Shown one piece after another: positions 1-64,000 of a stretch of 64,000 bases of DNA (the first letter of the stretch is position 1; each line of letters opens with the position of its first letter). The position numbers and the translations under genes are program-made. The stretch lies in the NCBI GenBank assembly GCA_026184775.1, contig JANCYW010000009.1, forward strand, positions 62,001 through 126,000, given 5' to 3'. The notes beneath the pieces were generated by a model. The model was not told where the DNA came from and ran no database searches. It was given only the letters and a program-made list of their open reading frames with translations. Source of the stretch: Cyanidium caldarium (lineage: Eukaryota > Rhodophyta > Bangiophyceae > Cyanidiales > Cyanidiaceae).

Positions 1-1
1 C

Positions 2-493
2 GACCTGCAGGAACTGATCACCGAGATGGAGCGCTGCGGTGAGGCCGACGCGGAACGGGCGTTTGGCCAGCACCTGCAACGCTGGCTGCCCGAGGCGCAG
101 CGGCAGCTCGACGAACTGCGACACGCGATGCGCGAGATGGACGAAGCGCTGGAGGATACGCTCTCGTTCCTGCCGGCTGACGACACCGCCGATGTCGCCA
201 GCCGAAGCGCCGGCCTGCGCGACCAGCTCTTCGTCACGGTGCTGCGTTTCGAGCAGGCGTGGACCCGATGTTTGCGCGATGAGAACGCCGCCGTGTACGC
301 CATACCCGACATCGGTAGCGGATGGCGCCTGCGCTCAGCTGCAGAGACCGCCGAGCAGGAGGAGATGCACCGACGACCGGAGATGCCGGCAATGCCGGTA
401 TCGCCGAGCGAAGATGCGGTCGGTTTCATACCGCCTCCACCACCGCCTCCACCACCTCCACCGATGTCGCTGCTGCCGCCCGCCGCTCGGTAA
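2..493 (+). CDS. Formin, C-terminal end of FH2 domain (partial)
   Basis: The reading frame is open at the left edge and ends in TAA, so this is the 3' part of a larger gene. The visible 163 residues are helical and charged, with a final block (LFVTVLRFEQAWTRC, then DEN) that looks like the last helices of a formin FH2 domain, which nucleates and elongates actin filaments. FH2 ends normally show an F-x-x-L-x-x-F pattern followed by a basic autoregulatory tail. Here the tail holds eleven consecutive prolines just before the stop, whereas formins usually carry proline runs upstream of FH2. The assignment rests on pattern only; another long coiled-coil protein is possible. It converges on the argC gene, with 46 bases between stops. 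Confidence 0.5.
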   Translation, partial: DLQELITEMERCGEADAERAFGQHLQRWLPEAQRQLDELRHAMREMDEALEDTLSFLPADDTADVASRSAGLRDQLFVTVLRFEQAWTRCLRDENAAVYAIPDIGSGWRLRSAAETAEQEEMHRRPEMPAMPVSPSEDAVGFIPPPPPPPPPPPMSLLPPAAR

Positions 494-539
494 TCCAGCA
501 ACGCCGCGCCAACGCCTGCCCAATCCTCTTGCGCCCTCG

Positions 540-1853
540 TCACGGGAACAGCGGCGGCGCCTCCAATCCCATCGTCTCCGGATAGCCCAGCATCACGTTA
601 AAGTTTTGCAGTGCCTGCCCGCTGGCGCCCTTCACCACGTTGTCGATCGCCGATATGATGATGGCGCCGTCCCGACTGCGGTCGGTGAACACGTTGATGA
701 GCACGTGGTTGCTGCCGCGCACATGGCGCGTCTGCGGCACTTGCCGCGCATCTGCCAACACGTGCACGAAGCGTTCGCCGGCGTACTGCTTGGTCAGAGC
801 CTGCTTCAGGTCCGTTGCACGCACACCCGGCCGACAACGCACGTAGATGGTCTCCAGAATGCCACGCGCCATGGGGATGAGGTGCGGCGTGAAGCGCACC
901 ACAACGCCCTCGTCGCCCAGGCCGGCGGCGCGACTGAGACCTTGCTCGATCTCCGGCGCGTGCCGGTGGTTGGCCACACCGTACGCGTGCATGCCCTCGG
1001 TGACCTCGCAGAAGAGGTTGGCCTCCTTGGCGGCTCGACCGGCACCGGTCGCACCCGACTTGGCATCGATCACGATGTCGTCCAGCTCGATGAGGCGCTG
1101 TTGCACCAGTGGGATCAGCGGCAGCTGCGCCGCCGTCGGATAACAGCCGGGATTGGCCACCAGACGGGCGCTGCGCACCTGCTCGCGTGCCATCTCGGTC
1201 AGGCCGTACACCGCCTCTTGTTGCAGCTGTGGGGCGCGATGCTCCCCGCCGTACCACTGCGCGTAGATGGCGGTGTTGAACAGGCGAAAGTCGGCCGACA
1301 GATCCACTACCCGCAACGCATACCCACCGACGTCAGCATCGCGCATCATCCGGGACACGATGTCCTGGGTGGCCGCATGCGGCAGGCAGCAGAACACCAC
1401 ATCTACCCGCGACAGGTCCACCTCCTCGTTACGCTGCATGGTCGGCAGGCGGGCGACCGGGTCCGGCTCGCCATCGCTGCCGCCGACCACGCTCGCATAG
1501 GCAAACTGCGGGCACACGCTGCCGTAGGGCAGGCCAGCGGTGCGCTCCGTGCCCGTCAGGTGCTGGATATGCGCCAGCGGGTGTCGCAACAGCAGGCGCA
1601 CCAGCTCCGACCCGGTGTAACCGGCAGCACCGAAAATGGCCACCCGCGCGGGAGCAGGGATGGAGGAAAGAATCGGAGGCCGAGCGACGATGGCCCTGCG
1701 ATAACGGCGGAGAGCGCCGCATAATGTCCCAAGTGGATGGAGAGAGACGAACGCCGACGGAGGTTGCGGGAGATGAGCACAGCCGTGCAACCGTCCCAAA
1801 AGACATAGGTCCTGGTATCCCGTTTCCTGGGCGATTTGCCGCGCGTGTATCAT
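540..1853 (-). CDS. argC: N-acetyl-gamma-glutamyl-phosphate reductase (ArgC)
   Basis: NADPH-dependent reductase of arginine/ornithine biosynthesis, converting N-acetylglutamyl phosphate to the semialdehyde. A Rossmann start (VAIFGAAGYTGSELVRLLL), the active-site signature VANPGCYPTA with the catalytic cysteine, KSGATGAGR and the C-terminal GSNHVLINVF block are all present, so the enzyme looks complete. The first in-frame ATG giving a sensible leader is at 1853; it adds about 75 residues before the Rossmann fold, rich in Arg, Leu and Ser, which fits a plastid transit peptide. Further ATGs at 1907 and 1910 are in frame and cannot be excluded. The gene is divergent from NDUFB10, and about 220 bases separate the two start codons. 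Confidence 0.93.
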   Translation of the reverse strand: MIHARQIAQETGYQDLCLLGRLHGCAHLPQPPSAFVSLHPLGTLCGALRRYRRAIVARPPILSSIPAPARVAIFGAAGYTGSELVRLLLRHPLAHIQHLTGTERTAGLPYGSVCPQFAYASVVGGSDGEPDPVARLPTMQRNEEVDLSRVDVVFCCLPHAATQDIVSRMMRDADVGGYALRVVDLSADFRLFNTAIYAQWYGGEHRAPQLQQEAVYGLTEMAREQVRSARLVANPGCYPTAAQLPLIPLVQQRLIELDDIVIDAKSGATGAGRAAKEANLFCEVTEGMHAYGVANHRHAPEIEQGLSRAAGLGDEGVVVRFTPHLIPMARGILETIYVRCRPGVRATDLKQALTKQYAGERFVHVLADARQVPQTRHVRGSNHVLINVFTDRSRDGAIIISAIDNVVKGASGQALQNFNVMLGYPETMGLEAPPLFP

Positions 1854-2071
1854 CTTACCTAAACGGAAGTCCGTCAGAGTCGACAGAAACGGCCCTCCCA
1901 CTGGCATCATCTTCCGGTGTGCCTCCGCGACGCTCAACGGCCCGCGGAACGACAGCGGCGGCCCATCGGCTGCGGGCGCCGACTTCGGTTGCGGCTGCCT
2001 GCTTCGGTTCGTGTGTGCCCGGCGACCGGGTGACGATCGCCGAGACGAATCATCCCCTCCCGACGCTTGCC

Positions 2072-2413
2072 ATGGAGGGCGACTTCAAGGAGCAAGACCG
2101 GGAAATGAGTGAAATGGCCTACGCACGGCTTCAACTCGACCGAGAGCGGGCGCGGGCCATCCACCGGGCTATTGCGGATACCCGGGCGCTGCAAGAGGAG
2201 CTGGCGGCGTGCGTGCGACGAGCCGGAGTGAATCGGTACGCGCACTGTCGCAAGGAGACCATGGCGTGCTTGGAGAAGATTCGGAAACCGTGGTACGGCG
2301 CTTTTGAGGCGGAGGAGGCGGAGGTGGCTGCGGCGCCCGAACAGGGCGAGGCGGAGGAGACCGCTGCAGAAAAGACCGAGGAGGGGGCGGAGGCAGCGGA
2401 GGAGATAGAATAA
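2072..2413 (+). CDS. NDUFB10: Mitochondrial complex I subunit NDUFB10 (plant-type PDSW)
   Basis: A 113-residue protein whose core matches the plant-type NDUFB10 pattern: a basic helix, then C-V-R-x-x-GVN-x-Y-x-x-CR followed by a cysteine seven residues later. NDUFB10 is an accessory subunit of the membrane arm of NADH dehydrogenase, imported into the intermembrane space where its cysteines form disulfides. The C terminus after KPWYGAF is a Glu/Ala-rich tail of about 35 residues that the plant proteins lack. The start was set at the first ATG beside the conserved core; the open frame upstream is unlike the family. No transit peptide is apparent, as expected for this subunit. The stop lies in GAATAAG, close to a polyadenylation hexamer. 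Confidence 0.8.
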   Translation: MEGDFKEQDREMSEMAYARLQLDRERARAIHRAIADTRALQEELAACVRRAGVNRYAHCRKETMACLEKIRKPWYGAFEAEEAEVAAAPEQGEAEETAAEKTEEGAEAAEEIE

Positions 2414-2918
2414 GCGAGATGCTGCATTGACGCTGACGACGTTTGAGCGCGCACTGCCCAGCCGCTGTCGGACGCCATGCCGTGTCATTGTCTCCTGCGA
2501 GGCGCGTGATTAAAGACGCTCCCCCACAGAGCGCTGACTAGTCCATCGCTCTCACGACTCTTTAGGGTATGCAACGCTCAGCTTTTCCTCCTCTGCTCCT
2601 CCCTCGCTCGGCTCCATGGTGATTTTCCGCGCCCTCACCGGAGCGCATTTGCGCCAAGGGTGGTTGGCGCGACAGTCGTGCGCGTGGAGCAGGCCGAAAA
2701 CGGGAACGTGTCGTCAAACGCGAGCCACACACGTGTCTGCGACGTGAGCGAGAGGGCGCGACGACGGCCTTGTGACACCACTCCGCCCTCGCGCCCTGGT
2801 GACTGTTTTCCCGCAGCGCTTTCCTCAGCTCACTGCGGCGCGCGAAGAACTCGCAGCCTCCTGCTCGCGCCGGCCGCACACGTGTGCGGGGCGCCGCAGT
2901 GTCGACCTGACACTCCTC
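2414..2918. other. Intergenic, no gene seen
   Basis: About 500 bases between NDUFB10 and the SAPS gene. It contains a pyrimidine-rich stretch (about 2580-2612) but no convincing start, RNA gene or repeat. Presumably it holds the 3' end of NDUFB10 and the promoter of the next gene. Confidence 0.5.
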
Positions 2919-5870
2919 ATGTTCTTCCGGCCGCCATACTTGGGGCCTTCGCGCATCGATGAAATTCTGGATCGCCTTGAAGAGCAGGAGCGCGCGGCAT
3001 CCACCACTGCGGGCGACGACGAGGGACACCCGGAGCGCCCGACCTCCGGCGAACCGTCGACCGTGGAGGGCGCACCCCGGCCGGACAACGCCTCGGCCAC
3101 AGCGGTGACACCGGAGGCGGCAGCATCGTATCCCACAGCGACGCTGCGGAGTATCCTCGACGAGGACGATCTGGTGTCCGAGTGCAAGGCGATGAACTTG
3201 CGGCTGTTTCGGTATTTTTCGCGGCCCGAGGTGCTGCCGCAGCTGGTGTCGCTGGCGGTGGCCCCGGCCAGTGCCGACGCACGCAAATATTCGAACGTGG
3301 CCACCGAGGTGCTGTGCTCCGATGTGGAACGCCTCAACGAGGCGCTGGTCAGCACTGACGGGGCCATGGGGCAGCTGCTGCGTTTTGTGGATGCGGCCGC
3401 GCCGATGTCGCCGGAGCTGGCCACCAACTTTGCCAAGGTGTTTCTGAACTTGTTGCGGGCCAGGCCGGACGAGGTGCTAGACGTGATCGACCGCTCCCGG
3501 GAGTCGTTCCTCTGCCGCGGACTGGTGCGCCACATTTACAATTCCAGTCTGGCGAACATCATCGTCGACATGTTGATGATCAACGAGATCGCCATCAACA
3601 AACGCGTGGTGACCATGTACGCGGAGAGCGATCTGTTGCGGCTGCTGGTCGACAAGCTTGTGGGTAGCGACGACGACGACGACGACGACGACGAAGTGCT
3701 CAGCAACGTCGTCGGGGTGATTGTGGCCATCAGCGGCCGGGCAGTGCCGCTGGCCGAGGCGCCAGAAATTCTGGGCAGTATGGGACGCGGTGCAGAGGCG
3801 GGCACCGCGTACGCCGGCGGCCCGATGTCAACGTTGTCGGCTGCTGCTGCTGCTGCTGCCGCCGCCGCCGAGGAAGAGGCCGCCCAATCCGACAGGGACG
3901 CGTCGTCGCGATCCGCTTCGGCGAGCGCGGATGTGCGAGCGCGCGAGCGTCAACACCTGGCGGCGTTGGATCTGTTGCGCCAGCCGTCGATGATCGGACG
4001 CATGTTGGATGCGGGCGCGCACAGCGACAAGCACCTGTTGCATGCGCTGACGATTGTGAACGAGTTGCTGTCCACGTACCGGGAACTGCAGCAGGAGTAC
4101 GACTCGCTGCAGCAACAGCAGCAGTCACGACGAGCTAGCGGAGCACATGAGCGCAGCACCGCGGCTCCCGCGTCGAACACGACGGACGGTGACGACAGCG
4201 AATCGGACTCGAGTCGCTCGAGCAGCGACGGACCGCCAGCGACGGCAGCAGGGACGGAACTGGCTGCTGAGGGCGCCGTCGCCGACGTGTTCGCCCGCAC
4301 CCGCGGTTTCGAAGACGAGATCCTGTCGCGTTTGTCCCAACTACTGGAGCGGTTGCGACGCGCCGGAACGGCCCCGCTGTTTGGCGTGCTGCCGCTGAAG
4401 CTGACCGAGTTTGTGGGCCAAATGATGTACGGCGGCTCGCGACGCCTGACGCGCACCATGCTGGACGCTGGTGTGCCCAAGCTGTTGGTGTACCTCTTTG
4501 TGCAGCATCCATGGGTGTCCATGCTGCATCAGCTCTTTCGCCGCATCGTCGAGGAGACGCTTATCGCGCCGTTGCGGGAGTACTTGTCGATTCTAAGCGA
4601 AGGCGTCGACGAGGCCATCGAGCGGACAGCACGCGAAGATCTGCTGGTGCCTGAGCGCTTGCGAGCGTGGTTGAGCGACGCGGCGCTGCTGCGAAACCTA
4701 CTGGACGTGTTTGAATGGAACGGGCGCGCCGAAGACGGCAGGCTGTCGCGGGAAGAGATGCTGGCGCTGGCGCGCCGCGTGCCCCAGTTGCAGTGCGACG
4801 GCGACCACGCCCGACCGCCACCGCCTCGTCTGCGCCTGTCATCCACAGCGCACGTGGTGGAGATGTTGTTCGACCTGCACGAGCAGCTGTTCGCGCGGGT
4901 GGCGTATGCATGCGTAAGCGGTACGCCTAGCGCGCCGCCGCGGTATCGCGGTCTGGCCAGTGGCGGCAGCAGCAGCGGCAGCAGCAGCAGCAGCTCGCAC
5001 TTGGCCGAGGCGGCCGTTCGCAAAGAGTGGGCATCGTCGCGCAAACCCGGGGTGAATGCGCCGCCGCTGCGGGCCATTCTGGATGATTCGCACGGCCAGC
5101 TACTGGCCGCGGCGCTGCGCAACCGCAACGACGGCGTCGACCCCGCCGAACTGTTGCACCGGTTCGAACAGGTGGTGCGCGGGCCGGTGTACCAGGCCAA
5201 GGCGTCGCAGAGACGACACCTGGGTGGGAGGCGACCGACGGCGCTGCCGTCGTTTGGCATCGGGGAGGACTTTTCACATCTGGCGGTCAGTGAAGAGCGC
5301 GGTGGTGGTGGTGGTGGTGGTGGTGGTGGTGGTGGCGGCAGTAACCATTTGGGTGGCGTCTTCCGAGTACGCCATCCGCTGGAAGGTGATGACGCGGACG
5401 AGGCGCTCGACGAAGAGGCGGCGGCGGCGGCGGCGGCCAATCAGGAAGGTGTGGGCGGCGCGGAGGACCGGAGCGGCGCCGAGCTCGATATGGACGAGCT
5501 GGTGACCGGTCTGACCAAGGGCGATCGCGAGGCACTGCTGCGATTCACCAATTACCTGGTGGCCGACAAGGACACCGAGCGCAGCAACGAAGAGCCCGGC
5601 ACACGGTCTTCCGGGCGAGACACCATCGCGAGTGGTGGCGAGAAAGGAGCGGCGACAAGTAGCATACCGCGGGATGGTGACGGCGAGCAGCAGCCTGCGG
5701 CCGATGCCATGGACACCGACGCTGGCGAGCCAGCACGTCGCGATGCCACCGCCTCAGGCGGCCCAGCTGGCGGGTCGGCGCACGAGCAAATGGAGGACCC
5801 GGGCTGGGTCGCCTTTGGTGAGCGCGACGACCCGCCGACACCGGGAGAGCGCCCGAGCAGCTGTGAATGA
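2919..5870 (+). CDS. PP6 phosphatase regulatory subunit, SAPS domain (PPP6R/SAP190 family)
   Basis: 983 residues. The start MFFRPPYLGPSRIDEILDR, followed by LDEDDLVSECKAMNLRLFRYF and then RPEVLPQLV, is the hallmark opening of SAPS-domain proteins, which bind the Sit4/PP6 catalytic subunit and direct it in cell-cycle, DNA-damage and TOR-linked signalling. The SAPS alpha-helical repeat region continues to about residue 700 (FVGQMMYGGSRRLTRTMLDAG and later LLDVFEWN). It is interrupted by homopolymer insertions made from pure codon repeats: Asp run (3668-3693), Ala run (3838-3870), Ser-rich run (4963-4996), Gly run (5301-5340) and Ala run (5417-5440). The C-terminal 200 residues are acidic and disordered. 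First gene of a same-strand row of three (with PEX14 and LETM1), each with its own gap. Confidence 0.92.
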   Translation: MFFRPPYLGPSRIDEILDRLEEQERAASTTAGDDEGHPERPTSGEPSTVEGAPRPDNASATAVTPEAAASYPTATLRSILDEDDLVSECKAMNLRLFRYFSRPEVLPQLVSLAVAPASADARKYSNVATEVLCSDVERLNEALVSTDGAMGQLLRFVDAAAPMSPELATNFAKVFLNLLRARPDEVLDVIDRSRESFLCRGLVRHIYNSSLANIIVDMLMINEIAINKRVVTMYAESDLLRLLVDKLVGSDDDDDDDDEVLSNVVGVIVAISGRAVPLAEAPEILGSMGRGAEAGTAYAGGPMSTLSAAAAAAAAAAEEEAAQSDRDASSRSASASADVRARERQHLAALDLLRQPSMIGRMLDAGAHSDKHLLHALTIVNELLSTYRELQQEYDSLQQQQQSRRASGAHERSTAAPASNTTDGDDSESDSSRSSSDGPPATAAGTELAAEGAVADVFARTRGFEDEILSRLSQLLERLRRAGTAPLFGVLPLKLTEFVGQMMYGGSRRLTRTMLDAGVPKLLVYLFVQHPWVSMLHQLFRRIVEETLIAPLREYLSILSEGVDEAIERTAREDLLVPERLRAWLSDAALLRNLLDVFEWNGRAEDGRLSREEMLALARRVPQLQCDGDHARPPPPRLRLSSTAHVVEMLFDLHEQLFARVAYACVSGTPSAPPRYRGLASGGSSSGSSSSSSHLAEAAVRKEWASSRKPGVNAPPLRAILDDSHGQLLAAALRNRNDGVDPAELLHRFEQVVRGPVYQAKASQRRHLGGRRPTALPSFGIGEDFSHLAVSEERGGGGGGGGGGGGGSNHLGGVFRVRHPLEGDDADEALDEEAAAAAAANQEGVGGAEDRSGAELDMDELVTGLTKGDREALLRFTNYLVADKDTERSNEEPGTRSSGRDTIASGGEKGAATSSIPRDGDGEQQPAADAMDTDAGEPARRDATASGGPAGGSAHEQMEDPGWVAFGERDDPPTPGERPSSCE
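5299..5340 (+). repeat. (GGT)n trinucleotide repeat coding poly-Gly
   Basis: About twelve near-perfect GGT codons inside the SAPS gene. Similar codon runs in the same gene are GAC at 3668-3693 and GCT/GCC around 3838-3870. They are in-frame and presumably length-variable. Confidence 0.9.
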
Positions 5871-6274
5871 GATGGGTGTAAGCGTGGTTGGGGGTGGCGT
5901 CGGGCGTGTGTGCCTCACGGATATGATGATTCTCGGGCGCGGGTTGCGCCCACCCAATAGACAAAGTGATGCGTCGCTGCCGGCCGCGGCCTGTCCGCCA
6001 TAAACACATCCTGGGCACCGGTCCATCCAATTGCCTACACGTTTTCATTCCGGATACTCTCGACAGACTGCTGACCGAAGCCTCGGTCGTGCCACGCTTT
6101 GTGGCTCCCACCGCTCGACTCGGCTGCCTGTCACCGACGTCTCTGTTGTGTGCTGGCGTCGACCGCCCACCGCGCCGGGCAGTGGAGTCATCGCACACGC
6201 CCATCACCTCTACCGAAGACGTCCTCACACCAATCACTGTACACGTACTTGTGCCTCCGCTCGTTCTCCTCATT
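5871..6274. other. Intergenic, no gene seen
   Basis: About 400 bases between the SAPS gene and PEX14. Reading frames cross it but none resembles a known protein and no RNA gene is apparent. The last 30 bases before PEX14 are pyrimidine-rich, as before many starts in this window. Confidence 0.5.
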
Positions 6275-7042
6275 ATGCGGGAGGACCAGGTGTCCAAAGC
6301 GGTGGAGTTTCTGCGGCATCCCACCGTGAAAAGCCGGGAGGATGCCGTAGCGTTTCTGCGACAGAAGGGACTGGAGGAGGCGGAGATTGATGAGGCGTTA
6401 CGAAGGAGCGGCGCGGCTGGGCAGGCGTCACCATCCCCTCCGGTGCCCAAGACGGCCACCGACGCGTCCGCCGGTCCAGGCGCGCTGGGATGGTTGTGGC
6501 GGGTGGCGCTCGGATTGAGTGCGCTGTCGGTGCTGCGAGAGTTGCTGAAAAAGTATGTGGTGCCGCTGTATTTCCCACAGGTGGCCGCTTCCAGCCGATT
6601 GGCGGAAGCGGCGGCGGTGACCACCACCCCTTCTTCGACGGTGGCCGTGCGCAAAGAGCTGCGCCAGCTGCGCGAAGCCGTGGAGGAGACACGCGCCGCG
6701 CTGCACACGCTCAACGAGCAACTGCAGCGGTGGAGTGACACCGCGCGTCTGCGGGAGGAACTGCGCAGCGAACTGCTGACGGCCATCGCCAGTCGCGATG
6801 CCGCCCGAGGGAATGCTGGCGCCGAAGCTCGCCCCGCATCCACGGCGCCCGGCAGCAACAGCACCACCGCGGCGCACTCGCCCTACGCGCCACCACCACC
6901 CACCGAGCCGTCGGCAGTTGCTGCGGATGCGGATCATACGCTACCGGACTTTGGCGACATCGAGCCGGCACAACCGCACTCCTGGAGTGGGGCCCGCTCG
7001 GCCGCTTCCACCCAACCGCCGGCACTCCGTCAAGGTAGGTAA
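6275..7042 (+). CDS. PEX14: Peroxin 14, peroxisomal docking protein
   Basis: 255 residues. The N-terminal helical domain (MREDQVSKAVEFLRHPTV, then AVAFLRQKGLEEAEIDEAL) is the conserved Pex14 module that binds WxxxF motifs of the import receptor PEX5 and PEX19. A hydrophobic segment near residues 70-95 (ALGWLWRVALGLSAL) is the membrane-embedded part, followed by a coiled coil (about 115-165) and a Pro/Ala/Ser-rich tail. This is the order of domains in PEX14 from yeast to plants; it is shorter than most (human 377). The last codons read CAAGGTAGGTAA, which includes a 5' splice-site-like GTAGGT, so an alternative spliced C terminus is conceivable but unsupported. The organism therefore makes peroxisomes. 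Confidence 0.85.
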   Translation: MREDQVSKAVEFLRHPTVKSREDAVAFLRQKGLEEAEIDEALRRSGAAGQASPSPPVPKTATDASAGPGALGWLWRVALGLSALSVLRELLKKYVVPLYFPQVAASSRLAEAAAVTTTPSSTVAVRKELRQLREAVEETRAALHTLNEQLQRWSDTARLREELRSELLTAIASRDAARGNAGAEARPASTAPGSNSTTAAHSPYAPPPPTEPSAVAADADHTLPDFGDIEPAQPHSWSGARSAASTQPPALRQGR

Positions 7043-7310
7043 AGTGAGATGACTTGGTGGGACACCACGACCTATCGTATGGGTTTGTTGCACACCCCTT
7101 CGCTCTCTGTATGCGTTCCTCGTGGTCGTGCACCGCTCACCGGTCGCTCGTCCTCGCCTGGGCGCCCGCGCGCGGTGGAGACCGCGACGGTCCGTCGGGC
7201 CTGCTCGCGAGTGCCGCACGACGTCCTGCCGGGCACTCGAACTGGACGCGTCGTCGGTGTCACCAAGTGTGTGTCTGGCGACCGCGCTGCTAGTCCGTGC
7301 GGTCGGTGAG

Positions 7311-9911
7311 ATGAATCGGTGGTACCGCGACCTCGAGTCGATGCGGCGGCCGTCGCGGTGGGGCTGGCGGTGGACGGCGACGCCGCCATCGCGGTCCGGG
7401 TCGGCGTCTGCGGGGTTGGGGCGCTGGTCGACGGTGGCGGGCTCGATCGGGGGAGAGCGCACGGGCACCGGTAATGGCGCGCTGTCGGTATGGAGCGTGC
7501 GAGAATGGCGCCGCTGGGTGCAGCCGGCCGAGGCGGAGGGCAGGACGCCCGCGCTGCAGGGGCGGTTACGACCGGCTGGCGCCGAGGCCGCTCGCCTGTT
7601 GCGCTCTCAACGACACCGAAGGCGATGTGCCGACGAGGCCGAGCGGTGGACGCCACCGCGACGCACCGCGGCCGCCAACCGCAGGGCGCGACGAGAGGCC
7701 CACACCAACAGCCGCAACAGCGGCGGCGGTGGCCGCCGCCGCCGCCGCCGCGGGCTGGGACAGCTGGTAACGTCGGGCGACGAGGCGGCCACCGCCCGCC
7801 GCACGCTGCACACCTGGTCGCGGCGCGGCGCGACTGCCCGTCGACCGCGGGCACGGCTGCAACATGTGCGCACGCTGGTGGGCAACCCGATCCCGCGGCT
7901 GCAGCAACGCGTGACCGGCACCGTGTCCTGGCTGCGGCGCACCGGCGAAGCGCTGTTGGCATGGCTGCGCTCGCTACCGCAGCTGATGTGGGAGGCGCTC
8001 AAACGTGGTTGCCGAGCGGCCGGACTGGAGCTGCTGGCCTGCCTGCGGCAGCCGTCCCGAATCGTCACGCATGCCCGCAACGCCCGCCGCGCCGTCAGCG
8101 AGTTTGTGCACCACTTTTGGGCGGGCTGCAAGCTGCTGTCGGCGGATGCGCGCGTCTCCTGGAAGATCCTGCGACGGGTGGTCGAGGGCAAGCAGCTCAC
8201 CCGGCGCGAGCGCAACATCCTCATCAGCACCGGCTCCGACCTGGCGCGGCTGGTGCCCTTCTCCTTCTTTATTATCGTGCCGTTTATGGAGTTTGCGCTG
8301 CCCATCGCGCTGCGCCTCTTCCCCAACATGATCCCGTCGCAGTTCCAGGATAAGAAGAAGAAGGAGGAGGATCTGAAACGGCAGCTGAAGGGGCGTCTGG
8401 AGCTGGCCAAGTACCTGCAGGACGTGGTGGAGGACAAGGCACGCACCATCAAAGCGCGCGAGTGGGTGGACAAGGCCACCCGCGCCGAGGCCGAACAGCT
8501 GACTGAGTTTCTGCGCGACCTGCGCGCCGGCAAGCCGGTCAAGAGTACCGACCTGCAACGCTTCGCGCGCCTGTTCAACGACGAGTTCACCATGGAGAGC
8601 ACCACCCGCGACCAACTGGTGGCCATGTGCAAGTACATGGGTATCGCCGCGCACGGCAACGAGAACTTCCTGCGGTATCGGCTGCGGGCGCGGCTGGCGT
8701 CGATCAAGAACGACGACATGCAGATCAGTTGGGAGGGCGGCGTCGCGTCGCTGACCGATGACGAGGTGGCGCAGGCGTGTCGCGACCGCGGTATTCGCAC
8801 CGACGGGCTGAACGTGGCGCAGCAGCGACAGCAGCTGGCGGAGTGGTTGGAGCTGTCTCAAAACCGCGAGGTGCCCGGTTCGTTGATGATCTTGTCGCGG
8901 GCGCTATTCTACACGAAAGACCCGGAGGCGGCGCTGAAGGAGACATTGAGCGCGCTGCCGGAGGAGCTCGTGCAGGATGTGCGATCGACGCGAGAAGCGG
9001 AGGCGTCGGAGGCGGAGGCGGCGCAGGAGCGCGGGCACGAGACCGCGCGGCGGTTGGCGGAAGTGCGCCGCCAGGAGCGCCTGCTGGAGTTGGAGCAGGA
9101 GCGCGAACGCGCGGAAACGGCGCAGGATAAGGTGGAGGAGGCGGAGAGAGCGGCGACCGATGCTGCAGAGGAGATGCCGTCATCGGCAGCGGCGACGGCC
9201 GCGACCAACACGACGGCCGTCGCGGCCGAACGCACCCCGGTCACCCCCGATGTGGTGGTACAGCGGCATCTGCGCGAGATGAACGCCGCCAACCGAAAAG
9301 AGGCGGTGGCCTCCATCAGCGCCGCGTTGGAGGATATGTTGAATCCGGTGGTGGCCAAGGAGCGCACCGAGCTGGAGCAGCTCAAGAAGGAGCTGGCGGA
9401 AGCGGTGGCCCAACAGGGCGAACAGCCGCCGTCGCCGGAGGTCACCCGGTTGCGCAGCCTGGTGCAGCGGCTGGAGGCCGAATGCGAACTGGTGGAGCAG
9501 AAAGTGGGCGATGCGCTGCAGCTGCTCGACCGGGACAATGACGGATTTATCTCGGTGAAGGAGATCACCGACGCGATCGCCGAACTGCGGCTGGGCAAGC
9601 CCATCACCCCCGAACTGCATACGGGAGAGTCGGCCATGGCGGCGGCTGATGGGCAGGCGATGGTGCAGCCCGAGTCGGTGGTGGCCGAAGTGCTGCGGCG
9701 GCTGGACCTGGACGCTGACGGGATTATCCGGCCGGAGGATGTGCGCCGCCTTGCGGCGCAAGTCGCCGCCGAGCGCCGTTTGCGAGCGGTGCCGCGGAAT
9801 TCCCCAGAGGATGAAAAGAGAGGAGCGAGAGGAGACTCTTCAGAACAACAACAACAACAACAACAACCGGCGGCGGCCTCCTCGTCCTCATCGGCATCCG
9901 CCTCGGCGTAA
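7311..9911 (+). CDS. LETM1: LETM1-like mitochondrial inner-membrane protein with two EF hands
   Basis: 866 residues. LETM1 proteins act in mitochondrial K+/H+ or Ca2+/H+ exchange and in ribosome association at the inner membrane. The conserved core runs from FVHHFWAGCKLL through the transmembrane block LARLVPFSFFIIVPFMEF (about 313-332) to the ribosome-binding domain (SWEGGVASLTDDEVAQACRDR; PGSLMILSRALFY). A coiled coil (about 555-620) follows. Two EF-hand loops of form DRDNDGFISVKE (about 741-752) and DLDADGIIRPED (about 799-810) have intact calcium ligands. The first 230 residues are Arg/Trp/Ser-rich and poorly conserved; they must contain the mitochondrial presequence but are longer than usual. 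The tail has Gln, Ala and Ser runs, the Gln run coded by CAA repeats. Confidence 0.93.
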   Translation: MNRWYRDLESMRRPSRWGWRWTATPPSRSGSASAGLGRWSTVAGSIGGERTGTGNGALSVWSVREWRRWVQPAEAEGRTPALQGRLRPAGAEAARLLRSQRHRRRCADEAERWTPPRRTAAANRRARREAHTNSRNSGGGGRRRRRRGLGQLVTSGDEAATARRTLHTWSRRGATARRPRARLQHVRTLVGNPIPRLQQRVTGTVSWLRRTGEALLAWLRSLPQLMWEALKRGCRAAGLELLACLRQPSRIVTHARNARRAVSEFVHHFWAGCKLLSADARVSWKILRRVVEGKQLTRRERNILISTGSDLARLVPFSFFIIVPFMEFALPIALRLFPNMIPSQFQDKKKKEEDLKRQLKGRLELAKYLQDVVEDKARTIKAREWVDKATRAEAEQLTEFLRDLRAGKPVKSTDLQRFARLFNDEFTMESTTRDQLVAMCKYMGIAAHGNENFLRYRLRARLASIKNDDMQISWEGGVASLTDDEVAQACRDRGIRTDGLNVAQQRQQLAEWLELSQNREVPGSLMILSRALFYTKDPEAALKETLSALPEELVQDVRSTREAEASEAEAAQERGHETARRLAEVRRQERLLELEQERERAETAQDKVEEAERAATDAAEEMPSSAAATAATNTTAVAAERTPVTPDVVVQRHLREMNAANRKEAVASISAALEDMLNPVVAKERTELEQLKKELAEAVAQQGEQPPSPEVTRLRSLVQRLEAECELVEQKVGDALQLLDRDNDGFISVKEITDAIAELRLGKPITPELHTGESAMAAADGQAMVQPESVVAEVLRRLDLDADGIIRPEDVRRLAAQVAAERRLRAVPRNSPEDEKRGARGDSSEQQQQQQQPAAASSSSSASASA

Positions 9912-9918
9912 ACCGTCA

Positions 9919-9938
9919 ACACACACACACTCTCTCTC
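9919..9938 (+). repeat. (AC)n(TC)n microsatellite
   Basis: Short dinucleotide run just after the LETM1 stop codon: about six AC units followed by about four TC units. It lies in the convergent 3' gap. Confidence 0.8.
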
Positions 9939-9939
9939 G

Positions 9940-10218
9940 TTAATGTTCCCGGCCGCGGGTCCACTGCGCCCGCAAGAACATTGCGTGGTACTGACATCGT
10001 CGCCACAGCCGGTTGGAAAACTCCTGCGCCCGTCGATACAACCGGCGGCCGTCCGAAAAGCAGGCCAGCGTGCGTTGACACGCGCGCCACTGTCGGTCAC
10101 ACGCTCGCCGCAGCGCCAGCGACAGCGTCTGGGCGCTGCGATGGTACTCGGTGTAGAATTTGGAGAGGGAGGAAGAGGGCGGCCAGTGCCGACCGGATGA
10201 TTCCTGCTCCCGACGCAT
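9940..10218 (-). CDS. Possible small protein, 92 residues, unknown
   Basis: A short frame starting at ATG 10218 in a gap of 860 bases that is otherwise empty. The bases just upstream on this strand are strongly pyrimidine-rich (10219-10250), as before other starts here, and the end lies 28 bases from the stop of LETM1, a convergent spacing typical of this window. The protein is basic, rich in Arg, Cys and Trp, with no membrane segment: a serine-rich start, then a helical stretch with CDRQWRAC and LYRRAQEFSNRLWRRC. Paired cysteines nine or ten apart hint at a twin-cysteine mitochondrial protein, but the spacing is not exact. It may simply be a chance frame in GC-rich DNA. Confidence 0.3.
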   Translation of the reverse strand: MRREQESSGRHWPPSSSLSKFYTEYHRSAQTLSLALRRACDRQWRACQRTLACFSDGRRLYRRAQEFSNRLWRRCQYHAMFLRAQWTRGREH

Positions 10219-10773
10219 GCGGGAGGGAGGCGGCGACACCGAGAGAGCGTGCCGGGAGCGCGCGCGCCGAGCGGAAATGGGAATGCGGGGGCGGATGGGA
10301 CAAAACGCGCGTGACGGAGAGGGGACGCAAGTCGGTCGGGCGCACGCTTGCGCTGGACCACGTCGAATGCGGGTGGCGACGATATGTGCTCGCCGACGTT
10401 TCGAAAGAAAGCGTTGCTGCGGACGTGTATATGCTTTCCGGAGCCTTTGCGACGCAGGGCGGGGCGGTTGCCTTGTGGCCGGCGGTGTCCGAGAGTGATC
10501 AGAGACCCGTATCCGAGCCTCCCGACACCACTCGATCCCTTCACGTCCTCAAGCGCTTCACCTGCCTACACCTCGGTAGGTGCCTCGCCGCTTCGGTCGC
10601 CGCGTCGTCTGTCTCTTGCAGACATCCCCCGTCGTGCCCAATATTGTTCACGTTCTCTTTCTCCCCCTCGACGCCGATGTCGGCCCGGCCGCCCGATCCG
10701 CACGCTCGTTCCGCGCTGTGTCGCTTGCTATCGGCCATCCGTTCTTTATATTCGCGTCTACTTTCCCGCCGGT
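10219..10773. other. Intergenic, fibrillarin upstream region
   Basis: About 550 bases with no supported gene. TTTATA at 10745-10750 lies 29 bases upstream of the fibrillarin ATG. A GTAGGT...TTGCAG pair at 10576-10621 looks like a tiny intron but has no branch site and is only 46 bases long. Confidence 0.4.
10745..10750 (+). promoter_or_regulatory. TATA-like element upstream of fibrillarin
   Basis: TTTATA followed by TTCGCG in otherwise GC-rich DNA, 29 bases before the ATG. If it is a functional TATA box the 5' untranslated leader would be only a few bases. Assigned on sequence and position alone. Confidence 0.35.
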
Positions 10774-11916
10774 ATGTCCTACCCATCCCGCGGCAATTGG
10801 AGAGGTGGCGGTGGCCGCGGCGGAGGTCGCGGTGGTGGACCGTCGGCATCGCCGCATTTTCGCTCGGACACCTTCAAAGCGCCCCATCGCGGCGGTTCGG
10901 GATTCCCACGTGGCCGCGGTCGTGGCGGCGGTAATGGTGGCGCTGCTCGCGGTGGCCGCGGCGGTTTTGGTCGTGGTGGTTTTGGTCGTGGTGGTTTCGG
11001 TCGTGGTGATGGACGCGGGGGCGGTCGCGGGGGCGGTCGCGGGGGCGGTCGCGGGGGCGGTCGCGGCGGTGGCCGTCCATCACCATCATCCCGCGGCCGG
11101 CCCGGTTCCTCGTTCCGCGGCGGCTCCAAACTCCTCATCGAACCGCACCGCTTCCCCAACGTCTTCATCGCCCGCGGCAAGGAAGACGCACTATGCACGC
11201 GGAATCTAGTGCCCGGCGAATCCGTCTACGGCGAGAAGCGCATCTCCGTGGAGAGCGCCGCCGACCCCGCCGCGCCGCACGACAAGCGCAAGATCGAGTA
11301 CCGAATATGGAACCCGTTCCGCTCCAAGCTGGCTGCCGCCATTCTGGGTGGTATCGACGAATTGCCCATCCGACCTGGTGGCCGGGTGCTGTACCTGGGC
11401 GCCGCCAGCGGCACCACCGTGTCACACGTGTCTGACGTGGTCGGGGCGGACGGCGTTGTGTACGCCGTCGAATTCTCCCACCGCTCCGGTCGCGATCTGG
11501 TGAACATGGCGAAACGACGCACCAACGTGGTGCCCATCGTCGAGGATGCGCGGTATCCGGCGCGGTACCGTATGCTGGTGCCGATGGTGGACGCCATCTT
11601 CGCCGACGTCGCCCAGCCGGATCAGTCGCGCATTCTGGCGCTGAATGCGGCCTACTTTCTCAAAACCGGCGGGTATTTCATGTTGTCCATCAAGGCCAGC
11701 TGCGTGGACAGCACTGCCGCACCGGCGGCGGTGTTCGCCAGCGAAGTGGAGAAACTGCAGCGGGAGCGCTTCCGTCCCACCGAACAGTTGACCTTGGAGC
11801 CGTACGAACGCGACCATGCATGCGTCATCGGCACGTATCGTACGGCCGGCAGCCATAGAAGAGGAGGAGATGCCGCGGTCCATGCCACCGCAATGCCGCT
11901 GGCAGATGGACACTAG
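10774..11916 (+). CDS. NOP1: Fibrillarin, box C/D snoRNP 2'-O-methyltransferase
   Basis: 380 residues. Residues 1-110 are a glycine/arginine-rich (GAR) domain of RGG-type repeats; then comes the fibrillarin methyltransferase fold: [15 protein letters not shown], the SAM-binding [54 protein letters not shown] and the terminal [11 protein letters not shown]. It is the catalytic subunit that methylates rRNA ribose and histone H2A glutamine in the nucleolus, with NOP56, NOP58 and SNU13. Length is slightly above the usual 300-330 because of the long GAR domain and an extra 20 residues after the conserved end. It ends 84 bases from the end of the convergent ATR gene. Confidence 0.98.
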
Positions 11917-11942
11917 GTTGGGGAGGTGCCATGTCTGGAGGC

Positions 11943-11944
<2 letters not shown>

Positions 11945-11973
<29 letters not shown>
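11945..11973 (+). repeat. (AGC)n trinucleotide repeat in the fibrillarin-ATR 3' gap
   Basis: About nine perfect AGC units between two convergent stop codons. Unlike the other codon runs in this window it is non-coding, so its presence is not explained by selection on protein. Confidence 0.9.
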
Positions 11974-12000
11974 ATGTCGGTGTGTGGTCTTCCGCCTGTT

Positions 12001-15000
12001 TTACACGTGGGGCAACCACCAAATATACATTCTGGCGAGGTGCTGCTCGTCGGTGGCGTCGGCGATCAGCCTATCGACATCGCCAGCTACCGACAGCGCC
12101 ATGCCGCTGTGTGCGCCGTGCAGACCCTGCACCTTGCGATCCACGGTGCGCAACATACGCATCGCCTGCGGGTTGCGCACGCGGTGCGATACGCGGACGC
12201 CCTCCCTATCACGCGTCGTGTCGGCGCGCCGCGACTTGCTCCCGGACGGCGCCACCGTCCAATCCACCAGCGGATCGTGCAAAAACGTCTCCAGCACACT
12301 CAGCAACGTATCCCGATGCGAACGCAACACCTCCAGCGTCACCTGCATCGCCCGGGCGAACGTGCCCGCGTAGGCCACCGGCCCCATGGCGTCCACCATG
12401 TTCTGGGTGAGTCGAAACGGCACCACCTCGGGCACGCGGAGCGAGAGTCCCTTATCGAACAGACACGCGAAATCCACATGCACGCACTCGCCCGTGCCCG
12501 CATGCAGCAGCACGTTCTCGCCGTGGCGATCGCCCAGTCCGACCACATATCCCAGCGCCGACCACAGGCCGCAGGAGCGCGCCCAGGCGGTGCGCGCCGA
12601 CTGCCATCGCGTCGCCGCCGTCGCCGCGCTCGGAGCGGAGCAGCCGTGGGCGGCGCGTCCGAAATGCGCCGCGTAAAAGTGTCGCAACACCGGTGGAAAC
12701 CGCGGCAGCAACCAATCGCGGAAAAAGCGCACCTTGGCATCGGGCGCGTTGTTCTCCTTGGCGACCGATTCATACGCTGCCCGTATCTCCGCGCTGCCGG
12801 TGCGATGCCCCAGCGCCTTGTGCAGTGCGCTCACCGCCGCCCGCAGCGGCACCAATTGCGGTACCCACTCCAATATGCCGCACTCTTCGTTCAGCGGTAG
12901 CACCGCGTAGGTGCGCAAGGCCAGCGCGCGCTGACGTGCCTCGGGCGCCTTGCGCAACAGCCAGTTCACCACCGTCAACAGATCCATCAGCCGGGCGTCC
13001 TTGCGCATATCGCCGGCATCCTCGCGCTTGAACAGGAACGGATACACCCGGCCGTCGCTGCCCACCAGGCCGATGCGCTTCGGCTTCATCAGCGAGTTCA
13101 TCACGACGATGTCCTCGTCCACGTCCATCAACGTGGGCGCGTCCAGCGGCAATCCCTCCTCCTCTACACCAGAGGTCGACTCCGGCTGGCGGCTGCTGTG
13201 GAGCGGCAGCCGCAACCGCAGATACTCCTGATACGGCACCACCACCGATGCCTTGCAGCGTTCGCCGGCCACCGAACGCAACAGCGCCCGTAGCGCCGTC
13301 AGATGGGTGCTGGCGCGCAGTGGCGGTTTGGACGCCGCGCGCGACGTCGGCGGCGGCGACTGCAGACACACCCGCGCCAACTCTCCGATCAGCTGCATGC
13401 CGAAATCGAGCACCGCACCCAGCTGCGCATCGCCGCGGCGCCGCGCCTCCGCCACCACCGCCTGACCAGCCTGTGCCCGCACCGCATCGCGGGAGTGCGC
13501 CAGCGGCAGCACGCTCCACAGCGCCGTCGTCGGATACACCGAGAGCAGGTCGGCCAGCAGCCCGCACAGCTGTTCGCGCACCGCCGCCGACGGGTGCCCC
13601 GGAAGCCGCGACAACAACTGCGGCATGACGGTGAACCAGACGCACAGCGGCAGGTGCAGCCGCACCCGCTCCAGGACGTGGAGCGGGTCGATGGTGGTGG
13701 TCGAGGTGGTGGCCGGGTCCAGCGGCCGCTGTGGGCGTCCTCCGCTCAATGCATTTGCCGTCGCTGCCCGCCCCGCCTCCACATCGTTACCGCTGTCCAG
13801 CCACAAGCTGATAATCCGCGGCAGCGACTGGAACACGTACTTGCAGCCGTACCGCAACGAGCGTGAATAGTGCTCCAGCGCCCACGAGGCGTACCCCGCG
13901 GCGTCGACGTGGTCGTCATCCGTGGCCGCGGCCAGATGCTCACCCGCCGCACGGCCATCCTGCCAGAGGGTGTCGTAGAAGCGCGCCAGCATCACGTGTG
14001 CCTTCTCCCACTGCGGTTTGTGCGTCAACGCCTCCCGGTAACACTCGATAATGGTGCGCGGTGCGGCGGCGCGGTCCTCTTGCATCCAGCGGCCGCGCAA
14101 CAGCCATACGCGGCTGTGCAGCTCGGCGACCGCGGTGAGCGACTCGGCGTCGTCGTCGTCGGTGCCCAGCGCCCGGCACGCTGCGCGTACCTGCTGCAGC
14201 AACTGCGTGGCCCGATAGCGGTCGCCGCGGGCACGATACACCTTGGCCTGCTCCAACTGCGCTTGCGCTCGCACGATCGGGGCGCTGCCGCTGCTGCGCA
14301 GCAACCGCAAATGCACAGCGGCCGCCGTCTCGTTGCCGGATTTGCGGGCCAGCCGCGCCAGCGCCAGCGTGGCCGCGTCGGCCGCCTCTGGCTGGCCGCG
14401 CATCCGCAGCGCCACTCGGCGCAACGCCAGAATCGGCTCGCGCGCCTCTAGCGTCGGCGCCACGCACTCCAGTCGGGTGTCCAGTTCGTTCAGCAGCGAG
14501 CGCCACGGCGAACGGCCGTCAGAGACGTTGTCCAGCGCCACCTCGCCCAGCTCCGACAGCGCGTGCAGCCGCACCAACGCCGGATAGCACTGACCGTACG
14601 ATTCGAAGGAGGCCGCGGCCACCGCCGGGCCGAGGCTATCGCGGGCCGCTCCGGCCGCCCGGGCAAACGCTGTCGCATCTGCGGTGCGCGCCGCCAACAC
14701 CGCCCGACCCAGATGCGCCTCAAAGGCACCCGACACGCTCGGTGCACACAGCGCGGCCACCGCTTCCCAGCGTTCCAGACGCACCGCCGCCTCAATGCCC
14801 AGCTCGCGCACACCCTCCAGGTCCGCATGCGACGCGGCGTGCGATAGCGCGGTCTCGTGCAGCCCGAGCGATTGCAAGCACGCCAGATAGCCGGTGTGGT
14901 GCGCGGCGCAGTGCCCGTCCGCCGCCAGCCGTTGTTCGTGGCCAGCTAGCGCCTCCTCGTACGCGCCGTGCGCCTCGGCGGCGAAGATGCTCGCCTCCAC

Positions 15001-18000
15001 AGCGTCCGCGACCGAATGATGGCCGCATGGCACGGCTGCCGCATCGCGCATCCCCGACAGAGCGCGCATAGCATCGCGCTCGCCGAGCTGCTGATAGATC
15101 ACCTGCCGCATACGCCAGTCGGTGTCTCGGGGCGGCTGCGCGTCCAACAAGAAGAGGGCGCGATGGTATGCCCGGCAGCGGATGGCGGCCGATGCCAACA
15201 CCTCCGCCGGCAGGCACTGCAGCAGTCCGTTCACCGGAAGCGCCTCGGTCGGTTTCTGGGCGGCGGCGGTGGCCAGCGCCGCCCGTTCGTGCGCCGCCGC
15301 TGCCCTTTCCGGCGCGTTGCAGGCGATCCAACGGGCGTCGCGCCACTGCTCCAACTGGTCCAGCGCCACAAACGCCGCTTGCACTGCTTCGACGGCATCG
15401 CTGCGGAACACCGCCAGCAGGTTGTCGCGCAGCATGCCGATGGCCGCTGCAGTGCGCGGGGCAAAGGGCGGTGATTCGGCCGCGGTAGTCTGCTCGTCAC
15501 CGTCTCGCGCCCCGTCCAGCAGTTGCTGCATCGCGTACGGCAGCAGGTAGGCGGCCGTGGCGCGGTCGTGACGCGCCACCCCGCGGCAGGCGCGTAACAC
15601 CCGATAGCGGCGTTGCTGTGTCGAGCGCCGCGGTTCATCCACCACCTCGGAGTCGCTGCCGCCAGCCGGCGTCGTCGACGACGTTGTCATCGCCCATTCG
15701 GTCATGCGATCCACCAAGTAGGTGGTGAAAGCGCACAGCCAGGCACCGGCCGGCATGCCGGCAGTGTACACCACCACATCGTCTTCCGACCTGGCATCGG
15801 CCGCCGGCTGCACCGCGTACCGAGACTGCAGAAACGGCCGCACCGTCTGGCGAGCGTGTTCGGGCAGCATCCGCCACACGCTGCGACGCGCCCCGCACTC
15901 GCCATCTTCACTTTCGCTCTCGCTGCAGCCGGCGGCCCGCAACGTCTCCTGCACGGCGTATCCCACAAGATTTTGCAGGCGCCGCGAGGATGACGACTCC
16001 ACGCGCCGCAACGCCGGAATCAGACACTGCAGCAACAGCCGCACCACCATCGGCTCGTCGCCATCCAGCGCTATGGCCGCATCCGTCGGCGATACCGCCG
16101 ACGCGGTGCTCCCTAGCGCGTACGGCAGGCGCGCCGGATCCACCGCGCCCACCTCCGCCAGACATGCCAGCGTGAGGCGGCGACATGCGCCGTCGGCGTC
16201 CGCGGCGCACGCCATCAAGCCCCGCAAGAGCAGCTCGTGGACAGTGTGCGGATCCTGTCGTCGCGCCACGTCGTAATGCAGTTGGCGGCGGGCGGTGCGC
16301 AGCAGGGCGTGCAGCTCGCCCAGTGCCAACAGGCGCACCGCCCGGCTGGGATGCAGCAGACCGTACTGCCCGATGCGCCGCAACTCCTCGACGACGGTGC
16401 GGCTTTGTGCCTCGCGTTGCAACAACGCCCGCACCGCCGTGAGATCGTCTCTGGACAGATCATGCACGATGGTATCGTCGTCCGTGCTCTCCGCCCTCTC
16501 CATCACCGGCCAGAACACCTCCTCCAGATAACGCCTTTGCGGGCTGGTGCGGCAGTCGTGCAGCACCCGTCGCAATATCCGCGCCAGACGCGGCTGCTCA
16601 CGCGCATGCGGCACCACAATGGCCGCCACGATGCCCAGATGCGGCCCGAGACGCTCCAGACCCAGACTGTCCACCAGCGCCTGCCACGCGTCCACCACGG
16701 CCGTGCGTATCGCCGCCGCCGGCACGTCCAGCGCATTCTTCAGCGTGGCCAGCACTTTGGGCACGAACAGGTGCAGCTGCGGACGCACCTCTTGGAAGAG
16801 CGCCCCGAGCGCCCGCACTGCCTCCAAGTTGCCCTGGCAGAAGATGCACTTGTTGAGGGCGTCCATCACCCGCAGCAGATCCGCCGCCAGCAGCTCCGAC
16901 ACCGAGGCGGCGCCTGCAGCATCCGCCAGCCAGCGCAGGGCGGTGCGGGCAGAGGCGCCCCGATGGCCGCCCAGCTCCAGCACCAGCCGTTCCAGCACGC
17001 GAGCGCGCCGGCCAAGGGCGATGCTCGGTGCCGGGGCGCGCAGGATCTGCTCGGCAAGCGCCAGTGCCTGTTGGCGGGCGCGGCGTTGCCGCACCAACAG
17101 ACAGTCGGCGATGGCGTCGGCCTGCTCTTCGGCGGCCAGTGTCGGCCGTTGCGCCCGCTCCGCCAGCCGTTCCAAAGTGTCCGCCTCTTGCCGTATCACC
17201 AGAAATGACCACGACGCCCGATACACCCAGGCGTACAGCGCCGATAGCGAGGCGGTCGGCAGCAGGTCCGCCAGGGCGCGCGCCTCGGCGGGCGTCTCTA
17301 CCAGTCGCGGCGCCAAGAGCGGCAGCACTTGTCGCGATCGCTCCGACACCAGCCGACGGATGCTGCGCGGCGCTGCCGCCTGCAGCAGCGCATGGTGTGC
17401 GGCATCGCTGCAATCCGAAGCGGGCGGTGCGCTCGCATATCGTTCCAGCAGCGCTGCCAGGGCGATGGCGCTCAACTCGGGCGGTGCCGCGCGCACCACG
17501 ACGGCCAGCGCGTGCAGCAAGCGCGACCAGTCGGTGCAGGCGTGCAGGGAACGGTCGATACCTTGAGCGATCGCTGCCGCTACGGTGGCGTTCCCGGTCA
17601 GGTAGCGCGAGCGCAGGACGGCGGCCAGGGCGGTTTGCAGCGCCACAACCTCCGCGTCGGTAGACACAGGCAGCGTCCAGCACGCGATAGCCGCTTCGGC
17701 GATGTGAAGCGCGGCCCAGTCGTCGTCGTCGTCGTCGAGGCGGATGGCCGCGGTGTGCGATTGCAACAACACGGCAATGGCCTGCACGGTGCCGAGTGAT
17801 AACGGTCGCTGGCGCAAGGCCGCCTCCACAATGCGCTGGCCGTCGATTTCCGCGGTGTGGCCGCGGGCCGCGGCGTGCAACAGAAACGGCGCCGCCTGCC
17901 AATCGCTCAAGATGTGTTCGGTGGTGAGCCATGTCAAATCGGATGCCGCGCGCAGCTGCCAGCGGGCCACTGGCAGCCGCAAACGCGGCAATGGCCACAG

Positions 18001-19092
18001 CTGAGCGGCCGCACGGGAGGCGGCTTCTCGATCGGCGGGCGTCTGCGGCGGCGGCAGCGCCTCCAGGATGTGGGCGATGCGCTCCACCGGCGCGTCCGGC
18101 TGCGTTGCCCAGCGCACCAATAGCGGCAACAACGCGTGCTGGGCGACATCGAGCCCTGCTGCTGCCATGGCCCATTCGATGCCGTCCAGGCCCGCAACCT
18201 CCAAGTGCGCGTCCAGCGCCTCGCGGAACTGCCACAGCGCCGCACCGCCATCGGTGGCATCTGCAGCCAGTGCCGCCGCCGCTGCCAGCTGCCACTGGCC
18301 TGCATGCAGCGCACGATGCATGAGCTCGGTGAGCAGCGCATTTCCGGTGGAGGAGATAGCGTCGAGTGCGCGGTCATCTTGGCGACTGGCCGGCGAGCGG
18401 AGAGCAGATGCGCACATCTGTGAGCGACGTTGCCCTATCGTGCCGATCAATGCCAAATCCCCCGCTGCCGTGTTCACGTCTCCTATATCACAGTTGCGCA
18501 GCAATGCACGAAACCAGACCACAGTGCCGTGGCCGTCGCCAACCACGGCTGCACCGACTGCGAGCGGCGCCTGGAGTCGGGCGAGTTCGCCGCACTGTTT
18601 CCCGTCGGGGCAATGGCTCAGCGTTGCTATTGCTTCTTGCAGTGCGCACTGTCTGATCACACTCGCTGCACTTGTGCACGCTTGCAGCGCCAGCACGACA
18701 CCGCTAAGCGGCAGGCTCGCTTTCCCGCCATCCCAACGCTCGGCCATGTGCTGCAAAGCTCGCCCGTCCCCAGCACGGCCGCGTCGGAACATCACCGCCG
18801 CCAGTGCTGCTAACGCCACTCCATACTCGGGCTGTTCCGCCACTCGTTCCAATAACGCATCGGCCAGAACACCCAAATCGGCCGGGAAAGCGTCCGGCGC
18901 ACAGGCGCGCGCCGCCTCCACCAGCACCGGCAGCGCCACTTGTCGGGCGGGGTCGGTGTGGCGAGCTGCTGCGGCGTGGAGGCCGCGCAACAGCCGCTCG
19001 GTCTGTGGCACCAGCTGGCGCAAGTACACCGAAGCGTCTGTTGATTCCTTCTCCCAGGTCGGCTTGCCGTTGACGGCCTCTGTGTTGGCCAT
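12001..19092 (-). CDS. ATR: ATR checkpoint kinase (PIKK; Mec1/Rad3 family)
   Basis: 2363 residues in one open frame. Phosphatidylinositol-3-kinase-like protein kinase that senses RPA-coated single-stranded DNA. The long N-terminal part is HEAT-repeat-like helical; a UME-type region lies near residues 700-850 and the FAT domain about 1350-1900. The kinase domain is diagnostic: GSDGRVYPFLFK (about 2005), catalytic loop GLGDRHGENVLL (about 2182) and HVDFACLFDKGL, with PEVVPFRLTQNMVDAMGP as in ATR rather than TOR, ATM or SMG1. The C-terminal FATC ends in LARMYIWWLPHV, close to the MYIGW ending of ATR/Mec1. The start was set at the first ATG (19092); the frame stays open upstream without another ATG I trust. 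No intron is needed. Confidence 0.95.
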   Translation of the reverse strand: MANTEAVNGKPTWEKESTDASVYLRQLVPQTERLLRGLHAAAARHTDPARQVALPVLVEAARACAPDAFPADLGVLADALLERVAEQPEYGVALAALAAVMFRRGRAGDGRALQHMAERWDGGKASLPLSGVVLALQACTSAASVIRQCALQEAIATLSHCPDGKQCGELARLQAPLAVGAAVVGDGHGTVVWFRALLRNCDIGDVNTAAGDLALIGTIGQRRSQMCASALRSPASRQDDRALDAISSTGNALLTELMHRALHAGQWQLAAAAALAADATDGGAALWQFREALDAHLEVAGLDGIEWAMAAAGLDVAQHALLPLLVRWATQPDAPVERIAHILEALPPPQTPADREAASRAAAQLWPLPRLRLPVARWQLRAASDLTWLTTEHILSDWQAAPFLLHAAARGHTAEIDGQRIVEAALRQRPLSLGTVQAIAVLLQSHTAAIRLDDDDDDWAALHIAEAAIACWTLPVSTDAEVVALQTALAAVLRSRYLTGNATVAAAIAQGIDRSLHACTDWSRLLHALAVVVRAAPPELSAIALAALLERYASAPPASDCSDAAHHALLQAAAPRSIRRLVSERSRQVLPLLAPRLVETPAEARALADLLPTASLSALYAWVYRASWSFLVIRQEADTLERLAERAQRPTLAAEEQADAIADCLLVRQRRARQQALALAEQILRAPAPSIALGRRARVLERLVLELGGHRGASARTALRWLADAAGAASVSELLAADLLRVMDALNKCIFCQGNLEAVRALGALFQEVRPQLHLFVPKVLATLKNALDVPAAAIRTAVVDAWQALVDSLGLERLGPHLGIVAAIVVPHAREQPRLARILRRVLHDCRTSPQRRYLEEVFWPVMERAESTDDDTIVHDLSRDDLTAVRALLQREAQSRTVVEELRRIGQYGLLHPSRAVRLLALGELHALLRTARRQLHYDVARRQDPHTVHELLLRGLMACAADADGACRRLTLACLAEVGAVDPARLPYALGSTASAVSPTDAAIALDGDEPMVVRLLLQCLIPALRRVESSSSRRLQNLVGYAVQETLRAAGCSESESEDGECGARRSVWRMLPEHARQTVRPFLQSRYAVQPAADARSEDDVVVYTAGMPAGAWLCAFTTYLVDRMTEWAMTTSSTTPAGGSDSEVVDEPRRSTQQRRYRVLRACRGVARHDRATAAYLLPYAMQQLLDGARDGDEQTTAAESPPFAPRTAAAIGMLRDNLLAVFRSDAVEAVQAAFVALDQLEQWRDARWIACNAPERAAAAHERAALATAAAQKPTEALPVNGLLQCLPAEVLASAAIRCRAYHRALFLLDAQPPRDTDWRMRQVIYQQLGERDAMRALSGMRDAAAVPCGHHSVADAVEASIFAAEAHGAYEEALAGHEQRLAADGHCAAHHTGYLACLQSLGLHETALSHAASHADLEGVRELGIEAAVRLERWEAVAALCAPSVSGAFEAHLGRAVLAARTADATAFARAAGAARDSLGPAVAAASFESYGQCYPALVRLHALSELGEVALDNVSDGRSPWRSLLNELDTRLECVAPTLEAREPILALRRVALRMRGQPEAADAATLALARLARKSGNETAAAVHLRLLRSSGSAPIVRAQAQLEQAKVYRARGDRYRATQLLQQVRAACRALGTDDDDAESLTAVAELHSRVWLLRGRWMQEDRAAAPRTIIECYREALTHKPQWEKAHVMLARFYDTLWQDGRAAGEHLAAATDDDHVDAAGYASWALEHYSRSLRYGCKYVFQSLPRIISLWLDSGNDVEAGRAATANALSGGRPQRPLDPATTSTTTIDPLHVLERVRLHLPLCVWFTVMPQLLSRLPGHPSAAVREQLCGLLADLLSVYPTTALWSVLPLAHSRDAVRAQAGQAVVAEARRRGDAQLGAVLDFGMQLIGELARVCLQSPPPTSRAASKPPLRASTHLTALRALLRSVAGERCKASVVVPYQEYLRLRLPLHSSRQPESTSGVEEEGLPLDAPTLMDVDEDIVVMNSLMKPKRIGLVGSDGRVYPFLFKREDAGDMRKDARLMDLLTVVNWLLRKAPEARQRALALRTYAVLPLNEECGILEWVPQLVPLRAAVSALHKALGHRTGSAEIRAAYESVAKENNAPDAKVRFFRDWLLPRFPPVLRHFYAAHFGRAAHGCSAPSAATAATRWQSARTAWARSCGLWSALGYVVGLGDRHGENVLLHAGTGECVHVDFACLFDKGLSLRVPEVVPFRLTQNMVDAMGPVAYAGTFARAMQVTLEVLRSHRDTLLSVLETFLHDPLVDWTVAPSGSKSRRADTTRDREGVRVSHRVRNPQAMRMLRTVDRKVQGLHGAHSGMALSVAGDVDRLIADATDEQHLARMYIWWLPHV

Positions 19093-19686
19093 GGCCGCGC
19101 AATGGAAGGCGCCGAATTGGAGAGGCGCGCGCTGCTCGCATGTTGGGTTGGCGCGCGCCAGCCGATGCCGATTCGATCCTTCGCGCGTTTTCTCTGCCAC
19201 TTGCCCAGTTTTGATTATCGGCTGCGGGGTTCCGCGGGAGTGAGAGGCATGGAACGTGTGCTGAATGATATTTATGGCAACGGTGGTGCTCGCGGCAGGC
19301 TCACTTGTGCCCCACCGTGGTTTTCGGATCGGATTGAAGAATCCAGCCTCAACAAGCCGGTTGCTGGAGGTGAAGTCGAAGCGTCGTGTCAAGCTCGCGG
19401 CAGCCCAACCCATCCCCATTCTCTCTGGGCGCTCGCAGGAGGTTCCTTCCGGCACCTTGCCGCGAGCAAACGATTTTGCAAGGGCCGTCCGACCCGAGAC
19501 TTTTGCACACCTCGTTGCTGGTGGACCTCTCGGTACCGCCGCGGTGCGTATCGCATCGATCGGAAGCACACGAGACGCCGTCCAACGTGCCCGAAAAGAG
19601 CAGCAGAGTCACGGCCGCTTTTGGCGCTTCCTCTCGCGGTCGTATGGGTGGCCAGTGACGTACACAACCTTTTCGTCCCTCCTCTC
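19093..19686. other. Intergenic, no gene seen
   Basis: About 590 bases between the divergent ATR start and a small gene. Open frames on both strands are compositional and match nothing I know. It probably contains the promoters of both neighbours. Confidence 0.4.
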
Positions 19687-19896
19687 ATGTCCGGCGAGGC
19701 GGTGCAGGACGCGGCACGCCGCATCAGCGGGTGGCGACGAGGAGTGGTGCTCTACTTGGCCGCGCTCACCTCCATGTTGGGCGGCGCCTCTGCCGTGCAC
19801 GCCGCCCTGAATCCTGACCTGCGGTTGCCGGTGCCGCCCCGGGAGCGCGCCCGAGCAGCCAACCAGCAGCCGGCGACAGAACCACCGAACCAGTGA
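19687..19896 (+). CDS. Small single-pass membrane protein, unknown
   Basis: 69 residues. A short polar N terminus (MSGEAVQDAARRISGWRR) is followed by one hydrophobic helix (GVVLYLAALTSMLGGASA) and a proline/arginine-rich tail. A pyrimidine tract (TCGTCCCTCCTCTC) directly precedes the ATG, as at the ATP synthase g gene next door. The size and layout resemble small mitochondrial inner-membrane assembly or accessory proteins, and the neighbour is mitochondrial, but no family motif is recognisable. The frame is open further upstream, but the first part looks non-coding. Confidence 0.45.
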   Translation: MSGEAVQDAARRISGWRRGVVLYLAALTSMLGGASAVHAALNPDLRLPVPPRERARAANQQPATEPPNQ

Positions 19897-20257
19897 AACC
19901 GCAGTCAGGGGGTGAGTCCGCACAAGCGCATGGAAGCAGGGACAGAGGATCGCAGGGTGCGCCCTCCGCGACGTTGAGACGTGTACGAGCAACTGCGTGC
20001 AGCCGGCGTCGGATTGTTCAGGCGCATCCGCGTATGGCCCTTGCAGTGCCGCGAGTAGCGCTGAGGGCCCATCCAACGGTCTGCGGATATGTCACGGACG
20101 GGCATAAAGTGTACTTTGACACCCCGCTCACCTTCCCGTCCTCTCTCTTTGCCCGCAGGCCTTTTGTCGAGTGCGCCTCGGGCGCATCGCGACACTCCAT
20201 CCGCTCTTGTTCTTCCGCACTTCTCCTCCTCGCCATCCCTCCCCTCTTTCACCCAAC
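19897..20257. other. Intergenic, upstream of ATP synthase g
   Basis: About 360 bases with no supported gene. CATAAAG at 20103-20109 is TATA-like but 150 bases upstream of the start. The last 60 bases are almost pure pyrimidine, interrupted by few purines. Confidence 0.4.
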
Positions 20258-20551
20258 ATGTCCGGAGTGATCAAAGAACTCACTGCAAGGCACGCCAACG
20301 CTGTCGTGCGCTCGGCGACGCCGGAGGCGTGGGAGACCACTGCCGAGCTGCGGCGGCAGCTGCTGTACACGCACCTGAACGCCTTGCCGGCGCGAGCTGG
20401 CGCCGCCTGGCAGGAGTTGCACGCGCTGAAGGACAAGGCGCTGGCCAAACAGGTGACGCTGGGCGAGGCGGCCACGTTCGGCCTGCGTTGCGTGGAGGTG
20501 TACGCCTTTTACTGTATCGGCAAGATGATCGGGGCGCGCTCCGCTCAGTAG
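20258..20551 (+). CDS. Mitochondrial ATP synthase subunit g
   Basis: 97 residues. Subunit g is a small membrane subunit of the Fo part that helps dimerise ATP synthase and bend cristae. The C-terminal segment GLRCVEVYAFYCIGKMIGARS matches the family's only membrane helix: a conserved E in the helix, an aromatic-rich middle and a closing GxxIG. The amphipathic helix before it (LKDKALAKQVTLGEAATF) is also typical. The usual GxxxG is changed to a CIGKMIG arrangement, still Gly-containing. The stop codon overlaps the 3' end of the convergent MPO1-type gene by seven bases. Confidence 0.75.
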   Translation: MSGVIKELTARHANAVVRSATPEAWETTAELRRQLLYTHLNALPARAGAAWQELHALKDKALAKQVTLGEAATFGLRCVEVYAFYCIGKMIGARSAQ

Positions 20552-21168
20552 TCGCCGCAGACTTTGGGCACGGTCCGGCGTGGTGTGCGACGCGCTCCGG
20601 CGCCGAGCAACTGTTTCTGTAACTGCGATCCGGCGCCCGCAGCGAACACCACCTCCAGGAAGACGAACAGTGGCGAGCTGGCAAACGCCTGCACCAGGTT
20701 GTCCAACAGGGCGGGGCGCCGCTGCTCCCACCAGGCGTGGGCGAGAAACTGCGACGACCAGCCGGCCAGCTGTGCCGCGCCGACGACGCTGTACAGCGCC
20801 GGCCCGTGCAGCCAATGCGCGCCGGCGTACCTGGCGGACACGTATAGCGGCAACAAGAAGAGGAGTGTGGCTGCAGCGCCCCAGCGCGGCGACAAACGCA
20901 GGTAATACAGGACGTAGGCCGCCATCAAGAGCGTCGCGCCATCCAGCGGCGTTCCTCTCACCGTCCAACGTGCTTGCGCCAGGCACAACATCGCACTCCA
21001 CAGCAGCAGCGGCACGAATATCACGTGCACCAACCGATTCGCCCAGTGAGTGTGATACAAGTGATAAAATTGGTATTGCTCCCGCAGATCCCACAGCAGT
21101 CCTTTCTTGATTGGAGCGGCAGCGCGTTCGACGCGCCCCACTTCCGGACGGCCCCTGTGACGCTTCAT
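20545..21168 (-). CDS. MPO1-like 2-hydroxy fatty acid dioxygenase (DUF962/YGL010W family)
   Basis: 207 residues. The family is a multi-pass ER membrane Fe(II) dioxygenase that removes one carbon from 2-hydroxy fatty acids in phytosphingosine breakdown. Hallmarks are present: YHLYHTHWANRLVHVIFVPLLLWS near the N terminus with conserved histidines, AGWSSQFLAHAWWEQRRPALLDNL with the second His, and a PLFVFLEVVFA ending. Four hydrophobic segments are visible. The start ATG at 21168 precedes a basic stretch and leaves the conserved domain intact. Its 3' end overlaps ATP synthase g, so the two transcripts must be antisense to each other there. Confidence 0.9.
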   Translation of the reverse strand: MKRHRGRPEVGRVERAAAPIKKGLLWDLREQYQFYHLYHTHWANRLVHVIFVPLLLWSAMLCLAQARWTVRGTPLDGATLLMAAYVLYYLRLSPRWGAAATLLFLLPLYVSARYAGAHWLHGPALYSVVGAAQLAGWSSQFLAHAWWEQRRPALLDNLVQAFASSPLFVFLEVVFAAGAGSQLQKQLLGAGARRTPRRTVPKVCGDY

Positions 21169-21740
21169 GGAGAGAGGGTGGCGAGCGCCGCGTCTCCACC
21201 CGAGTCGGGGCCACGCCCAAGCGCGGCGTGCTGCAAAGCAGAAAATCCTCCTTGGAAAGTTTCAACTCCGCGACACGCCTCCCGAGACGCTCTCTCTCTA
21301 CCTCAGCAATTCACCAGCAGCGGGTTGCTCCGCGAGGTGAGCGCGCTTGCGCAGCAGCCAGCGCCGAACCGCAACACGCCCCCCCTGGTCGAGCGCGAGC
21401 GCAATGCGAAATTGCGCTCGCAGCGCGCCACCCGCCGCCGGCCGATGCAATTCGTTGGGTGTGCTCGTTCACACCGCGGACGATGGCCAAAATGAAGTGC
21501 GCAAGCAGTGCCACCGTCCATGACGCGCACATCACACGTTATGCTGACACCGACAGAACAGATCGAACGAGTTTATTAGGTATGTTGCCCCAATTCGTGG
21601 CAGTGCCGGCGGCCCACTCCGGGCGACGGACGGCAGCGGATGTGCGGGGGCGATCGGCACGGCGAGGTGAACTGCGCTTCCGACGCCAACTGCGGCTCCA
21701 CGCTCTCCCCGCCCGCCGATCATCGCCAGGCCTGATCAAA
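21169..21740. other. Intergenic, possible N-terminal extension of the desaturase
   Basis: The region between two divergent genes. The desaturase frame is open through it, with in-frame ATGs at 21483 and 21582. A start at 21582 would add 53 Arg/Ala/Ser-rich residues that could be a plastid transit peptide. Otherwise nothing is recognisable. Confidence 0.4.
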
Positions 21741-22847
21741 ATGGCGGCAGTGGGTGCGCCGGCGCCTCCGGCACTGCGCCCCGATCCGTCGCCGCACGCC
21801 CAACCGCCGCCGTTCACTCTGGAGGACGTGCGCCGTTCCATACCGGGACACTGCTGGGAGAAGCAGACCCACCGATCGGTATTGGCACTTTTGCGGGATG
21901 TGGCGCTGGTGGCGGCAACCGCAGCCGTGGCCATTGCTGTCGATTCCCCCTGGCTATGGCCACTGTACGCGCTGGTGCAGGGCACGACGTTTTGGGCGCT
22001 ATTCGTGGTCGGACACGATTGCGGTCACGGCAGTTTCTCGCCCTCCCGTCGCCTGAATGACCTTTTCGGGCATGTGGCCCACACGCCGCTGCTGGTGCCG
22101 TATCACGGCTGGCGCATCTCCCATCGACGCCATCACGCGCACCACGGACATGTCAATGAGGACGAGTCGTGGCATCCGCTGGAGGAGCATGAGTATCGCT
22201 CGATGGACCGCATCACGCGTCTGGTGCGCTGCGAGTTGCCGCTGGCGATCACCATCTCCTACCCCATCTATTTGTTTCAGCGGACGCCAGGTCGCCGCGG
22301 CGGCAGTCACTTTTTGCCCAGCTCGCCGCTGTTCCGCCCCACCGAGGCCGGCCCGGTGTTGCAGTCCACCGCCTGGGTGGCGGCCTTTGCCGGTCTACTA
22401 GCGACGCTGGCGGGCACTGTGGGTGCGCGGCTGGTGCTGCTCACCTACGGGGCGCCGTACGTGGTTTTCGTGAGCTGGCTGGCGGCGGTCACCTACTTGC
22501 ATCACACCGACATGCGGGTGCCGTGGTTCCGCGGTCCGGCGTGGTCGTTTTTGCGCGGCGGCCTGTCGACCACCGACCGCGACTATGGGCGTCTGATCAA
22601 CCAGTGGCATCACCACATCGGCACCCACGTGGTGCATCACCTGTTTCCGCGCATCCCGCATTATCACCTGGTGGAGGCGACGCGGCACGCCAAACCGGTG
22701 CTCGGCGAGTACTACGTCGAGCCGGAGCGAGCCGCCGGGCTGCTCCCGTGGCACTTGCTGCGCACGTTGCGCAAGTCGTTTGCGGTTTGTCGTTACGTCG
22801 ATGACCACGGCGAGGTGGTGTATTATCAGCGCGACGTACCCGAATAG
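21741..22847 (+). CDS. Omega-3 fatty acid desaturase (FAD3/FAD7 type)
   Basis: 368 residues from the chosen start. Membrane di-iron desaturase inserting the omega-3 (delta-15) double bond into linoleate. All three histidine boxes are intact: HDCGHGSFS, HRRHHAHHGH (then VNEDESWHPL) and HHIGTHVVHHLFPRIPHYH, with LVEATRHAKPVLGEYY after it, the wording of plant omega-3 rather than omega-6 enzymes. The start MAAVGAPAPPAL resembles the short N terminus of the ER form (FAD3), and PPFTLEDVRRSIPGHCW follows as in plants. An upstream ATG at 21582 would give a plastid form instead. No C-terminal KKxx ER signal is visible. Electrons would come from cytochrome b5 or ferredoxin depending on location. Confidence 0.93.
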   Translation: MAAVGAPAPPALRPDPSPHAQPPPFTLEDVRRSIPGHCWEKQTHRSVLALLRDVALVAATAAVAIAVDSPWLWPLYALVQGTTFWALFVVGHDCGHGSFSPSRRLNDLFGHVAHTPLLVPYHGWRISHRRHHAHHGHVNEDESWHPLEEHEYRSMDRITRLVRCELPLAITISYPIYLFQRTPGRRGGSHFLPSSPLFRPTEAGPVLQSTAWVAAFAGLLATLAGTVGARLVLLTYGAPYVVFVSWLAAVTYLHHTDMRVPWFRGPAWSFLRGGLSTTDRDYGRLINQWHHHIGTHVVHHLFPRIPHYHLVEATRHAKPVLGEYYVEPERAAGLLPWHLLRTLRKSFAVCRYVDDHGEVVYYQRDVPE

Positions 22848-23177
22848 GGATGGGGAGATGTCGTGGCAGCTGCTGCTCGCTGGCGGCCCAGACAGTGGAC
22901 TCTTGCGGCGTCCGTCCGCGCCCAATCGGTACTGGCTTCGGACAAGCGATTGTTTTATGGACGTGACGCGTTGCCAACGGCGGCGCATCGGCCAGTGCCA
23001 TTCCCGCGTACGTCGGCTGGCAACGCCTCCGTCTGCACCCGTCGCCACGTACAATAAATTCTACGTATCGCTGCGGAATACTCCTCAGCTCCGTTCCGAG
23101 TTACCCTGGACCGCAACCCCCCCCTGCAAGTCAATGCCCGTCCATCCATGCGCCGCCTACTCTCCGCGTTGCCCTAT
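22848..23177. other. Intergenic, convergent 3' region
   Basis: About 330 bases between two convergent stops. AATAAA at 23054-23059 is the best poly(A) signal candidate for the desaturase, 207 bases after its stop. Nothing else seen. Confidence 0.5.
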
Positions 23178-23960
23178 TCATTCGCGCACCTCTACGCAGT
23201 GACGCGGCCGCGGGCGCTTACCGACCTGGGACGGTGGCGGCGGCGGAGTGCTCGGTTTGGGCGCGGGCAATGCCAGTTTGGTGACCGGCTCCGGTTCCGC
23301 GGGCAACTTGGCCAGCGGTTCCGGCGGCGGCACGGTTTTGGCTTTCTTGGCGGCGGACTTGAGCGGCGCCCTCTGTTTCTTACCGAACAGCCGCTCCAGC
23401 ACTCTCATCACATCGTCAGCGGTCTCTTTCAGGTCTTTGCGCAGCGACGTGGGCCGGCGGTCTTTGCCCCACGGCACATACCGCCCGTAACCCTGTCCGA
23501 CGCCGACGCAGCCGAATCCTAGTCCCACGCCGCATCCAGAGAAAGCCGTCGGCGACGCAATGCCCCGCCGCTGCACGTCCTGGAACGACCACCCCAGCGC
23601 AAACAGGCAGCAACCGACGCCCACGCCCATAATAGCCAGCCCCGCCGGCGGCAATATCGATGGCAGCTCCAACTGGGCCACGGTGCCGCCGGCGGGGTGC
23701 ACCTCGCTCACCGCGACGGCCGCGGCGGCCAGGCCGTGACGAGCCCGCCGCATTTCCCGCTCCCGCGCGCTCCCCGCGCCCACCAACCGGAAACGGAACT
23801 CGTTAGCGGTTGCGTCCGGTTTACCGGCTAATTTTGATGGCAGGCGCCACACGCACTCGTGTTGTTTGCCCAATAGAAGCATGGTGGGATGAGTGTGTTG
23901 GCGGGAATCGAACAAGTGGCCGGGCAGATATCCGCGACCCTCGCAGCCCGCATCAGCCAT
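23178..23960 (-). CDS. Glycine-rich membrane protein, unknown
   Basis: Up to 260 residues. The distinctive part is a hydrophobic glycine-rich middle: LPPAGLAIMGVGVGCCLFALG, a short loop with FQDVQRRGIASPTAF, then SGCGVGLGFGCVGVGQGYGR. This could be one or two tightly packed membrane helices and weakly recalls plant glycine-rich proteins such as the cadmium-induced AS8 group, but I would not assign a family. The C-terminal half is basic, then proline-rich. Three in-frame ATGs are possible: 23960, 23882 and 23753. The last keeps all of the glycine-rich part and gives 191 residues; a Lys/Arg-rich tail would then face the cytosol or stroma. Confidence 0.55.
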   Translation of the reverse strand: MADAGCEGRGYLPGHLFDSRQHTHPTMLLLGKQHECVWRLPSKLAGKPDATANEFRFRLVGAGSAREREMRRARHGLAAAAVAVSEVHPAGGTVAQLELPSILPPAGLAIMGVGVGCCLFALGWSFQDVQRRGIASPTAFSGCGVGLGFGCVGVGQGYGRYVPWGKDRRPTSLRKDLKETADDVMRVLERLFGKKQRAPLKSAAKKAKTVPPPEPLAKLPAEPEPVTKLALPAPKPSTPPPPPSQVGKRPRPRHCVEVRE

Positions 23961-24220
23961 GGGCGCTTCAGCGCTCGACCGCGCGCGCGCCCTGTCGGAT
24001 CAGGTGTCTGTCCATACTCGCCACACATCGTCTCTGTTCCTCTATTATTTCGGCGATCGCGTTCGAGGCACCGCCGAGACGTTCGCCCGCCCGGTCGTTC
24101 GCAGCGGACGGCCATCGCACGCTTTTCAGTTGCCGCGGGGGGCGCGCGACGGAGCGGGTTTCTCGGTGTCGCCGTCGCGAGCCACTCACCGACGTCGACG
24201 AGGTCTTTCGGAGCGTTCCA

Positions 24221-24226
24221 TATAAA
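24221..24226 (+). promoter_or_regulatory. TATA box of the ADP/ATP carrier
   Basis: A clean TATAAA in the context CCATATAAACG, 23 bases upstream of the carrier ATG. It stands out in GC-rich surroundings. Normal TATA-to-start spacing would place transcription initiation at or very near the ATG, implying a minimal leader. Confidence 0.55.
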
Positions 24227-24243
24227 CGAGAGGCGATCGGATC

Positions 24244-25347
24244 ATGTCGGACGTGAGCAAGCAGGATGCGGTACCGGTGCAGCAGGAGGTGGAAAAGGCG
24301 AAGAAGAAGGCCAAGGCCGGTTTCATGTCCTTCATCAAGGATCTGGCGGCCGGCGGGGTGGCGGGCGCGATCAGCAAGACGGCGGTGGCGCCCATCGAGC
24401 GCGTTAAGTTGTTGTTGCAGATCTCGCACAGCAACCCGCAGCTCAAGCCGGAGGATCGGTATCACGGCATTTGGGACTGCTTCCGGCGGGTGGTGCGCGA
24501 CCAGGGCTTCTGGTCGCTGTGGCGCGGCAACATGGCCAACGTGCTGCGTTACTTCCCGACGCAGGCGCTGAACTTTGCCTTCAAGGACACCTACAAGCAG
24601 ATGTTTTTGGCTGGCGTCGACAAGGACAAGCAGTTTTGGCGTTTCTTCGCGGGCAATCTGGCCAGCGGTGGTGCAGCCGGCGCCACCTCGCTCCTGGTGG
24701 TGTACCCGTTGGACTTTGCGCGTACGCGTTTGGCGGCTGATATCGGGAAAGGCAAGTGGTGTAGTCGATAGCTCGAGGGGAGCAGGGGAGGCAACCGGTG
24801 GCGACGACAGTAGACTAACCTCAGGCGTGTGTATGTGTGGAGGGCGCGACAAGCCGTCCGCAACGCCCGTCGTATAGGCAAGGATCGAGCATTCAACGGT
24901 CTAGGCGATTGTATCGCGAAGATCTACAAGAGCGACGGCCTGGTCGGTCTGTACCAGGGGTTCGGCGTGAGCATCCAGGGCATTATTGTGTATCGCGCGG
25001 CGTTCTTCGGCTTTTTCGACACCGCGAAAGCGATGCTGCTGCGTGACCCGCGCAACGCGCCGGTGTGGCAGTCGTGGATCATCGCGCAGACGGTGACCAC
25101 GGTGTCCGGCATCATCAGCTACCCGTTCGATACGGTGCGGCGTCGCTTGATGATGCAGAGCGGGCGCGGGACGGCGCGCGAATACACCGGCACGCTGGAC
25201 TGCTGGGCGAAGATTATCAAAAACGAGGGCACCGGCGCGCTGTTCCGGGGTGCATTCTCCAATATCATTCGCGGCACTGGCGGCGCGTTTGTGTTGGTGT
25301 TGTACGATGAATTCAAGAAGATCATGAATCCCGCAGCACTCAAGTAG
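24244..25347 (+). CDS. AAC: Mitochondrial ADP/ATP carrier, two exons
   Basis: 325 residues after joining 24244-24751 and 24878-25347. Inner-membrane antiporter exchanging cytosolic ADP for matrix ATP. Three mitochondrial-carrier repeats are visible with PxD/ExxR-type signatures (PIERVK, PLDFAR, PFDTVR) and the nucleotide-carrier signature RRRMM appears as RRRLMM. The joined sequence across the intron reads [14 protein letters not shown], matching the family exactly, which is why I place the junction there. An N-terminal 25-residue Lys-rich extension precedes the first helix. It is the only gene in the window where I can prove an intron. A TATA box lies 23 bases upstream of the ATG. Confidence 0.97.
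24752..24877 (+). other. GC-AG spliceosomal intron, 126 bases, in the ADP/ATP carrier gene
   Basis: Exon 1 ends AAAG and the intron begins GCAAGT, the standard 5' site of GC-AG introns; it ends CGTATAG before exon 2. GACTAAC at 24813-24819 is a strong branch site, 58 bases from the 3' splice site. The intron interrupts a glycine codon after its first base. Using the nearby GT at 24756 instead does not restore the frame and family sequence with the same acceptor. Confidence 0.85.
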
Positions 25348-25606
25348 TTATCAGACGGGACGGCAGCGGTAACGAAGCGGTACGAGGTGTGACGGCGATG
25401 GCCGGGCGACGTGCGGCCGTGTGAAGTGCCGAGCGTAGAGCAGACAGGGATGAGGGCGCGCTCGCATATCGGCATTCCGCGGTTCGCCGACGTCGTGGTG
25501 GACTCTCGGACGTTCCGTCGCTAAACGGTGTACACGAGTGCCCAATCACCTCACCAACTTGCACCAGGATTCATACAGTTGCGCCATACCCTCCTGGAGC
25601 CCCTAC

Positions 25607-27880
25607 TCAAGAGGTGCCGGCGTCGATATCGTCGAACCAAACCCGCTCCACCACGCCGTGCTTCCTCCGTGCTGCGGCGGCGGCGGCAGCAGCAGCAGCG
25701 GTATGCCCGCCCAACGCCCCGCCCTCACTGTCGCTGGGATCGGGCGTGCGCGCCCGATCCACCACCGCACCGTCTTTCAACAGCTCGAAGCGCTGCTCAT
25801 CGCAGCCGTACGGCCGGGTGCGTAACCGTATCAGGGTGTGCAGCGGAATGTCCACATGCGGCACCTCCTCCTGACGCAGGCCCTTGTAAAAGGCGTAGAT
25901 GCTGCGGATGATGGCATTGTGCGCGACGATGAGCAGCGGTTTGGTCTGCCGCTCGATCTCCAGAATAATCGGCTCCACGCGCTGGATGACGTCCTGGTAC
26001 GACTCTCCGCCCGGATAACGGTACCGCAGCTTGTCGTGCTTGCGCTGCTCCCACTCGCTGGGCAGCTCGGTGCGAATCTGCTCGTAGGTCATGCCCTCGC
26101 AGATGCCCGCGTTGATCTCGTTCAGCGAGCGCCAGCAGATGCAGCTGTCGGTGGCAATGTGGCGCACGGTAAGCCAGGTGCGACGCAACTGCGAACACCA
26201 CACCGACAGCATCGACTGGCCGCGAAACTCCCGCCGCAAAAACACGCTCAACTGCTTCGCGTATTGCTCGCCGCGCGCGGTGATCACCGGGTCGCCACCC
26301 AGCTGGCCGGTCACGTTCCACTCGCTCTCGCCGTGCCGCGACAAGTACACCGTGCGCGGCATGATGTGCACGCTGTTCAGATAGGATACGATCTTGCTCT
26401 GCAGGTGTCCTTTCAGGTTGCACAACACAAACTTCCGGCCACCGTCGATGATCTGGATGAAGGAACAACCCTCGGACTCGGTGATGGTCTCGCTGGCTTG
26501 CTCGTAGTTGCGCAAGCGCGTCTTAAAGTCGTGCACCGCAAACTCGGCGTCCTTGTGGCGATAGTCGGGCGAGTTGAGCTTGGTGGCCAAAATGTTCTGC
26601 TCCACGATGCGCTCGTCGTCCACGATGGACTCTAGGAATAGAACTCGCACTCCGTACCTCTCCAGATGCTCGCGTACGTAGCGCCGACGCGTCACGGTGC
26701 TGTTGGTGGCGTCGAAAATGCCCACCTGACCGTTCTCCTCGAACAGCCATTGGAGCATCTCGGTGAGGGCGTGCTGCGCGAACAACCACCGCAGGCGCAT
26801 GCCCTCGGGGTTGTCGGCCGCGAAGAAGGAGGCATCGCAGCCGCTTTCGCCCAGCATACGCCGCCGAATGACACCCACGTTGAAAATAGAGGTGCGATGT
26901 CCGAGCCAGTTCAGGTACCGCGCCAGCTGCTGCGCGATGTGCGACTTGCCACGCGCTGGCAATCCCACCATCACAATTACCAGCTTGCGCACCATGTACA
27001 GCGTCTGCGCCGCCGGCCTCGCCATCTCCGGCAGGTGGTGCGCATGACGCGTCGAATCGCCCGGGGCGGCCTCATCAGCGGTGGAGGGGGCATCGTTGGC
27101 GAGTGTCCTTGTCGGCGCCAGTGGTCGTGCCGCGGCTGCGGTCTCTTCTGCTTGCACTTGCGCCATAAACTGGGGCGACGCGCCATAGCGGGCCGCATCG
27201 GATGCTGCCGTCGGGTGTGGATCGAGAAACGCGTCTTGAATGCCGCCCGGCGCGTGCGGCGACTCTGGTTCGATGTACACCTCGCGGAACGAGGATGCTG
27301 CCGCACCGACGCCGCCATCGGCGTCAAGTTGTGACCTCGGCCACTCTCGTTCGGCGCCCTCTGGCACCATCGGCCAGCCGTGCATGTCGCCGGCTTGAGC
27401 AGACACCGTGCCCCCCGCGATAGGAGGTGCGTGCCCGCCGGCAGCGCAGGCGTCGGCGGGCCACGGTGACGGCCAGCGCCGTAGCGACGGCGAGCGCGAA
27501 CCGAGGTCTGCCTCTGGAGCGGAGGGCTCGGCGGCGGCAGTGGCCGCTGTGAGTTGCGGGCTGGGCGAGGTGAGTTTTCCGGAAGATCGCCGAGAACTCG
27601 AGCCCGCCTCGGCGCCATATTCCGAGCGACGAGGCGGCCGCTGCCCCAACTGGTCTTCCGCACCACTCACTGCGGTGCCGGTGGCGAGCGGTTCGGCGAC
27701 GGAAGCGTCTTTCCGTTGAGAGCGCTGGCGGGACGGCGAGGCGTCTGCCTCGGCCGCATCCTGGCTGAGGCGCCTGTCGTCGTCCGCTTCCGCCGCTGTC
27801 ACCGGCGCCAACAAGCCCTCGCTGCCCTGAATTTCGGCCACAAAGGCCAGCGAGTCGTTATACGAAACGATGCGCTTCAT
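25607..27880 (-). CDS. 6-phosphofructo-2-kinase / fructose-2,6-bisphosphatase
   Basis: 757 residues. Bifunctional enzyme setting the level of fructose 2,6-bisphosphate, the signal that balances glycolysis and gluconeogenesis. Kinase domain (about 295-500): P-loop GLPARGKS, YLNWLGHRTSIFNVG, FDATNSTVTRRR. Bisphosphatase domain (about 505-730): phosphohistidine motif SRHGESEWN, catalytic Glu in GICEGMTYEQ, second His in AHNAIIRSIYAF. Both sets of catalytic residues are present, so both activities are expected. The first 290 residues are Ala/Ser/Pro-rich and disordered, as in plant F2KP, where that region is regulatory; it contains no carbohydrate-binding motif I can recognise. The C terminus has an Ala run from GCC/GCT codons. 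The start ATG is at 27880. Confidence 0.95.
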   Translation of the reverse strand: MKRIVSYNDSLAFVAEIQGSEGLLAPVTAAEADDDRRLSQDAAEADASPSRQRSQRKDASVAEPLATGTAVSGAEDQLGQRPPRRSEYGAEAGSSSRRSSGKLTSPSPQLTAATAAAEPSAPEADLGSRSPSLRRWPSPWPADACAAGGHAPPIAGGTVSAQAGDMHGWPMVPEGAEREWPRSQLDADGGVGAAASSFREVYIEPESPHAPGGIQDAFLDPHPTAASDAARYGASPQFMAQVQAEETAAAARPLAPTRTLANDAPSTADEAAPGDSTRHAHHLPEMARPAAQTLYMVRKLVIVMVGLPARGKSHIAQQLARYLNWLGHRTSIFNVGVIRRRMLGESGCDASFFAADNPEGMRLRWLFAQHALTEMLQWLFEENGQVGIFDATNSTVTRRRYVREHLERYGVRVLFLESIVDDERIVEQNILATKLNSPDYRHKDAEFAVHDFKTRLRNYEQASETITESEGCSFIQIIDGGRKFVLCNLKGHLQSKIVSYLNSVHIMPRTVYLSRHGESEWNVTGQLGGDPVITARGEQYAKQLSVFLRREFRGQSMLSVWCSQLRRTWLTVRHIATDSCICWRSLNEINAGICEGMTYEQIRTELPSEWEQRKHDKLRYRYPGGESYQDVIQRVEPIILEIERQTKPLLIVAHNAIIRSIYAFYKGLRQEEVPHVDIPLHTLIRLRTRPYGCDEQRFELLKDGAVVDRARTPDPSDSEGGALGGHTAAAAAAAAAARRKHGVVERVWFDDIDAGTS

Positions 27881-28350
27881 GGTGGGCGCCAGAGCGTTCC
27901 AGACAGGCGGCGCGGTGCCGAGTAGAGGCAGTGTCGCGAACGGGAATGAAACGAGAAGCGCAGGTCGGATCCGAAGGCGTGCAACTCGAGGATGCGTAAC
28001 AAAGGGGAGAGCGTCGAGTGCAGTGGCCAGTGGATGTGCGTAGGAGAGGAGACAGGAGGCGAACAGTCCATCGAGTCCACTGCACCTATAGTCGCGGTTC
28101 CGAGGCAGACTGGAAGAAACGTGCGACCCTGCTCCGGCGCTGCGCACACGGACCCGATATCCGAATATCTTCAACAGACACTCTTGTCATGCAGCATACG
28201 GACCTCAACGCTCGCCCAGTGCGTCGACCTTGACACGTCGCCCGTGCGCGCCCTCGAGCACAGCGCTACACAACCGTGCATCATTCTGCGTGCTCGCGGG
28301 AAGCTCTCGTCTCTGCGCCTCCACACCTGCGAGCACGACGAGTTCGCGCC
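27881..28350. other. Intergenic, divergent promoter region
   Basis: About 470 bases between PFKFB and the GOST-family gene, on opposite strands. No gene, TATA box or repeat that I can support. Confidence 0.45.
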
Positions 28351-30207
28351 ATGCACGGCCATCGGTGGTATGTAGGGAGCGGGCGACGGCGTCGCCCCTT
28401 ACGCTTCCTCCTCTTTCTCCTTTACGGCCTGCTTGTCCTCGCGTCGCTGCTCGCACTCGGCCAACCGGTCGTCGCATCGGTGTACAGGCGCCAACTTCGC
28501 TTCGGCTCGGCGTCCGACGATGGCAGCTGCTGTTGGGTGCTCAGCGACGGCGCGCTGGTGGCTAGCGACGACTGGGGCGGTCAGGCCGAAGAGGCGTTTA
28601 TTCTGGTGCAAGGCGCCGGGAGGCGGTTGGCGCCAGTGCAGGATCGGGCCTCCAACACCACCGTCTACCTGGAGATGGCGGTGTTCCACAGCTCGCAGCG
28701 CGGCTTGATCGGATACCGCGTGTCCCCCGATGCCTATCCCGAGTACTGCTGTACGGAGGAGCTGGCGCTGATGGCCGCCGGCCAAGGCGTGCCCGGCTGT
28801 CGCTCGGAGGACGTCGGCCGGCTCATCGTGGCTGCCGAACGCGCCCAGGTGATTTGGGACACCGCCGCTGCAGATATGGAAGGAATATCGGGCGCGGCGA
28901 GGCGAGTTTTGCATAGCCACTGGGCTGACCTGGGGGACGGCACCTCCGCGCATCCAGCGACCACCACTGCTGTGGACCTCCGCGCCGTTGCACACCCTGC
29001 ATCGCCCCACCGCAGCCTGTTTCTACATGCGCTGGCGCTGCCGGCCAATCGCAGCGTATATCAGCGGGTGTACGAGCGGTTTCCCATCACCCAGAGCGGA
29101 GTGTACGATGTGGTGTTGGCATCATGCACCGATGCACCCGTCACCTTTCGAGGTGCTATCGAGTTTCGCAGCCCGTACGGATACCTGCCCGGACAGCTGC
29201 ATGGCCTGCTGCCCTTCTTCGGCTGGCTGGTCGTGGCGTATCTGGTGGCGACGGCCGTCTGGGTTGTGGCGTGTCACGCGCGCACCCACCTGTTGCATCC
29301 GGTGCAGTACGGCGTCACCGCGCTATTCTTCTTCGGTATGCTGGAATCGTTCTTCAACTACGAAGTATACTATTGGGCGAACCGCGACGGCCAGCCACTC
29401 TGCTGCCCGCCGAGCGGCGTGGAGGTGCTGGGCGATCTGCTGGCCACGATGAAACACACCCTCACCAAGGTGCTGGTGCTGGCGGTGAGCATGGGCTTGC
29501 AAGTGGTGACGCCGTCGCTGCCGCCTCAGAAGCTGATTCGACTGGTCTGGTTCGCCGTCGCCTACTCCATCGGCACGCTGGCGCTCGAGTTGCTGGAGAC
29601 CGTGGGGCATCTGGGAGAGGCGCGCCTGTGGGTGGCCTTGATGGCCATCCTGCCGGTGTCGGTTTTGGAGGCGGTGTTTTACGCGTGGACATTTGCAGAG
29701 ATGCGCAACAACATCGCCTATCTGGTCAGCCGGCAACGCACCGAGAAGCTGCGCATGTACATCCGTTTCGTGGTGTTGCTGATCGTCGTGGCCGTGGTGG
29801 GCTTGGCATTTGAGTTGTACGTCATCTGGACCAACGCGCGGCGGCCGCAAGACGTGGAGCGCTGGTTCGACCGCAACTGGCGGCGCTTTTGGCTGCTGGG
29901 CGGCTTTCCCACTCTCGGCGCCGGCGCATTCTACGACGGTTGGTATTTCGTGTTGCTGCTGGGTATCGCCGCGATCTGGCGACCGGCGCACGCCACGCTG
30001 ACCTACCATTACATGCCTGAGGCGGAAGATGCGGAGACCGTCACCCAGGTTGCCGTGCAGGCCGAGCGCGACACTGTCAAGAGCGCGCCTGGGCGTCGGG
30101 CGGACCCGGCGAAGCGAAAACTGCAGGCGCGGTTCGACCTGGGCGACGACGCCGACGACGCCGACGGCGATGAAGAGCGGGCGGAGATGCTGGCCAAGCG
30201 GGATTAG
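28351..30207 (+). CDS. GOST-family seven-transmembrane protein (GPR107/TMEM87 type)
   Basis: 618 residues. A hydrophobic signal/anchor (about 13-38) leads into a luminal domain with cysteines and a later region like the family's GOLD-type domain. Then seven hydrophobic segments occupy about 280-560: the block ALFFFGMLESFFNYEVYYW, LTKVLVLAVSMGLQVV and the end FYDGWYFVLLLGIAAIWRP are typical of Lung-7TM/GOST proteins of Golgi and endosome membranes, which act in trafficking. The C-terminal 60 residues are charged and cytosolic. No RGD or other ligand motif is evident. It could be an orthologue of GPR107/108 or TMEM87; I cannot separate these. Confidence 0.75.
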   Translation: MHGHRWYVGSGRRRRPLRFLLFLLYGLLVLASLLALGQPVVASVYRRQLRFGSASDDGSCCWVLSDGALVASDDWGGQAEEAFILVQGAGRRLAPVQDRASNTTVYLEMAVFHSSQRGLIGYRVSPDAYPEYCCTEELALMAAGQGVPGCRSEDVGRLIVAAERAQVIWDTAAADMEGISGAARRVLHSHWADLGDGTSAHPATTTAVDLRAVAHPASPHRSLFLHALALPANRSVYQRVYERFPITQSGVYDVVLASCTDAPVTFRGAIEFRSPYGYLPGQLHGLLPFFGWLVVAYLVATAVWVVACHARTHLLHPVQYGVTALFFFGMLESFFNYEVYYWANRDGQPLCCPPSGVEVLGDLLATMKHTLTKVLVLAVSMGLQVVTPSLPPQKLIRLVWFAVAYSIGTLALELLETVGHLGEARLWVALMAILPVSVLEAVFYAWTFAEMRNNIAYLVSRQRTEKLRMYIRFVVLLIVVAVVGLAFELYVIWTNARRPQDVERWFDRNWRRFWLLGGFPTLGAGAFYDGWYFVLLLGIAAIWRPAHATLTYHYMPEAEDAETVTQVAVQAERDTVKSAPGRRADPAKRKLQARFDLGDDADDADGDEERAEMLAKRD

Positions 30208-30331
30208 ATAAAGAAGGGGCAATTTTTAGCGGAGGATGCAGAAAACCGCCACGCCTGCTCCGTGCGCATGGCCTTGTGCAAAGCCGTGATATCGACGCGC
30301 CTCCCGGTCTATCACACCACCTGGCTACCGT

Positions 30332-30766
30332 TCACGCCCAACCCAGCACCTCGAGCATGGTTTTCTTCAGCGGCTCCGGCTTGCCGTTGCACAAATACCA
30401 ATAGTAGACCGCGAGCGCCGCTTCGTGCACGCGACGCGGCAAGCGCGGCAGCGTCAACGCCAACCGTTCCTCCAAGTGCTGTTCCGCCGCGTCAGCCTCC
30501 TCTGCATGATCTTTCGGGGCCACGCGTCTCAATTCGGGCGCTTCCAACGTGTCAATGTCGTGGATGGAGCGAATGCGCCGCTCGGACGTAGGCCGCCGCT
30601 TGCGCAGAAAGAACTTTTTGGCGTGATACCGCACCTGTGCCACCGTGCGCGTCTTCACGTGCCGCGCCACCGCCTCCCAACGCCGCTTCCGGTTGGCCCC
30701 GCCAGCCGGCCACTGCAGCGCCTCCAGAAAGCGGCGATGCTCCTCCAACGTCCAATGCGACTTCAT
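30332..30766 (-). CDS. Single-MYB transcription factor, SHAQKYF-like class
   Basis: 144 residues. One MYB repeat at the N terminus: HWTLEEHRRFLEALQ, a central RRWEAVARHVKTRTVAQVR and the closing YHAKKFF, which corresponds to SHAQKYF in plant CCA1/KUA1-type and in Dictyostelium MYB factors. The tryptophans at both ends of the repeat are in place. Helix 3 is basic and would bind DNA. After it is an acidic linker, then a hydrophobic C-terminal helix (AALAVYYWYLC). The family commonly binds I-box or evening-element-like sites; target genes cannot be read from here. Confidence 0.8.
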   Translation of the reverse strand: MKSHWTLEEHRRFLEALQWPAGGANRKRRWEAVARHVKTRTVAQVRYHAKKFFLRKRRPTSERRIRSIHDIDTLEAPELRRVAPKDHAEEADAAEQHLEERLALTLPRLPRRVHEAALAVYYWYLCNGKPEPLKKTMLEVLGWA

Positions 30767-31212
30767 CTCCGGTCAATGTGTCTCAATGGAATGCAACGCG
30801 CAACACGGTCGCCTCTCCGTGCCACTCAGCACCCGGTACGATCCATACCACCGCAACTGCCTTGTCAACGCCACTGTCCCGCCGTGTCACAGCCTGCCCA
30901 CGGCCCGGGCCGGCACTCTCGCCCGGTCCCACTGCGGCGGTTCCAAAGTGGACCGGCGGGCGCGGCTGCCGACTTTGGACCGGTCGGTCCCGGTGCCGCG
31001 CGAGACACCGCGCGCGAAATCGAAACCGCAGCGATTGCAATCGCCAGCGACGACCGTTACGGATTTCGTAAAGGCCCGCCTCCTGCCGCAGCCCGGCACA
31101 GGTGCGATGAGAAAAACCGACGTGTATTGCGTTTCGCCTTGGACTTGGTCTGGCTGGCAGCCTTGGAAGTAAAGTGCAGGGGGGCGTTCCGACTCAGGGA
31201 TATTTCTCCACC
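30767..31212. other. Intergenic, upstream of the SM fusion gene
   Basis: About 450 bases between divergent genes. Nothing recognisable except GATATTTCTCCACC directly before the ATG at 31213. Confidence 0.45.
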
Positions 31213-34200
31213 ATGCGCACGGCACGGTTCGTGGGTGTTGTGGCGATATTCATGGCGCTCCTCTTCCCTCTCGCGCCCTCGCACGCGGCATCGCTGCAAG
31301 AGGCAACCGTGCTGTACGCTTCCCATTTCACCAACGCCACCGGATGTCCGTGTTCGCTGCCATACGGCTCGCTGGAAGTGATCAACTCGGTGAACGTGTC
31401 CGCGCCGACCACTTGGACCGTGCAACCCGATGCTGGCCTGGTGTGCGAGTCGGCCGTCAGCGATGGCAGCGCCGGCCAACCGCAGCAGGTGCCCAAGCTC
31501 GGCACCTTCGCCTACATAGATATGCCCGAGGCGTTCGTCAACTGGACCGACTACGGCGCCAGCGTGATGGTACAGACCGGCGCCAACAGTACCGTCGGCC
31601 TGATGGTGCGCGTGTCCGATGGCAGCGACTACTATCGCCTGGCGTGGAGTGACGGGCAGTACCTGCGGTTCGAACGGGCGCGCCCGGGCAACCAGTTCCA
31701 GGTGCTGGCCGACTCCGGATCGTTGTCGTCCAGCATGCTATCGTTCCCCACCGACGGAAGCGCGTTCGAACTGGCGGTGACCTGCGTCGATGCCCAGTTC
31801 GACGTGTCGGTGAACGGGCAGCAGCCGTGGCCGCTCATTCAGGACAACTCCACTGACGCCCTGTACACCGGCTCGGCGGCGGTGTACGCCTTTGACAATG
31901 CCGGCGTGGCGTTCAGCAACTGGAGCGTGTACGGCGTGGCCGGCGTTCAGCCGTCGCCGTCGCTGCCGCCATCGCTGCAGACGCCGCTGGCCCAGCCGCT
32001 GGCGCCCGCCGTGCAACTTCCGCCCAACATCTCCGCGCGCCTCTTCAACTACACCTTGCGCTACCCGCAGCTGGATCTCACGACGTACACCGCGCCGCTG
32101 GACGATGCGCTGCGCAACGCCATCAACAACGCGCTCGGTTTCACGGACACCTGGCTGGTGCAGACGCGCCTCGGATCGGTGCTGGCCAGTTACGTCAGCG
32201 CGCTGCCGCTCGACGATACGGTGGTGAGCGCCGCCACCAACGTCTCCGCCGCGCTCACTGCGCTGGTGTGCAATGCGTCGTTCGCCTTCGACCTGGGCGT
32301 GGTGGTGGACTGCTCCAACGGCAGCATACCGGTGGCCGCATGGAGCCTGGACGCTGCCCCCGCCGCCGGCAGCTCCAGCAGCCACGCCGTGATCATCGGG
32401 GTGGTGGTGGCAGTGGTGGTGGCCGGGCTGGCAGGCGCCCTGCTGATCGGCTACTGGACGTGGCGCCGCCTGCGCCACCGCCGCACCACCCAACCGCACC
32501 GCAAACACCACCTCAAAGTGGTCGACATCGAGTCGGCCGATGCGGTGGCCGAGCGCGTGCGCGCCACCATCGGCGCCGAGCGCTACGACCGCCTGAGCCG
32601 AGCAGGCGTCCTGGATGCGGTGCTGGCGTCGGCGGCTGCCGCCAATCTCGCCGGCACCACCGACACCGTACCGGCCTGGTCGCTGCGAGATCGGACGCGC
32701 GACCATCTGCTGACGGCGCTGCTGGAGTCGGCCAAACCGAAATACGGCCACTGGGAGGTGTTGGTGGTGGATGAACGCACGTTGCGCATCACCTCGGCAG
32801 CGTGCCGCCTCAGCGACCTCATCGCCCGCGGCGTCACCCTGGTGCAGTCGCTGGAGGAGCTGGCCACCGCCGGCCACACCGCACTGCGCCTGAACACCAT
32901 CTTCTTCATGTCGCCCGGTGAGGCATCGTTTGCGTTGCTGGCCAAGGCGTTCGTCAACATGTCTCCGCGCAGCGCCGGAGCGCACGTCATCGGCTCGAAG
33001 CGTCTGCCGGAGACGCACGTGTTCACCGCGTCGCGCGTGTCCGACGCCACGCTGACATCGTTGCGCGAGCAGCCGCAGCTGTTTCAGAGCATCTCCACTT
33101 TCCAGGAGCTGAACGTGGACTTTTTGGCGCTGAGCGAGCGGGTGTTCTCGTTGGATCGCCCGCACGCACTGCTCACGCTGTACGGTCGCCGGGCGCCGCT
33201 GTCGGTCGCAGGCGGAGCGAGCCGAAGCCACTCGCGGCTCTCGCCGCTGCTGCTCGAGTGCCGCGAGATCGGTCGCCAACTGGCCACCGTATTCGGCGTG
33301 CTGCGGGCGCTGCGCCCGTCCATCGAGATCCACACCACCTCGGTGGCCAACGACGCCACCATGGAGATCGCTCAGGCGGTCAAAGGGGCGTTGGAGTGTC
33401 TGCAGCAGGATCTGCAGGTGGGAGCGCACTCGCCGTTGGCAGCACGCGCCGCCAAGCTGCTGATTGTGGACCGCGCTGCCGATCCGATGACGCCGCTACA
33501 ACACGACGAGACGTACGAATCGTTTGTGCACGACGTGTTGCGGTGGCCCGGCACCGACAGCACGCCGCGCAAACCCCACAAGGAACCCCGGCAGCAAAGG
33601 TGCGCAGAGACGGTGGATGCGCCGCCAGATGACGGCGATGCCGTCGCGAACACCACCCGCATTCCTGACGTCGACGATCCGACGTGGAACGCGTTGCGCC
33701 ATCTGCACATTCATGATGCCATGGTGCGCATCCACGAGGAGCTCGAACTGTTCCTCACCTCCAATGCCGCCGCTCGCATGCACCAGCGCGTCTCGTCCCG
33801 CGTGCACGCCGCCGACGGTGACATCGAGGCCGCCGCGCCCGATGGCAACAGTGCGCTCGGTGCATCCATCCGCGACCTGGCCGAGGCGGCGCGCGCCGCG
33901 CCCGAATACCGCGAGACGGTGGAGCGGCTGTCATTCCACCTGGAATTATTGGAAAAGTGCGCGGCATTGTACGAATCGCGCTCGTTGGCGGCGGTCATCC
34001 AGGCCGAGCGCGCGCTCATCTCCGGGCGCCACGCCCGCACCGGCAAGCGCGAGAAGAGCCACGAGCAGCGGCGCCGACTGGAGAACTTGCTGCACGACCC
34101 CACGGTGGATGGTCTGTCCAAACTGCGGTTGATCCTGTTGTGGATTGCCACCCGCGGCACCGATACGGACACGTTGGTGCGCTGGCTGTCGGAAGCCGAA

Positions 34201-34713
34201 ATCGACGAGGACGGCCGCACCGCCGTCCGCGCCTTTATCGAGTGCTTCCAGGCCGATCGTCACAGCGCCGAAAGTGCCCGGCGGCAGCGACGCAACCGCA
34301 ACGGGGCACCGCTGCTGCGCGACATCATCGAGCGCGCCTGCGATCTGGATGGCAGCAACGACGAGCTGACCCGCAGCCGCAGCCACGACGACGCCGACGA
34401 AGAGCCCGGCGGCCCGGCCGCACCCCGCACCCCGCTCAGCTTGCGGCGGCGTCTCCGCTCACCGATACCTTTGCTGCGTCGCGGACGGCAAAACGAGAGC
34501 GTCAGTTGTGTGCCCAGCGGAACCAGTGGCGAACCGACGCTGGTGGTCATCTTCGTGGTGGGCGGCGTGAGCCACGCAGAAGCGCGCCTCGCCTACGAAA
34601 TATCCGCCGCCGCCGCCGCCGCTCCCAATACACAGGTGCTCATCGGAAGCACACGCCTCATTTCCGCTGCCGAATACATCGCCGAGATGTCGGCCATCTT
34701 CCGAGACGCCTAA
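31213..34713 (+). CDS. Transmembrane Sec1/Munc18 (SM) protein with a luminal lectin-like domain
   Basis: 1166 residues in one uninterrupted frame. Order of parts: a signal peptide (about 1-25, ends PSHA); a luminal region (26-390) with eleven N-x-S/T sequons and a beta-sandwich-like block (STVGLMVRVSDGSDYYRLAW); one membrane helix (about 393-415, VIIGVVVAVVVAGLAGALL) with a stop-transfer RRLRHRR; then a Sec1/Munc18 domain (about 490-1160). SM hallmarks: WEVLVVDERTLRITS, TIFFMSPGEASF, LLIVDRAADPMTPLQHDETY, FVVGGVSHAEARLAYEI and LIGSTRLISAAEYI. SM proteins chaperone SNARE assembly in membrane fusion and are normally soluble. There is no methionine between the helix and the SM domain that could start a separate protein. 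The SM subclass (Sec1, Sly1, Vps33, Vps45) is unclear. Confidence 0.9.
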   Translation: MRTARFVGVVAIFMALLFPLAPSHAASLQEATVLYASHFTNATGCPCSLPYGSLEVINSVNVSAPTTWTVQPDAGLVCESAVSDGSAGQPQQVPKLGTFAYIDMPEAFVNWTDYGASVMVQTGANSTVGLMVRVSDGSDYYRLAWSDGQYLRFERARPGNQFQVLADSGSLSSSMLSFPTDGSAFELAVTCVDAQFDVSVNGQQPWPLIQDNSTDALYTGSAAVYAFDNAGVAFSNWSVYGVAGVQPSPSLPPSLQTPLAQPLAPAVQLPPNISARLFNYTLRYPQLDLTTYTAPLDDALRNAINNALGFTDTWLVQTRLGSVLASYVSALPLDDTVVSAATNVSAALTALVCNASFAFDLGVVVDCSNGSIPVAAWSLDAAPAAGSSSSHAVIIGVVVAVVVAGLAGALLIGYWTWRRLRHRRTTQPHRKHHLKVVDIESADAVAERVRATIGAERYDRLSRAGVLDAVLASAAAANLAGTTDTVPAWSLRDRTRDHLLTALLESAKPKYGHWEVLVVDERTLRITSAACRLSDLIARGVTLVQSLEELATAGHTALRLNTIFFMSPGEASFALLAKAFVNMSPRSAGAHVIGSKRLPETHVFTASRVSDATLTSLREQPQLFQSISTFQELNVDFLALSERVFSLDRPHALLTLYGRRAPLSVAGGASRSHSRLSPLLLECREIGRQLATVFGVLRALRPSIEIHTTSVANDATMEIAQAVKGALECLQQDLQVGAHSPLAARAAKLLIVDRAADPMTPLQHDETYESFVHDVLRWPGTDSTPRKPHKEPRQQRCAETVDAPPDDGDAVANTTRIPDVDDPTWNALRHLHIHDAMVRIHEELELFLTSNAAARMHQRVSSRVHAADGDIEAAAPDGNSALGASIRDLAEAARAAPEYRETVERLSFHLELLEKCAALYESRSLAAVIQAERALISGRHARTGKREKSHEQRRRLENLLHDPTVDGLSKLRLILLWIATRGTDTDTLVRWLSEAEIDEDGRTAVRAFIECFQADRHSAESARRQRRNRNGAPLLRDIIERACDLDGSNDELTRSRSHDDADEEPGGPAAPRTPLSLRRRLRSPIPLLRRGRQNESVSCVPSGTSGEPTLVVIFVVGGVSHAEARLAYEISAAAAAAPNTQVLIGSTRLISAAEYIAEMSAIFRDA

Positions 34714-35036
34714 ACCAGATACTTCACGTCTCGAAAAGTGGATCACGAAAGAAAGGGAGTACTTTCGGGTCGTTGATGAGGCTCTCTCGGCACGTAAGCA
34801 TACTGGATTCACCGCAACGATGACCTCACCCGCCCGGATGTACTCTCATGTCCTCTGAGCGCGGGCGCGACGAATTGGCGGGCGCACTGTGTCGGGCTGT
34901 GCGGGTTGCGGTAAAAACGAGGACGACGAAACTGGGCGTCCCCTCTCACACTGACCCGCTCGTCGAGCGTCCGTATCACACTGCGCGTATTCCTCACACC
35001 GTGCACACTCAGCCGGCGTGCGCGGGCTAGTCGATA
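34714..35036. other. Intergenic, no gene seen
   Basis: About 320 bases between two same-strand genes. No recognisable feature. Confidence 0.45.
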
Positions 35037-35549
35037 ATGTCCTCTGAGGTGAACGAACTGCGCGGTTCGGTGCGCAACGTTGCCAGGAAGTTTGAGGAGA
35101 AAGCAGCGGCCTCGAACGAGAAGAGAGGCAGCCCGAACACCTCATCAGGCGACGGCCAGAGCGCGTCAGCACCAGCAGCGTTGGCAACTCAGGGACGAGT
35201 ACGCTCGCGCCTGCTGACGTACTCGGTGCTGCAGACGACCGACGCCAGTGCGCACACCGATCGCACGGTGGTGCGGGCTAGCGAGGCGCCGCGGGTATCC
35301 TCCAAGGTGGGGTTGTTTGAGCGCAAGATGAAACACGCTGCGGGACTGTTCGGGGACGCCGATCGGGCGCGGCGACAAACTTCAGCGCCGCCGACTCCCT
35401 CCAGTCCGGTGTGTGTGAAGGAGCTGGTGCGACAGTTTTCGTCGGAGACATCGCCGACTGCGGACGACGACGACGACAGTACTTTGGAGCGCTTGCAGCC
35501 ACCGAAGCCGACTCCCAACAGGCGCCTACGACGCCGAGTCATCGCGTGA
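35037..35549 (+). CDS. Hypothetical disordered protein with three short basic-hydrophobic motifs
   Basis: 170 residues, Ser/Ala/Thr-rich, with no membrane segment. Three short amphipathic motifs stand out against disorder: VRNVARKFEEK near residue 12, KVGLFERKMKHAAGLF near 88, and VKELVRQFSSE near 127, each a V/L-x-x-F core beside basic residues. Such repeated short motifs are usually docking sites. An acidic run of five Asp comes near the end and a basic RRLRRR closes the protein. The ATG at 35037 is the first in the frame. No family recognised; the neighbour membralin converges 67 bases away. Confidence 0.5.
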   Translation: MSSEVNELRGSVRNVARKFEEKAAASNEKRGSPNTSSGDGQSASAPAALATQGRVRSRLLTYSVLQTTDASAHTDRTVVRASEAPRVSSKVGLFERKMKHAAGLFGDADRARRQTSAPPTPSSPVCVKELVRQFSSETSPTADDDDDSTLERLQPPKPTPNRRLRRRVIA

Positions 35550-35616
35550 GAGCGAGAGACAACGAGCATGGCCATCCAGAGACGCCCTGCGAATATCCAT
35601 TACCTCTGCAGTTCGT

Positions 35617-37164
35617 TTACCGTATCATGTCGGGGATCATCGGGAGGGCAGCACCGAACGGGGCCGCCGGCATCGTCGCCATCGACGGCGGAAGCGGTGC
35701 ACCACTGCCACCGTGGCCTGCGGCAACTTCCCCTGTCCCCTCCTGTGGTCGTGTCTCATTCCGTCCGCCTGCATTCGTCAAGTGGCGCTCGTGTCGCGAC
35801 AGCACCAAGAACATGGTATGTTGCATAAACGCCGCACAGGTGAACAACGCCAACCAACTGAAACCGAGGGGAAACGAGAAAAAGTAGAGGTGAAACGCTA
35901 ACATGTAGGCTGCAAACGCTCGCGGCAACACGTACGCCGGAATGCCGCTGCGCCAGGTGAGCATCACGACCACCTCCGCCAGCCACGCCAACACCAACAC
36001 GCAGAACGCGAGCAGCTGGTTGTCGAAAAACTCGAACAAAAAGAACAAAATGCCCGTGATGATGGGCACCAGCACCAGCGCGTGCATCGAACTGCTGAAC
36101 AGCGCCCCGGCGTACGGCGTGCGGTGTCGGGCGTGTTGAATCTCCACGGCGAGTTTGGTGATGCGCGCCTGCACCTCGCGCAACGCAAAGGCGATCAGTG
36201 CGCTGATGGTGAACATCACGTAAACCGAGGTGAGCAGCACGCCCAGTTTCAACAACACGATGTCGGTGAAGTGGGCGGTGCGGGCATACAACTCGCCGAT
36301 GAACACGCGACCGATGTTGTACATGTCGCCGCTGTGTACGTTCAGCACGTAACCGTCGGCGCCGGGGTGCGGTCGCCGCGTCCTCCCGTCCGGCATCGGC
36401 TCGTCACGCAGGAGGTATGCGAATGCATTCAGCGCCACCGTCTCGCTGCCGACAAAGAGCTCCATCACGCTGCGCAGCAGTGGCGACGAGCCAAAACACA
36501 GATGGTGCGCTGGCAACGTCAACCGAAGCATCGACACGTTGTGGGCGCGCCGCGCGTCCTCGCTCAGCAACAGCAACCCCTTCTCGGTGGCGAATTGGTA
36601 TCTCTGTACGCGCGGCAGCAGGCGCTGCAGCAACCAGTGTCGCCAGGCGGGCGCGTGCTGTTCGGACGCCGCCCAGTGACGCGCCGGCGGCACTCGCAGC
36701 TCCACGATATCGTAGGCGCGAATAAAGTGCACCGGGGCGTGGCCGGTGCGCTGCGACTCGGGCACCTGCGCCAACAGCGCCGAGGCGCATCCACACCGGT
36801 TCACGTAGCTCAAGTGCAGCGTGGTGAGCAGCGCCAGCAGCGCCAGGGCGTAGATGAAGCTGGCAACCTCCAACTGCTTGCCGGCACTGCACATGCACCG
36901 CAACATGCCCCGCGAGAGCCACTGTCGCCACGGATAGGACCGTACGCGGTGGCGTGGGTCAGTGCCGCCGTCCAAGGACGCCGACTGCCGCCTCGGGTGA
37001 TACCCCCGATGGCGCAGAAGCGACTCCACAGAGGCCGTCGCCCCCTCTGCCGTTGTCCATCGTTCCGCCTCCGGGACCCTGGTTCGGGAGGGAAGAGAAT
37101 CCACCTCCGCAGAGAATGGACTGGCACCAGGTGCCCCGTCACCAGCCATCCTAGCGTCCTCCAT
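35617..37164 (-). CDS. Membralin (TMEM259), ER-associated degradation membrane protein
   Basis: 515 residues. Membralin is a multi-pass ER protein that joins an ER-associated degradation complex. Visible: an N-terminal disordered part (1-90), a first helix near 97-120 (ASFIYALALLALLTTLHL), a luminal domain (120-290) and a cluster of C-terminal helices. The blocks ITGILFFLFEFFDNQLLAF, VLVLAWLAEVVVMLTW and WLALFTCAAFMQHTMF match the conserved membralin core. An N-glycosylation sequon (HNVS) lies in the luminal part. Two near-adjacent ATGs (37164, 37149) could start it. It is divergent from trehalase with 189 bases between starts. Confidence 0.88.
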   Translation of the reverse strand: MEDARMAGDGAPGASPFSAEVDSLPSRTRVPEAERWTTAEGATASVESLLRHRGYHPRRQSASLDGGTDPRHRVRSYPWRQWLSRGMLRCMCSAGKQLEVASFIYALALLALLTTLHLSYVNRCGCASALLAQVPESQRTGHAPVHFIRAYDIVELRVPPARHWAASEQHAPAWRHWLLQRLLPRVQRYQFATEKGLLLLSEDARRAHNVSMLRLTLPAHHLCFGSSPLLRSVMELFVGSETVALNAFAYLLRDEPMPDGRTRRPHPGADGYVLNVHSGDMYNIGRVFIGELYARTAHFTDIVLLKLGVLLTSVYVMFTISALIAFALREVQARITKLAVEIQHARHRTPYAGALFSSSMHALVLVPIITGILFFLFEFFDNQLLAFCVLVLAWLAEVVVMLTWRSGIPAYVLPRAFAAYMLAFHLYFFSFPLGFSWLALFTCAAFMQHTMFLVLSRHERHLTNAGGRNETRPQEGTGEVAAGHGGSGAPLPPSMATMPAAPFGAALPMIPDMIR

Positions 37165-37353
37165 AGTTCATGGCAACCGACACTCCAACAACCTCTTTCA
37201 GGTCACCGCCGCCAACGCCTCCCGTATCCTGCACCACCACCGCGAGAGCCCCGACACGCTCCGCCACCGAGCGCGAGCGATGCGAGGCGCCGCGCGGGAG
37301 CAGCGCCACCGCGTTCCGCGGAGACCATCGTGCCATCGCTCGTCGCTCATCGC

Positions 37354-39420
37354 ATGTTCCGGCTCGGGTCTCTGGCGGACGAATTCCCCAGCACCACCAT
37401 ATACTGCGCGGCCAACTGCGCCCAGCGGCGTTCCGGTTGCGGCAAGTCGTTGCTGTCGGTGGTGCAACGCATCGGCGTGTTCGACGACTCGAAGCAGTTT
37501 GTGGATTTGCCGCTGCTGTCGGGGCGCACGCCGGAGCGCATCCTCGACTACTGGGACAATGAGTTTGGGCGAGTGGTACAGGAGGAGGAGTTGCAGATCA
37601 CTGAGGATGGCAGCGTGCTGTCGGATGACCCGGACGTGAGCGAGAAGATGGTGCGGGCGGGCGGCGGGCCGCTGAACGACCTGGAGGAGGTGCGCAAGTT
37701 TCTGCTGGAGAATTTCGATTTCTCGCCCGGCGGCGACACCCTGCCGTGGAAGCCGGACGATCTGCCGTCGCCGAGAGAATCTTTCGGGAATGGTGCGGAG
37801 GCGGCATCGGACGGCCATCCGCCGGCGACTCGGTGCGAGCGGCTGTTGCGCGCGCTGCCGCATCCACTGGCGCAGTGGGTCCAGGCGTTGCTGCGGCTGT
37901 GGGGCACGCTCGGTCGTCAAACGTCCCCTGCGGTGTTAGACGAGCCGCAGCGGTACAGCCTGCTGCCGATGCGCTATCCGTTCATTGTGGCCGGCGGCCG
38001 CTTCCGCGAATGCTACTACTGGGACACGTACTTCATCGTGCGCGGCTTGCTGATATGCGACATGTGGAAGACGGCGCGCGGCTGCGTGGAGAACTTGCTC
38101 GACATGGTGGAACGTTTTGGGTTTGTGCCCAACGGCGCGCGAGTGTACTACCTGAACCGGAGCCAGCCGCCGTTCCTGTCGGAGATGGTCATGGCGCTGG
38201 TGGAGACGGCGCCGGCCGACGTCGACCTGGCGGCACTGCTGGATCGAGCGCTGCCGCTGCTGGAGCGCGAATACGCCTTTTTCATGAATCACCGACTGGT
38301 GGAGATGGGCCGCGGTGCGACGCTCAATCGATATCACGCCCCATCGGCCGATGGACCGCGGCCGGAGTCGTTCCGGGAGGACTGGCAGCTGGCCGAGGAG
38401 TGCGGTATGATGGTGCGCGGCGATCCGCGTCGCGAGGAGCTGTTCGTGGCCATCACTGCAGCCGCAGAGAGCGGTTGGGATTTCTCGTCGCGCTGGTGTC
38501 GCGACCGCAAATCGCTGGGCACCATCCGCACCCACAAAGTGGTGCCGGTGTGTCTGAATAGCGTGCTGCTGCGGTATGAGTTGAACCTGGCGCGGTTGCA
38601 TGCCCTGCGGGCGGCGATGACGTCGGGGTCGTCGCGCCCACCGCTGCCGTCGACGCATGCCCTGTTGCAGGCGCCTGCTGCTGCTGCTGCTGCTGCTGCT
38701 GAAACGTCAGCAGCCACCACCGCGTTGCCGCACACCACGACCGCATACCTGGAGGCGGCGCGAACGCGCGCCCAGACCATGCAGACGTATCTGTATCACG
38801 AGGCGCACGGCCAGTGGTTCGATTTTGACGCCGAGTCCAACATGCCCACGTTGCGCACCGCGGGCGGCGTGCAGCGCTGCGTGTGCGCCAGCAACTTTTT
38901 CCCATTGTGGGCGGGTGCGTTGGACGTGCTGCCGGATGCGGACGCCCAGCGCCTAGCCGACCGCGCCGTGCAGACCATGCGCGAGTGCGGTCTGGTGGGG
39001 CGCGCGGGCGTCGCCGCCACGCTCGTAGACGACTCGGGCCTACAGTGGGATTACCCGAATGTCTGGCCTCCGGTGCAGCTGTTGTGGCTGGAGGCGCTCC
39101 AACAGATCGCACAGCGTTGGGCCGGGCAGGTGGTGGCGTTCCAGGCGGCCAAGTTGCGCACGCAGATCGTCACTGCCTTTCTGAACACCGTCTACGCCGG
39201 TTGGCGCAAGACCGGCATCATGTACGAACGATACGACGTGCGTGAGCCGGGGATGCCGGGCGTCGGCGGCGAGTACAACACCCAGACCGGCTTCGGGTGG
39301 ACGAACGGCGTGGTGCTGGTGTTGTTGGAGGCGTTCGCGCCACATTTGTCGGTGTCGAAAGAGGATGAAATCCAAACGGGCTCAGCCGAGAGGTCATCGT
39401 CACACTCGCCAGACGCCTGA
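37354..39420 (+). CDS. Trehalase, GH37
   Basis: 688 residues. Hydrolyses trehalose to two glucose. GH37 signature 1 is present as AGGRFRECYYWDTY (about 210) and signature 2 as QWDYPNVWPP (about 565). The catalytic acid Asp in ESGWDFSSRW and the base Glu in MYERYD are both retained, as is DSKQFVDLPL near the N terminus. There is no signal peptide, so it is probably cytosolic, like neutral or bacterial-type enzymes. An alanine run coded by GCT repeats (38673-38701) is inserted in the catalytic barrel, in a loop near residue 445. The C-terminal 20 residues are Ser-rich. The stop is 7 bases from the stop of the convergent RAB3GAP1 gene. Confidence 0.96.
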   Translation: MFRLGSLADEFPSTTIYCAANCAQRRSGCGKSLLSVVQRIGVFDDSKQFVDLPLLSGRTPERILDYWDNEFGRVVQEEELQITEDGSVLSDDPDVSEKMVRAGGGPLNDLEEVRKFLLENFDFSPGGDTLPWKPDDLPSPRESFGNGAEAASDGHPPATRCERLLRALPHPLAQWVQALLRLWGTLGRQTSPAVLDEPQRYSLLPMRYPFIVAGGRFRECYYWDTYFIVRGLLICDMWKTARGCVENLLDMVERFGFVPNGARVYYLNRSQPPFLSEMVMALVETAPADVDLAALLDRALPLLEREYAFFMNHRLVEMGRGATLNRYHAPSADGPRPESFREDWQLAEECGMMVRGDPRREELFVAITAAAESGWDFSSRWCRDRKSLGTIRTHKVVPVCLNSVLLRYELNLARLHALRAAMTSGSSRPPLPSTHALLQAPAAAAAAAAETSAATTALPHTTTAYLEAARTRAQTMQTYLYHEAHGQWFDFDAESNMPTLRTAGGVQRCVCASNFFPLWAGALDVLPDADAQRLADRAVQTMRECGLVGRAGVAATLVDDSGLQWDYPNVWPPVQLLWLEALQQIAQRWAGQVVAFQAAKLRTQIVTAFLNTVYAGWRKTGIMYERYDVREPGMPGVGGEYNTQTGFGWTNGVVLVLLEAFAPHLSVSKEDEIQTGSAERSSSHSPDA

Positions 39421-39427
39421 GTACCCT

Positions 39428-41830
39428 CTAAAGTACGCGCTGTGTTGTGGCCACGGTGAAATTGTCGGCGGTGATGCAATAAAAGGTGCGCGCGCACACA
39501 CGACCTTCATCGTCCGTTTCTGCCAGCACATATTCCCGAGCGATGGGCGCCTGCTGCACTGCGTGGTCGTGCAAGCCGAAACGCATCCATACCGCCGCCC
39601 GCGCTGCCCACTGCTGGTCATCATTCAGCGACGCGTATCGCTGCTCGAGGAGTGCCTCCGCCAGCAACGGCGCGTCCGGAAACAACGCCCGCAACGCTTG
39701 CGCCAGTTGACACACTTGTTCGGCGTGCTGCACCTCGTCGCAAGCGTGACGCACGCTGCCCAGCCCCAGCACGCTCACATCCCATGTCCCTATATCGATC
39801 GCCTGCACGATCTGCTGCGCATGCTGCACGGCTCGCTGCACCGCCGGGATGCTTTCGCACTCGGTCGCATACGTCTCCGCTAGGGCTCGCACGCTGTGCT
39901 GCAACAGCAGCACCGCCCACTCACCCAGCACTTGCGGCGGCGACATATCCCGCAGCTCGGCGAGCGCCCGATCGCCGGCCTCCACAGGATCGAACAGCAT
40001 CGGCTGCCGCTCCACCGGCAGCGCCGGCGCCTCCTGCCACAACACTTGCCACAGGCCGTCACCGCGCTGCATGCGCTCCGAGAGGGTGTCGTGGTGGTCG
40101 CGCGCATCTCGCGGCGAGAACCAGCGCACAAAGTCGACGAAAGACGCTCGCGGGTTGGCGTGCTTGAAGGCGGCCATATCGGCCCACAACACCCGGCCGG
40201 CGCGACTCGTGCGGAAACGCTGGGCAGCATCCACATCTGGTTGTTGTAACAGCGCGCACTCCTCTTGCTGCAACTGGCGGGAGGTCAGGATCGGCCGCAG
40301 CTGCGTGCGCGGTTCTCGAACGTCGTGCGAGTACGCGTCCTCGGATGGCGCCGGGGATGCATTCGAGTTGTCCGACGAGTCTATCCCTATTTCCGCGCTA
40401 TTCCCCGTCTCCGTACCAGAATCGCTCTTCGCGCGCAACAGCGCCACACAGGCATTCAATAGCTGCAGTTGCTGCTCCATGGCGCCGAGGCGCCAATCCG
40501 GCTCGCCGGGCGGCACACCCGGCACCGACTCCACCTGCGCCCAGTACTCGTGCAGCCGCAACAGGAGCAAATCGAAGAGGCGACGCCAGTGCGGCAGCGA
40601 GCGCACCTGTTGGGCGGCGTACAGCGCCAGCCCGTACACCAGCTGGCCGTGGCCTCGGCGCGCGCCCTGGAATGCCGCATCCAGCGCCTCCTGCGCTACC
40701 GAAACGCCGCTGAGCGTCGCCTCCGACAATTGATGCAGCATCGACTGCACCAGCCGCTGGCCGGTGGCCCGAGCCGCTTTGCCGCGCTCCCGCCAATGGA
40801 TGGGTGGCGGTGATGGTGTTGAGAGAGTGGCATCCGCTGAGGTGTTGATAGTGCTGCGTTGCGCGGCGGCTGCCATGTCCAGTAACGCGACTGCCATATG
40901 CGCGCTGGCGCGACGTCCATCGGCGACAGAACGAGCCGAGCGTCGCAGCGCATCCTCGGCGTCGGGATTCAGCACCACCGATACTGTCCAGCGAGGCGCT
41001 GCCCGGGGTTCCAGTTCAGGCAACTGCGCAAACGATATTGGCGGCCATGAGGTGGTCAGCCGCAGCGCTTGTAATAGCGACGAGGTGCCAGTGCTCATTT
41101 CCTCGTCCACATCGCCGTCGACATCGGCTCGGGCGTCGTCGCCCAGGTCGACAGCCGGCGGCGGCAGCGCCAGCTCGTACGTAAAGGATGCCTCCAACAC
41201 CACCCGCTGCGCGTACATCTCCAAAGATGACACCGAGTGCCCGGTGAGGCGTTCGGCGTGAAAGCGAAACAGTGCATCCAAGTCTGACAGCGATGCCGGC
41301 AGCTCCGCCCGCTCGACCGATTCATACCGCAGCAGATGGCGGGCGGCGTCCACCCCGCGGCCGAGGTACCGCACCCGTCGCGTCACCGAGTCGGTGCATT
41401 GCACGATAACCGGCACCGTATCTGCACCGCCAGCAACTCGCTGCTGCGCCAGGAACGCTGCACCGAGCAGACTCTCGGGTTCCGCATACGGCCCCACCGA
41501 CCGCAGGAGGATGTGGGCGCGCTCTCCAAACAGCCGCGCAATAGCACCCGAACGCTCCAGCACCTCCTCCGGCTCTCGATACCACAACACCTCGACCGCT
41601 GTACCGCTCCGTGACGTCCAGCCACCGATCGGAGACGACTGCGGCCGGTCCCACCACACCCGCTCCCGGTACACGATCGCCCCACCAGCACCTCGCTCTC
41701 TCACTCGATTCTCTAACCGCCCTATCGCATCCTCCAACGCGTGCAACTGTCGCTCCCAACGGGTCTCCCGAGTGTAATCCACTGCATCGTCGACGCCACT
41801 CGTGCTCACTCGCCGTAACTGCTCCCGCAT
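39428..41830 (-). CDS. Rab3 GTPase-activating protein catalytic subunit (RAB3GAP1)
   Basis: 800 residues. The RAB3GAP complex acts on Rab3 as GAP and on Rab18 as exchange factor in ER, lipid-droplet and autophagy trafficking. The diagnostic block is DMAAFKHANPRASFVDFVRWFSPRD (about 555-580 in pieces), which holds the arginine essential for GAP activity in human RAB3GAP1. GDGLWQVLWQEAPALPVERQ and LFDPVEAGDRAL follow as in the family. The protein is shorter than the human one (981) and has Ala/Ser-rich disordered loops. The chosen ATG at 41830 leaves 105 bases to the divergent SF3A2 start. The non-catalytic partner (RAB3GAP2) is not in this window. Confidence 0.85.
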   Translation of the reverse strand: MREQLRRVSTSGVDDAVDYTRETRWERQLHALEDAIGRLENRVRERGAGGAIVYRERVWWDRPQSSPIGGWTSRSGTAVEVLWYREPEEVLERSGAIARLFGERAHILLRSVGPYAEPESLLGAAFLAQQRVAGGADTVPVIVQCTDSVTRRVRYLGRGVDAARHLLRYESVERAELPASLSDLDALFRFHAERLTGHSVSSLEMYAQRVVLEASFTYELALPPPAVDLGDDARADVDGDVDEEMSTGTSSLLQALRLTTSWPPISFAQLPELEPRAAPRWTVSVVLNPDAEDALRRSARSVADGRRASAHMAVALLDMAAAAQRSTINTSADATLSTPSPPPIHWRERGKAARATGQRLVQSMLHQLSEATLSGVSVAQEALDAAFQGARRGHGQLVYGLALYAAQQVRSLPHWRRLFDLLLLRLHEYWAQVESVPGVPPGEPDWRLGAMEQQLQLLNACVALLRAKSDSGTETGNSAEIGIDSSDNSNASPAPSEDAYSHDVREPRTQLRPILTSRQLQQEECALLQQPDVDAAQRFRTSRAGRVLWADMAAFKHANPRASFVDFVRWFSPRDARDHHDTLSERMQRGDGLWQVLWQEAPALPVERQPMLFDPVEAGDRALAELRDMSPPQVLGEWAVLLLQHSVRALAETYATECESIPAVQRAVQHAQQIVQAIDIGTWDVSVLGLGSVRHACDEVQHAEQVCQLAQALRALFPDAPLLAEALLEQRYASLNDDQQWAARAAVWMRFGLHDHAVQQAPIAREYVLAETDDEGRVCARTFYCITADNFTVATTQRVL

Positions 41831-41935
41831 ACGACTTGGTCTGGCGCACACCGCCCACGGAGACGCCCACCGGATGCGCACGTCCGGTGGGATGGACGGA
41901 CCGAGGCACGCTGCTCGTTCGTTCTCCCTCTCCGT

Positions 41936-42409
41936 ATGGACGAGTACGCTCTGCGGAATCGTTTCGGAGCCATAGAGTGCAAGTTGTGCTTGACGGTGCA
42001 CCCGAGTGAGGCCAACTACCTGGTACACACCAAAGGCCGGAGGCACCGTGTTTCGGTGGCTCGACGCGAGGAGGGTGGACGGCAGCGACGAACAGGGGGC
42101 GGTGTCGCTTCGAACGCTGTTGCCCGTGCTGGTGCACTCATAGATGCAGTGCGAGCGCGCGTGGAGTACCTGCCGAACCGAGCAGGGTACCTGGTGCATT
42201 TGGAGAACCTGCGTTCCGGTGGTGAAGTGCCGCCCATTCGATTGGAACCCTCTGGCCGGCGACATCGGCAGCAGCTGTGGGTGGGCGCACACGTCTTGCT
42301 GCAACTCCCGGTAGGCGAGGCGGTGACGCGCATCACGACCCAGGCTGATCGACGCAGAGGCGGTGTGCTGTCGTTGACACTGCACCTTTACACGGCCGTT
42401 AGCAACTGA
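41936..42409 (+). CDS. SF3A2: Splicing factor SF3A subunit 2 (Prp11), short form
   Basis: 157 residues. Part of U2 snRNP SF3a. The C2H2 matrin-type zinc finger is intact: ECKLCLTVHPSEANYLVH, then TKGRRH, followed by a basic helix. The middle (EYLPNRAGYLVHLEN) and the end (RRHRQQLWVGAH, LSLTLHLYTAV) correspond to the conserved YKV and WxYLL/FHFK blocks of Prp11, but loops are strongly reduced; the human protein has 464 residues and yeast Prp11 266. A minimal SF3A2 fits a genome with very few introns. It shares a 105-base divergent promoter region with RAB3GAP1 and converges on the HSDL2-like gene with 30 bases between stops. Confidence 0.85.
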   Translation: MDEYALRNRFGAIECKLCLTVHPSEANYLVHTKGRRHRVSVARREEGGRQRRTGGGVASNAVARAGALIDAVRARVEYLPNRAGYLVHLENLRSGGEVPPIRLEPSGRRHRQQLWVGAHVLLQLPVGEAVTRITTQADRRRGGVLSLTLHLYTAVSN

Positions 42410-42439
42410 CGGCATCGCTCGCACGTCTCTAGCGCATCC

Positions 42440-43348
42440 TCAGAGGCGCGCGCGCTCGTTGTAGACCCCGGGCGGCAGCTTCTGGGGATCGCGCGCGGTG
42501 GACACCCACTCATGGGTGGGCGGCCAGGCGCGCGGCGGCTCGACCGACTCCACGCAGCGGTATGCGCGAAAGTCGTGCACGCCGCGTCGGCGCATGTAGT
42601 CCTCGTCGATCAGCGCCGCGCCATTCACTTGCTCCGCCTGCGCATCGGTCATCAGCAGGCGCACGCAATCGGCCAGAATGGTCGCTTTGCGCCACTGCGA
42701 CCGCTCGCCCAGCTGAAAGTTGATGGTGGCGAACGATTCGATCAGCGTCGCCGGCCACAGCGCCACCGCCACCACCCCGGTGCCGCGCAACTCTCCACCG
42801 AGACCGTGCGCCAACATGGTCATGCCGAACTTGCTCATCATGTATCCGGTCTTGCCGGCCAAAGCGCCGAGTTCGATGGGCGGCGACATGGTAATGATCA
42901 TGCCCGAGCGTTGCCGCAACATGGTCGGCAGCACCGCCCGCGCACAAGCAAACGAACCGCGCGCGTTCACCTCGTGCACCAGATCAAATCGCGACATGGG
43001 CGTGTCCACCACTCGCTTCCACCACAGCGCGCCCGCATTGCACACCAGCAGATCGATGCGGCCGTATCGCTGCCGCACCGCCTCCACCATACGCTCGATA
43101 CTGGCGTCGTCCCGCACGTCCAACGGCACCGGCAGCGCGTCCGGCGCCCCGGCTGCGCGACACTCCTCAGCCACACTGTATATGGTGCCCGGCAGATTGG
43201 CGCGCTCGGTGACCGATTTGGCGGCCACCACGATGGCCATGCGTTCCTCGCGCGCCAGCGTCAGGGCGATCTCCCGACCGATGCCCCGCGACGCCCCAGT
43301 TATCACGGCCACCTTGGGGCCTGACTCCATAGCACTTATCGATGGCAT
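42440..43348 (-). CDS. HSDL2-like short-chain dehydrogenase
   Basis: 302 residues. NAD(P)-binding motif TGASRGIG near residue 18, the N-A-G motif in LLVCNAGALWW, and the catalytic YMMSK. The section SPPIELGALAGKTGYMMSKFG, VVAVALWPATLIESFA and the end GAALIDEDYMRRRGVHDFRAY follow HSDL2 (SDR13C), a peroxisomal/mitochondrial enzyme linked to fatty acid metabolism. The SCP2 sterol-carrier domain that animal HSDL2 carries is absent here. No C-terminal peroxisomal SKL signal is present (ends ERARL). Start MPSISAMESGPKVAV at 43348; a second ATG at 43330 is equally possible. Confidence 0.88.
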   Translation of the reverse strand: MPSISAMESGPKVAVITGASRGIGREIALTLAREERMAIVVAAKSVTERANLPGTIYSVAEECRAAGAPDALPVPLDVRDDASIERMVEAVRQRYGRIDLLVCNAGALWWKRVVDTPMSRFDLVHEVNARGSFACARAVLPTMLRQRSGMIITMSPPIELGALAGKTGYMMSKFGMTMLAHGLGGELRGTGVVAVALWPATLIESFATINFQLGERSQWRKATILADCVRLLMTDAQAEQVNGAALIDEDYMRRRGVHDFRAYRCVESVEPPRAWPPTHEWVSTARDPQKLPPGVYNERARL

Positions 43349-43581
43349 GTCTGCGGGTCTCCCGCAAGCACACCTTCCGCTGACGGTTCCGTCCCTCGGC
43401 GCTGACAGGGAGGTGGACGTCCCCGACGGCGGACTGCGTTCGACCGCCACACCTCTCGCGCCCCGCCGAATCGCCGCGCGTGCGCACCGGGTCGGTGGCC
43501 GTTCGGGGTTGGCGTCGGGCGCTTCCGTGCCTATCTCGTCGACGGTATGCCCCTCTAGTGCACCCCTTGACACACGGGAAA

Positions 43582-46500
43582 ATGTCCCTCCTCCTGTCCA
43601 TTCGTTATACGGTGCGCTTAAGCGCCTTGCGAGACATCCTCTTCTCGTTGCTATGGGGTGGGGTGTCGTTTGCCATCGTGGCCGCCAAGCCGTTCCTGAT
43701 GCTGTGGTTGTTCCGCCTGCTGAACTGGTGGCGGCGGCAACGACAACGGGTGACGGAGAGCGGTGCGACGCCAGCACGGACGCGTCTAGGACGGGTGCGG
43801 CAGCGTTTGCAGCGTTCCCTGTTGCGAGGAGGGCGGCGACGGTTGGGCGCCGATGCCAGACGGCCGTACGACAAGGCCGGCGGCGTGTCCAACAGCGCCG
43901 ACCACTACGACGCCGTATATGAGACGCCCGAAGAGGTGCAGCACTTGCGGCATACTCGACAACGGGCGTTCCAGTCGGGCAGCGGAATCGGGGAGGAGTT
44001 GCGGGAGCCGCAGCAGCAACCCGGACCGCCGCGGGTCGGCGCGGTGCTCCACGTCCCGCCGTCGCAGGAGCCGCTTGCCGCACAGCGACACGGCGGCAGC
44101 ACGCTCGCTTCGCGCTCCGTCAAGCACGCGTACCGTTCGGATGCGTTTGCGCCCTTGGATATTGATTTGATTGATCGGCGGCCGTGGTGGGCCAAACTCG
44201 TCCCGCCGCTCAACGACCGCATGCCGGTGATCACGGAGGACTCGCTGCGGTATTCGCAGTTTGCCGATCGCGTGCAAAGCGTAGCAGCGCGCGCCCGCAT
44301 CGATTTCGTGTTAGCCTGGGCGCGGCTGGTGGTAGACCTGGCCACCGTGGTCATTTACGTGGTGGAGGGCATGATGCAACGCTCCTACATCGGCTACGTG
44401 TTCTACTGGCCGGTGGGCGCTTGGTTCGCGGTGAACTTTGCCGGGCGCGTGTTCCTGTTTCCCCACCGCGGCTCCTACTACTTCAACTTTGTGTTCACCC
44501 TGGACACCGTGGCCGAGTGCCTCTCCATCCCGTCCACCCTGCGAGCGGCGTCGGGCGCGATCTCCTTCATCAACTTCAACTTTCTGCGGGCGATCACCGC
44601 GTTCCGCTCGTTCCTCTACCTCTACAACCGGGAGATGTTGTACGGCGAATACATGTACATCGGCAAGGTCGGACGGTACGTGGTGTCGCTGTCGATGTAC
44701 CTGTTCGCCATTATCTTCTCGCTGGGGTGTCTGATGTTCACCATCGAGTACATCAGCGGCGACAGCGCCTTCACCCCGGTCACGTCGTTCTACTTTATGG
44801 TATCCACGCTGGCCACCGTGGGTTACGGCGACTTCGTGGCCACCAATGACGTCGCCCGCATCTACGTGGTGATTGTGATCGTCGTCATGGTGGCCTACTT
44901 CGGTTACTCCATCGGCAACATCATCAGCATCTCCAACCTGAACAAGGAGGGCAAAGGCTCCTTCCACGCCATGAGCATGCGGCGGCACGTGGTGCTGACC
45001 GGTTCTCCGTCTTTTTCGGAGATTGAGCGCAGCTTTGTGACTTTTTTCGGGGAGCGCCGCAACGTGCTGTCGTACTTTGTCGTGTTTCTCGACGACCCGC
45101 CGTTCGATGAGAACGAGTGGAACTCGCTGCGGCAGCATCGCTACGGCGAGCGGTTGCGGTTTCTGCTCGGCAACGTGTTGGGCACCTTCCACCGCCACCG
45201 CGTGGACGCCGCCAACGCCGAGTGCTTCTTTCTGCTCGGCAGCACCGGCCGGGCGGGCGATGATCACGGTCGCGGCATCACCGGCGACTCGGAGCTGTTG
45301 TTGCGGGCGCGTTCGCTCCTGGTATATCACGGGAACGTGCCGCTGTATCTGTTGTATCGGACACCGTTTGCGGCGCGCCAGTTGGAGGACATGTATTTGT
45401 CGCGGCGGGTGCCGCTGGCGCAAGTCACGGCACGCGCGGCGCATGTCGCCACCCGCCTGAAAATGCTCGAGTACGAGACGCGCACCGTCTGCGCCATGGA
45501 GCTGGATGCGGCGCTGCTGGCCAGCAACGTGATGTGCAACGGTGCCTCGACGCTGCTGCACAATGCGCTGCTGGACGGACAGGAGGACCGACCACTGTGT
45601 AGCGGCGATGCGTGCTGGCTGGTGGAGTACAAGCTGGGCATCCGCAGCAAGCTGCGGCGGGTGTCGGTGCCGCGACACCTGGCCGGCCGCGTCCGCCTGG
45701 GCAGTCTGGCGCTGCAGTCGTTGCGCTTTTTTGAGACCGCGGTGGTGGGCCTGTTCAGCATCAGCCACGACGGCGTGTGGGAGATGCATTTCAACCCGGA
45801 TCATCTGATCGACGAGCACGCGGTGCTGTTCGTGCTGTGCGCGCGTCATCAGTTTGGCGCGTTCGTCAACTGGCTCACCAGCAACGCCATTCTGGACGAT
45901 CTGTGGATGGCCTCCGAACCCGATGACACGAGCGGCTCCGGTTTGCAGTCGTGGCAGGGACGCGCCACCTCGTCGCGGAGTTCCAAGTGCAGCCGCGCCT
46001 TTGCCCACAACACCATACTTCAGGCCGGTCTGACGGATGTGGGGGCGCGTTCGCGGCATCACCATCGGTTGCCGCCGGGGCCTGTTGCGATGCCAGAGCC
46101 TACATTGGCGGAGCCCGCGGCAACGCCGCCACGGAACGGCCCGACGGCGGCGAATACGACGCCCGACCCGAAACCGAATGACGAGACGGAAGCCGCACCG
46201 CACGGACCAGAACTACGCCGCCTGTCGATGAGCACCGCCAGCTCGGCTTTCGAACCGGATTTGGACCTGGCCAGCGATGAGTCGAATGAGGATGACGGCG
46301 GGGAGGTGCTACCCGAGGTGATCATGGCCTGCAGCGCGCCGACCATGTGCACGGTCTTCTTGGAGCTGTTCTTGCGGTCCATTCGGCTGCACGTGTGCAT
46401 GATGCGCGATGAAGAGGGCGACGCCAAGGCGACCGCGAATGGCGATGACCAGCGCGATGACCGGCCGCTGCGGTATCCGTGGCTTCGCACCGCGCTCAAG

Positions 46501-48060
46501 GTGGTGGTGCTGGCCGAGGCGCTGTCCAGCGAAGCGCACTTCCGGGAGCTGCGCGACAAGTACGGCCCGCTGGAGCATGTGCGCGGCTCGCCGGTGCGCA
46601 TCCCGGATCTGTTGAAGTTGCGGGCGCACTTGGCGTACGCGGTGATACTGCCCGCGTATCGCTGCGGCGTGGCCGCCGACGACCTGAAGGGCAGCGCCGA
46701 GGGCGTGGAGGTGTTCGCCATGGTGAACGTGGATTTGGCGCTGAGGCACTTCACCACCACCACGTATGTGTGTGCGCACATATCCGAGCCGCGCTCGCTG
46801 GGCACGGTGCATCGGGCGATGTATCGGCGGTTGGGTATGCGGCTCGGCCAGCCGCTCGACCTGAGCCACCGGGCGGTGACCTACCTGAGCGAACGGGAGA
46901 TGCATCGGCTGAGCATCGAGGGGTCACTGTTGCACGGTTCGGGCCACAGTGTTGAGGAGATGATGCCGCTGCCGCCGGGGATGCAGACGCCCAGCGAGGC
47001 GGAGCACGCCGCCACCGCCGCCCACCGAAGGGCGATGGCACCGCCGGCTGCCGATGGCGCCCTGCCTGGGGATGCGCCCAGCGGGGAGGAGCATCTGCGG
47101 TATCGCTCGCGATTCTCCAGCGGCGAGCTGTTATCGCGTCTGCTGGCCACGGAGATTCTGGTGCGACAGCAGAGTTTGCCGGGCATTGTGCTACTGGTGA
47201 AGGTGTTGTTGGGTATGTCGTTGTCGCATGGGGAGAGTCTGGAGCGCCGTTCGCACCTCTGCCGACCGCACCTGTACATGGTGTCGGTGCCGGCGGCGCT
47301 GGACGGCAGCCCGTACATCGAGGTAGCCGAGTATGCCATCGCGGCGGGCGCGTTGCCGCTCGGACTGTACCGCAGCATGACGCACGACGTGCGGGTGGGC
47401 GTGCACGATGTAGAGCAGTTGATCATGAGCCGGTACGCGGTGTTCGATCCGGGCAGCGAGTCCGACGCCGCGCCGTTCCACAGCTTTCGCGAGTTTATCC
47501 ATGAGATGGCCGCGCGACAGGGCGACGACGCCACCGACTGGCTGCAACAGATCGGGCGGGAGCAGTGGGAGAAATCGGACGACGAGGAGGTGGAGGAGGA
47601 AATCGATCCGGAGGCGGCGGCGGAACATGTCGGCGACGGGCCACCGCGGCGCCGCGGACGAGGCGGGTGCGGCATCGGAGCTGCATGGTGTGGGGCGTGT
47701 GACTGGCGGCGGCGGCGGCGGCACGCGTGGGCCAACCGCGTGGTCAACTTGGGGCCGGCGGACAATCGGTTGCCGTTCACCTTTGCCAACCCGCCCGGGT
47801 ACGTGCGGGTGGTCCGCGGCGACGGGTTGTACGTGACGGTGGCGCACTTTGACAAGTTCGCCCGCAAGTTCCACCGGTTGGTGGCCGACGCGGCGGCGGA
47901 TGGTGGAGCAGTGGGCAAAGAATCGGCCGATGCCGATACGCCGCCGGCCTCCATGGACGACCGGGCATATGGGAGAGCCACGCCCGCCACGCCCGCCCCG
48001 CCGGACATCCAAGAAATGCCCCTACCGCCTTCAGAAGCAGCAGCACCATCCAACTCCTAA
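43582..48060 (+). CDS. BK/Slo-type calcium-gated potassium channel alpha subunit
   Basis: 1492 residues. An extra N-terminal helix like BK S0 (about 17-45, WGGVSFAIVAAKPFLMLWLF) precedes S1-S6 (about 235-455). S4 is FNFLRAITAFRSFLYLY, poor in positive charges; the selectivity filter is TVGYGD (412-417). A first RCK domain begins at RRHVVLTGSPSFSEIE (about 466) and includes VLGTFHRHRVDAANAECFFLL, matching the Slo RCK1 order, and CWLVEYKLGI. RCK2-like sequence follows from about 910 (MCTVFLELFLRSI). Long disordered inserts (about 780-900, 1120-1190 and the last 150 residues) raise the length above animal Slo1 (about 1200). I see no clear calcium-bowl run of Asp in RCK2. It probably conducts K+ in response to voltage and/or a cytosolic ligand. 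Confidence 0.88.
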   Translation: MSLLLSIRYTVRLSALRDILFSLLWGGVSFAIVAAKPFLMLWLFRLLNWWRRQRQRVTESGATPARTRLGRVRQRLQRSLLRGGRRRLGADARRPYDKAGGVSNSADHYDAVYETPEEVQHLRHTRQRAFQSGSGIGEELREPQQQPGPPRVGAVLHVPPSQEPLAAQRHGGSTLASRSVKHAYRSDAFAPLDIDLIDRRPWWAKLVPPLNDRMPVITEDSLRYSQFADRVQSVAARARIDFVLAWARLVVDLATVVIYVVEGMMQRSYIGYVFYWPVGAWFAVNFAGRVFLFPHRGSYYFNFVFTLDTVAECLSIPSTLRAASGAISFINFNFLRAITAFRSFLYLYNREMLYGEYMYIGKVGRYVVSLSMYLFAIIFSLGCLMFTIEYISGDSAFTPVTSFYFMVSTLATVGYGDFVATNDVARIYVVIVIVVMVAYFGYSIGNIISISNLNKEGKGSFHAMSMRRHVVLTGSPSFSEIERSFVTFFGERRNVLSYFVVFLDDPPFDENEWNSLRQHRYGERLRFLLGNVLGTFHRHRVDAANAECFFLLGSTGRAGDDHGRGITGDSELLLRARSLLVYHGNVPLYLLYRTPFAARQLEDMYLSRRVPLAQVTARAAHVATRLKMLEYETRTVCAMELDAALLASNVMCNGASTLLHNALLDGQEDRPLCSGDACWLVEYKLGIRSKLRRVSVPRHLAGRVRLGSLALQSLRFFETAVVGLFSISHDGVWEMHFNPDHLIDEHAVLFVLCARHQFGAFVNWLTSNAILDDLWMASEPDDTSGSGLQSWQGRATSSRSSKCSRAFAHNTILQAGLTDVGARSRHHHRLPPGPVAMPEPTLAEPAATPPRNGPTAANTTPDPKPNDETEAAPHGPELRRLSMSTASSAFEPDLDLASDESNEDDGGEVLPEVIMACSAPTMCTVFLELFLRSIRLHVCMMRDEEGDAKATANGDDQRDDRPLRYPWLRTALKVVVLAEALSSEAHFRELRDKYGPLEHVRGSPVRIPDLLKLRAHLAYAVILPAYRCGVAADDLKGSAEGVEVFAMVNVDLALRHFTTTTYVCAHISEPRSLGTVHRAMYRRLGMRLGQPLDLSHRAVTYLSEREMHRLSIEGSLLHGSGHSVEEMMPLPPGMQTPSEAEHAATAAHRRAMAPPAADGALPGDAPSGEEHLRYRSRFSSGELLSRLLATEILVRQQSLPGIVLLVKVLLGMSLSHGESLERRSHLCRPHLYMVSVPAALDGSPYIEVAEYAIAAGALPLGLYRSMTHDVRVGVHDVEQLIMSRYAVFDPGSESDAAPFHSFREFIHEMAARQGDDATDWLQQIGREQWEKSDDEEVEEEIDPEAAAEHVGDGPPRRRGRGGCGIGAAWCGACDWRRRRRHAWANRVVNLGPADNRLPFTFANPPGYVRVVRGDGLYVTVAHFDKFARKFHRLVADAAADGGAVGKESADADTPPASMDDRAYGRATPATPAPPDIQEMPLPPSEAAAPSNS

Positions 48061-48094
48061 ACTGTCGACATCGGTGCAGTTTGCACATCTGTCG

Positions 48095-49435
48095 TCAGGA
48101 CACGTTTGCCTCCTGCCCACCTCTTCCATGCCTCCATTCCAATTCCCCCACGGCCCACTGGGCGTGCTCGCGCACCAGCGCGCTCTGCCGCGGGTCGGCC
48201 ACCAGACGCCGCAGCACCGGCAGGGCGCGCTCCGCACTGCCCTGGTTGCCCAGCGCGACGGCCGCATTGCGGCGCAGGCGCTCACAACCGATGCGCTCCA
48301 CGGCAGTACCCGCATACGCCGCCCGAAATGCCGCTTCATCCATCTGCACGATGTGCAGCAGATCCGGCTCGGCGACCTGCTCGCGATCCACCGCCCCGAA
48401 CAATGGACTGCGACCGTGCGACACTCCCACCGGCCAGTCGAATGCGTTCCACGGACACACCCGCTGGCAGATATCGCAGCCGTAAATGAGCGAGCCCATC
48501 GGCCGACGCAACGCCGCCGGGATGGTGCCCTTGAGCTCGATGGTCAGGTAGGAGATGCACTTGCGCGCGTCCACCACTCGGTCCGCCACGATGGCGCCGG
48601 TGGGACAGGCGCGAATGCACTTGCGACAGGTGCCGCAGCCGCCCTTGCCGGCGGTATCCGGCATGCTGTCCGGCAGCGGCAGCGTGGAGAGTATCTCGCC
48701 CAGGAAGAACCCGCTGCCCAGCCGCGGGTGGATCAGCATGCTGTTCTTGCCCACAAAGCCGAGTCCGGCGCGCCAGCCCAGGTCGCGCTCCAACACCGCG
48801 CCCGTATCGACGTAGTATCGGCCTTGACCGCCCACGCGGCCGTGCAACCACTCGGCCAGCTGATGCAGCTTGCGCTCCAAGATGGCATGGTAGTCGCGCC
48901 CCCAGGCGTAACAGGAGACGGTGCCGCGGTCCGCGGGCACCGCCCCGATGGGCGACGGGAAGCCGGACCGCCCCGGCCAGTAGAACAGCGTGGTCACCAG
49001 GATGCTGCGCACACCGGGCAGCACACGATCGTACTGCAACCGTCGTTCGATGCGATCCGGTCGGGCCATATACCCCATGGTGCCGTGGAATTCCCGTTCT
49101 AGCCACTGCAAGTACGCTTGCCGAGCCGTGGGGGACGGTCGGGCAGCGCCGTCGGGCAACGAGAGCACCGCTGTCGGGCCCAGTCCCAGGTCGCGCACCT
49201 GGTCAGGCAACAGTCGCTGCACCAGATGGCGATATTCTACGTCCTGGAGTATGTCTCGCTGCGGAGTCATGTTCCGCGGCCGTCGAGTTCGTCGCGGTGG
49301 CCGGTCGGTCGCCACGGCAGTCGTGGGAGCCGGCTCGGCGGCGTCTGAGCTTGCCGAGCTGAAGCGGGTGAGTCTTGGCAGAGGCGCGCCCAACGGCCAT
49401 GCCCTAGAACACACTCTCTGGTATAACGCGTTCAT
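48095..49435 (-). CDS. Epoxyqueuosine reductase (QueG-like) with organellar presequence
   Basis: 446 residues. QueG is a cobalamin- and iron-sulfur-dependent enzyme making queuosine at the wobble base of tRNA in bacteria. The two cluster motifs are complete: CGTCRKCIRACPTGA (about 262) and CDICQRVCPWN (about 319), with DARKCISYLT between. DTGAVLERDLGWRAGLGFVGKN and the C-terminal HEAT-like repeat (RLRRNAAVALGNQGSAERAL) also fit QueG rather than reductive dehalogenases. The first 55 residues from ATG 49435 are Arg/Ser/Ala-rich with a RFSS cleavage-like site, a likely mitochondrial or plastid presequence. Starting at 49270 (MTPQRDIL) would give a bacterial-sized enzyme. No other queuosine gene is in view. 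Confidence 0.88.
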   Translation of the reverse strand: MNALYQRVCSRAWPLGAPLPRLTRFSSASSDAAEPAPTTAVATDRPPRRTRRPRNMTPQRDILQDVEYRHLVQRLLPDQVRDLGLGPTAVLSLPDGAARPSPTARQAYLQWLEREFHGTMGYMARPDRIERRLQYDRVLPGVRSILVTTLFYWPGRSGFPSPIGAVPADRGTVSCYAWGRDYHAILERKLHQLAEWLHGRVGGQGRYYVDTGAVLERDLGWRAGLGFVGKNSMLIHPRLGSGFFLGEILSTLPLPDSMPDTAGKGGCGTCRKCIRACPTGAIVADRVVDARKCISYLTIELKGTIPAALRRPMGSLIYGCDICQRVCPWNAFDWPVGVSHGRSPLFGAVDREQVAEPDLLHIVQMDEAAFRAAYAGTAVERIGCERLRRNAAVALGNQGSAERALPVLRRLVADPRQSALVREHAQWAVGELEWRHGRGGQEANVS

Positions 49436-49598
49436 GCACCCTTGCTTTTTCGCTGACGTCGCCCAGCGTGCGCCAGCACACCCGCGGAATCCCCTTTCAA
49501 CGAGCGCTCGCGCAAACGTCGGGCGCCGTGTCGTCTCGCGGCTCGAGACACCGACGAAGAGGGATGTTACCAGACGTGCACCCACCGCCCTAGACTTT

Positions 49599-50576
49599 TT
49601 ATTCTACATAGTCAATCCAGTGATAGGAAGTGTCCACCGTGGACGCTCCGGGCGGTATCGCATTTGCGGCAACCATCTCCGCCGGCTGACCGCCCGCCAT
49701 GGTGTGCAACAGCGTGAGCGCCCGCTGCGCCTCTCGCCGCATCTGTTTCTCGCGAGCATTCCACTGCTGATAGCGTGCTCGCCACGACACGGCCTCGGCA
49801 TCGTCATCCTCGTCGGCGGCATCCTCGGGTCGTGGTCGTCGAAGGCGCGGCGTACGAGAACGATCATCCAGCAGCAGCAGCGCCCGCTGCAGCGTTGCTC
49901 GCGCCGCTTGGAACAATGCCGACGGGCATTGGCGTCGGGAACGATAGCGACGCACCGGCCCGATGCCACCGGGCACCTCCACCGAAACCACACTGACGGA
50001 ATGTTGCAGTCGCTCCAGTAACCGGCCGGCACGGCGCATGTGCCGCACCGGATGCAACGGGTGTTGTAGCTCTTCGGCCGGTGCAGCAGCGTCCGCATCC
50101 ACCGCGGCTACCGCGTGGATGGCATGAGGCGACTCTCCCGCCGCTCGCAGCGTATAACTGACCAGCCGCCACACCGCAGTGGCCAATTCGGGCGGCACTT
50201 GATCGCAGTGCCGGGCGGCCAATTTCAGGCGGCGCCACGCCTGCACCCGCTGCGGAAAGGTGTCCGGCAGTTGCGTGTCCTCGAACGGCCGTCGCAACCA
50301 CTGCATATGGGCGGCAGCGGCCTCGTTGACCGCCCGCTCCATGGCCATGACCTTGTGGCAAAAAGTAGACAGCGGTGACGGCGACGTTGTGTCGTCGCGA
50401 AGAGGGTCGGCGTCGGGCGGCGCGGTAGTCCGGTGATGGCCGCTCGCACACCACCGGTGGTACTCGATGAGTCCTGTCAGCACTGTCTGGCGCAGCTCCT
50501 CTTCCGGGAAGAGGAGGCTGTCCCATTGATTCTCCTCCGATTCGGTAAGCGTCTCTGAGGGGCTGCCTCGGTGCAT
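49599..50576 (-). CDS. Hypothetical helical protein
   Basis: 325 residues from the ATG at 50576. Mostly helical and charged, with no membrane segment or recognisable domain. Conserved-looking parts are TESEENQWDSLLFPEEEL and VLTGLIEYHRWC near the start, and a long basic helix toward the end (WRARYQQWNAREKQMRREAQ). Two disordered acidic/Ala-rich linkers separate helical regions. The stop codon TAA lies within AATAAA. It overlaps nothing and is divergent from the FMN hydrolase gene with 270 bases between starts. The frame is open upstream of 50576 but that part looks non-coding. Confidence 0.6.
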   Translation of the reverse strand: MHRGSPSETLTESEENQWDSLLFPEEELRQTVLTGLIEYHRWCASGHHRTTAPPDADPLRDDTTSPSPLSTFCHKVMAMERAVNEAAAAHMQWLRRPFEDTQLPDTFPQRVQAWRRLKLAARHCDQVPPELATAVWRLVSYTLRAAGESPHAIHAVAAVDADAAAPAEELQHPLHPVRHMRRAGRLLERLQHSVSVVSVEVPGGIGPVRRYRSRRQCPSALFQAARATLQRALLLLDDRSRTPRLRRPRPEDAADEDDDAEAVSWRARYQQWNAREKQMRREAQRALTLLHTMAGGQPAEMVAANAIPPGASTVDTSYHWIDYVE

Positions 50577-50846
50577 TGTGCACGCCTCCCCACGTCGTCC
50601 GTGCGACGTGAGAGCGGGTGTCCGAACCGCTGCGGCCACCGCCGATTGCGACGGCGAGAGGCACTGACGCCCGCTGCACCCGCGGAGGCGGTGCTCTCCG
50701 GTGTGCAGGAAGGGCACGTCCTGGGCAATGGAGAGGGCGTAGGAGGTTGAGCATCGAGGACTTGGGTTGAATGCGGCAGTGCTGCTCTTTGGCTCAGTCC
50801 CCCCAGTCTCCGCAATCTGCGGATCGCTGATGGGCAGACTGCAACC

Positions 50847-51611
50847 ATGGCTGGGTTCGTCGCGCCCGCCGCGCCCGATAGACGTCATCGACCTACGCAT
50901 CGCTCCGCACTCCCGGTCTCTCTTGGACGACATCGGTTGCGGCAATGTCGTCCTTGTCATGCCCTTCTATGCACGGCTGACCGCACCGTGGTGTTCTTCG
51001 ACGTGATGGACACTATCGTGCGCGACCCGTTCTTCCGGGGTATGCATCGGCACTTTGGGTTTAACAGCTTCGACGACTTTATCGCCGCCAAGCACCCGCA
51101 CACTTGGGTGGAGTGGGAGAGCGGCGCCGTGGACGAATCGCAGTTGGCGCAGCGCTTCTTCCGGCAGGCGTCCGAACTGCCACCGCGCCTGGCACCGCTG
51201 TGTCGCTTCGATGGCGACGCCTTCCGCCAGTACCTGCTGCAGCAGTACGCCTTTGTGGATGCGGGCATGGAGGCGCTGTTGGCCGAACTGCATCGACAAC
51301 CACACCTGGAGCTGCACCTTTTCTCCAACTACCCGCCGTATTACCGCCTGATCGAGCAGCGACTGCAGCTGTCGCGCTACTTGCGCTGGACTGCCATCAG
51401 CTGCGAGACCGGCCTGCGCAAACCGGCGCTCGAGGCGTACTGGGATGCGGCGCGGCGGGCGCACTGCCCGCTTGACGGCTGCATTCTGATCGATGACCGC
51501 CAGTGCAACGTGGACGCGGCCCTACAGGCCGGCTTCCGCGACGCCATCCATTTCGGTGGCGGCAGCGGCGACCTGCGCCGAGCACTGCACGAACACGGTT
51601 TACTAAAATAA
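50847..51611 (+). CDS. HAD-family FMN hydrolase, plastid type (FHy1-like)
   Basis: 254 residues. HAD phosphatase with nucleophile motif FDVMDTIVRDPFF (about 50-62), motif II SNYPPYY, the conserved Lys in GLRKPALEAYWD and motif III LIDDRQCNVDAALQAG. This wording, plus KHPHTWVEWESGAVDESQLA, closely follows the plant chloroplast FMN hydrolase (Arabidopsis At1g79790), which dephosphorylates FMN to riboflavin. The first 45 residues are Arg/His/Pro-rich and would serve as a transit peptide. This is one of the better hints that the organism has a plastid. The stop TAA lies within AATAAA (51607-51612). Confidence 0.85.
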   Translation: MAGFVAPAAPDRRHRPTHRSALPVSLGRHRLRQCRPCHALLCTADRTVVFFDVMDTIVRDPFFRGMHRHFGFNSFDDFIAAKHPHTWVEWESGAVDESQLAQRFFRQASELPPRLAPLCRFDGDAFRQYLLQQYAFVDAGMEALLAELHRQPHLELHLFSNYPPYYRLIEQRLQLSRYLRWTAISCETGLRKPALEAYWDAARRAHCPLDGCILIDDRQCNVDAALQAGFRDAIHFGGGSGDLRRALHEHGLLK

Positions 51612-51612
51612 A
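51607..51612 (+). terminator. AATAAA poly(A) signal overlapping a stop codon
   Basis: AATAAA contains the TAA stop of the FMN hydrolase gene (51609-51611). It would put the cleavage site a few tens of bases after the stop. Confidence 0.5.
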
Positions 51613-51735
51613 TAGTAGCAGACGGCGGTGTGGGCGCGATTCGCATCCCTATGTATCTGCCGCCCCGAGATGCTCCAGTGCCGCTGCCTCACCCTCATGC
51701 TCGGTCTCGGCCTTGGTTCCGTATTCGCACTCCCT

Positions 51736-53094
51736 TCACCCTCCCTTCGCCTCTTCAATGTGCCATTTGCGCGGCAGCAAGCCGTGCCACAGACACCCCA
51801 GCACGGCCAGCACGCACCCGAACAGGTTCAACGGGGTGACCGGGTTCTGGAAAAGCAGGATGGACCACCCGATCAGCAGACACGTCTTCAAGTTGCCGGC
51901 GATGGTCACAGTGACGCTGCTGGTGCGCTGCAGCACTGCGAACGAGGTGATGTTCAGCAGCAGCGCCACCAGTCCGCTGAACAGCGGCATCAGCACCACC
52001 AACCGAACGCCTGCCGGCGATGCCAAATGGATCCACGCCGCTGCGCGCATCGCCGCGGTGGCCGGAGTGGTGGGGTCGAGCGTCGGCAGAAATTGCGGAT
52101 CGCTCCCGGCGCGCACGAACCAAGTGTACGCGGCGCGGCCCTCGCTGTACACCGCCAGCGGCAGCAACATCACCGTAGCCGCTGGGGCCACCAGAGAGAC
52201 CAGCTGCAGTGGCGTCAACATATACTGACCGCGCAACAGCTCGTGCGACAGCACAAACTTGGCACCGGTGAAGAAACAACTGATAACCCCCGAGAAGAAA
52301 CCCCAGGTGTGCCAGCTGAGTTCGGTGGCCGAGCCCAACGCCACGCCGCCCACCACCGGCACCAGCGACAGCGACGCTGCGACCGTCAACCGCCGCCGCG
52401 TGCATTCGTACTGCACCATGGCGGTGGTCAGCGGCGTCAGGCTCTTGATGGTCTGGTTGAAGCTCACCGGCACATGACGCAGCGACACATTGCCCGCCGC
52501 GATGTTGGCGGCGAACGCGGCCGCGATGGGCACCACCCGCTGCAGGTACGCCGAGCGATCCAGCCGCTTTCGCGGCAGCCACTGCAGCACATCCATACTC
52601 ACAACACAGAACAGCGCTTGAAACAGCAGGTGCACGCAGGTGAGCGTGACCGGAAAGTGAAACCGCAGATTATGGAAGCAAAACTTGTTCACCAATATGG
52701 TGGCCATATTGGCAGCGAACCATACCGTAAACAACAGCGCCAACGCCAGCGACCGCCCCAGGCCGGTCCAGAGGCTTGTTGGGGTAGCGACCTGGTGGGC
52801 AACACGTCGCGCCAACGGTTGGCTAGCGTCTTCGACGCTGTCGGGGACGGTGCCGTTTTCGGTGCCAACCTGTGCCCCCGACCATCGCGCAGTCCGCCGC
52901 AGCCACCACCGCCCAACGGTCCTAGCGCGCACCTCCCACGACGTCCAAGACCGACGCACGCGACCGCCCCAGCTGGTCCGCGCCGGCGCCGCAGTCCGTG
53001 CGGCGCCCCTGTCCCGTGTCCATCCTCGAACGAGCGACAGCTCGCCCGGCGCTCCATTCGCCGGCCACACCCACTCCGTCTCCCCGTCTCCCAA
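51736..53094 (-). CDS. Triose-phosphate/nucleotide-sugar transporter (TPT family), start unresolved
   Basis: About ten membrane helices of the drug/metabolite transporter fold. The family blocks are clear: LLFTVWFAANMATILVNKF (helix 1), GNVSLRHVPVSFNQTIKS with LTPLTTAMV, and SVTVTIAGNLKTCLLIGWS followed by LLFQNPVTPLNLFG. These fit the Golgi nucleotide-sugar (KT/UUAT-like) branch rather than the plastid phosphate antiporters. The problem is the start. The frame upstream of helix 1 contains no ATG and runs back to a TTG at 53094 through Arg/Trp-rich sequence that does not look coding. An upstream exon (for instance from the ATG at 53023 in another frame) is likely, but I could not find a phase-consistent intron. 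Coordinates give the open frame only. Confidence 0.7.
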   Translation of the reverse strand: MGDGETEWVWPANGAPGELSLVRGWTRDRGAARTAAPARTSWGGRVRRSWTSWEVRARTVGRWWLRRTARWSGAQVGTENGTVPDSVEDASQPLARRVAHQVATPTSLWTGLGRSLALALLFTVWFAANMATILVNKFCFHNLRFHFPVTLTCVHLLFQALFCVVSMDVLQWLPRKRLDRSAYLQRVVPIAAAFAANIAAGNVSLRHVPVSFNQTIKSLTPLTTAMVQYECTRRRLTVAASLSLVPVVGGVALGSATELSWHTWGFFSGVISCFFTGAKFVLSHELLRGQYMLTPLQLVSLVAPAATVMLLPLAVYSEGRAAYTWFVRAGSDPQFLPTLDPTTPATAAMRAAAWIHLASPAGVRLVVLMPLFSGLVALLLNITSFAVLQRTSSVTVTIAGNLKTCLLIGWSILLFQNPVTPLNLFGCVLAVLGCLWHGLLPRKWHIEEAKGG

Positions 53095-53377
53095 CGCGCC
53101 CGCACAACCCTCCTATTGCGCTACAACGACGTCGCCATCGACACCTCGACCCGACATAATACCCCTTGTGGGCGCATCGATTATGACACAGCGTCGTGCC
53201 GTGCGTCCGGTCGGGCCAACCGACACGCGCGCAGGAAATGCGCAGCCGTCGTCCCACACGCGAGCCACGAGCGCCGCAGCGCGCCGGTGCCAGATCGTCC
53301 GGACGACCGCTGACGCGGAAGGGAGAACGGTCTCGCGGGGAGTCGCCCGCTGACGAGGACGACGGTGCCGCGCGGCC

Positions 53378-53662
53378 ATGGACGTGCTGGAGACGCTGGT
53401 GGCGGAGATGGAGTTGCGCGTGCAAGCGTTCGAGGAGGAGCGAGTAGGCCGGAAAGGTGTCGAGCGGGCACCGAGCCAAACCGCGGGGCAGTCGCACTGG
53501 CAGCAGCGGGTGCAGGACCTGGAGCAGCGCGTCGAGCAGCTGTTGCACGAGAATGAACGACTGCGGTACCGAGTGCAGCATTTGGTGAGGAGTTTGGGCG
53601 CGGGGGATCGGGTGGATTCTGTCGCGCAGAGAGAGGACGAGGAGGGCAAGGGGTCGAGTTGA
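53378..53662 (+). CDS. Small leucine-zipper/coiled-coil protein
   Basis: 94 residues, without a basic DNA-binding region. A strong leucine heptad repeat covers about 42-75: leucines lie every seventh residue through DLEQRVEQLLHENERLRYRV. The start MDVLETLVAEMELRVQAFEEE forms another helix, and the C terminus is acidic. It could be a dimerisation or adaptor subunit. Its start is close to the untranslated upstream region of the divergent TPT gene. No family recognised; composition and codon use agree with its neighbours. Confidence 0.6.
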   Translation: MDVLETLVAEMELRVQAFEEERVGRKGVERAPSQTAGQSHWQQRVQDLEQRVEQLLHENERLRYRVQHLVRSLGAGDRVDSVAQREDEEGKGSS

Positions 53663-54050
53663 TTGGAGCAGGAGAGACACGGGCGCTCGGTGGGTTTGGG
53701 TTGGTACGGAGGCGCGGGCACTGCGTCCATGGCAACCCGTGAGCGGGCCGCCGGCGCCCGTGCGGTGGTAGGAATTGGCCCTGTTTCCGGGGAGAAGCTC
53801 TGCCGCGCCTTGTCGACACGCAGCGGGGACCCGAACACGCGCCGCGCTGCCGACCGCTGCACGCTCTCACGTCTCTTCGTTCCTCCTGTCGAGATTCCAT
53901 CTTCAACCTTTGACGCAGTTGTAAAGAGCCTGCACTCTGTCGCCATATACCGCGTCACCGTCTCCTCTCGCTTGCGCACTCCTCGCGACTCGCTCCCACG
54001 TGGGTTGCGCTCTTGGCACCCGTCGCTCGCTGGCCTCCGCATTCCCGAGC
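53663..54050. other. Intergenic, no gene seen
   Basis: About 390 bases between same-strand genes. CCATATACCG near 53942-53951 is a TATA-like site about 100 bases upstream of the next ATG. Nothing else is seen. Confidence 0.4.
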
Positions 54051-54368
54051 ATGAGAAGGCTGCGACGAGTCCAGGCGCCGTGGCATCAGACGCCAATGGG
54101 TCTGGGCGCCATTCTACTGACCACGGCGCTCATCACCCGACTGCTGTGGGCGTACGACGAGGCGCACGCCGAGGAGACCGCGCGACGTGACCTGGAGCAC
54201 GTGCAAGCGCTGCAACGACAGCGGCGCGTGTTGACCGAAGAGGAGAGTCGCCGCTTGCAAGAACTGCGCACGGACATGCCGCAGATGGCGCCGCTGCGAG
54301 AGGCGCGCATCGCCGAGCTGAAAGCCCACGCCCGCGAGAACTCCTGGTGGCGACGACTGTGGCAGTAG
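54051..54368 (+). CDS. Small single-pass membrane protein with basic N terminus, unknown
   Basis: 105 residues. A basic N terminus (MRRLRRVQAPWH) is followed by one hydrophobic helix (about 18-36, GLGAILLTTALITRLLWAY) and a charged, helical, coiled-coil-like domain to the end (WWRRLWQ). This layout resembles small mitochondrial inner-membrane proteins such as complex assembly factors, but I cannot name one. The gene is followed by the convergent beta-amylase gene 72 bases away. Confidence 0.55.
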   Translation: MRRLRRVQAPWHQTPMGLGAILLTTALITRLLWAYDEAHAEETARRDLEHVQALQRQRRVLTEEESRRLQELRTDMPQMAPLREARIAELKAHARENSWWRRLWQ

Positions 54369-54439
54369 GGGCTACGCTGGCCGGCGCTCCCACCTCTATC
54401 GATTGCCGTCGCACGGCGCGCCGCTAGCGCTGCATAGCT

Positions 54440-54445
54440 TTTATT
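54440..54445 (-). terminator. AATAAA poly(A) signal overlapping the beta-amylase stop
   Basis: On the minus strand the last codons read AAATAAAAG; the TAA stop (54441-54443) is inside the hexamer. Confidence 0.5.
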
Positions 54446-56162
54446 TGGATACATCAGGTTGGCGACCGCCGGTCTCGCCTTCGGGCACGGTGGCGGTGCT
54501 GGAGGTGTCGGAGACGTTGCCGGTGGCGGCGGCGCCACCCGAGGGCACATTCCTAGCATTTCCATCGCTTCCGTTCACGGCCGGCGTCGGCAGTGGCGTC
54601 CGTGGCGGATACGCCGGATACAGCGGCTCGGCCGCGCGGTCCACCGACATGCTCTCCACAAACGCGAAAAACTTGCTGCCCAGCACCGTCCGCTGCGTGT
54701 TGTTCTGGATGAACACCTGGAAGGGATCCGTCCAGCGCAAGTACGTGAACGCCTCCATCGGCTGCCCGCTGGTGACTTGGTACGAGCGCGCCACCCCGCT
54801 GATTTGTCGGTACGAGTCGGTGTCGTAGAAAGCGATGGCGTTCTCGCCGGCAAAGCGCACCTGGGTCATGACCGCTGCGCGCACCACCGCGCCCACCAGC
54901 TCCTCGGGCGAACAGGCGCAGTCGGCCGGCTGGTTCTTGTCGCGCATCTCCATGCAGGTGAACACCACCGTCACGTTGTGTTTGGCGAACACGCGGAATA
55001 TGGGCACGTATCCGTCGCGGAAGCGTGTGTTGAAGTAGCCGGCGGTGAGCTCGGCGGCGTGCGATTTGGAACGCACGTGCCAGTGGACGCCGGCCTGTTT
55101 GGCGGCCAGGGTCACCGCCGGCGGCAAGTCACCGAACACGGAGCGCGCCATGCCCAGCACTCGGTCGGCGTGGTCGATCAACTCCTGGCTGTACCAGCTG
55201 AGGAACCAGGTGCCGTACTGGGTGTTCCACATGCCCTCGTCGTTGCGGAAGAAGAGCGACTCGTCGGGCATGGACGAGTAGTTACCCACATCCTCCGGAT
55301 ACGGCGCGTGGCCCCAGGCGGGCACGCCCGCCCGTTCGGCCGCTTGTCGCAACCGCTCCAGCATATATCGGTCGTAGCACTGGAACTCGCCGATACCGCA
55401 GAACGACCACCGCTGCAGCTGGTACGATGGATATCGCAGTTCGCCGGCCGGCCCGAGGCCGATCTGCACCTGCACGATCACCTCTCCGAAATAGCGATCG
55501 AACGTGCGTCGAAAGTCCTGCATAAAGTCGCGGTACACCTCCAGCATGGTGCGCCCGGCGAACAGCGGCTGCTCGTCAGCGCCCCAGCTGACGTACTCGG
55601 TGTCCACATTGCCGTGGGTGTCCTTGAAGAATATATCGTTGTTCTTGTTGCCTATGTCGAGGATCCACCTCGGCAGCGGGATCATACACTTGTCGCCCAC
55701 GTTGCCGCCGCACTGGTGGAACGACAACACCGTCTGCAGTTTGAGGCCTTTGCCCTTCAGTATCTCACACAGATCCAAGTACGGCTTCCAGCGGTACTGA
55801 TGCGGCCGATCGCGCTCCACCAGCCCGAACCACACGTCCACCATGACACCGTGCGCGCCGTTGGCCTTGAGCTGATCCAGGCACCACTCGATCGGCCGCC
55901 CGTCGTACCACCGCACCAGTTGCGGCTCCGTTTCGTTGGTTACCGCATTCAATGGCATCATGATGAACACCGGCACACCTCGATCCGCCGCCTGACGCGG
56001 TTTGTACCACCCTTCGGTGGGCCCGCCTCCGCCCGTCTCGGTGCCGAGGGAAGGAGAGACGAGGAACAAGAGCGAGAGGATGAGAATGAGAGAGGTACAT
56101 CGTCGGATCGGGGTATGCTGATTGCAGGCGTGGTGCATCGACATCCAAGATCGTCGTCTCAT
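54441..56162 (-). CDS. Beta-amylase, GH14, with signal peptide
   Basis: 573 residues. Releases maltose from the non-reducing ends of alpha-1,4-glucans such as starch. GH14 signatures are complete: FHQCGGNVGD (about 140), GLGPAGELRYPSY with the catalytic acid (about 237) and FTCMEMRD with the catalytic base (about 402); VMVDVWFGLVERDRP is also standard. A long N-terminal hydrophobic core (LILILSLLFLVSPSLG, about 24-39) is a good secretory signal peptide, so the enzyme enters the ER. That is unusual for cytosolic or plastid starch breakdown. Several N-x-S/T sequons exist and the C-terminal 60 residues are Gly/Thr/Ser-rich. Second in-frame ATG at 56144. The TAA stop lies within AATAAA. Confidence 0.95.
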   Translation of the reverse strand: MRRRSWMSMHHACNQHTPIRRCTSLILILSLLFLVSPSLGTETGGGGPTEGWYKPRQAADRGVPVFIMMPLNAVTNETEPQLVRWYDGRPIEWCLDQLKANGAHGVMVDVWFGLVERDRPHQYRWKPYLDLCEILKGKGLKLQTVLSFHQCGGNVGDKCMIPLPRWILDIGNKNNDIFFKDTHGNVDTEYVSWGADEQPLFAGRTMLEVYRDFMQDFRRTFDRYFGEVIVQVQIGLGPAGELRYPSYQLQRWSFCGIGEFQCYDRYMLERLRQAAERAGVPAWGHAPYPEDVGNYSSMPDESLFFRNDEGMWNTQYGTWFLSWYSQELIDHADRVLGMARSVFGDLPPAVTLAAKQAGVHWHVRSKSHAAELTAGYFNTRFRDGYVPIFRVFAKHNVTVVFTCMEMRDKNQPADCACSPEELVGAVVRAAVMTQVRFAGENAIAFYDTDSYRQISGVARSYQVTSGQPMEAFTYLRWTDPFQVFIQNNTQRTVLGSKFFAFVESMSVDRAAEPLYPAYPPRTPLPTPAVNGSDGNARNVPSGGAAATGNVSDTSSTATVPEGETGGRQPDVSK

Positions 56163-56340
56163 CTCTTCTCGACAGAGATATTGGATGCGGCGCGGAGTAC
56201 CGGGAGGCACAACGCGACGTGCATCGTGAGGGCGAAACCGATCGGCTCGCAAAGCGCGAACGATGCGGCGCGCGACGTGCCTCCCGCGCCGTTTGGACGG
56301 TTGGGCGTCGTGCAGGAGACCGATCCCCAGAGGGTAACCT

Positions 56341-57063
56341 ATGGGGAGCGGTGAACAACGGCAGCCGCTGTTGGGCGCGCCGGTGGTGGTGCGTCGTGCT
56401 TGGCAGCCACTCATGTTTGGGGCGTGGCGATGGATGCTGTTGGCGCTGTCCCTGACGTTGCTGGTGTTGGCGGCAGTGTGGTCGCCTCATCGTCTACCGT
56501 CCACGTCTGCGTCCCTTTCGCATCGACAGGGCGCCGATCGTCTGTGGCGCATCGAGCCGTCCGCTGGTGGTGGCAATGGCGCCGAAGCCCCCAAAGAGTG
56601 CACGGGCACGTACGCGCCGACGGAGATCCTCACCCCGCTCACCTACAAGGTGTACAACCCGGCACCGACGGGTCAGCCGTCGTCGCTGCGGTTTCAGCTG
56701 GAGATTCGCGGCTACACGGTGATGGACCGCGAAATCGGCCACGACTGCCTGGAGCAGACCGATTGCCGCCTGTGCCTCAACGCCCAGGAGCTGTACGACA
56801 TGCTGGTGCACGTGACCGAGCTGGAGCCGTTCCGCACCACCATATTTCCGGACGGCAACCGACCGGGGCCTCGTGATCCGCCACCATCGCCGGGCACCCT
56901 GAGCTTGTGTGTCAGCATGCACAAGGCGTTCGGTGACCGCCGCGCCCGGAGTACCGAGTTGATATTGAGGATTGTGTGTTTGCCGGGATGTATATACGGC
57001 CAGGACTTGCATGTGGGAGATATGTATCTGGATCCCGAGAAGGGCACCTGCATGCGCTGGTGA
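56341..57063 (+). CDS. Type II membrane protein, cysteine-containing luminal domain, unknown
   Basis: 240 residues. A short cytosolic N terminus, a single hydrophobic helix (about 31-46, MLLALSLTLLVLAAVW) and a luminal domain from about 80 with at least eight cysteines (HDCLEQTDCRLC; LSLCVSMH; VCLPGCIYG). The even spread of cysteines suggests disulfides and secretion-pathway residence, as a signal-anchored protein or after cleavage. There is no glycosyltransferase, lectin or protease motif that I recognise. Divergent from beta-amylase, 178 bases between starts, so they share a promoter region. Confidence 0.55.
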   Translation: MGSGEQRQPLLGAPVVVRRAWQPLMFGAWRWMLLALSLTLLVLAAVWSPHRLPSTSASLSHRQGADRLWRIEPSAGGGNGAEAPKECTGTYAPTEILTPLTYKVYNPAPTGQPSSLRFQLEIRGYTVMDREIGHDCLEQTDCRLCLNAQELYDMLVHVTELEPFRTTIFPDGNRPGPRDPPPSPGTLSLCVSMHKAFGDRRARSTELILRIVCLPGCIYGQDLHVGDMYLDPEKGTCMRW

Positions 57064-57418
57064 AAACACCCTGCGAGCGTGCCATCGTGAGTGCTGGTGC
57101 CCCACAGATCGAGCGGCCACGTGGCATCTCCGCGCTCGTCAGATGGGCGCAAATTCGCCGGCGCAAATTCGCCGGCGCAGATCGCGCGCGTGCCAACCGC
57201 CGAAGGGACCCTTTTCTGCTTCGGATTGGACGCTCTCGGGTCGCCCCTCCGCGCCGACATCACCGGGTTCAACGCCCTAAACCTTCCACCATCACCACCA
57301 CTCCTCACGTCTGAGGCCCCTTTCCCTACACCACTACAACACCGCCTCGCACCCCGAGAGCCGAAGAGGACAGGGCGCTCAACACCACCTCCCGACGTGC
57401 ACGTTTCACAGGTTCTGC
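57064..57418. other. Intergenic with a short tandem repeat
   Basis: About 355 bases between two same-strand genes. The notable item is a 14-base unit GCGCAAATTCGCCG repeated twice head to tail at 57147-57174, with a degenerate third copy to 57188. The unit is itself partly palindromic. Confidence 0.6.
57147..57174 (+). repeat. Two-copy 14-base direct repeat
   Basis: Units 57147-57160 and 57161-57174 are identical; a diverged third begins at 57175. Each unit contains GCGCAAATTCGCCG, where GGCG.AATTCGCC-like arms are nearly palindromic. It could be a protein-binding site or slippage product. Confidence 0.7.
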
Positions 57419-58912
57419 ATGAGAACGGCCCGGCGCAGCGACACCGACTTGCCGAGTCTAGCCGCACAGGGTGACTTTCCGGATGATGTGCTGACGTCTT
57501 CCTCCCCGGTGACGCCGTCGTCGCTGACAAGCCGGGTGTTCTTTGCGGAGGAGGTCGACGCGGCGGCCGTGCGCGCCGAGGCCCTTTCCGAGTACCGCAA
57601 ACGGGCGCTGTCGGTAAGTGGGCCGGTGACCGCCTCCCGAGAGCATTTTCGAAATGTCTCTCGGACGGGTCGCGGTTCATGGCCGACGCCAACCAGTCCG
57701 ACAACTCAACACGCCCGACCCACCACCGACCTGTCGCTGACGCGGGCGCACATCGCTCGCCCGCCGGATATGCTGCGAGAGCGCGTGCTGATATTTTTGA
57801 TCGACTACGACGACACCCTCTATCCGACGACACAACTCGAGTCGACAGTGCTGCGCGTGTGCACCTTGAGACGGTTTGCGGCGGCGCCGGCGTCGGCCAT
57901 GGCCCGTGACACGCCGGTGGGTCTGGTGGGCGATGCGGTGTTCGAGCGCAACCTGCCGTTCCCCACCGCCAACGCCGTGCAAGACACTGGCGGACACCCT
58001 GGCGGCGCGGAGACGTCCCTCACCCCCAAACCGTTGAGTCGTACGTCATCCACCACCACCCGTCGCAGCTCCGACGACCTCAACCGCGACCTACTCCGCC
58101 GCACCGCCAGCGACTTGTACCAGTCGTGTCTGAAACTGGACGCGGCGGTGTGCGACTTTCTACAACAATGCAGCAACTTGGCACCGAGCGCGTATGTGCG
58201 CCTGGTGACCAACGCCGACCTGCGCTGGGTGTACACTTCCACCCGCGATACCATGCCCCGCGTGCATCGTTTATTATTTGCGGGCGCCGGCGGTATGTTG
58301 ACCGCCGCCCGCCCGCCCAACACCTGGTGGTGCAGCAGCGGCGGTGTGCACACCTTTCAATGCGTATCGGCGCGCTGTCGGTACGGCGACTTGCGCAGCG
58401 ACGGCAAACCGCCGGTCAGCGACGAGCCGACGCAGTGGAAAGTGGCCTGCTTCAAAGCGGAAATCGAGGCGGTGCTCGCCGAGCATCACGAACTGGCGCG
58501 CCGGTGGCAAACGTGGCAGAGCCTGATGCGCACGCCGTCCACCGACAAGGAGGCCTGGTGTGAGCAGCCGCAGTGTGTGCAGTGCGGCGCTGAGCACGAT
58601 CAGTTTCTGGCGCGGCATCGGCAGGCGCCCGGTGTCGCCCGCCACACCATACCGCTGGAGTCGTTCGAGAACACTCCCTTCGACCTGGTGGTCGTGGGCG
58701 ACAGCGCTTACGAGATGGAGGCGGCCAGGCAGGTGCGCGAACATTTTCCGGCGGCGCGTCTGATCACCATCAAGTTGTTCGAGGAGCCGACCATGCCGGA
58801 GATCACACAGCAGCTAACTGTGCTAACTCAGCGGTTGCGTTCGTTGATGGCCACGGCCGACGATTTGAATGTGCAGCTGGTGCTGAAAACGTCGGCGGTG
58901 AATCGATGCTAA
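57419..58912 (+). CDS. HAD-superfamily protein, DYDDTLYPTT type
   Basis: 497 residues. The nucleophile motif is LIFLIDYDDTLYPTT (near 127), motif II could be VTNADLRWVYTS (near 260), and motif III is VVGDSAYEMEAARQV (near 425). The wording recalls large protist HAD proteins whose substrates are unknown. The first 110 residues are Ser/Thr-rich and disordered, without a strong targeting signal. The section between motif II and III has two CxxC pairs (WCEQPQCVQCGA) that might bind zinc. The second nucleophile-region Asp (position +2) is present, so phosphatase activity is possible. Start ATG 57419, in CTGCATGAGA context. Confidence 0.65.
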   Translation: MRTARRSDTDLPSLAAQGDFPDDVLTSSSPVTPSSLTSRVFFAEEVDAAAVRAEALSEYRKRALSVSGPVTASREHFRNVSRTGRGSWPTPTSPTTQHARPTTDLSLTRAHIARPPDMLRERVLIFLIDYDDTLYPTTQLESTVLRVCTLRRFAAAPASAMARDTPVGLVGDAVFERNLPFPTANAVQDTGGHPGGAETSLTPKPLSRTSSTTTRRSSDDLNRDLLRRTASDLYQSCLKLDAAVCDFLQQCSNLAPSAYVRLVTNADLRWVYTSTRDTMPRVHRLLFAGAGGMLTAARPPNTWWCSSGGVHTFQCVSARCRYGDLRSDGKPPVSDEPTQWKVACFKAEIEAVLAEHHELARRWQTWQSLMRTPSTDKEAWCEQPQCVQCGAEHDQFLARHRQAPGVARHTIPLESFENTPFDLVVVGDSAYEMEAARQVREHFPAARLITIKLFEEPTMPEITQQLTVLTQRLRSLMATADDLNVQLVLKTSAVNRC

Positions 58913-59041
58913 AGAGGAGGGGAGAAGTGGAGGGAGGGGAGGAGCGGTTGTGCGCGAGTGGGGAGGAGTGTGGCGGGCGCGCGCTTGGCGACGTAAATCT
59001 GGTGACGCTATGACACGATCATCTGCAGTTAGGTTTACCGC

Positions 59042-61369
59042 TTATCGCACCTCTTCCGCACCGCGAGGCGCCGCCCGCGACGATACTCCGCTCGCTTCGG
59101 GTCGGCCATCCAAATACGCGTGCCCACGGCCCACGCCCTCTCCCTTCACCGTCAGTTCCGTCGGTCGCCCACCATTCTGCTCCTCGAGGAGCTGCCCGTT
59201 CTCGCTTGGCACTTCCTGGGTGGCGCGCTCGGTCTGCCGCTGCCACATATCGTAGTACAGGCCGCGCATCTCCAACAATTCCGAGTGTGAACCGCGCTCC
59301 GCAATGCGCCCGCCATCCAGCACCAGAATCTCGTCGGCGTTCACCACCGTGGCCAGTCGATGCGCCACCATCATCACGGTGCGGTTCTGTCCTAACTCGT
59401 CCAGCGCGGCGGTGATCTCCTTCTCGGTCTTGGAGTCCAGCGCCGAGGTGGCCTCGTCCAGACACAGAATGCGCGGGTTGCGGAGAATGGCGCGCGCGAT
59501 GGCCACCCGCTGCTTCTCGCCGCCGCTGAGGCGAATGCCCCGCTCGCCCACCAGGGTGTCATACTGCTGCGGCATGGCGCGGATGGTGGCGTCGATTTTG
59601 GCCAGCCGTGCCGCCGCTACCACCTCCTCGGCGGCGGCGTGCACTTTGCCGTAGGCGATATTGTAGAAGATGGTGTCGTTGAACAGCGCCGCCTCCTGCG
59701 GGATGAAACCGATGGCGGCGCGCAGCGACGATTGCGTCACCTGCCGCACGTTCTGGCCGTCGATGTAGATATCGCCCTCCAGCGGGTCGTACAGCCGGAA
59801 CAGCAGCCGCAGGATGGTCGATTTGCCGCCGCCGCTGCCGCCCACGATGGCCACGCGTTTGCCGGCCGGCACCCGGAAACTCACTCGACGTAACACCGGC
59901 CGCCCGCTGGCCAGCTCGCCCTTGTCATACGCGAAGGACACGTTCTCGAAACGGATCTCGCCGCCGCACCGCAACGACAGCGGACGCGCGTCGGGCACAT
60001 CCCGCACCGTCGGCTGCTGCTGCAGCAGCGTGAACAAATTCTCCAGATCGATCAGCGCCGCTTTCAGCTCCCGCGCTTGCCATCCCAGAAATTGCAGCGG
60101 GAAACTCAGCTGCTGCAACAGCGCACTGGCCATCACCAAATCGCCCACGGTCATCGCCTGCTGCACGATGCGTGCCGCCCCCGAGCACAGCACCAGGGTG
60201 TGACCGGCGTTGTAGATGCTCGCCTGGCCGGCGTTCAGAAACGTGTACATCTTCTCGTTGTCGATGGCACAGCGCTCGTACTCCGCCAGCACGCGATCGT
60301 AACGCACCGTCTCGAAGGCGGCATTGTCAAAGTACTTGACCGAGTCGAAGTTCATCAGCGCATCGGCCGCCTTGCCGCTCGCCTCGTTGTCCAGATCGTT
60401 CATGCGTCGCCGTATCGGGGTGAAACGCTGATTCACCCGCAACGTGAAACTGACAAACGCCACGAAAAAAGCCATCGTAGCCAGCGACATGTGCCAGCTG
60501 AGCCGTGTGGCCATCACCGCGCACACGAGCACCAGCTCGAACAGCGACGGCACGAAGCTCAGCACCAAGGCGCGGAACAGCGTCATCACCGAGCGGGTGC
60601 CGCGATTCACGATCGCGGTGATGGTGCCCACCTTGTTGGCCAGCAAATACGAGTGATCCAGCTCGAGCAGGTGCTGAAAAGTGGCGCGCGAGATCTGCCG
60701 CCCGATGCCCTGTCCGGCGCGGATGAATACCGCGGTGCGCAGCTCGTGCGTGATGTTGGCGACGGTGCGCAGCACGCCGTGGCCCACGAGAAAGTACATC
60801 GCCATTGCTGCCGTGCCGCTCGGCGTCGCTGGATCGCCCAAACGGCTCAGCAGGTCCACGCCGCGCTTGAACAAGAACGGCACGCTGACCAGGATGCTCT
60901 TGGTGAATACCATGAGGATGAGCGCCAGGATGAAGCGCCGCAGGATGACCGGCTCATGTCTGAACAATACCCGCATGTAGTCCACAAAGGTGCGCAACGT
61001 CATATGCGCCTGGCTCACGCTCACGTTCCCGTCAGCGTCGGCCTCGTCCCCGGCCGTCGCATCCCCCGCCGCCTGGCGTATCGGTGCCAACAGACGCGGC
61101 GTCACCCGAGCGAACCGTGACGCGTCCACCTCGGCAAACAGCTTCTCATACACTTGTTCACGACTGCTGTGATCCAGTCGCCCATTGGAAGCGCCAGGCT
61201 GTCCGTCGGCCGCAGCCCGCCACCGGGCCCACCGGTTCACCTGCCGCGGTGGCCGTCTCCAGCCGAGGAAATGGGCCGTTCCCCACCGGACACTCCCACC
61301 CAATGGGGTCTTCCTGACACAGTGTTGCCATTTTGATGGTGGCCTTGGGTAATGCCCCAGTAAGAACAT
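59042..61369 (-). CDS. ATM1: Mitochondrial half-ABC transporter ATM1 (ABCB7 type)
   Basis: 775 residues. Exports a glutathione-linked sulfur compound from the matrix for cytosolic iron-sulfur assembly. Six helices (about 170-460) include the ATM1-type DSVKYFDNAAFE and LNAGQASIYNAGHTLVL. The nucleotide-binding domain has Walker A GGSGGGKST (about 506), Q-loop, signature LSGGEKQRVAIARAIL, Walker B ILCLDEATSALDS and the H-loop MVAHRL, all intact. The N terminus (first ATG 61369) is Arg/Trp-rich and positive over 60 residues, a likely mitochondrial presequence. A C-terminal extension of 35 Gly/Glu-rich residues follows the NBD. Same strand as the helicase upstream, with 232 bases between. Confidence 0.95.
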   Translation of the reverse strand: MFLLGHYPRPPSKWQHCVRKTPLGGSVRWGTAHFLGWRRPPRQVNRWARWRAAADGQPGASNGRLDHSSREQVYEKLFAEVDASRFARVTPRLLAPIRQAAGDATAGDEADADGNVSVSQAHMTLRTFVDYMRVLFRHEPVILRRFILALILMVFTKSILVSVPFLFKRGVDLLSRLGDPATPSGTAAMAMYFLVGHGVLRTVANITHELRTAVFIRAGQGIGRQISRATFQHLLELDHSYLLANKVGTITAIVNRGTRSVMTLFRALVLSFVPSLFELVLVCAVMATRLSWHMSLATMAFFVAFVSFTLRVNQRFTPIRRRMNDLDNEASGKAADALMNFDSVKYFDNAAFETVRYDRVLAEYERCAIDNEKMYTFLNAGQASIYNAGHTLVLCSGAARIVQQAMTVGDLVMASALLQQLSFPLQFLGWQARELKAALIDLENLFTLLQQQPTVRDVPDARPLSLRCGGEIRFENVSFAYDKGELASGRPVLRRVSFRVPAGKRVAIVGGSGGGKSTILRLLFRLYDPLEGDIYIDGQNVRQVTQSSLRAAIGFIPQEAALFNDTIFYNIAYGKVHAAAEEVVAAARLAKIDATIRAMPQQYDTLVGERGIRLSGGEKQRVAIARAILRNPRILCLDEATSALDSKTEKEITAALDELGQNRTVMMVAHRLATVVNADEILVLDGGRIAERGSHSELLEMRGLYYDMWQRQTERATQEVPSENGQLLEEQNGGRPTELTVKGEGVGRGHAYLDGRPEASGVSSRAAPRGAEEVR

Positions 61370-61591
61370 GTTATGGTCTCTGGGTGTCGGCGGGAGGGTG
61401 GGTGACGAGGGTCGGACCACCCTATTTTCCGGACAATGTGGCCCGCGCGGGCATCTGCACCGCAGATGGACGTCGGGCGATTCACACTTTGTCGGGGGTT
61501 GCCTGTCGGTGGGTCGCCGAGATCAGGAGATGAGGAGAATGAGAGGTGGCAATATCGGTGGAGATCCGGGTTACTTCAAGGAATAAATATT

Positions 61592-61597
61592 TTTATT
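61592..61597 (-). terminator. AATAAA poly(A) signal of the helicase
   Basis: On the minus strand AATAAA lies 4 bases after the TGA stop (61602-61604), in a small AT-rich patch (61580-61600) that also has AATAAA on the other strand. Confidence 0.5.
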
Positions 61598-61601
61598 CGA
61601 T

Positions 61602-63971
61602 TCATCTACCAGGGCGCCATTGTTGAAGCAGTTCATCTAGTTGCACCGTGTGCACGGACTGCAGCAGCTGGCGCCAGAGCGGGATCGCGCGCAGGGTGGC
61701 GGCGTGCCCGACGATAACCAGGTGGTGCTTGGCGCGCGTGATAGCCACGTTGACTCGCGGTAACGAATCGAGGTGGCCCAAGGCGTTTGCAGTTGCCGAG
61801 ATCCGGGTGCGCACGGTCGACAGGATGATGATGGGGCGCTCGGCGCCCTGAAAGGCGTCCACGGTGCTGATGGGCACCAGGTGGGTCGACTCGGCGACGG
61901 CCCCGTCCACCGCCGTGTCTCCGGCACACTTCCGCTCGGCATACAATAGCGCCCGCAGTCGGGCGGCTTGGGCGCGATACATGCAGATCACCCCGATGTC
62001 ATCGGCGTGCACCAATCCGGTGGACAGCATCGCGCGTACCAGGCGGACGATGCATCGCGCCTCCCACTCGTTTCGCAGGCTGCGCTCGGACTGGGCGCAT
62101 TCGCGACCGGCGGCCGGCAGTAGGCAGACCGGCGGCATGGTCGGCAGCAGCGGCGGGCGCTCCGCCTCCCCGATGCCGCTGCGCACGCGCCCGCCGTAAG
62201 CCAGCTGGGAGGCGATGTGGGCAATGCACGGATGGCAGCGATACTGCTCCAGCAGATGCACGCTGGGCACCTGGGCACGCTGCGCCAGTCGCTCCAGCAA
62301 CGAGCGCTCCAGCCCCGTACGCTCGCCGGCGCTGTTCTGCCGAGCGGGCGCCAACACCGGCGGCAACTGCTGCGTATCGCCGGCCAACAACACACAGGCG
62401 TGCGCCTCGCCCAACAACAGCAGCGGGGCTACGGCGGCGGGCTCGGCGATTTGCGACGCCTCATCCACCGCAATCACCCCGAAACGCTGTCCGTTCAACA
62501 CCTCGTTGCCCAGCGAGCAACACGTGACGCCGATGACGCGCCGCTGTCGCAACATCTCCAGGGTGAAGCGTTTGCGGTCGTGGCGCAGGGCGTCCAGGGC
62601 GGTGCGCCAGCTGGCTCGATCGGCGGCGCTGCCTTCGCGTCCGCGGAGCAGCGACTCCAGCTCGCGCGCATCCAGCACCATATCAGAATTGTCGGAGGCG
62701 GCCTGGCGTGCGGCTGCCTGATGCGCCACGCGTCGAATGCCGGTGGCGGTGTAGGGCACCAGTGCCGGATGCACCCGTCGCAAGTTGCCGACGCGGCCGA
62801 TATCCCCAAATCCGAGTCGCAACAGCGCCAACAACACATTGTCCACCGCTGCATTGGTGCCAGCCGCCACCAATATTCGCAGCGCTGGCTGCACAAGCTG
62901 CATGGCCACAATAGCCTGCGCCAGGGTGAACGTCTTGGCGGTGCCAAATGCGCCATGCAACAACAGCAAACGCGATGTCGGCGGTGACGGCGAATGTGGG
63001 GAAGCTCGAGCCCAACCGACACAGAATTGAATCGCCTGCCGCTGCTCAGCGTTCAGTGTCACGGTCGCTGAGGAGCTGAGCTCCTCCAGATGACTCTCCA
63101 TGCGTGCGGGCAACTCGCAGGCGTCCATATGGCCAGCGTTATCGGCACCGGCGATCACGTGCATTACCGCGGGCTCTGCGGCGTCGGGCCGGGGCAGGAG
63201 CGCAGTCAGACAGAGCAGTTCCAGCGGCAGCGACAGGCACCGGACCGCCACCAGGTCCTGGCATTCCGCACGCCAGAGGGAGCGATCCAGGCGGCCGATC
63301 GGCGCCACCTCCAACACGCCCGAATGCGGCGATACACCGTGATACAGTGCGCGCACCAAGCTCAGGGAAGGGACGGTGCGGAGTCTATCGTCACCTGCTA
63401 CCAGCGATTGGCAGTGAGCGCGGCGACCGACCAACCACAGATCGTCGCGGGCCAGCTCCGCCGCATGCCGGGCCACTTGATCGGCGTGCTCGAAGCGGAG
63501 AAAGTAGCGCGCGGACGGGTGTTGCCGCGTAAAACCGTGCACGCCACCACTCACCAACAGCAAGTGCCCCTCACTGCCGGCGTGCGTCATAACGCTCACC
63601 GCCGAGGAGGCATCGCCGCTGTGCTGCCAACGCAGCAGCAGACGCCATAGCGCCGGCGCCAATGCCTGCAGTTGCAAATTCACCTCTTCCTCCAAGGCCA
63701 GTAACAGGCCCCGTCGATACGCCTCGAGCGAGGGCGATGACACCGGCAGCAGGCACTGTCGCTGCGGTCGCGACCGCTGCAGCTGGCCGCCCCGTCGCAA
63801 CGTTTCCACTTCTGCCATCGATGCCGTCGGCACGCTCAACTGCAAGTCGGTCAGCGCTTGGATGGAGCGCAGGTGACGCGGCAACTGCTGCGCATCCGGA
63901 TGTCGAGCGAGCGGCGCGTCCACTCGTTTCTGAGGCAACGAGGTCGCCCGCTGGGGCGGCACATACGGCAT
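61602..63971 (-). CDS. SF1 helicase, ZGRF1/Upf1-like
   Basis: 789 residues from the ATG at 63971; the frame stays open to the right edge, so the true start may lie outside the window. Helicase motifs: Q motif (LNAEQRQAIQF), Walker A (HGAFGTAKTFTL, about 335), DEASQ Walker B (VIAVDEASQIAEP, about 500), GDTQQLPPVL, LLEQYRCHP, STVDAFQGAERPIIILSTVR and RVNVAITRAKHHLVIVG. The C-terminal part (AATLRAIPLWRQLL) is closest to ZGRF1, a helicase in homologous recombination and crosslink repair. The zinc-finger GRF of animal ZGRF1 is not seen here. Walker A has Ala where Gly usually precedes the Lys (GTAKT instead of GTGKT). Confidence 0.85.
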   Translation of the reverse strand: MPYVPPQRATSLPQKRVDAPLARHPDAQQLPRHLRSIQALTDLQLSVPTASMAEVETLRRGGQLQRSRPQRQCLLPVSSPSLEAYRRGLLLALEEEVNLQLQALAPALWRLLLRWQHSGDASSAVSVMTHAGSEGHLLLVSGGVHGFTRQHPSARYFLRFEHADQVARHAAELARDDLWLVGRRAHCQSLVAGDDRLRTVPSLSLVRALYHGVSPHSGVLEVAPIGRLDRSLWRAECQDLVAVRCLSLPLELLCLTALLPRPDAAEPAVMHVIAGADNAGHMDACELPARMESHLEELSSSATVTLNAEQRQAIQFCVGWARASPHSPSPPTSRLLLLHGAFGTAKTFTLAQAIVAMQLVQPALRILVAAGTNAAVDNVLLALLRLGFGDIGRVGNLRRVHPALVPYTATGIRRVAHQAAARQAASDNSDMVLDARELESLLRGREGSAADRASWRTALDALRHDRKRFTLEMLRQRRVIGVTCCSLGNEVLNGQRFGVIAVDEASQIAEPAAVAPLLLLGEAHACVLLAGDTQQLPPVLAPARQNSAGERTGLERSLLERLAQRAQVPSVHLLEQYRCHPCIAHIASQLAYGGRVRSGIGEAERPPLLPTMPPVCLLPAAGRECAQSERSLRNEWEARCIVRLVRAMLSTGLVHADDIGVICMYRAQAARLRALLYAERKCAGDTAVDGAVAESTHLVPISTVDAFQGAERPIIILSTVRTRISATANALGHLDSLPRVNVAITRAKHHLVIVGHAATLRAIPLWRQLLQSVHTVQLDELLQQWRPGR

Positions 63972-64000
63972 GTGTGCTGGCCGCTTTATCACAGGATGTG

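What the first reader, a model, noticed from the sequence alone, without database searches (positions are those of the whole stretch)
31213..34713. Sec1/Munc18 protein anchored by its own transmembrane helix and carrying a luminal domain
Seen: one uninterrupted frame codes a signal peptide, a 365-residue region with eleven N-glycosylation sequons and a beta-sandwich-like block, one membrane helix with a basic stop-transfer, and a full Sec1/Munc18 domain. Known: Sec1, Sly1, Vps33 and Vps45 are soluble and reach membranes by binding syntaxins. Inferred: here the SM domain is permanently tethered, with a glycosylated domain in the lumen or outside the cell. It could act as a receptor-coupled regulator of fusion, where luminal cargo or cell-surface signals set SNARE assembly. 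There is no methionine between helix and SM domain, so a simple two-gene misread is unlikely.
Basis: partly seen in the sequence, partly recalled or inferred. Interest (0 to 1): 0.85.

Follow-up and report, generated by a model that had tools for sequence, protein, structure and literature searches.

The report
Membrane-anchored SNARE chaperones in red alga
A hot-spring red alga carries proteins that look like cell-surface receptors on the outside but end inside the cell in a Sec1/Munc18 domain, the normally free-floating helper that lets vesicles fuse with membranes, which suggests a direct link from the cell surface to secretion.

Summary
Confirmed. Window 31213-34713 is one coding frame (1166 aa): signal peptide, N-glycosylatable luminal region, one transmembrane helix, basic stop-transfer, complete Sec1/Munc18 (SM) domain. 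The genome fits Cyanidium caldarium 063 E5. It is not a misread: codon usage favours this frame throughout, no Met lies between residues 175 and 566, and a protein from another public contig (52% identical) has the same luminal-TM-SM order. Nor is it alone. Of 10 SM genes over the Pfam cut-off, five have signal peptide, ectodomain, TM and SM. The other five lack such an anchor: Sly1, Vps45 and Vps33 types, a Sec1 type, and one starting MGNALCG. The window's luminal core models as a galectin/laminin-G jelly roll (low confidence). The membrane-proximal module of a paralogue is homologous to that of a receptor-like kinase, so receptor ectodomains are coupled to both kinase and SM domains. A 2026 paper reports 10 SM genes in this species, 6 mainly expressed in walled diploid cells; the parts I read mention no membrane anchor on them. 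Most likely: Sec1-type SMs fixed in wall-facing membranes, acting on SYP1 syntaxins. Ligand gating is inferred, not shown.

The parts
31213..34713 (+). whole reading frame, 1166 aa plus stop: transmembrane Sec1/Munc18 protein
31213..31287 (+). predicted signal peptide (residues 1-25)
   Evidence: read from the sequence (n-, h- and c-regions); no predictor was run
31288..32382 (+). luminal/extracellular region (residues 26-390), 11 N-glycosylation sequons
31492..31941 (+). concanavalin-A-like (galectin / laminin-G) jelly roll, residues about 94-243
   Evidence: model confidence low (block means of pLDDT 32-63, best 52-63 at protein residues 116-215)
32005..32367 (+). membrane-proximal luminal module (about residues 265-385) shared with the C2 paralogue and, weakly (pairwise E 0.001), with the C7 receptor-like kinase; motif G-S-V-x-A-x-Y
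32383..32463 (+). transmembrane helix (within residues 391-417)
32464..32508 (+). basic stop-transfer stretch (residues 418-432)
   Evidence: sequence
32509..32757 (+). cytosolic linker without methionine (residues 433-515)
32758..34683 (+). Sec1/Munc18 domain (residues 516-1157), Sec1/Munc18-1 type

Best explanation
A type I, single-pass membrane protein of the Cyanidium secretory pathway and most likely of the wall-facing plasma membrane. Its cytosolic end is a Sec1-type SM domain that templates or licenses SNARE assembly on the two SYP1-type plasma-membrane syntaxins; its glycosylated, lectin-fold ectodomain holds this SM at particular places of the extracellular matrix or growing wall. It therefore fixes where, and perhaps when, wall-building exocytosis occurs. 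Shown at sequence level: one frame, topology signals, SM domain, five-member family, ectodomain module shared with a receptor-like kinase. Inferred: plasma-membrane location, SYP1 binding, matrix binding, promotion of fusion.
For: Complete SM domain, closest to Munc18-2 and squid Sec1 (E 6.1e-36, 6.4e-34) and far from Sly1 (E 0.7). All 22 Foldseek PDB matches at E <= 0.001 for the SM model are SM proteins, best Munc18-1, E 1.1e-13, although the model is poor (pLDDT 47; TM-scores about 0.17). Five of the 10 SM genes over the cut-off share signal peptide, ectodomain, TM and SM; the other five have no comparable helix in their own coding sequence, apart from one marginal window of 1.82 inside the SM domain of the Vps33-like one. 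P0002 (52% over 93% of the query) has the same luminal region, TM and SM. The genome has Sly1-, Vps45- and Vps33-type SMs of its own, leaving Sec1-type work for these. The acidic residue of the N-peptide pocket (Munc18-1 E132, number recalled) is kept in window, P0002, C12 and C1, with a Leu at the F115 place. The syntaxin-1-type Qa-SNARE L034 begins MQDRLAELR and its look-alike L032 MDRLTELR (the start of L034 is my choice, one more in-frame Met lies upstream), like the Asp/Arg/Leu N-peptide described in PMC4224468 (passages). PMC13353863 (section 16 part 1 and section 17): 10 SM genes in C. caldarium, 6 mainly diploid (walled); two SYP1 genes, one diploid-biased, the other slightly haploid-biased below threshold in this species; its authors suggest that SM proteins act with SYP1 in wall building. 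The C12 paralogue lies head to head, about 0.2-0.3 kb between starts, with an R-SNARE gene.
Against: No expression, location or binding data for this gene; which 6 of 10 SM genes are diploid-biased is in a supplement that I could not read, and as I read it the paper's C. caldarium strain is NIES-551, not 063 E5. The pocket acidic residue is Pro in C2 and Asp in C3, and C3 lost the D of the DRxxD motif, so not all five need bind alike. A search of the PDB with the 23-residue N-terminus of L034 found no syntaxin. Only about 2 plasma-membrane-type syntaxins stand against 7 SMs that are not Sly1, Vps45 or Vps33 types, so some may do other work; the Sec1 type was tested against solved structures for 3 of those 7 (window, C12, one C17).
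Confidence: 0.55

Rival explanations
1. Secretory-pathway cargo receptor: the lectin-fold ectodomain binds glycoprotein cargo in Golgi or vesicles, and the SM domain travels with the vesicle to help its fusion.
For: Lectin-like fold; many phase-specific secreted proteins, and a largely proteinaceous wall in one 'C. caldarium' of unclear strain, are reported in PMC13353863; the C12 paralogue pairs with an R-SNARE gene, by type a vesicle-side SNARE.
Against: No Golgi retention or sorting signal was looked for; the tested syntaxin that fits is of plasma-membrane type.
Confidence: 0.17
2. Decoy or brake: a diverged SM domain that holds SYP1 at the membrane and blocks fusion until released, or that no longer binds SNAREs.
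For: Multiplication with long branches; pocket residues lost in C2 and C3.
Against: The window protein keeps the DRxxDPxxPLxH motif and the pocket acidic residue, and P0002 is 81% identical over 92% of the stretch 680-785, so its SM domain looks constrained.
Confidence: 0.13
3. Passive wall anchor or scaffold: the SM part acts as in any Sec1 and the ectodomain merely fixes it near the wall, without ligand-dependent switching. It differs from the best explanation only in that the ectodomain carries no information beyond tethering.
For: Long Pro/Thr- or Ser-rich stretches in the ectodomains of C12, C3 and C1 look more like stalks than ligand pockets; the Sec1-like C17 gene whose product begins MGNALCG may be lipid-anchored, so plain anchoring may suffice.
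Against: The luminal region of window and P0002 is nearly as conserved as the SM part (48% over the luminal region, 55% over the jelly roll, 60% over the SM part).
Confidence: 0.12
4. Assembly or annotation artefact: two genes fused in the record.
For: None found.
Against: Five loci on five contigs, another contig with the same order, one coding frame, no ATG for a separate SM.
Confidence: 0.02

Closest known systems
Sec1/Munc18-1 (Sec1 subfamily of SM proteins; KEULE in plants)
   Same: Full PF00995 domain; best sequence and fold matches are Munc18/Sec1 chains
   Different: Here a signal peptide, about 365 luminal residues and a TM precede the SM domain. I saw no such part in any SM protein of the records and papers that I looked at (PMC13353863 calls KEULE 'membrane-associated'; a transmembrane helix is not mentioned there)
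Receptor-like kinases, here Cyanidium C7:47456-49945 (L030:2457-4946:-)
   Same: Signal peptide (by eye), membrane-proximal module homologous to that of the C2 SM protein (pairwise blastp E 3e-6 without the TM), one TM, basic stretch, cytosolic effector
   Different: Effector is a PF07714 kinase (E 1.5e-54), not an SM domain
Galectins and LNS/laminin-G domains
   Different: No sequence match; sugar-binding residues not examined; model confidence low
10 SM genes of Cyanidiales reported in PMC13353863
   Same: Same number as the 10 over cut-off here and the same species; phase-biased expression reported
   Different: The passages and sections I read do not mention a transmembrane anchor or ectodomain on the algal SM proteins; supplements not seen

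Membership tests
Sec1/Munc18 (SM) protein family | Sec1 domain over the curated cut-off, full length | tested here: met
   222.4 bits against 30.7; profile 2-574 of 575
Sec1/Munc18 (SM) protein family | SM fold | tested here: met
   All 22 Foldseek hits at E <= 0.001 are SM proteins; but the model is poor (pLDDT 47, TM-scores about 0.17, global rmsd about 20 A in VIA)
Sec1/Munc18 (SM) protein family | Binds a cognate syntaxin or SNARE complex | not testable with these tools
   Only indirect: pocket residues, syntaxin N-termini
Sec1 subfamily (against Sly1, Vps45, Vps33) | Closer to Munc18/Sec1 chains than to other SM classes | tested here: met
   Munc18-2 E 6.1e-36, Vps45 E 2.7e-7, Sly1 E 0.7; own genome has separate Sly1, Vps45, Vps33 types. 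The tree did not resolve the place of each paralogue
Sec1 subfamily (usual, not defining, property) | Soluble, recruited by binding syntaxin rather than by an anchor of its own | tested here: not met
   Predicted signal peptide and TM. This is a habit of known members, not part of the sequence definition, so it makes a variant rather than excludes membership
Receptor-like proteins | Signal peptide, ectodomain, single TM, cytosolic effector domain | tested here: met
   By sequence only
Receptor-like proteins | Ligand binding that changes effector activity | not testable with these tools
   -
Galectin / concanavalin-A-like lectin | Jelly-roll fold | tested here: met
   on a low-confidence model
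Galectin / concanavalin-A-like lectin | Recognisable sequence profile or sugar-site residues | tested here: inconclusive
   No PDB sequence match for the window luminal region; galectin-8 only at E 0.9 with a three-row profile; the C2 paralogue matches PF06439 at E 0.012, below cut-off
SEA domain (membrane-proximal module) | Pfam SEA match | tested here: inconclusive
   None listed at the thresholds used; the resemblance of the GSV motif to the SEA cleavage site is recalled only

The most novel reading that the evidence does not exclude
A class of single-pass receptors whose intracellular effector is itself the SNARE chaperone: binding of wall glycans or matrix proteins outside directly switches Sec1-type SNARE assembly inside, without second messengers, one receptor per wall domain or life-cycle phase, built by exchanging the kinase of receptor-like kinases for an SM domain.
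Probability: 0.27. Interest if true: 0.93.

Novelty: new variant of a known kind. Interest (0 to 1): 0.8.

Why it matters
SM proteins are thought of as soluble; how exocytosis is aimed at particular spots of a surface is an old question. If half of the SM repertoire of a minimal eukaryote is welded to cell-surface ectodomains, place and timing of fusion may be set directly from outside. [quoted passage not shown]

Tried and rejected
Relatives in other named genomes: three protein searches gave only the window protein itself, P0002 (source 'lgn', unnamed, contig 5357), a Sec1-like P0003 (also 'lgn') and a plant P0004; no Cyanidioschyzon or Galdieria row appeared. In some searches only the 7992 and 7996 candidates sharing most words were scored, and the search is blind to distant relatives, so this says nothing about their absence there. 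P0002 as predicted starts inside the luminal region, so its signal peptide is not seen.

Single origin of the fusion: the 6 TM-SM rows were neither shown nor rejected as one clade (p-AU 0.361). Most inner branches are weak (7 of 10 open with 13 rows, 4 of 7 with 10 rows). Rows dropped: the Sly1, Vps45 and Vps33 types; the weak C7 match was in neither tree.

A kelch-like TM protein on C11 hit by the kinase ectodomain (E 0.0012) was first taken as sharing the module; without the TM the similarity fails (C2-kelch: 252 of 300 shuffles reach it; kinase-kelch: 7 of 300), so that claim is dropped.

The ectodomains of C12 and C3 found no convincing relatives (C12-C1 at E 0.001 may be low complexity). 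Weak Pfam hits of the window protein (TNFRSF12A stn, E 0.033; Csm6_6H, E 0.17) are below cut-off and span the helix; ignored. C3's EGF-like cysteines are by eye only; Pfam listed none. Both structure models were poor. N-peptide look-up in the PDB failed. NCBIfam gave nothing for the two ectodomains given. Papers: searches did not turn up a naturally transmembrane SM protein (listings only, apart from what was opened: passages of PMC1810245, PMC4224468 and PMC9812998, and of PMC13353863 the abstract, passages, section 16 part 1 and section 17). PMC1810245 (found; [quoted passage not shown] merolae ones divergent, and its main text does not hold the word 'transmembrane'. The library lacks most subscription journals. 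Supplements could not be read.
Full report
What is there. The frame from ATG 31213 to the stop at 34711-34713 is open and codes 1166 residues. Codon-usage log-odds trained on three neighbouring frames favour this frame over the other two + strand frames in 12 of 12 blocks (11 of 100 codons and a shorter last one), with no break at the helix. From the N-terminus: a signal-peptide-like start (by eye); a luminal stretch to residue 390 with 11 sequons, against 3 in the 750 residues behind the helix; a hydrophobic helix followed by RRLRHRR; a linker without methionine; and a complete Sec1 domain, residues 516-1157, 222.4 bits against a cut-off of 30.7. The first Met after the helix is 566, inside the SM domain, so no separate full SM protein can start from an ATG there.

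Organism. The window's assembly has 8,787,356 bases in 20 contigs and the window about 65% G+C. PMC9812998, Table 1 passage, gives Cyanidium caldarium 063 E5 as 8.79 Mbp, 65.7% G+C, 20 chromosomes. I take this as the organism; the tool names none.

A family, not a single fusion. A search of the own genome with PF00995 gave 11 matches, 10 over the cut-off. Of these 10, five have the signal peptide - ectodomain - TM - SM order: C9 (the window, 1166 aa), C12 (1321), C3 (1228), C2 (1214) and C1 (2126) (Pfam). Signal peptides and the start codons of the paralogues are my reading; marginal hydrophobic windows (1.72-1.82) also occur elsewhere in C9, C12 and C2. The other five have no such helix in their own coding sequence, apart from one marginal window of 1.82 in the SM domain of the C19 protein: a Sly1 type on C14, a Vps45 type on C12, a Vps33 type on C19, a Sec1 type on C17, and a second C17 gene, Sec1-like by its matches within the genome (best the window gene, E 3.7e-25), whose product starts MGNALCG, which by eye resembles a myristoylation/palmitoylation signal. 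C3 lacks the strong basic stop-transfer (2 K/R where the other four and P0002 have 5-7).

Relatives. Among proteins of public genomes and metagenomes, searches gave one close relative, P0002 (1084 aa, 52% identical), with luminal region, TM and SM; 48% identity over the luminal part, 60% over the SM part. This separate contig, and five loci on five contigs of the own genome, rule out a chimera. A tree puts the window with P0002 (100/100) and then C2 (98/98; 85/99 with more rows), and C12 with C1 (85/85; 92/91); whether all TM-SMs stem from one fusion is open (p-AU 0.361).

Shuffling of receptor parts. The C2 ectodomain found, besides itself and the window, a gene on C7 (E 4.2e-11): signal peptide, luminal part, TM, and a protein kinase domain (PF07714, E 1.5e-54). 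With the TM left out the homology of the membrane-proximal module stays (C2-kinase pairwise blastp E 3e-6, 0 of 300 shuffles reach its score; window-kinase E 0.001, 0 of 300 but close, 60 against a maximum of 57). Next to the C1 TM-SM lies a frame of 1201 codons, 40-44% identical to its ectodomain, that ends just before where the TM would be; in the 1.3 kb behind it no SM domain is to be seen, and one search lists none there: a secreted version. So these ectodomains exist coupled to SM, to kinase, or free.

How it may work. The SM domain is of Sec1/Munc18 type and keeps the DRxxDPxxPLxH motif and the acidic residue of the N-peptide pocket. The genome search with the SNARE model PF05739 found four matches; one, L034, is clearly of syntaxin-1 type, and it and its look-alike L032 begin MQDRLAELR and MDRLTELR. 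PMC4224468 (passages) says that Asp and Arg of the syntaxin N-peptide and a Leu/Phe make the key contacts with SM domain 1. A PDB search with the L034 N-terminus alone found no syntaxin, so this likeness rests on the eye. PMC13353863 (section 16 part 1, section 17) reports 10 SM genes in C. caldarium, 6 predominantly expressed in walled diploid cells, two SYP1 genes (in this species one diploid-biased, the other slightly haploid-biased below the threshold), and proposes that SM proteins may act with SYP1 in building the wall. I join these: TM-SMs are Sec1-type chaperones held by their ectodomains at the wall-facing membrane, working on SYP1. The step from 'held' to 'switched by a ligand' is inference. 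C12's head-to-head R-SNARE (PF00957; longin part by eye) is in keeping with a secretory role but could be chance (my rough estimate: about 1% for any of five genes with five R-SNARE hits among about 4,800 genes).

Novelty. In the paper searches listed under Tried and rejected I found no naturally transmembrane SM protein. The paper that counts these genes does not mention such an anchor in the parts that I read; its word 'transmembrane' occurs twice in the main text, in methods and references. I rate it a new variant of a known kind; if the ectodomain gates the SM domain it would be a new class of receptor.

Noticed in passing
G000:C7:47456-49945 (L030:2457-4946:-): Receptor-like protein kinase, 830 aa, whose membrane-proximal ectodomain is homologous to that of the C2 transmembrane SM protein.
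   Followed up: partly
G000:C1:559585-563187 (L046:1586-5188:+): Secreted, TM-less and SM-less tandem paralogue of the C1 SM protein's ectodomain, 40-44% identical, about 0.7 kb downstream of it.
   Followed up: partly
G000:C12:194491-194787 (between L012 and L048 genes): C12 transmembrane SM gene and an R-SNARE gene are head to head with about 0.2-0.3 kb between starts.
   Followed up: partly
G000:C17:57386-60412 (L017:1887-4913:+): Second Sec1-like gene on C17 without TM; protein begins MGNALCG (possible lipid anchor), and directly upstream of this first ATG the frame reads through a run of leucines.
   Followed up: no
G000:C7:233925-234113 (L018): Weak SM match (26.2 bits, below cut-off) at the C-terminal end of a long frame; possibly a very diverged SM protein.
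   Followed up: no
G000:C11:280123-282141 (L047:2624-4642:-): Kelch-like (by eye) surface protein with one TM; its similarity to the kinase ectodomain does not hold without the TM.
   Followed up: yes
window 28276-30204 (+), 30335-30766 (-), 35620-37164 (-), 36082-39417 (+): Neighbours: a GOST seven-TM protein, a small Myb-domain protein, a membralin-like protein and a trehalase whose long frame overlaps the membralin one on the other strand; none is a SNARE.
   Followed up: no
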